Under the pieces are notes generated by a model. It was not told the origin of the DNA and made no database searches. It saw only the letters and a program-made list of their open reading frames with translations. Below, in pieces: positions 1 through 25,070 of a stretch of 25,070 nt of DNA. Source of the DNA: Podaxis mareebaensis (lineage: Eukaryota; Basidiomycota; Agaricomycetes; Agaricales; Agaricaceae); contig JAEUWP010000489.1 of the NCBI GenBank assembly GCA_018524725.1, forward strand, positions 1 to 25,070, in the 5' to 3' direction. How positions within the stretch are numbered: the stretch's first letter is position 1; each line of letters opens with the position of its first letter. The translations under genes and the position numbers were made by a program.

Positions 1-345
1 CGGCTGGTAGGCGCGCGCTTATTTCTCGAACTTAGTATTTTGAAGTAAAATAATTTATTACATAATTATTTATAATATGTTCCGCGGAACGTGCGCCCAT
101 CAACAGGCCACACTCCGAGATGCGCCGAAAGTCGGATAGACTAGGCGCCCGCTCTTATCGAGCGTACATCGTCCAATAACGACAAGACGATCGGACGATT
201 GTAACTGGATAACGGCTAACGTAGAGCACCTGAAGAGTCTATAAAGATGAAACGGGTTGTGTTGGGTTAATCCCCAACACCATTGTGCTCGAGCCGTCTT
301 GCACTCTCGCTGTTTTTTATTCACCGCGTCCCCCAACCCCCTAAC
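1..345 (+). repeat. Hammerhead-bearing repeat, copy 1 (left-truncated by window)
   Basis: Positions 1-345 match 604-940 with about 90% identity over the whole length, with an offset of 603 nt. Shared landmarks are an AT-rich block (about 41-77), a perfect 12-bp palindrome GTTCCGCGGAAC (79-90), the hammerhead core (224-290), and a T-run followed by caccgcgtcccc. The similarity ends near 345. The left end is not visible because the window begins inside the repeat, so a further copy may lie outside. The layout resembles an LTR (AT-rich 5' part, TATA-like stretch, T-rich 3' part) or the pLTR of a Penelope-like element; no coding capacity is seen. Confidence 0.85.
224..290 (+). ncRNA. Hammerhead ribozyme 1 (type I, weakest of three)
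   Basis: Helix I is GAGCAC (224-229) with GTGCTC (285-290). The core CTGAAGA is at 230-236. Helix II is GTCT (237-240) with AGAT (245-248), closed by a G-U pair. GAA is at 249-251, with A252 pairing U283. Helix III continues as CGG and encloses the hairpin GTGTTGGG/CCCAACAC (259-280). Expected cleavage is after T284. Helix I can extend with CGGCT (213-217) and AGCCG (292-296). Compared with copies 2 and 3 it has an A-C mismatch in helix III and a G-U pair at 10.1/11.1, so it may be less active. Confidence 0.75.
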
Positions 346-582
346 CCCTCAGAAGTTGATTCCGGACGCCGAGATGATATAACTCCTCATATATCACAGC
401 GACCCCGGTGACAGACGACTATAGGTGGCCTAAACGGATGTATCCCAAGTAAGTCAGATATCTCATTGCGCAGCATAAACATTGTGGACGAGTCTAACAC
501 TTTGTTCCCAGCCGGAAACAGCCTCGGACGTCTCCCGCGACGAGGAATTTCAAACGCGGCGCCCTGTGGATGGGCGTCTTTT
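346..582. other. Unique spacer between repeat copies 1 and 2
   Basis: About 237 bp without counterpart elsewhere in the window. No convincing ORF, tRNA, primer-binding site or polypurine tract was recognised. If copies 1 and 2 are long terminal repeats of a small non-autonomous element, this is its internal part; if they are tandem units of 603 nt, it is part of the monomer. Confidence 0.5.
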
Positions 583-826
583 GGGCGCTCCGCTTTAAGC
601 GCCCGGCTGGTAGGCGCGCGCTTATTTCTCGAACTTAGTATTTTGAAGTAAAATTATTTTCTTTGTAATAATTTATAATACGTTCCGCGGAACGAGCGGC
701 AATCAAACGCCCTCTCTCCGAGATGCGCCGAAAGTCGGATAGACTAGGCGCCCGCTCTTATCGAGCGTACATCGTCCAATAGCGACGAAACGATCGGACG
801 ATCGTAACCGGATAACGGCTAACGTA

Positions 827-893
827 GAGCACCTGAAGAGTCTATAAAGACGAAACGGGTTGTGTTGGGTTAATCCCCAACACTGTTGTGCTC
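827..893 (+). ncRNA. Hammerhead ribozyme 2 (type I)
   Basis: Helix I is GAGCAC (827-832) with GTGCTC (888-893). The core CTGAAGA is at 833-839. Helix II is GTCT (840-843) with AGAC (848-851), loop ATAA. GAA is at 852-854, and A855 pairs U886. Helix III is ACGG with CTGT (883-886), capped by the hairpin GTGTTGGG (862-869) and CCCAACAC (876-883). H17 is T887 and cleavage is expected between 887 and 888. A second helix I segment, CGGCT (816-820) with AGCTG (895-899), has a G-U where copy 1 has G-C, so pairing is preserved. Confidence 0.87.
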
Positions 894-940
894 GAGCTGT
901 CTTGCACTCTCGCTGTTTTTATTTCACCGCGTCCCCTAAC

Positions 941-1007
941 CCCCAACACTGTTGTGCTTGAGCCGTCTTGCACTCTCACTGTTTTTATTTTCACCGCGTC
1001 ATCTAAC
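941..1007 (+). repeat. Tandem duplication of the repeat's 3' part
   Basis: Positions 941-1007 repeat 875-940 almost exactly, starting ccccaacactgttgtgct and ending near ctaac. The duplicated piece holds the 3' strand of hammerhead helix III, the cleavage site and the 3' strand of helix I, but not the catalytic core, so it is an orphan half site. Confidence 0.85.
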
Positions 1008-1385
1008 GGGTGCTTTGTAAAATGCAGAGTGCCAGTGGTAAGCACGCACTTATTTTATTTGAACTTTAGTATTTTGTAGAAAATAGTTTTTTTATTACTA
1101 TTTATAGTACAGTCTGCGTACCAAGCATCAATCAGATTGGTGCCAACTCCATCGGGACGAAAGCCGGATAGGCTAGTGCCCTCAATAACTTATCAAGACC
1201 ATCATCCAGTCGGATGAACGCAATGGATGGCCGTCTAAGCGGATAACGAACTATGTAGAGCACCTGATGAGTCTATATAAGACGAAACGGGCAGTCATCG
1301 AGGTTTCCCCTCGACACCGTTGTGCCAGTAGTCTCAGTACTCATCGTTGTCTTTTTATTGCACCACCTCCCCTAATCCCTCCGCA
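1008..1385 (+). repeat. Hammerhead-bearing repeat, copy 3 (diverged)
   Basis: Aligns along its length with copies 1 and 2 but with many substitutions: gggtgcttt start, ggtaagcacgcacttatt, AT-rich block, cgggacgaaagccggatag, the hammerhead, and a T-rich 3' end with caccacctcccctaat. The end is set near 1385 where the match with the caccgcgtcccctaac segment stops, 13 bp from a BRR2-like gene fragment. Confidence 0.75.
1260..1325 (+). ncRNA. Hammerhead ribozyme 3 (type I, diverged, consensus core)
   Basis: Helix I is GCAC (1260-1263) with GTGC (1322-1325). The core CTGATGA (1264-1270) equals the hammerhead consensus. Helix II is GTCT (1271-1274) with AGAC (1280-1283), loop ATATA. GAA is at 1284-1286. 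Helix III ACGG (1287-1290) pairs perfectly with CCGT (1317-1320). The inner hairpin is TCGAGG (1298-1303) with CCTCGA (1309-1314), entirely different in sequence from the hairpin in copies 1 and 2 but still paired. Cleavage is expected after T1321. The stretch TATATAA in loop II could alternatively be read as an LTR TATA box. Confidence 0.87.
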
Positions 1386-1397
1386 CACAAAATTCAC

Positions 1398-1885
1398 TCA
1401 AAACATAGCCTGAACCATGCCTTTACCCTTACCCACTTTCAAGAAAACCCTTATAATGTGGGGGTAAGTGGCAACATCCTGGTAGATTGGGAGTGTGGCG
1501 GAGAGACCGATGAGACGAACATACTCGTGCGACTGTTCCACGCCACGGATACTACGGGCAATGATGGCTTCGAGGACAGGACCATGTTCGTCGGGGAGGA
1601 GATGGATTTCGGCAATGATGATGAGGCGGACTAAGTTAGTATAACTGGTATTGGTACTCCCACGGGTAATAGCATCCCACTTCCCGAGAATTGTGACAAT
1701 AATGTGGGCTTTAGCGATCTGCTGCTTGGCCATTTGAGCGTCTCCAGTAAGCTCATTGATTTTGACACCGAAGGCTGTGAGCCGAGTCGAGAAGCTGCTG
1801 ACCATTTCAAGCCTTTATAGGAGCCATATAAACGATCTTGAAGCTATTGAGCTCGAATCCGCCGGCTTCCTCATTGCACCACCTG
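1398..1885 (-). pseudogene. Fragment of a BRR2-type U5 snRNP helicase
   Basis: Reading 1885 to 1398 on the minus strand gives pieces of the first RecA region of a BRR2/Ski2-like helicase: FKIVYMAPIKA (motif Ia region), INELTGDAQMAKQQIAKAHI, VTILGKWDAITR (usual TPEKWD altered), LVRLIIIAEIHLL (the DEIH box has become AEIH), and RLIGLSATLPIYQDVAT (motif III). A TGA after IKA and a few missing residues break the frame near 1806. The fragment stops soon after motif III. The lost Asp of motif II, the internal stop and both truncations mark it as dead; a functional BRR2 should exist elsewhere. It ends 13 bp from repeat copy 3, so capture by or insertion next to the element is possible (inference). 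Confidence 0.85.
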
Positions 1886-1889
1886 GAGA

Positions 1890-2160
1890 GCCCACTGATA
1901 CCGAATTCTTGGATGATCCTGTCGTGGTAGCGAAAGGTGCAGGAGATACGAACGTTCTGCCGGCTTGTCATAAGCCGGATGGGTTCGGTGAGATAGGTGA
2001 AAAAGATGTACACGTTGACGGTCATGATAATACATATAAGGGTAATAACCACTTATACTTTAGACTCCAGTTTAGCGGATTTTGCAGATCGTCAGGGCTG
2101 TCCCAACCAACCAAATTTGCATATAGGGTAGCCGAGGGCGAGACGATATGCGTGTCCATC
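1890..2160 (-). pseudogene. N-terminal fragment of an MFS drug-type transporter
   Basis: On the minus strand, 2160 to about 2030 reads LVGWDSPDDLQNPLNWSLKY followed by KWLL, the conserved cytoplasmic lead into helix 1 of fungal multidrug-type MFS transporters. A stop follows at VLS. In another frame RIIQEFGISG (about 1925-1895) fits the usual end of the first loop. Helix 1 is badly damaged and nothing of helices 2-12 is seen. The next residues belong to the BRR2-like fragment, so the two pieces abut near 1885-1895. Family assignment rests on one motif and is moderately sure. Confidence 0.55.
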
Positions 2161-4660
2161 TATGGGTGTCTCTCCTTCCTCGATCCTTGCCTGCATCTCC
2201 ACCTGAGCCTCAGCTTCGGCTCGTTACTTCTCATGATAAGAACTCGATACACCTTCCGTCCTCCTCCTCCTCCTCAAGCCAAATCCACGAGTAAAACTCC
2301 CTGAACGTAGCCTAGGGCCGCTCCTCGAAGACTTTGAACTAAGTGTCTTGGGCAGTGGTTGCCGGATAGCATCCCTGCCATACATCTCCAACTGTTGTCC
2401 ATCTCTGGAGATCTCGCGCTCCAAGGGTGCTTTCTGGTTGGATAGGGGAGCTGGAGCAGTGCGCGGGGCTGCAGAACCAACGAGGTGTGGGCGAGTGGTT
2501 TGCGTTTGTTGAGCATTCCCTGTATCCGGCTGTGGACACGTCGATGTTGAAAGAGATCGCCTGTGGGGGCGTGGTTTTGTGGATTGCAGGATGGGCAATG
2601 AGTTGTGATAGGGGCGCAGGTGAGAGGGGTCGTATCCAGAGTGTCTGCGGTGGGAGGGTGTGATGCCGCGGGGTAGCCTGAGGACTCGGAATGGCTATGC
2701 GAGGGCGAGGAGGTTGCGCGGATTCGTGAGGGGGTGGTGTACGTCAGTGAAGGCCTGGATGAGGCGGTCGATGACGGGGAGGGTCGTTCCCTTGCTATGT
2801 GATTCGAAACTCCCAGAAAAGCGTGGCATGTTCGAGGTGTGAGAAGATGTCAGAGCCGTCTTGATGAGTGAAACTGGTCCGAGACAAGATTTCAAGGAAA
2901 GTCATCCTCGAAGATGGAAAGGATCGATGGGACGATGTATCCACTTGCTCATTGGTCAGGGAGTATAAGTAGGCTCGCCTATCCGATATATCGAGGGAAA
3001 AGTGGAGACGGAAAAAGAGTTGCAATAATGACAACTTAGTCAAAGCGGCAAGAGGATGGTTTTGACTGGCGATATGACCATCTTCCTCGCGAAGTACCAG
3101 GCATTTAGGCGTTGTTGCAGAGCATACCGGCGTTCGAAGCTGTTCGATCAGCGGAGGTAAATACGCAACCCAAGCACAAGTCGCCATTGTCAGGCACATC
3201 AACCCTGCGTCCGGCTAACCCGAAATTCGAATGGCAGACTCCGGAAGCGGCTCCAGGACAGTACGCTAACGCTCACGACTGCAGTCATCGGTGGACGGAG
3301 AGGGTTTGACCAAGGCAGATTTACATAGGACAGACTAGGATCCATCGGCGTAGCCGCCGACCAGACGTCAAGTGGTGTCAATGAAAAAGGACAGCCAAAA
3401 AAGGAAAGCCTCCCCGTCGTGAATGACAAGCGCGTGTACTAAGCGATACATATACCAACGGAGAGCTGTTATTCTGGTTTAGTAAAATGCCTACATTTCT
3501 GTCGACCATGTTTACTGTGTATTGAAGTCGAAACATGTGTTTACTCATTTGAGTCGTTGAAAACCAAGGGGCGCATCACCTCAGCTCTCATTTCCATCTT
3601 GCGAGCAGTCATGGCCGGCGTCATTGTATTCCCCATCCCTCAATCACGCCCTTCTTCAACATCTCTTCCTTCTTTCCAATAACCCTTTCAAGAACAAGCG
3701 CACCGATGGTTGTTCAAAGGCCCTCGACGGCATCCGTGCAGACCGTATGCCTCCTTCACATCAATGACCATACATATTCACCTATTTTTGCAGGGATGGC
3801 CCCGTACTATCACTCCATAACCCCGACGTCGTCCGTACTTCCTCTGGAAAAGGGTCCACCTGACTCTCTAGAAAAGGCTAACGAGGATAAGCTCAAGATC
3901 TCGGGACGAGCAGCTTGCGAAGGCTGAAAATACCGAGGGCAAATCTGAAATCTTTGACGCCATCAAGGCTCGGGCAAACAATCGGCAACAAGCTGTGCCA
4001 ACCCTTGTACCACTGCAACCACTATCTAATATGACCAGGACCGAGCAACAAAGGCACAGAAACCGGCACTGGAGAAGACTCCTGGCTCGGGATCCCGAAA
4101 TAAATTACATGGAAGGTGGTGTACATGGTGTCACTGACACCACTGTAAGTACTGGTGCTCCTCAGTTCGTGGCGGAGTTTTCTGAACTTCAAGGTCTAAC
4201 ACACAGGGATTCATTGCTCCTGTCATATGTGGAGGAACACGGCTTCTTCTTGTGCTTCCTTTGAAGCTTCACCTCCATTATCTCGCCGATTCGCAAGGTT
4301 GATATGGTGACCATTCAGATCTTCGTAGTAAAAGCATCGGTCAATCTGTTGACAGAGGTGAAGAGTCCAGGGTGGTGAACCGGGACAATGAAATAATGCA
4401 GTAAGAGTAAGAGTGAATGTAAACATGCGACTTGCTAAAACTAAGTATTACTGTTGCACGGAATAAATATTGCAGAATAGTAATACAAACAGAAGGGTGA
4501 TGTCAATCGTTCAGGTAGGGCAGGTGAGGAAGTTGGAAAAGAGTGGGGCACGCTTCTCGGACAAGCAAAACGAAAGAACGAAGAGGAAAATAGATGAAGG
4601 TGAAAACAAAGATTCACGAAGAGTCAAGAAAGCAAGGTTGGCTGCTTTCAGAGCTGAATA
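2161..4660. other. No supportable gene; possible degraded remnants
   Basis: Open frames here are short and switch strand without splice logic. The minus-strand stretch 3202-2795 (135 codons, reading CAWVAYLPPLIEQLR near its start) and a Pro/Ser-rich stretch at 2640-2224 could be remnants of one minus-strand gene, but no family was recognised. Around 3600-4260 on the + strand there are intron-like signals (for example ttttgcag ending at 3793) and weak coding character, again unrecognised. A lysine-rich + frame at 4470-4769 overlaps the tail of the minus-strand DUF6534 locus and is probably fortuitous. Confidence 0.4.
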
Positions 4661-6592
4661 TCATCGTGCATGCCAGGGGTACGTCGTCGAAAGAGGTCGC
4701 ATATCAGTGCCAGCCCTCAGTGGCTGGATCTATAAGTCCAGCATTAGCAACTTTGTTAACGAGAAATAGACGGGTCAAGCTCACCGCGTGCGCCTCGCTT
4801 GTATGTACCGAGGGTGGTCGCTGCACTGAGAACTGTAAGATAGCATCTGCACTTGTCGCACTAAGTGGACTCATCGGGTTCGCAGGGCCCATCATGGTCC
4901 CTTTGATAGTCTCACTCTCATCGCTTAAGCTCATCTCACATTCGTCCTCCCCACGTCTTCCAGCTCCAGATTCGGTGGGATATAGTCCTGGTATCCCTGC
5001 TCGCAATTGGGCAAAGTCGGGGGCGGAGGTGGACTCCAGAAACTCGACATTACAGTGCGCAATCGGATTCTATGGGAGCGAGTTTGTGAGGATGTTTGGG
5101 ATTTGCGGCCGAAGATTTGGCAACGACGCGGGACAAGATCAGTAACCGGGGTTGTCATTTCGGAAACGTTTGTGACTGATGAGTCCGAGGAGGCGGCGCG
5201 CTCGCGAGCGTTGAGCATCGCCAGGAATGACACAACATATACTAAGGGCTCCCAGGTAAGTCGTCACTTGCGCTTGGTGAGCGGAAACTCGAGTCCAAGG
5301 AAAACGGATCTGTTGGGAGGGAGAATGTACTACAACAACCTTGAGCCCTGAGCATTGATAGTCAGAGTGAAATGACTTCACGTACAGAGAATAAAGCGGA
5401 GAGCAAGCATGCGCTAAGGTAAAGGAATGGATGCATGATTCTCACCATATTGATCTGGATATACCTGCTAAACAACCCAGAGTTCAGGATATACTGAATG
5501 ACAGTCGAAATCCTAGAGTTTAGCCTGAACAATGCTCAGTCCGTATCCAACGACGAGCTCAATGTGAAGGCGAACCTGGAGGCTGGAGCTTGGCTCTTCC
5601 ACAAGTAATAACACATCGCGGCCGTAATGATGAAGTCGATTCCGGTGGCTGCCGCGAAGGTGCTGTTGATGACCCACTGATGAAACATTAGACAAACCCG
5701 TATTGACGACTAAGCACGGATTAGGAATGTGGAATGATTGAGATACTCGTCGATATCCGTCCAAGTTCAGCATAGGTGTGAACCATGTATCCAGTTGGAA
5801 CCTCTTAGTGCAAGCCAACGAAAGGAGACTTGGAACATTCGTACATCTGATATACCAGAACTGGAACGGGGACACGATTAGGGCCTGGGCCTCGGTGTGG
5901 ATGACTATCACAAACTCACCCACTCCGATGACTGTTACCGAGGGGTTCAAAGACAGTGTTAGGATCGCCACAACCCTCGAATTTGTGTCCAGGCTTACCG
6001 AAACCACCCGCTAGAACAAACACCTAACCGAACATCAGCGGAAGGGTCAAACTTGAACAAGGCACTGTGCCCAGGCGTACCACCAAATACCCCACTACAC
6101 CTCGGTGGTATTCACTCACTATTCAACTACCGCCCATCAGCATTCCAATCACCTGAGTTTAATGAAAAGCGAAAGAACCGACATATCCACACGCGGAGCG
6201 CGTAAAACTATGAATCAAAAGTATGATCGCAACCTTTGTTACAAGATCAGTGGCTGGGCCCGCAGGACAATAACGCCATACTCACGATGACCGATACTTG
6301 AAGCTAGACGCATTTCCGTGACTCGGATCGTGTTACTTCATATCGTTGGATAGTGTGACGCTTACCTTGACCAATCTTTTCGGAGGACAATGAGGGTTCG
6401 TGTCCGGATAGCAGAAAAGCAAGCAAGCACGCACCAGATGATACGATAGAGGTCCATGATGTTCCCAAACCCGGTCACCAGATAGAAGTACACCGCGTGA
6501 ATCGTTAGTCCGAGATGTAGCGCGTCCAAGATCCTAAAAGCCCGACGTCATTAACACCCTGAAGCCATGAGGCAAGCCAAGGAGCGCCCACC
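4661..6592 (-). pseudogene. DUF6534-type seven-helix membrane protein, fused and probably decaying
   Basis: Exon pieces match the agaricomycete DUF6534 pattern in order: WILDALHLGLTIHAVYFYLV (6592/6533 onward, after intron 6534-6591), FYALRVW (6207 onward), QWVINSTFAAATGIDFII and AAMCYYLWKS (5670-5577), STVIQYILNSGLFS (5524-5465), PNRSVFLGLEFPLTK (5329-5272), LYVVSFLAMLNARE (5241 onward). Introns 5525-5575, 5414-5464 and 5330-5385 have good signals. The tail probably splices on through 5006-4785 and 4729-4661. These proteins are membrane proteins of unknown role. Faults: the usual N-terminal helix is missing and replaced by the HNH part, the natural junction after exon 6533-6435 creates TGA, and the step from 5272 to 5241 needs a 30-nt intron. 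The middle third (6434-5700) could not be assembled cleanly. It could be a live but fast-evolving gene with odd introns. Confidence 0.75.
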
Positions 6593-7485
6593 ATAGGACT
6601 GCAACCTGCGCGTCGCTAAGTCGTTCGAAGAATATGTAGACATCAGATGCCAATGTGAGAACGTTCTGTAGGCGGTGCATGTTCTCACCATTAAGTTCGT
6701 GAACGGCATCAATTTGGCCAAGTTGAGACAGCGCCGCTAGAGCAGATGCTGTAGACGCTGTCCATACACCAGGTAAATCTGTTTCGGAAAAAGGAGGGTG
6801 AAGATCAATCACCTTTTCATCATCTTCGGGAACATCCTTAGCGGACCCGCTGAGAATATGCACTAGCTCTGTTGTTGTGACTTCTTGGCTACTAACAGCC
6901 TTGGATTGGCCAATATCAATGTAGTCAATGTCAAAGTTTCCCGCTAAAAATATAGCCATACATCACGCTCAAGTGCCTAGGTACAAGATTGAGGCGGGAA
7001 GCTAATATTTTTAGGTTACACACCCTCTCCCTTGCTCTTTGGAGGCTGGACGGCGTTGACACAAATGAGGGGTCAATACCCACCATTTCTACGTCAGAAG
7101 AGAATGCAGAAGAGTAGTGACTAGTAGTGGCATAGCCTCTGCGTCGGTAAACTAGAGGTGCAAATTTAGTAGATTGGAGTCAGCACTAGCAGGCGGTGAA
7201 CTCACAAACACGACGAAAACGGGTATCATAAATACTTGCTAGCGACTGTAAGGCTTTGTCGTCTCCACACCGCATTATTTCTAGAGCAAGGATCTTGCGG
7301 CCCTCGTCCGTTGGAGCTTGACGTAGCAGGTACCCAAGCAATCGTGCACATACTAAAACAGGTAGATGGCCACGGAGCAATACCTGAGCGTGACGATTCT
7401 CCAGGTCAAGACAGCGCTCGTACGCGTCATGGACCTCTTTCTGATCCCGTTGGTTGTAGAGATTAACCGGAAGAGGCTCAGGCAT
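6593..7485 (-). pseudogene. Agaricomycete HNH-type endonuclease-family protein, 5' part of a chimera
   Basis: ATG at 7485 begins MPEPLPVNLYNQRDQ. Exon 1 (7485-7206) has ARLLGYLLRQAPTDEGRK, a hallmark of the HNH-domain family common in agaricomycetes. Introns 7152-7205 and 6977-7023 join in phase to give YRRRGYATTSHYSS and ALERDVWLYF. The HNH-like core follows: AGNFDIDYID, TTELVHILSGS (first His kept), ELNGENMHRLQNVLTL and DVYIFFERL, where the last His of the family pattern (DVH) is Tyr. A one-base shift in the A5 run at 6946-6950 breaks the frame between LYF and AGNFD. The frame then continues into the DUF6534 part. Nuclease activity is doubtful because the core His and the usual Cys are gone. 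The frameshift could be a sequencing error. Confidence 0.7.
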
Positions 7486-8101
7486 GGTCCAAGTGCAAAG
7501 ATATTATTTAACTCACATAGTCAGATGTTGGTGTTAATACATAGTCCTTCCCACGGACAGCTGATCACATAGCCACCTCTGCACAACAATCCCCGTCATT
7601 GGTTATGGCGCCTTGTTGTCATTGCGACATAAGCAAAAATTGGGTTGTGCTCAATGCTGTCATAACCATTACTTGATATAGAGGATATCAAGCCCACTGA
7701 GGCCTGGAATTGTTTGTCCTGAGAGACCGTTGCAATTTGTACGTGGGCGCTCAACAACTGGTTGTCAAACGGAGGGCTGGCGATCAAACGTTGTTATGAT
7801 GGGCACGGTTCCAATCACTGAGGGCAGCCAGCAGTTTGCAGAAGGTGATGCAGTACCATCCTCATGCAGCTAAGGAATACTTCATTCATTGACTGAGTCC
7901 AGTCTCAAGCTCCATCGGTGTTTGTGGAGGTTCAGTATAGCTCACTGAGTCGTACGTTTGAAGCTATGGGGTCCAGTCGCCAGCTGCAGCAGGGATCAAC
8001 CCCGAGCCTTACGTTGACAAAATTTTACTCTATAAAGCTAATACACGTCGTCAAAGAAAATCTCAGTTGTGGCATCTAAGAGGCCATGGTTGTGATTGGA
8101 G
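7486..8101. other. Intergenic, nothing recognised
   Basis: The 616 bp between the start of the HNH-type chimera and the stop of the DUF6533 gene contain no supportable ORF. Both neighbours are on the minus strand, so this holds the terminator of the DUF6533 gene and the promoter of the chimera. Confidence 0.6.
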
Positions 8102-9393
8102 TCACTGATGAGATATCGTAGAACCCGAGCCTGTGTCCAGGCTCATGTCTCGTTGTGAGACGTGGCTCATGCTTGTATCAAGCTCAAATGTTTCTATACA
8201 TGAGTCTAGGGTCATGTCCGCACTGCGGAGCATGTTGAGGATCAAATGACAAGACTGATAGGCAGTCAATAAGTCCGGCAACAAGTGACGAGGAATGAAG
8301 TATACACACGAGACTGGATAACAACGATATCGTCCATCTAAAATGGGCTATTAGTACCACTCGACGCAGGTCCATCCTGGACAGACTGACGGATAGAAGA
8401 TCAGCGTCTCAATGCGCAATATGGCACAGTACGGAACGGTGAGGGCGGATCCAACTTGAATGAATTAGTGAGGAGATGGTGAGACTGCCCGGGTACACTC
8501 ACGACTCGCAACGGCCAATATGAGGGACCCATCACGGAAAAGTATGGGGAGAAATGGTATCTGTACGCGGATCTGCTGACCAAATTCCTTGGTAATGATA
8601 CGTCGTTTGTACCAGGTCATGGCCCACAGAATTCCTTGCGAGCATTGGAAAGTGATCCTGCAGGACGGAAAAAATGGAGTTCAATGGGCGTTATACGTGA
8701 AAGGTAAGGGGTCTCACGGAGCAGCTAGGCCAAGTTTATTTCCCGTCGTAGAACATATGGCGCTGAAATTTCTGGTAAGAGAAATGGTTATTCCTGCGAC
8801 TAGGGTAGTTCCTCCATCAAGGGCGAACAAGACCAGCACGAAAATGCCAATTTTGACGTCGCGCCGATACAGTGCATACACTGTTAGGAAGTCAGTAAGG
8901 CTCTAGCTTACAAAATAACGGAGACGAACCTCTGAGACACACCACTGCATCCAAAGATAGGTGTAGGGGATAATTGGAGAAGTGTTCAAACAAAAACCAC
9001 TTTCGGCACATTTCCTGGGAGAATGGTGGCGTGAAGTGGAACAAAAGGTATAGGTTGAAGCTAATCGCAGTTAATATTGAGACGACTGAGAGCAAAGGAT
9101 CCACATACAGCTGAGTCAGAATAGGGCAGTATCTCGCGAAAACGTATATCGCCTTTACGAAGGTGGTGGGTGCCCTGAAACGAAAACTTCAAACTTGTAA
9201 TTGAGGCACTCGCTTCGAGAACTTGCCTCCAGATAGTGGTGTACTCCTCCCCAAAATTACGGACAAGTTCCAAGAGGAGTACAATCCAAGCCGCCACTGC
9301 GTTGAATGTTTGATATATTAGAATCATACCGACAGGATAGGCTTTTGGATACACATACGCGGGGAGGCAATCAGATTGGTCGAGGCCAGCATT
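8102..9393 (-). CDS. DUF6533-type integral membrane protein
   Basis: Exons 9393-9227, 9174-8930, 8880-8718, 8657-8503, 8454-8391, 8337-8310 and 8254-8102 join in phase to 975 nt. Introns are 48-60 nt; 9175-9226 is a GC-AG intron (GCAAGT). The product has the family layout of seven membrane helices: WIVLLLELVRNFGEEYTTIW, RAPTTFVKAIYVFARYCP, a Cys-Trp-like CRKWF loop, LRVYALYRRD, IFVLVLFALDGG, ILWAMTWYKRR, LFRDGSL, and the C-terminal ISLLSSLSCHLILNMLR, then a Ser/Thr-rich tail. Family function is unknown (plasma-membrane or endomembrane protein, large agaricomycete expansions). The frame is closed by TAG just before 9393, so at least one more 5' exon exists; ATG at about 9561 ending near QPD with donor gtactt would fit but is unproven. 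Confidence 0.85.
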
Positions 9394-10323
9394 CTAGGAG
9401 CAAGATGCGTGCAAAGAAAGAAAGCGTAAAAGGCTGAATCCACGGTACTTAATGGCCCACAGGGAGCGGCATCCTAGATTTCGGCTAGGGGGGCAGTATT
9501 CGATAGATGGACAAGTACGGATAAGTACGTCAGGTTGAAGTAAGCACGAGAGGCCGAACATTCTGAAAGTTGAGATGTGAAATACAACCGCCATGGGAAC
9601 ACTTCCCAACCATTGAGTTGAGTGTTGTACGTCCGCTCAGCTTCCATCAAGGCGTTCCTGGGGCAATCTCTACTGCATCGCCACCCACGCATTTGACAGC
9701 GTCTAGCATCTGAGCTCCGCCGCTTCTTGAACTCAAAAACCTTCGATCCCGAACGGTCTAAAAGTGATCTTGAGTCACAATTGATTGCTGAATTCGGTCA
9801 TCGCTTGATTGATTTCATGCGTCATTGAATTGTTCGGCATACACGGAGCTCAGGTGGAATTCAACGTAAAGGTTAAGAGCTAAGCTGTAGTTTTGCGATG
9901 GAACCATGTGCTGCGGCGCAATGTAGGTAGATGCAAAAACCTACCGACAGGGTCTTCATTTTCCGCCGCGCAGCTCACCCCAACGTCACCAAGTACCTCG
10001 TAGTCGTGAATCCCCAACAATTTATCCACCCACTGCCTGTTGTCCTGATAAATCAAACCTATGATCATTCACGCTCCCTTACAACTAATCTCTCCACCCT
10101 CAACAGTAACTAATCGTGAAAGAGCTGTCGCCATTTGCGCGATGACCATGACGACATTGGCCGTTGCTCTGCACTTGGAGTATTATACGGTCACATGACG
10201 CTTTGCTTGACGACGACCCGGGGGTGAAAGTCGAGCAGGCAAGAGTAAAGACTGTCGTACCAGCCAAGTATAATCAGTAAAAATACACAGCAAGATTGTG
10301 GAGTGTCAGCGCATGAAGACTTT
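9394..10323. other. Intergenic; possible first exon of the DUF6533 gene
   Basis: 930 bp between the DUF6533 gene and the 3' end of the siderophore transporter. The only structure proposed is an acceptor tctcctag-like site directly before 9393 on the minus strand and a candidate upstream start near 9561-9594. An open minus frame at 10068-9880 has no recognisable relatives. Confidence 0.45.
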
Positions 10324-12742
10324 TCAAGGTCCGCGTTTTTCTCCATCCTGAACGCTCGAACCCGTGAGGTCTACGTTTTCAACGGCGTTTTGCGAGTCCC
10401 CGAGATACCAATTGGGCAGGAAGAAAGAGAGTATGAGGGGAACAACGGCGATCGCAGTTGCTACAATAGTCATTGTCTTCATGACTTCGTCGTATGCTGC
10501 GCCCGCATTTGAGTACTATAAGGGAACAGGCAGAAATCGCGGATACAAACCCAGAATGACACCTTCGCGTACTGGGTGACCTCGAGGGAACTGAACAGCA
10601 GCGGTGATGGAGCCGAATAGTTCGAGCTGCTCTGCCTGGGTGAGGAATGGAAGATACCGGGCAAGCTTGCCAGGCATCATGTTCGTCCATACTGCCCCAG
10701 CTAAAGAAGGTGGAGTCAGTCGCGAGCCAGGTTATATGTAGAAATGTACAACGCAACTTACCTATTGCACCGCCTATGCTGCCGCCGATCTCGGTGATCA
10801 GAAGCACAACGGCGGTGACCATCGCTACGTCGGCATGAGGCGCAGAGGCTTGCGCAGCGACTTGCGCGCAAACGGCAGCGAAACCCCCTCCAATACCTTG
10901 AAGGAGTTGCGACCAGACAATTTCAGCATCAGAAGCATTTGCGCCACGGGAGTGGATCATAAGACCGCAACCGAGGAGGCGGATCGCGAGACCGATAATG
11001 AGGACATACTGAGGACAGCGTTGGTCTGGAGTCAGAATGAACAGGGACTAGGACAAACCTTGTAGCGGCGAAGGAAGCACATTGAGAGGCCGGCCACGAT
11101 GCCAAAGACGGTCAATGCGACAGTTTGTGACTGAGAAAAGTAAGTTGCGTTGAGGAGAGACCTGAGCAAACTTCAGTAAAAGCAAAGGTCGTGTTAAGAA
11201 CGACTTGCCAAGGTTTCACAACGATGACGAAGGAGAAGAGATACGTGTAAGAAATGTAAAAGGAGATCTAAAAAAGTCATGAGATGGGCACAGAGCGACA
11301 AATCTGTGGAACGTACAAAATCAAAGGCGCCGATGAGAGCCGCGAAGACAACAGTGCGGTTCAAAACGAAGCGCCTCGCGATGACAGGGTACTTGGCAAT
11401 TTTGAAGTCCCAGAACACGTACACGGGTATCAGGACAGCGCCAACGACAACCATGGCAATCATCGAAGCTAGTTTACTGTGTTAGTTACGTTTTTATGCT
11501 ACAAAGTGCACTAGCTCACCATTCTTCCAGCGGCCTTTGGCTGTTTCGGCGAGTGTGAGAGGCAGAAGGATGAGGGCGACAGACGTTCCAATGAGTACTA
11601 GTCCGAAAATATCAAGTTTATTGGCGTTATCGAGGATACGACGCGGGATTGACCGTCCACTCTCTTCGCTTTTGATAAGCCCCAGCTTCTTGGCTTTTCG
11701 TTCTGCCCAGAGGAGGGTGATGATGAGGGGTGCAAGGGCAGCAGGTACGAGGATAGCGAACATGCCGTCTAGCAAACCTAAGGGTCAGTGTCAGTTTTCT
11801 GGTATAGAGGGCACACTCACAGCCCCACCTCCACCCCGAATGTGTAAGAATATTGGCCGAGATATTGGAACCAACGAACGCGTTGATAACGAAGGGTAGG
11901 GACATGAGACCTGATACCAGGCCACGCCATTTTAGAGTCGTAATATCAGCGATGATAATTTGAGTTAGTAGTTGCAATCCGCTAAGCGAAGAATAAGAGG
12001 CGAGACCGGAGTCGAGAGTGGGCCAAGACGCACGTGTATCCTCTGCAACGCGTAGGGTGTTAAAAACGATTCAGTCCGGCCAGGAGTTGGAGGAAATGCT
12101 TACACCGCATATACGACGATACCACCTGCAATGGCTTGCGTGTTTTTGGCAGAGGCGATAACGATGTAACCTGATTGACGTTAGTTGATGAAGGTGACAT
12201 CTATGGCCTTCGAATACCAATGACATAAAAAATCACTAATAATAAACTCAATATACGCCGCAAAAGTGGGAGGTAAAGCCAGTACTCACGGACTGTAACA
12301 TAAGCCGAGCCGCGCGACCGAACGTCGGCAATCTTTGCGATGACAGGCTTCCCAACAGCCACTGTGTTCACACGAGGACTCTAAGCAAGCAATGTACTAA
12401 CGGGGGCAGTAGCCCAAACATACCAATGATTGACTGAGCGACTTGAATCGTGCTAATGAGACTGTGATGACCGAAACTCGATGTAGCGAAGCTGAGGTAG
12501 GTGTAGGTCGTTGTCCCATCGAGGGAATAGATATATGCTGCAAGGCCCAAACTATAGAAAGGCGTTGGCGACTGGAGATGCGAGGCCGCGATGGAAGCAC
12601 ACCTTATGAAAAGGATCCACTTTGAGTATTTTCCATAGACTCTGTGAGTGGCTTCGACGGTGAGAACGCCAAGGTGGGCAGCGTCCTCGGTGGGCTGGGA
12701 TGACTGGGCGGACTCGACGTCCTTTTCTTCGGATGTGGACAT
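10324..12742 (-). CDS. Siderophore-iron transporter, MFS (SIT/ARN type)
   Basis: Fourteen exons: 12742-12603, 12551-12424, 12361-12290, 12235-12218, 12170-12104, 12042-12034, 11981-11821, 11768-11520, 11468-11317, 11267-11209, 11161-11059, 11008-10762, 10700-10551, 10496-10324; total 1728 nt, 575 aa, in phase throughout. The start is MSTSEEKDVESAQ. SIT-family signatures are YGKYSKWILFI, LDGTTTYTYLSFATSSFG, KPVIAKIADVRSRG, QLLTQIIIADITTLKWRGL, NAFVGSNISANIL, SGWRWGYGMFAILVPAALAP, SFYISYTYLFSFVIVVKPW, CAQVAAQASAPHADVA, WTNMMPGKLARYLP and the C-terminal FFLPNWYLGDSQNAVENVD. Such proteins are 14-helix proton symporters that import ferric siderophores at the plasma membrane. Intron 11162-11208 is GC-AG. 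Upstream iron-GATA sites suggest repression by iron. No defect is seen. Confidence 0.95.
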
Positions 12743-12870
12743 GTCAAAGCGAACAAAAGAAAGGGAAGGGAAAAATTCACCAGAAGACTGGGCCAACGTC
12801 GTGTTTAAATGTGTGCGAGGCGGGGCGCATTCCCAGTCCGAAAGGGGCAAGGAGGAGCATGGAATCGTAT

Positions 12871-12917
12871 GATAAACCAGGTACCTTATCTGATAAGGTC
12901 CACATCATATCTGATAA
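12871..12917. promoter_or_regulatory. Iron-responsive GATA-factor sites upstream of the siderophore transporter
   Basis: Two exact ATCTGATAA sites (12888-12896 and 12909-12917) fit ATCWGATAA, the known target of fungal iron-repressing GATA factors (Urbs1, SreA, Fep1 family). The first sits in TTATCTGATAA, so the opposite strand also carries ATCAGATAA. A further TGATAA is at 12870-12875. They lie 130-175 bp before the transporter ATG (12742) and about 480 bp from the divergent gene. Function is inferred from motif and position. Confidence 0.75.
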
Positions 12918-13396
12918 CAGAAGGCCAGTTTTGAAGGGCAGGCCGACATTGGCCGATGAGAAATCCTAAGGGTGCCCGTGATGGCCCAGACCACGGACGT
13001 CGATAGGCATGGTTTGAAATTCAACAACATTCGGGGCGAGTCGGTCGTGGCGAAACGCAGGACCTGCATTCGGAGTCTGTATTCCATCACTGAAAGGAAT
13101 GTGAATGAGAAATTTCACGGGGCATATTGTCCGTGGACCGAGGCGTGAATAATGTTCACAGGTGACCAACGAGATACGTCGCCATGTGCAACCGCTGAAC
13201 CTGGTCACCGGTAACTTGCTTCTTTGTCTTCTTGGCAGGACTTTTGAGAGGTGAAAACTTGGCTCGAAATTTGAATATATCACGTGGTCACCACCGGAGA
13301 TGGTTCCCTCTTCCCGTTCCCCTTGAGCGTCATGTCCGACCACACACACAGCAACGAAGAAACTCGAAGACTATCAAAAAAGCACTCAACACCAGC

Positions 13397-14197
13397 ATGG
13401 CTGCCAATATCAATAGTACGCACCTACCCCATCTTCACAAAACCAACCTCACGTCCAGTAAAAAGCTCATAGGAACATCTCTCGCAATCGGGATACCTAT
13501 CCTCATGTTCCGCCAAGCAAGGGAAACTGCTCTCAAAATGGCTCTTGAAAACCCTTCAGCAGCACCTCCCCGACGCGCCGCCTCTTCTCCAACCCCTTTA
13601 CAGTCAACAGCAACCCCTTCCTCAGGTGCTAAGTCCACCCGACGTATTCGTATTCGCCCACTCCCAAAGCCCACCACGACCTCGTCCTCCTCTCCATCCC
13701 ACGAACTCAAATCATCCTCGTCCGAATGGGACTCTTCCCCCTCTCTCCTCACAGCCCTTTCAAAAGCCAACGCCTCCAGCGCCATGCTCGGCGCCAAAGC
13801 CTTCCTCATCGCCACCACCCTCGTCGGAATCGGCGCCTATGGACTCGTACACACCGTCCAATCCGTCACTGGCACGTACACGGTACCCGACTTTGCGCGC
13901 CGCATGCGTTATTGGACAAACAAATACTTTCATGGTATCACAGACCGCATACATCGTGGTCCAGAGAATGACGAGGAGAGAAAGACGTCGCTTGAAGTTG
14001 CTCCATTTGGTGTGGGTGCAGCAGATACGTGGACATGGGAGGAAGCTGAGGAGAGGCTAAAGAAGGCGTATGAGCAGGGCGGATTTACGCTATGGGCTCA
14101 AGTGGCATTAAGGGAGCTCGAGGCAGAGGCACGAGTTGAACGCGCCAAACGCCAGCGCGAGATTGAGGCAGAGACCCAATCACGGTCGCAGACGTAG
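13397..14197 (+). CDS. Probable TMEM242-like mitochondrial membrane protein
   Basis: A single open frame of 266 codons starting MAANINSTHLPHL. The frame is open further upstream to 13232, but ATG 13397 has the best context (ccagcATGG) and leads straight into the first membrane segment, KKLIGTSLAIGIPILMFRQA (residues about 24-43). A Ser/Thr/Pro-rich low-complexity stretch follows, then a second segment, GAKAFLIATTLVGIGAYGLV, followed by VPDFARRMRYW, which resembles the second-helix region of TMEM242 (helix, then a short D-F-x-x-K/R-M motif). The C-terminus is charged and helical. TMEM242 of animals aids assembly of complex I and ATP synthase in the inner mitochondrial membrane. The match is by layout and one motif. 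The gene is divergent from the siderophore transporter with a 654-bp shared upstream region. Confidence 0.6.
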   Translation: MAANINSTHLPHLHKTNLTSSKKLIGTSLAIGIPILMFRQARETALKMALENPSAAPPRRAASSPTPLQSTATPSSGAKSTRRIRIRPLPKPTTTSSSSPSHELKSSSSEWDSSPSLLTALSKANASSAMLGAKAFLIATTLVGIGAYGLVHTVQSVTGTYTVPDFARRMRYWTNKYFHGITDRIHRGPENDEERKTSLEVAPFGVGAADTWTWEEAEERLKKAYEQGGFTLWAQVALRELEAEARVERAKRQREIEAETQSRSQT

Positions 14198-14417
14198 CTA
14201 GCATTGAACACACGCTATTAGATCCCAGAACAGCATAGTATTCTCAGCAAGTACATTAATCCAATCCATCCATCCAATTATAATTCTAGAAGAAGTGAAA
14301 TCGAAATCCTAAATGATAGCTAGCATCAAGGAGACTGATCGAACAAAACGAATGAACGGTACCAACGAATGTGAAATGACCAGATTAGAAGATGGTAAAC
14401 AAAATAATCAATCAGAA

Positions 14418-17400
14418 CTAGAAGGCCTGCCCAATAGCAGTCGAAGGGGTCGAGGGTGTAACAGGCGTCCTCGACCTCGCTCTAACACCCATACTACTTG
14501 CTCTACCGCCACCGCCCATAGCAGCTGTAGACACTGACGCGAGCGACGCAGTCGCAAGCGGCATGGGTGCCCGAATCTTACTCCCACCCGCGCCAGCACC
14601 AGTCGACGAAGCCAAATTCAACGACGAATGCGAGCTCTTTTTGTACACCATACCCGTCCCAGTCCTCGGTTTCGGCTTGACCAACCCACTGGTCGGGCTC
14701 GGGGGTGCCGGGACACCACCGGTGCTCATCCGAGGCATCGACGTCGAGGTCGAAAGACCGGGCACGGATCGCGAAGATGTCAAGGTTTGTGCCGGTTGAA
14801 GAGTCTGCGAGGTCGAATTTCTAAGTGAGGGAGGGACAGAAGGAACGGGTACAGGCGGCCGATCACCACTGGAACAACCAAAAGCACCGCTTGCAATTCT
14901 CTGTGGAAGCTGCAGAGGCCTCACAGGTCCCGGACTCGTCACCCTTGCCAACGCAGCAGCAGCAGGAGATACCGACGCCGAAGCGCTAGGCATCCCCGAA
15001 CTCACCGACCCAGCCCTCGAACGCGGAAGCGGTATTTTCCCGCCAGAACCGCCTCCCACCGTTGTTTGCGAGGGTTGTTTCTTCAAAATCGGCTGTATGG
15101 GTAATGGCGGCAAACTCTTGTCCTTGTCAATAACCCTTCCCTTCCTCACCATTGCGCCATTCAACGAAACCTCGTCCTGGGGTGTCGTTGGTAGAGGTAT
15201 GCTCAATGAGGAAGCAGTGGATGGGGTATGGATGGTATCATCGGAGCTGGCGTTCTGCATCTCGGTCGGGGGCGAAAGCTTCATCTTCGTCCCAATCGAA
15301 CCACTCGATTCCGCACTACCCGTGCTAATCCTCGAGCCCGCGCTCTTCTCCCCACGGCCACTCCACGAAGTTGGTGGCACAGCACTTCGCGAAACAGAAG
15401 TCGTTCTAGGCCTTCTTTGGCCCCATTCATCTACCCCATCACCATCCTCCACGTCATGATACACGGTCCCACCAGAATATGATCTGGACAACGGGTGTCT
15501 CATCGAAGCAGAAGGCCTCGTGTAATATGAACTCGTAGACCGCATGGAAGAAGCGGACGAGCGTCTGGACATTGCAAGCGTCGAAATTCTGCGCGTCAAG
15601 GGTGATGGTGCGTCTTCGTCCTCACTATATCACACACATCAGCTCTAGAAGCCCACATTTTTAGAGGCAAGCACTAGTCCACGTACCTGTCGCTCCAACC
15701 TAGACCCGTAGTCAATCCTATACCGCCTCTCAACAACCGTCCGTCGCGATGCCTTTCCTTTCTCATAGGCGTATCCCTTTTGTCCTTCATTATCCCCGCT
15801 TTGGTAGCGGTCGAGCCTAGGCGTCCGCTTATTAGTCCGAAACTAGAAGAACCCTCCTGCATCATATACGTACCCATCGACGAAGTACTACAAGGCCTGC
15901 CATCAATGCAAGAAGACGTCACCGATCCAGCTTCTGCCTGTGGGAGAAGCTTTGAACGCGGTGAGAGCAAGCCATGCTTGACCATCAAGTGCCTGTACAA
16001 AAAACCAAATCAAAGGCCGACAAGTCAGCGATTAGCCCCTGTCACTCGTAACATTTGGAAGAAGGGAACGGAACTAGTGCAGTTCCATATGTCAAACAAA
16101 AAATTGACGACGGAGAAAAGCGGCACCACCGCAGGAGACATATGTCATCGAACACGGGTATAACGCGTGCGATCAAAAGTCATTCGTTGGGATCAAAAGC
16201 CATCGTGACAAGACTCAAAGCAAGATGAACATATAAAGAAACTCACGGTAATGGTGTATGCAAGTCAATGCTAGAATCACTTTCCACCCCTCCATCCTGG
16301 TCACTATGTCCATCCACACTCTCCCATGTGCCCTGAACATACTTGAGGTCTGCATCGATGAGATCGCGGTGCTTGGCAGACGAGTTGGATACATTGGAGC
16401 TCTTTCTACTCCTAGAGCCGGCAGAGGCCAATGAGGTCCTGGTGCTCTTTGTACCCGTCCCGAGGTCGGAGAATTGGGAAGAGGTTTGCCTGCGAAGTGG
16501 ACGAGGAGTTGCAGAAATAATGGAGTCGATGTCAGGACTCGAAGAGCGTTCAGGATCCTGGAACGCGGAAGGCGGTAAAGATGGTTTCCTGACCGGACGC
16601 GCCAACGAAGGGGGTGGGGAAGGCAAATCGGGAATAGACTGAGAAACGGGAGGAACGGGGGTCGAAGGACCCTTGCTCCTGCTTCTGGCACGTAATGCCT
16701 GTTTATGGTTAGTGCTCTTGGAGCGTGCAGCACGGATTTCGCGATGAAGTTCTTGGGCGCTGAGAGGCATTTCCTGATATGATTGAGAAGTGTCGGGGGT
16801 TATGGGAGATGAGGCTGGATGTAGTGGCGCGATAACTGGTGGTGCTGAAGACGGGGCTATACATTTGGAATAGTGAGTAAAGAAGCTTGGCAGGAAGAAT
16901 TGGGACTTACGGTTGGAAGGAAGCAGGGAAGGAGGAGGTGGTTCGTTGGGAACCGAAGAAGGGATGGCAAATACCAAGGTAGCAGACTGGGCAGAAGAGG
17001 GAGGAGAAGCAGGAGGCCGGATGCCATCTTGGTCAAGGGGTTGACGTTCATGAATAGTGATGGTGTGTGGGTCAATAGGATCCGCAAGAGAAAGATGGGA
17101 AGCACGTGAAGGGACGGTGATGGTCAGATTGCAAGGAGCATCAAGCTTTGCATCATTCTCATCATCCTGCAACGGACTGGGCTGGGCTCGGAATGGGTTG
17201 AAGGGAGGCACGACGGGGTCAGGCTCGTCATCGTCTGCGGCGGGGAGGTCGCGCATGTCAATGGAAGAGATGGAATCATTGTGATGGCGGTGGTGTCTGG
17301 AGCGGAGAAGGTTGAGGGGGGAATGAAGAATAGGCGGAGAGGTGGCAAGGTCGAGGTCGTCGTCTGATAGGGGCATTGGGGAGATGGCGAGCCTGGTGAG

Positions 17401-17943
17401 CTGCTCCACGTGGTTGCTGGCCTCAACAGACTCTCCAGACTCCTCAGAAATAGAAAAGGAGATCGACGGCCGGGGCGCGGAGGAGCCAGAGGGACGTTTA
17501 GGCGGAGGGATCGACCGAAGTGAACGAGAAGAGGACGAGGTGATCGACGGACTCCGGCCCCCCGCATACGACGCCGAGATACTGACTATACTCGTGCGCA
17601 CGCTCGCCCCGCTGCTGCTCGAGCTTGCGATAGAGTCACGTCGTACATCTGACGATGTGGAATATTTTGAGGAGCGTCGGCTGTTGGCAGAGGACAGGAG
17701 CAGGAGGTCGTTTTCAGAAATCCGCGAGGGCCCTGGGACGGGGGGCAGAGGAAGAGAGGGTGGACGAGAAGGCGGGGGATTTGGAGAGATAGGGTGAGGA
17801 AGGGGTGTCGGTGGTTTGGAAGGAATGTGTGAGGGAGGGACAGGAAAAGACTCGAGAAGGGTGGGGACGGAGCGGTCTCTCTCATGCCTGGAGAGAAGGG
17901 GGAAGGAGGTCGGGGAGAGGGGAGGAGAACCGCACTCCGACAT
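14418..17943 (-). CDS. Ser/Pro-rich low-complexity protein, unknown function
   Basis: Four exons, 17943-16911, 16856-16247, 15992-15687 and 15624-14418, give 3156 nt and 1051 aa in phase. The start MSECGSPPLSPTSF follows a TTG-led open frame without an earlier ATG. Most of the chain is Ser/Pro/Arg low complexity and likely disordered, with many SP, RRSS and RSxS sites typical of kinase targets. More ordered-looking pieces are SAQELHREIRAARSK, HRDLIDADLKYVQGTWESV and HLMVKHGLLSPRSKLLP. No catalytic domain, signal peptide or membrane helix was seen. Introns are 54, 254 and 62 nt; the 54-nt one (16857-16910) has good signals (gtaagt, tatag) but is also open in frame, so it could be retained. A cytoskeletal or signalling scaffold would fit the composition, but nothing shows it. 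Confidence 0.8.
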
Positions 17944-18343
17944 GGCTCGTAGCGAGCAGTCAGCAGTGGAAGAGGATTTGAGGTCAGCTCTCCCTCTCAA
18001 AACACACAACCGCCTAGTAAGATTACGTTATGCCTCCTCTCACGCACCCCTTCCTTCATTCCCATCACCTTCCTCACTACCGTTCCCTTACCTCTATTCA
18101 GAAATCTCCACATCATCTCCTCAATTCTGCCAAGGGTCGCTCATGCCTGGGTTATTTTCCCTATCACCCCCCGTGCTTTGACCTCGACCCTCAATTACAT
18201 CGGCCTCGAAAACAAATCCTCTCCCTGTTATCAAGGGCGCTTTCGGACACTCATCTCCGAGTATATAGCCTCCGACGAGTTAGCGTCTCGGTAGAAGACA
18301 AGTATCCACATCCACGCTGACCATCTTCTCCCCATCAAACACA

Positions 18344-18654
18344 ATGTCCATCCTCGTAACTATGCATAAACACTCTCTTCTCTGTCAATACCACATGATA
18401 TTGTCCAGAGCCCAGACATCAAGTCTATCTATCTCCAGTCCATCACGTGTCTGGTCGTGAAACGAACATCCAACTTGAAGACAATAGCCAGTACTTCCAT
18501 CATATCAGTCCCACGTCTATTTCAAGTCTCCGAAATTCTCGATGTGCTTCTCGGCGCCCCTGGCTTTCCAGTCTTCCAGATCACCCCGTTCCGGAATCCG
18601 CGATCCAACTCTCCAGCACAGACAGTCCTAGCTTGTCCATCTCGTAGCCAGTAA
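18344..18654 (+). CDS. Possible small protein gene, two exons, unrecognised
   Basis: ATG in good fungal context (cacaATGtcc) at 18344 starts a 12-nt exon MSIL. A 53-nt intron (18356-18408, gtaact to tccag) leads to 246 nt ending TAA, for 85 aa: SPDIKSIYLQSITCLVV, then TSIISVPRLFQVSEILDVLL and a Pro/Ser tail. No family was recognised. The other forward frame of the same segment is also open and Ser-rich, which lowers trust. Confidence 0.25.
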
Positions 18655-19598
18655 GCGTGCATAGCTGCGCCCAGACAAATATCTGGCCATCCCAACCGTA
18701 ACCATTCACACTTCCCATAATGAATGCCGTCAGCTAACAACCCAGTTCCCAGGAACCTAGCAATTAGGCTCCTGTGCCACCCGCCCGCTTATTAACTACC
18801 CCTTCCTTCCCCTCCAGCAACATCGGACAACCCCATTTGCCGATACACGATAATACCGCTCGTCATAAAACAGGTTTCGATCATCCATATTTCCTTCATT
18901 CTTCCCGAAATTTTTATCTCTATTTCGAGGACTCGGGATGGATGCCGCACTCTAAAAATACTTACTCAGGGAAGATCACCGAATCAGGTCCATTATCGCA
19001 GAAGCCGTTTCGGCACATAAATGGTAACCAAATAAGACGTACACATCCGCCACAGATGTACTCAATACGAGACCGTCCTGTTCTCCTCGTCCTCCTCATC
19101 CTGCATCTGAAGGTCTCCTCATTCATCCATAGTGATGGCCAGGTGGTCTGGCAAGGCAACCAGTCGCCAACATGTCATGTTTCCAAGAGACTTGAGGATT
19201 TTTCGGCAACCCATGACCGAGTTCCCGAGTTTCATCAAACACATCTAGGACCATATACGCAATGCTCAGTTATCGCATGATCCTTCCCTCCCTCGAAAAG
19301 CGCTCAAGCCTGCCATCTGCTTTGCTCGCCGGACGTCATTATCTCCCATGGTTTACATACAATGTTCACACAAACCCCAGCGGCCATCATTGCATACACC
19401 CATCAAGGTCCGCTCTCGACTCAAACATAGCTCTTACAGATGCACCTCATGTGTACGAACAGCGGCAAGGGCTCCGTATATAACCTTTTATGCAATCCCC
19501 CGAGAGTGCCTACCCACACTCGAGACATAACACAGGCCATTGGGTACACCCCATTGTCGATAGAGACGGAGGATCCAAACTAGTTCACAAGGAAGTTG

Positions 19599-19605
19599 TA
19601 TAAAT
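19599..19605 (+). promoter_or_regulatory. TATA box of the laccase gene
   Basis: TATAAAT lies 51-57 bp before the laccase ATG (19656), a usual distance for fungal genes with short leaders. A second TATATAA near 19474 is a weaker candidate. Confidence 0.5.
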
Positions 19606-19655
19606 GTCGGGCACAATGGGAATCTCTTGACTTGCTAACGATCTTGAGTTGGGCG

Positions 19656-22074
19656 ATGAGCAGGACATTTCTCAAGGCTTTTGTTCTCTGCTTTTTTCCG
19701 CTCGTACTTGCGGCAACGCAGCGATTTGACTTTGTAGTCAATAATGCCGTCGTTAAGCCGGACGGTTTTGAGCGACCGTACGTATGCATCACTCCTATCC
19801 ATCCATTTCACTACATTCATGTGTGACTTTCTAGTGCTGTATTGATTAATGGAGAATACCCAGGCCCATTACTCAAGGCCAACAAAGGCGATCACATCGT
19901 CATTCCAACGCACAATCAACTCACCGATCCTCACATGAGGCGTAGCACCTCCATCGTGAGCTCTAATACATTCATGACGTACTAGTATAGCTGATAAATG
20001 ATGCGCAGCATTGGCACGGATTTTTCCAGCCACGCACCTCAGCCATGGACGGACCTGCCTTTGTCAATCAGTGTCCAATTCCACCCAACACAACGTTCAC
20101 GTACGAATTTGATGTCAACAATCAAAGCGGAAAGTTCGTCTCCCCATTCCTTATCACCTGGATATTCAAATCTCACACGTGTCACCCCAGCTTTTGGTAT
20201 CATTCCCACCTCTCCACACAGTACTGCGACGGTCTCCGTGGTGCATTCGTCGTCTACGGTCAGCTCTACCATCTTTAATTGCCACGCAACGCCTCAACAT
20301 AAATCGCCCGCTTTACAGACCCTGATGACCCACTCAAAGATCTCTATGACGTTGACGACGACAGCACGATCATCACACTTTCAGATTGGTACCATATCCT
20401 CGCACCGCGCGGCAATGACGAGTTCTTCTCATCTGGTGCCCCACCGTAATTGACCTTTCCTTCCCTCACGAGTCACACCCTCATTCAAGTTGACGCCACA
20501 GTGTCCCAGACTCAGGACTCATCAACGGCAAGGGCCGATACAACGGTGGACCCCTCGGTATGCATCTCGCAGCCAAGTATCCCCGCTTGCGACCAATAGT
20601 AATTCATCTTTCATCACAGTGCCCTATGCGGTGGTCAATGTAGAGCAAGGCAAACGCTACCGCCTCCGGATCTTTTCTCTTTCCTGCCGCCCATTCTTCA
20701 CTTTCTCGATTGACGGTCATAACATCACTTTCATCGAGGCTGATGGAATCGAACACGATCCTGTCGAGGTGCAGAACATTGATATTTACGCTGGTACGCC
20801 ACCGCTGTCAACTGTCATCTTCGGGACTGCTCGGTTGACTCTTGATGTAGCCCAGCGCGTTTCTGCGATCCTTCATGCTAATCAACCTATTGACAATTAT
20901 TGGATCCGTGCGCCTCCGACTGGTGGTAACCCGAAAAACAATCCAAACTGTGCGTTTAACCTTCACAAATTTGTACATGTCAATGATGAATTCTGACTTC
21001 GTACAGTCAACCCCAACCTTACGCTTGCTATTCTGAGGTACAAAGGCGCTTCTGATGAAGAACCTACGACAGTTAACGTAGTAGGACACAAGCTACTGGA
21101 CGAAGAGATGCACGTCAGTCCGGATCGAACATCGAACTCATTTCGAGACGCTTACTCATTTCCTTCAGCCAATTGCACAGGAAGGCCCTGGAAAGGTATG
21201 TACTCACTACACTCTCCGTCCGAAACTCGCCTTGACACCATCCGCCAGCTCGGGGACGGCACAGCCGACAAGACAATCGTACTCAACATTGATAACACTG
21301 TAGGTGATCCATCTCATCCCTGCAGTTCCGTCGTCCAATCAATTGATCCGTGGGCACTATATCTGATCAATCCTCCCTTCTTTGATATCAATGGTGTATC
21401 TTACGTTTCGCCTTCTGTCCCTGTCCTTCTTCAACTCCTAAGCGGCGCCAAGAGACCTGAAGACCTCATTCCTTCTGAGCAAGTGTTCATCATTCCGAAG
21501 AACTCGCTTATCGAAGTTACCTTCCCTGTCGGTCAGGGCCACCCCTTCCATTGTAAGTGCTTTCAGCGGCATAGCAAATCACGGGGGTGTTGATTCGGTG
21601 CTTCATGTTAGTGCACGGACACACGTTCGACGTCGTACGTCCATCCGACGGAGAGTTCAACTTTAAGAAGTGAGTTTTCTCGTACACCGATTCTGTGTAA
21701 TAGTGGCTTACCAAAGTCGTTTAGCCCTCTTCGTCGTGACGTCTACCCAGGTGTGCTCAGCCACATTTATCAACATAATTTGATACTGACTTTGCACAGT
21801 CAACGGTAACACGACCTTCCGCTTCTGTATGTCACCCCTCATATTCTCACGTGCACGTTCTACCGCTTACTGACCTCACCTGCATCCAGTCTCCGACAAC
21901 CCAGGCGCTTGGTTCCTCCACTGCCACATTGACTGGCACCTCGAGGCTGGGCTCGCGATCGTCTTTGCCGAAGCACCCGAGGACAACGTTAGCGGTCCCC
22001 AGTCACAGATCACTCCGGATGATTGGAAGAATCTGTGCCCGGAGTATAATCAGCTTGAGCCCGAGTTCCAGTAG
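19656..22074 (+). CDS. Secreted laccase (multicopper oxidase, EC 1.10.3.2)
   Basis: Fifteen exons: 19656-19777, 19835-19955, 20009-20133, 20191-20258, 20319-20445, 20502-20557, 20620-20793, 20851-20949, 21007-21113, 21169-21195, 21249-21552, 21612-21669, 21725-21750, 21800-21826, 21890-22074; 1626 nt, 541 aa, in phase. The start MSRTFLKAF leads a signal peptide ([12 protein letters not shown]). Copper ligands are all present: HWHGFF (82-85), [16 protein letters not shown] (His127, His129), HPFHLHGH (440-447) and [12 protein letters not shown] with Cys492, His497 and Leu502 as the axial neighbour. It oxidises phenols and reduces oxygen to water outside the cell. Length is slightly above the usual 500-530 because of a stretch at residues about 360-386. 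The convergent neighbour is the G-domain gene. Confidence 0.95.
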
Positions 22075-22917
22075 GTTTAGAGTAGAACCCTTTAAGGGTA
22101 TGTTAGATACGCTTTTACTGTTCTCGTCGATTTACTTATAAGTAGAGCGTTTTGCCGGATGAGCAACAAGCGTCAAGGGTGCTTTTTGTGTTTTTCTTCG
22201 GTCCCCATGATGAGCTTAACTTGAGTCTTGACGCTGATTCTAGTTGTTAACACTAAGGGTAAACCTGGTTGTGTTTGGAACCAAATACGTTCAACACCTA
22301 TCCAGGATGTACGGCGTATATGCCGAGCCCCATCCCATAGAAATTTAAGGACCTTCCGGCAGATAATCATGGTACGTGGGAGCTCTGCGATGGAAGCGTT
22401 CCGCAACCCAGGCTTAGGTGATGAATAGGGTGCTGTATTCCCAACCTCAATCCCCTTCTTTGCAGCCCAATCCATATTCACTTAGATTTACTTCCGCCCT
22501 ATTGTTGAACCTCATCCCGCCGTGACCATCGTGTCATCCCACAGTAATTAGGATATTTTCCCAGATACTACACTACGGCACAGTCCGAATGAGGAAGCTA
22601 GAATGGATTTCCGGTCGATAACTCCCGGTCGTTGGTCACCGCAGATATTTAAGTGCCCTGCAAACACTCGAGGCCACCAAGAGTGATGGCAAATTTCCCA
22701 TCATCACATAATGCCTCGTCTTCGCACTTGGAGGGAGAGATGTTTGGGGACGCCGATCTGAATGTAAGCACATCACACTACTCTGGAAGCCTGATTTTCT
22801 GACACAAATGACGGATGAGTTCCTATGACGATGCCGATTCAAACGTAATTTTACATTCAAACTAGGACAGCACGCATGGATAGAGGTATGAACGGAGTAT
22901 GCTACGACATGACAACA
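22075..22917. other. Intergenic between convergent genes
   Basis: 843 bp between the stop codons of the laccase and the G-domain gene. No supportable ORF, RNA gene or repeat was seen; it should hold both polyadenylation regions. Confidence 0.6.
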
Positions 22918-24995
22918 CTATTTATCTCTCTCAACCTTGTCGAGCCCGAGGTGCTTCCGGATAACATTTTCAATGAACCCCTTTGGGTCGGTGGCTGGAT
23001 CTGGGACTGACTTGATCTTCTCAAGTGGCTCCTTTTTGAGTTCAGCTTTATGGTCTGCCAAAACCTTGGAAACAAGGTTGTTCGACAATGCTCTTGGAGG
23101 GTCAGAAGGCAAGATGTCGGCGAAGACACGATGCATGACCAAAATGAGGTTGACAATGTAAGTCGCCAGAAATTTTGCTGTTGAGGGGCTATTTCATAAG
23201 TAGCGTAAGTGGATAGATATCTCCAGGCTCAAGAGGTACGCACAATGGTTGGTACTTGCCGTAAAGGTAATCAATAGCCGAGGGGCTGAAGCCGAACTTG
23301 TCAAGTAAGGGCGCTAATGGTGTTGCGCCTGTGGTACCAAAGCTCGACATAGCCTCTGGGTGCGGCCTGAAATACAAGACGTCAATCACGTGTCCTATTC
23401 CCTTCGAAGGCGACATACAATATCTGGTTGACCTGGCCATCTATAAGGGGCTTGACAAGGGCAATCATTTCTGTAAAAAAGTCGGTCCCCGACAGGATCT
23501 AAGGCATGGATTAATGACGATAGAAAAAATTGAAGGAGACTCGACAGCTGTGAACCTTGGCGGGGTCATGGAAGTTCCAAGCCTTCAACACGTCCTCATG
23601 GATGCGCTGAATGCAGTCGATTAAAATTTGGCCTTTGAAAGCGCTACTGTGAGCAAGATCCAACCAATACTCTATGTCAGGGTCGTGAGCCCGTTGTTTG
23701 AATGTGGAATGGAATAGAGCTACTCTTGAACCCTTCGCTGATGAAACTGGATGAGCGCATATTCCGTGGTACTGGAAAAGGCTGAAATATACCTGATAGT
23801 GAGATCGACTTTCTGATGAGCGTCGACATGTTGAGCCACGATCCAAGGAGCCAACAGTTTATCTTCAACTTCACGTAGCTTCTCTCGTGTAACAGTTGTT
23901 AGGTCGCGAAGCGTCTCTGAGATAAAGCTGGCGTTGATAGGGAGTGACCGAAGAAGCGAAAAACGCTGAACCTTGGTAACCGGGGCCCTCGTTCGATATC
24001 CTCACACAACGTATTTGCGACTCCTGAAACTCCTTGATGGAATTCTGGAAGGATTCCCATGCTTTGCTGTCGGCTTCCTTCGGTGTGTCTTTCTTGTTAA
24101 ACTGTCGGACGAGTAGATCGTACTTGGTGAGGACCCCAATGATGGTAATGTTGACTAAACAAATGATGAGCCTCTAGCCAAGCAACAAAGCAGCTACTCT
24201 TACGTTCTTTGGCCAGCGCTAGCAGCTTCTCATCGCCCCTTTCTAGTAATCTCATCCCGGTTCGCGGTGTCTCGATACAGAGCCTACCGGTGCGGGCAGC
24301 AGGAATGAGCATCTGTCTAAATGTAGAGTGAATCAGGCCTCACCATATGGCGTGAATCCTTTCCGGAAGCTCCTTTGCATGACGATGGTTGAGGAATTTT
24401 TCCACCGTCTCCCAGTTGGTTTTAGAGCCAGCTTCGAAACCCTTACTGTCGTGCAGGATGAAGCGAGGGTTCACGGATGACGTGTATTCACGCTCAATGT
24501 CAGCGTCTCCAGCACGATCATGGGCGATATCAATCTATATTTCTCCTTCAATTTCTGATAGATGTCACAAGCTAATACGAACCTTCTCGGGATCAATGTT
24601 GAAAATGTTTCGGACAAGAGAAGACTTCCCTACGCCCGACTAGGGCATGTGAGTTGAACTGGGCAAGGAACGGAATCAGAACGCCCAACCTTTCCTATAA
24701 GAACGATGCGAAACCTTATACATATGTCAACATTGGGCCGTAATCATCTTCGAGTGTTACGAACTCACTTTGGACATGCTGCAAAGGTGGCATCGACCTG
24801 AGATGGTAAACCTGGCGGGATGGGAGGTATCTGAGGTTGAACAGGTGGAACAGACGGCGCGGGTGGCAAAATGGGCGAAGGTTGTGTTCCTTGGGGCGGT
24901 GATGTGGGTTTCTGGCAACAACACGGGAGACACACAAGTTTCCGACAACAACACGGGAGACGCATGGAATGGTCGTGGTAGGTTGCTACAGTCAT
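22918..24995 (-). CDS. P-loop G-domain (GTPase-like) protein
   Basis: Clear exons are 24995(?)-24769, 24714-24690, 24639-24583, 24534-24344, 24283-24204, 24154 onward, and 23177-22918, with further exons between about 24000 and 23260. Walker A is split by an intron: FRIVLIGK|SGVGKSSLVRN. Next come VNPRFILHDSKGFEAGS (DxxG, switch II), HAIWLCIETPRTGMRLLERG, NITIIGVLTKYDLLVRQ (TKYD, the G4 guanine motif), and further down WIVAQHVDAHQKVDL, EYWLDLAHSSAFKGQ, VLKAWNFHDPAK and FLATYIVNLILVMHRVFADI, to a Lys-rich end at 22918. This is the large agaricomycete G-domain family of unknown role. The N-terminus has Cys triplets and a Pro-rich linker. The start is uncertain: ATG 24995 or 24965, or beyond the window. 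Intron 23178-23259 is GC-AG. Confidence 0.85.
24911..24964 (-). repeat. 30-bp tandem duplication in the G-domain gene
   Basis: Positions 24911-24931 and 24941-24961 are near-identical around acaacaacacgggaga, with a 30-bp period. In the coding frame this doubles a LPCCC unit (LPCCCRK then LPCCCQK). Confidence 0.75.
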
Positions 24996-25070
24996 TGGAC
25001 GGTCAGTGGGAAATGGACACTCAGTGGGAAATTTCGCATTCCCACTCGAGATTTTCACCTTTTCCCTTCA

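Follow-up and report, generated by a model that had tools for sequence, protein, structure and literature searches.

Short non-coding elements with type I hammerhead motifs and telomere-like joints at contig ends of an agaricomycete

Introduction

In the terminons of rotifers, reverse-complement telomeric repeats lie directly behind a 3' hammerhead ribozyme (PMC6431247). Endonuclease-deficient Penelope-like elements, including those of fungi, are largely confined to chromosome ends, where their truncated 5' ends receive telomeric repeats, and they are the only Penelope-like elements that fungal genomes hold (PMC3846280). Penelope-like elements have been reported at the chromosome ends of Agaricus bisporus (PMC7473861). 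The hammerheads of Penelope-like elements and terminons are minimal, lacking helix III or loop contacts (PMC7761336), and cleavage by a Penelope-like hammerhead was not needed for insertion in vitro (PMC11167929), so that a role for cleavage must not be assumed. Repeats with hammerheads have been described in Yarrowia lipolytica (Perreault et al., 2011; PMC3088659).

Here we analyze a window of 25,070 bases, which is the whole of one contig (C313) in an agaricomycete assembly of 36.95 Mb and 429 contigs. The original prediction had placed three tandem hammerhead ribozymes near the left end of this window, and named no fungal genomic example with such a layout. Genomic hammerheads in fungi nevertheless have precedents, namely the Yarrowia repeats and the hammerheads reportedly found in fungal Penelope-like elements by Cervera and de la Peña in 2014, who reportedly described them as stable monomers. 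The same work and that of Gladyshev and Arkhipova in 2007 are the original studies on fungal endonuclease-deficient Penelope-like elements. Elements that share one 3' end, start at scattered 5' positions and are flanked on either side by telomere-like repeats bear the signature of target-primed addition at chromosome ends.

Results

Hammerhead motifs in the window

Re-inspection of the sequence confirmed three hammerhead motifs at the predicted positions, down to the predicted cuts. Their assignment to type I was also borne out, the ends lying on helix I in each case:

213..296, + strand: copy 1 of the type I hammerhead; helix I with an outer part at 213-217/292-296 and an inner part at 224-229/285-290; core CTGAAGA 230-236; helix II 237-240/245-248 (final pair G-U); GAA 249-251; helix III 252-255/280-283 (with a C-A mismatch); H17 is T284, predicted cut 284/285
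816..899, + strand: copy 2 of the type I hammerhead; helix I with an outer part at 816-820/895-899 and an inner part at 827-832/888-893; core 833-839; helix II 840-843/848-851; GAA 852-854; helix III 855-858/883-886; H17 is T887, predicted cut 887/888
1250..1332, + strand: copy 3 of the type I hammerhead; helix I with an outer part at 1250-1254/1328-1332 and an inner part at 1260-1263/1322-1325; core CTGATGA 1264-1270; helix II 1271-1274/1280-1283; GAA 1284-1286; helix III 1287-1290/1317-1320; H17 is T1321, predicted cut 1321/1322

The outer helix I, overlooked in the original prediction, adds pairing in all three copies. In copy 1, CGGCT pairs with AGCCG; copies 2 and 3 each contain one G-U, in CGGCT/AGCTG and ACTAT/GTAGT, respectively. 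The original prediction had listed the same core and helices for all three motifs. Copies 2 and 3 pass the descriptor used below. Copy 1 is damaged: CCAT facing ACGG leaves a C-A mismatch in helix III, and the helix II pair next to the core is G-U. Because of the broken helix III pair and the G-U in helix II, copy 1 is probably a weak ribozyme.

Three ribozyme families, which we call A, B and C, and a variant, D, are present in the genome. Copies 1 and 2, with the CTGAAGA core, belong to family C, and copy 3 belongs to family B. Family A is absent from the window and was met at other contig ends in a loose scan; its helix I pairs AACTGCA-aat-GCGC with GCGC-c-TGCAGTT, its helix II is GTCTA/TAGAC and its helix III ATTC/GAAT. 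Variant D (C300:419) and a similar copy on C197 are close to C, and both have A for G in the core GAA. The core features of a hammerhead (CUGANGA ... GAA, A15.1-U16.1 and H17) were found, with some decayed copies lacking a core base (on C342, C300 and C197).

Detection and controls

A descriptor comprising the core, helix II of at least 3 pairs, helix III closed by A-U, H17 and helix I of at least 3 pairs was applied to 14 stretches of the same genome (the window and L009-L021, 126,371 bases). It gave 21 matches, against 0 in the identical sequence reversed; copies 2 and 3 of the window are retained and copy 1 is dropped. Genome-wide, a core pattern of 27 bases, in which 2 mismatches were tolerated, matched 22 sites, against 0 when the pattern was read backwards. 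We also built a covariance model, R1, from 19 copies that included all three of the window. At E ≤ 1 this model returned exactly the three window sites, all on the + strand, and 43 matches in 37 sources overall; 35 of these are full-length by manual count (16 of them absent from the copies on which the model was trained), 6 are cut by the end of their source and 2 are rearranged. In 14 control loci drawn from reverse transcriptase (RT) and GIY-YIG matches (L052-L065, 47,323 bases), R1 found no match.

The original prediction had proposed the Rfam hammerhead models as a check. These gave sub-threshold matches only: copy 3 scored 23.5 bits in a search of the full window, against a cut-off of 48.5, where copies 1 and 2 gave nothing at E ≤ 1; copies 2 and 3 each scored 21.3 bits when searched alone; and the best score over all searches was 28.1 bits against the same cut-off. 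The top match among 4227 Rfam families was a hammerhead model in all three single-copy searches (101 bases; E 0.011-0.034). Under the refuting condition set by the original prediction, which asked for a match above threshold, Rfam speaks against the motifs, but the sub-threshold score is a detection limit, not a sign of broken structure. A type III reading taken from Rfam was considered and rejected; the alignments in question pair upstream bases and, by our own reading, leave helix I essentially unformed.

Covariation and folding

Covariation between the copies had been put forward as strong evidence for a working RNA structure. As originally stated, this claim did not survive, as changes within families are mostly one-sided and of the kind left by CpG decay. 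In helix III, CTGT and CCGT facing ACGG differ by a G-C/G-U exchange on one strand only, again of the CpG-decay kind, and are weak evidence. When 10 B and 7 C copies were aligned over 12 core pairs, 96.6% of the cells in the 17 copies were paired, most changes ran one-sidedly from G-C to G-U, as CpG decay gives, and the covariation score was not above that of shuffles (440 of 500 equally high).

Two-sided covariation emerges, and the signal becomes strong, only once family A is added. In an alignment of 19 rows (three from A, one from D, eight from B and seven from C; 12 core pairs, 225 cells), 98.7% of the cells are paired, against 17-63% in slid control structures, and 5 pairs have changed on both sides, a number that 2 of 500 shuffles reach. 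The covariation score is 0.253 versus 0.154, and none of 500 shuffles reaches 0.253, where the shuffles ignore relatedness and the A rows carry heavy weight. The count of further pair types was unremarkable in this alignment (79 of 500 shuffles). RNAalifold recovered the three hammerhead helices without being given a structure, and in the decayed A copy on C411 the pairing GCGC/GCGC has become GTGT/ATAC, with pairing kept.

One family A copy folds into the hammerhead helices unaided (z -4.2), and the fixed hammerhead fold of family A lies 4.5 kcal/mol above a minimum that has the same helices extended. For B and C the minimum-energy fold is not the hammerhead, with which a CCUG/CGGG stem competes; in four copies, adopting the hammerhead fold costs 3.0 to 7.7 kcal/mol relative to the minimum, and window copy 3 reaches a folding z-score of only -1.05. 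Thermodynamic folding does not decide activity, however, because folding programs ignore loop-loop contacts. We regard the motif and its conserved secondary structure as established from the sequence, and self-cleavage as a prediction.

Short units with fixed 3' ends and telomere-like joints

The ribozymes lie near the 3' ends of non-coding units that are stacked head to tail. These units are short, measuring about 450 bases in family A and up to 787 and 752 bases in B and C. With the units delimited by BLAST against references of 450 (A), 787 (B) and 752 (C) bases, the left end of the window is composed as follows:

1..341, + strand: C-family unit 1, its 5' side cut by the contig start, holding copy 1 near its 3' end
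330..348, + strand: C-strand telomere-like tract CCCCCAACCCCCTAACCCC, at the 3' end of C-family unit 1
349..942, + strand: C-family unit 2, holding copy 2; C reference 157-752
933..944, + strand: telomere-like tract CCCCTAACCCCC, at the 3' end of C-family unit 2
941..1007, + strand: C-family fragment without a full ribozyme; C reference 685-750
1005..1370, + strand: 5'-truncated B-family unit, holding copy 3; B reference 418-784
1369..1379, + strand: degenerate telomere-like tract CCCCTAATCCC, behind the B unit and followed by other sequence

Unit 1 corresponds to C reference 414-752, its match starting at base 3, and window 1-341 is 92% identical to 604-944. The point at which unit 2 is truncated at its 5' side falls directly behind the telomere-like tract. 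The fragment at 941-1007, which the original prediction overlooked, is cut at its 5' side within the 3' strand of the helix III hairpin, and 871-1007 reads as a tandem repeat of period 66. Neighboring ribozymes are 101 to 906 bases apart (18 intervals), and this spacing varies because the units are 5'-truncated.

The 3' ends of the units are fixed. By manual count, 19 B units end at reference 777-787, and by BLAST they start at 1, 77, 157, 202, 317, 343, 346, 398, 418, 483, 580, 598, 641, 654, 656, 671, 673, 720 and 721; three units that begin at a contig end and a B stub on C133 that has no 3' end are omitted from this set. Starts given by BLAST can be trimmed, and the unit with start 654, a decayed one on C411, really begins earlier. 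Where upstream sequence is available, 18 of 40 unit starts lie at most 24 bases behind C3+TAA repeats (A 0/3, B 11/20, C 7/17). Such repeats also follow within 24 bases in 28 of the 49 units that reach the reference 3' end (A 7/7, B 14/22, C 7/20); the remaining 21 of 49 have no telomere-like repeats at this end and run into unique sequence, another unit or a C-rich joint lacking TAA. The tract starts 38-47 bases downstream of the predicted cut in the four copies that were measured, which are window copies 1-3 and the A copy on C228.

The pattern CCCC(0-2)TAACCCC(0-2)TAACC occurs 8 times in the whole 37 Mb assembly, two of the occurrences overlapping, and all 8 tracts are found on element-bearing contig ends in telomere orientation; read backwards, the same pattern gave counts of 2 and 0. 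No (TTAGGG)4 occurs in the assembly, even when one mismatch is allowed. We infer that CCCCTAA (TTAGGGG-like) is the telomere repeat.

In six short copies (window 941, C300, C193 and C128, and B versions on C133 and C197) the 5' start falls within the 3' strand of the helix III hairpin. The sequence there, CCCAAC or CCCTCG, is similar to the telomere-like repeat, as if reverse transcription had stopped or jumped at this place. Two A copies, on C228 and C411, are alike from the same point onward behind different upstream sequences, so that a complete A unit may measure about 450 bases. Two B copies (C421 and C133) are likewise alike from one point behind different upstream sequence, and could be one insertion duplicated. 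The lengths of about 450 for A and 787 for B may be those of full units.

Location at contig ends

Window 600-1420, which spans C and B units, was used as a probe and returned at least 44 matches on 24 contigs. On 22 of these contigs every match (39 of the 44) lies at most 4.1 kb from a contig end and reads inward. The two others are C204, which was placed in neither class, and C411, whose array is interior, about 83 kb from the end to which its orientation would point; the DNA of this array has a CpG observed/expected ratio of 0.02, and the array is apparently an ancient relic. Another B piece, at C133:1-99, reads outward from the left end of that contig, as would a stack broken by assembly. 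Location at an end is weak evidence by itself, and orientation is stronger, because contigs break in any repeat. The contig ends bearing elements probably correspond to chromosome ends.

Between stacked elements, L009:257-1291 and 1319-2110 had no Pfam match, and the exact B core had 0 matches in a collection of viral contigs and 0 in a collection of genome contigs. Elsewhere in the window, the reading frame P0121 (588 residues) has 50 relatives at E ≤ 1e-10, all at most 55% identical; those with a name are all agaricomycete proteins.

Search for a mobilizing enzyme

No Penelope-type reverse transcriptase was found, using weak queries on an assembly torn at its ends. One animal Penelope-like protein gave nothing at E ≤ 10 in a search that had no positive control, and of two Penelope motif patterns, one had 0 matches and the other 21, against 21 in controls. 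There are 501 RVT_1 candidates in the genome, of which 150 were scored. Two carriers were considered and rejected. One was a LINE: L062-L064, three of the scored RT candidates that lie 5-10 kb inside contig ends, are LINE-like by our own reading, and are without a hammerhead by model R1. The other was a Penelope element with an endonuclease, and the genome has one GIY-YIG match. Membership of the units in the Penelope-like elements or terminons is putative, because the defining enzyme was not found.

Discussion

We propose, with a probability of roughly 0.7, that these units of an agaricomycete genome are telomere-attaching retroelements, short and non-coding, each bearing a type I hammerhead close to its 3' end. 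They are best read as non-autonomous or 5'-truncated relatives of rotifer-terminon-like elements. The sequence itself shows the motif with its covariation, 3' ends that are fixed while 5' ends vary, joints with telomere-like repeats, and the location and orientation at contig ends. The anatomy of the units appears to be that of telomere-attaching reverse transcription, as reviewed for rotifer terminons.

Such an element could move as follows. Its RNA would be transcribed from the telomere side inward and would end 40-50 bases behind the predicted cut, in C-strand telomere-like (CCCCTAA)n. This C-rich 3' end may anneal to a G-rich chromosome end and prime a reverse transcriptase acting in trans, which would copy the RNA onto the chromosome, often stopping early; the enzyme most likely comes from an endonuclease-deficient Penelope-like element, and is possibly telomerase. 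Telomere repeats would then be added to the new end, and the next element would land on those repeats. Self-cleavage, if it occurs, would fall between the body of the element and the telomere-pairing tail, and could split read-through transcripts of stacked units. The ribozyme fold may also expose the tail.

Among the alternatives, one deserves serious if tentative consideration: the units may be the 3' untranslated ends of full-size, autonomous, RT-coding endonuclease-deficient Penelope-like elements (Coprina-like) that move by the same mechanism, the RT gene being unseen since every assembled copy is 5'-truncated or cut by a contig end. Truncation at the 5' side is indeed general, and contigs break inside arrays, so that long copies would be lost. 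Moreover, endonuclease-deficient Penelope-like elements are on record in fungi (PMC3846280), as are Penelope-like elements at the chromosome ends of Agaricus bisporus (PMC7473861). However, the A copies on C228 and C411 share a start behind different upstream sequence, as short full-length units would, and the B copies on C421 and C133 do likewise, unless they are one duplicated insertion. The failure to find a Penelope RT also counts against full-size elements, if little, the tests having been weak.

It is unlikely that the units form a subtelomeric satellite, spread by recombination between chromosome ends, with the ribozyme as inherited baggage. Subtelomeric blocks do recur between contigs, C183 and C205 having a B-C joint in common, and a 443-base repeat behaves as a terminal satellite. 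Yet recombination alone explains neither why 3' ends are fixed while 5' ends scatter behind telomere-like repeats, nor the two-sided covariation seen across families. Moreover, C394, C228, C376 and others suggest that the same 3' end has been joined independently to unrelated sequences. We are slightly more skeptical still of a version of the telomere-attaching scheme that does without any retroelement enzyme, in which sub-kilobase, protein-free ribozyme RNAs would be written onto chromosome ends by host telomerase through annealing of their C-rich 3' ends, forming a community of 'ribozyme SINEs' at fungal telomeres.

More doubtful again is the view that the units are retrozymes, hammerhead monomers that are cut from tandem transcripts, circularized and reverse transcribed, as in animals and plants. 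Type I hammerheads with a helix III hairpin in stacked non-coding units would fit it, one copy (C128:510) is joined exactly at the predicted cut site, and Penelope or terminon enzymes have been suggested to move retrozymes (PMC7761336). But the ribozyme spacing is not constant, the 3' end is fixed behind the cut site and often joined to telomere-like repeats, and the units lie at contig ends. The original prediction had compared the motifs both with Penelope-like elements and with retrozymes; the former comparison pointed in the right direction, whereas a simple tandem retrozyme does not agree with the unequal spacing and the 5'-truncated units. Finally, chance hammerhead-like motifs are extremely improbable: loose core patterns do arise by chance (4 seen in the window, 2.2 expected), but the reversed and backward controls (21 versus 0 and 22 versus 0), together with the covariation, refute this explanation.

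If the units are telomere-attaching retroelements, the 3'-hammerhead-plus-telomere-repeat architecture of rotifers would carry over into an agaricomycete, in a very small, non-coding form of which at least three families live side by side. At this size an element could be transcribed in one piece, which would make the role of the ribozyme in telomere-attaching retroelements directly testable: is cleavage needed, or does the fold merely expose the tail? Among the papers listed by our literature searches, and outside Cervera 2014, Arkhipova 2017 and Gladyshev 2007, we found no report of fungal hammerheads joined to telomere repeats, and hence claim no priority.

Of the known systems, the terminons or Athena elements of bdelloid rotifers share the 3' hammerhead with reverse-complement telomeric repeats behind it, the terminal location, 5' truncation by telomeric repeats and head-to-tail stacking (PMC6431247; PMC3846280). 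The features seen here are C-strand repeats behind a 3' hammerhead, an inward-reading position at contig ends and repeats at the truncated 5' side. Rotifer elements, in contrast, are up to 40 kb long and encode an RT among other proteins, whereas the units described here are at most about 0.8 kb and non-coding; their helix III hairpin and outer helix I also set them apart from the minimal hammerheads attributed to Penelope-like elements and terminons (PMC7761336). The fungal endonuclease-deficient Penelope-like elements (Coprina) are likewise fungal and at telomeres, but no RT is seen in the units here. Metazoan retrozymes resemble the units in being non-coding and stacked and in having type I hammerheads; unlike them, our units are unequally spaced, with no constant length between hammerheads (101-906 bases over 18 intervals), are terminal, and often join telomere-like repeats at the 3' end. 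Plant retrozymes differ in carrying type III hammerheads, within LTRs. The hammerhead repeats of Y. lipolytica are fungal and multi-copy too, but are called interspersed, with no telomere link in the excerpted description (PMC3088659). The short, probably telomeric hammerhead elements of this fungus appear to be of a known kind, from which they differ in their size, their non-coding units and their helix III hairpin.

Additional candidate RNA structures around the ribozymes

The tails of family A units carry a small hairpin (for example at 485-530 of L011, one of the stretches taken from this genome and numbered in its own coordinates), so placed that the order reads A ribozyme, hairpin, CCCCTAA. 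Judged by eye, its arms vary among copies with pairing retained (GTGAG/CTCAC, GAGAG/CTCTC and AGTT/AACT), and from sequence we regard it as a second candidate structure, adjoining the telomere joint. A hairpin also lies 5' of the B ribozyme (columns 101-125 of A3, an alignment with B ribozyme copies, e.g. contigs C421 and C376), where a two-sided change converts CCAG/CTGG to CCAC/GTGG; the copy on C295 has lost one pair. On contig C128, one family C copy is joined precisely at the predicted cleavage site (L020 510), GACAAAA being followed by GTGCTCG. This single case looks as though it had derived from a cleaved RNA end.

A terminal repeat and sequence between units

Besides the A, B and C units, a 443-base sequence is a further terminal repeat, with six matches, each at most 1.1 kb from a contig end:

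L010 1-175
L010 174-616
L021 615-1057
L011 1-75
C86:103044-103119
C112:1-77

Its fixed end reads ...AAAAAAGCCTTAGAAT, without telomere repeats, and by BLAST A, B and C units all join it, each at differing points.

On contig C183, a 3 kb stretch (L009 95-3176) separates an A tail from a C unit that is truncated. It contains direct repeats and reading frames, one of 430 codons and one of 264, and a Pfam search of its parts 257-1291 and 1319-2110 gave no match. This stretch may be either captured sequence or a portion of a longer element.

The sole interior array is on C411 (L019, C411:10000-17000). CpG observed/expected is 0.02 for the array itself and 0.01 for the DNA flanking it, whereas flanks on three other contigs give 0.87-0.91. 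L019 is a block nearly without CpG, and the A and B copies inside it are decayed.

Other content of the window and the neighboring helicase fragment

Protein-domain matches in the window, and a second helicase fragment, are as follows:

window 1398-1805, minus strand, DEAD-box helicase fragment (Pfam E 5.9e-10)
window 10379-10960, minus strand, weak major-facilitator match (Pfam E 3.4e-4)
window 20490-20996, plus strand, multicopper oxidase piece (Pfam E 3.7e-29)
L010 3191-3598, minus strand, DEAD-box helicase fragment

Two long blocks, window 1894-3557 (about 82% identity to L009 7232-8956) and 4098-6622 (about 84% to L013 4854-7405), are subtelomeric and common to the window and other contig ends. 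The helicase fragment lies directly inward of the ribozyme stack. Sequence comparison places similar DNA (92% over 439 bases) beside the stack on C210 as well. In our reading, the fragment resembles a Brr2-type helicase pseudogene.
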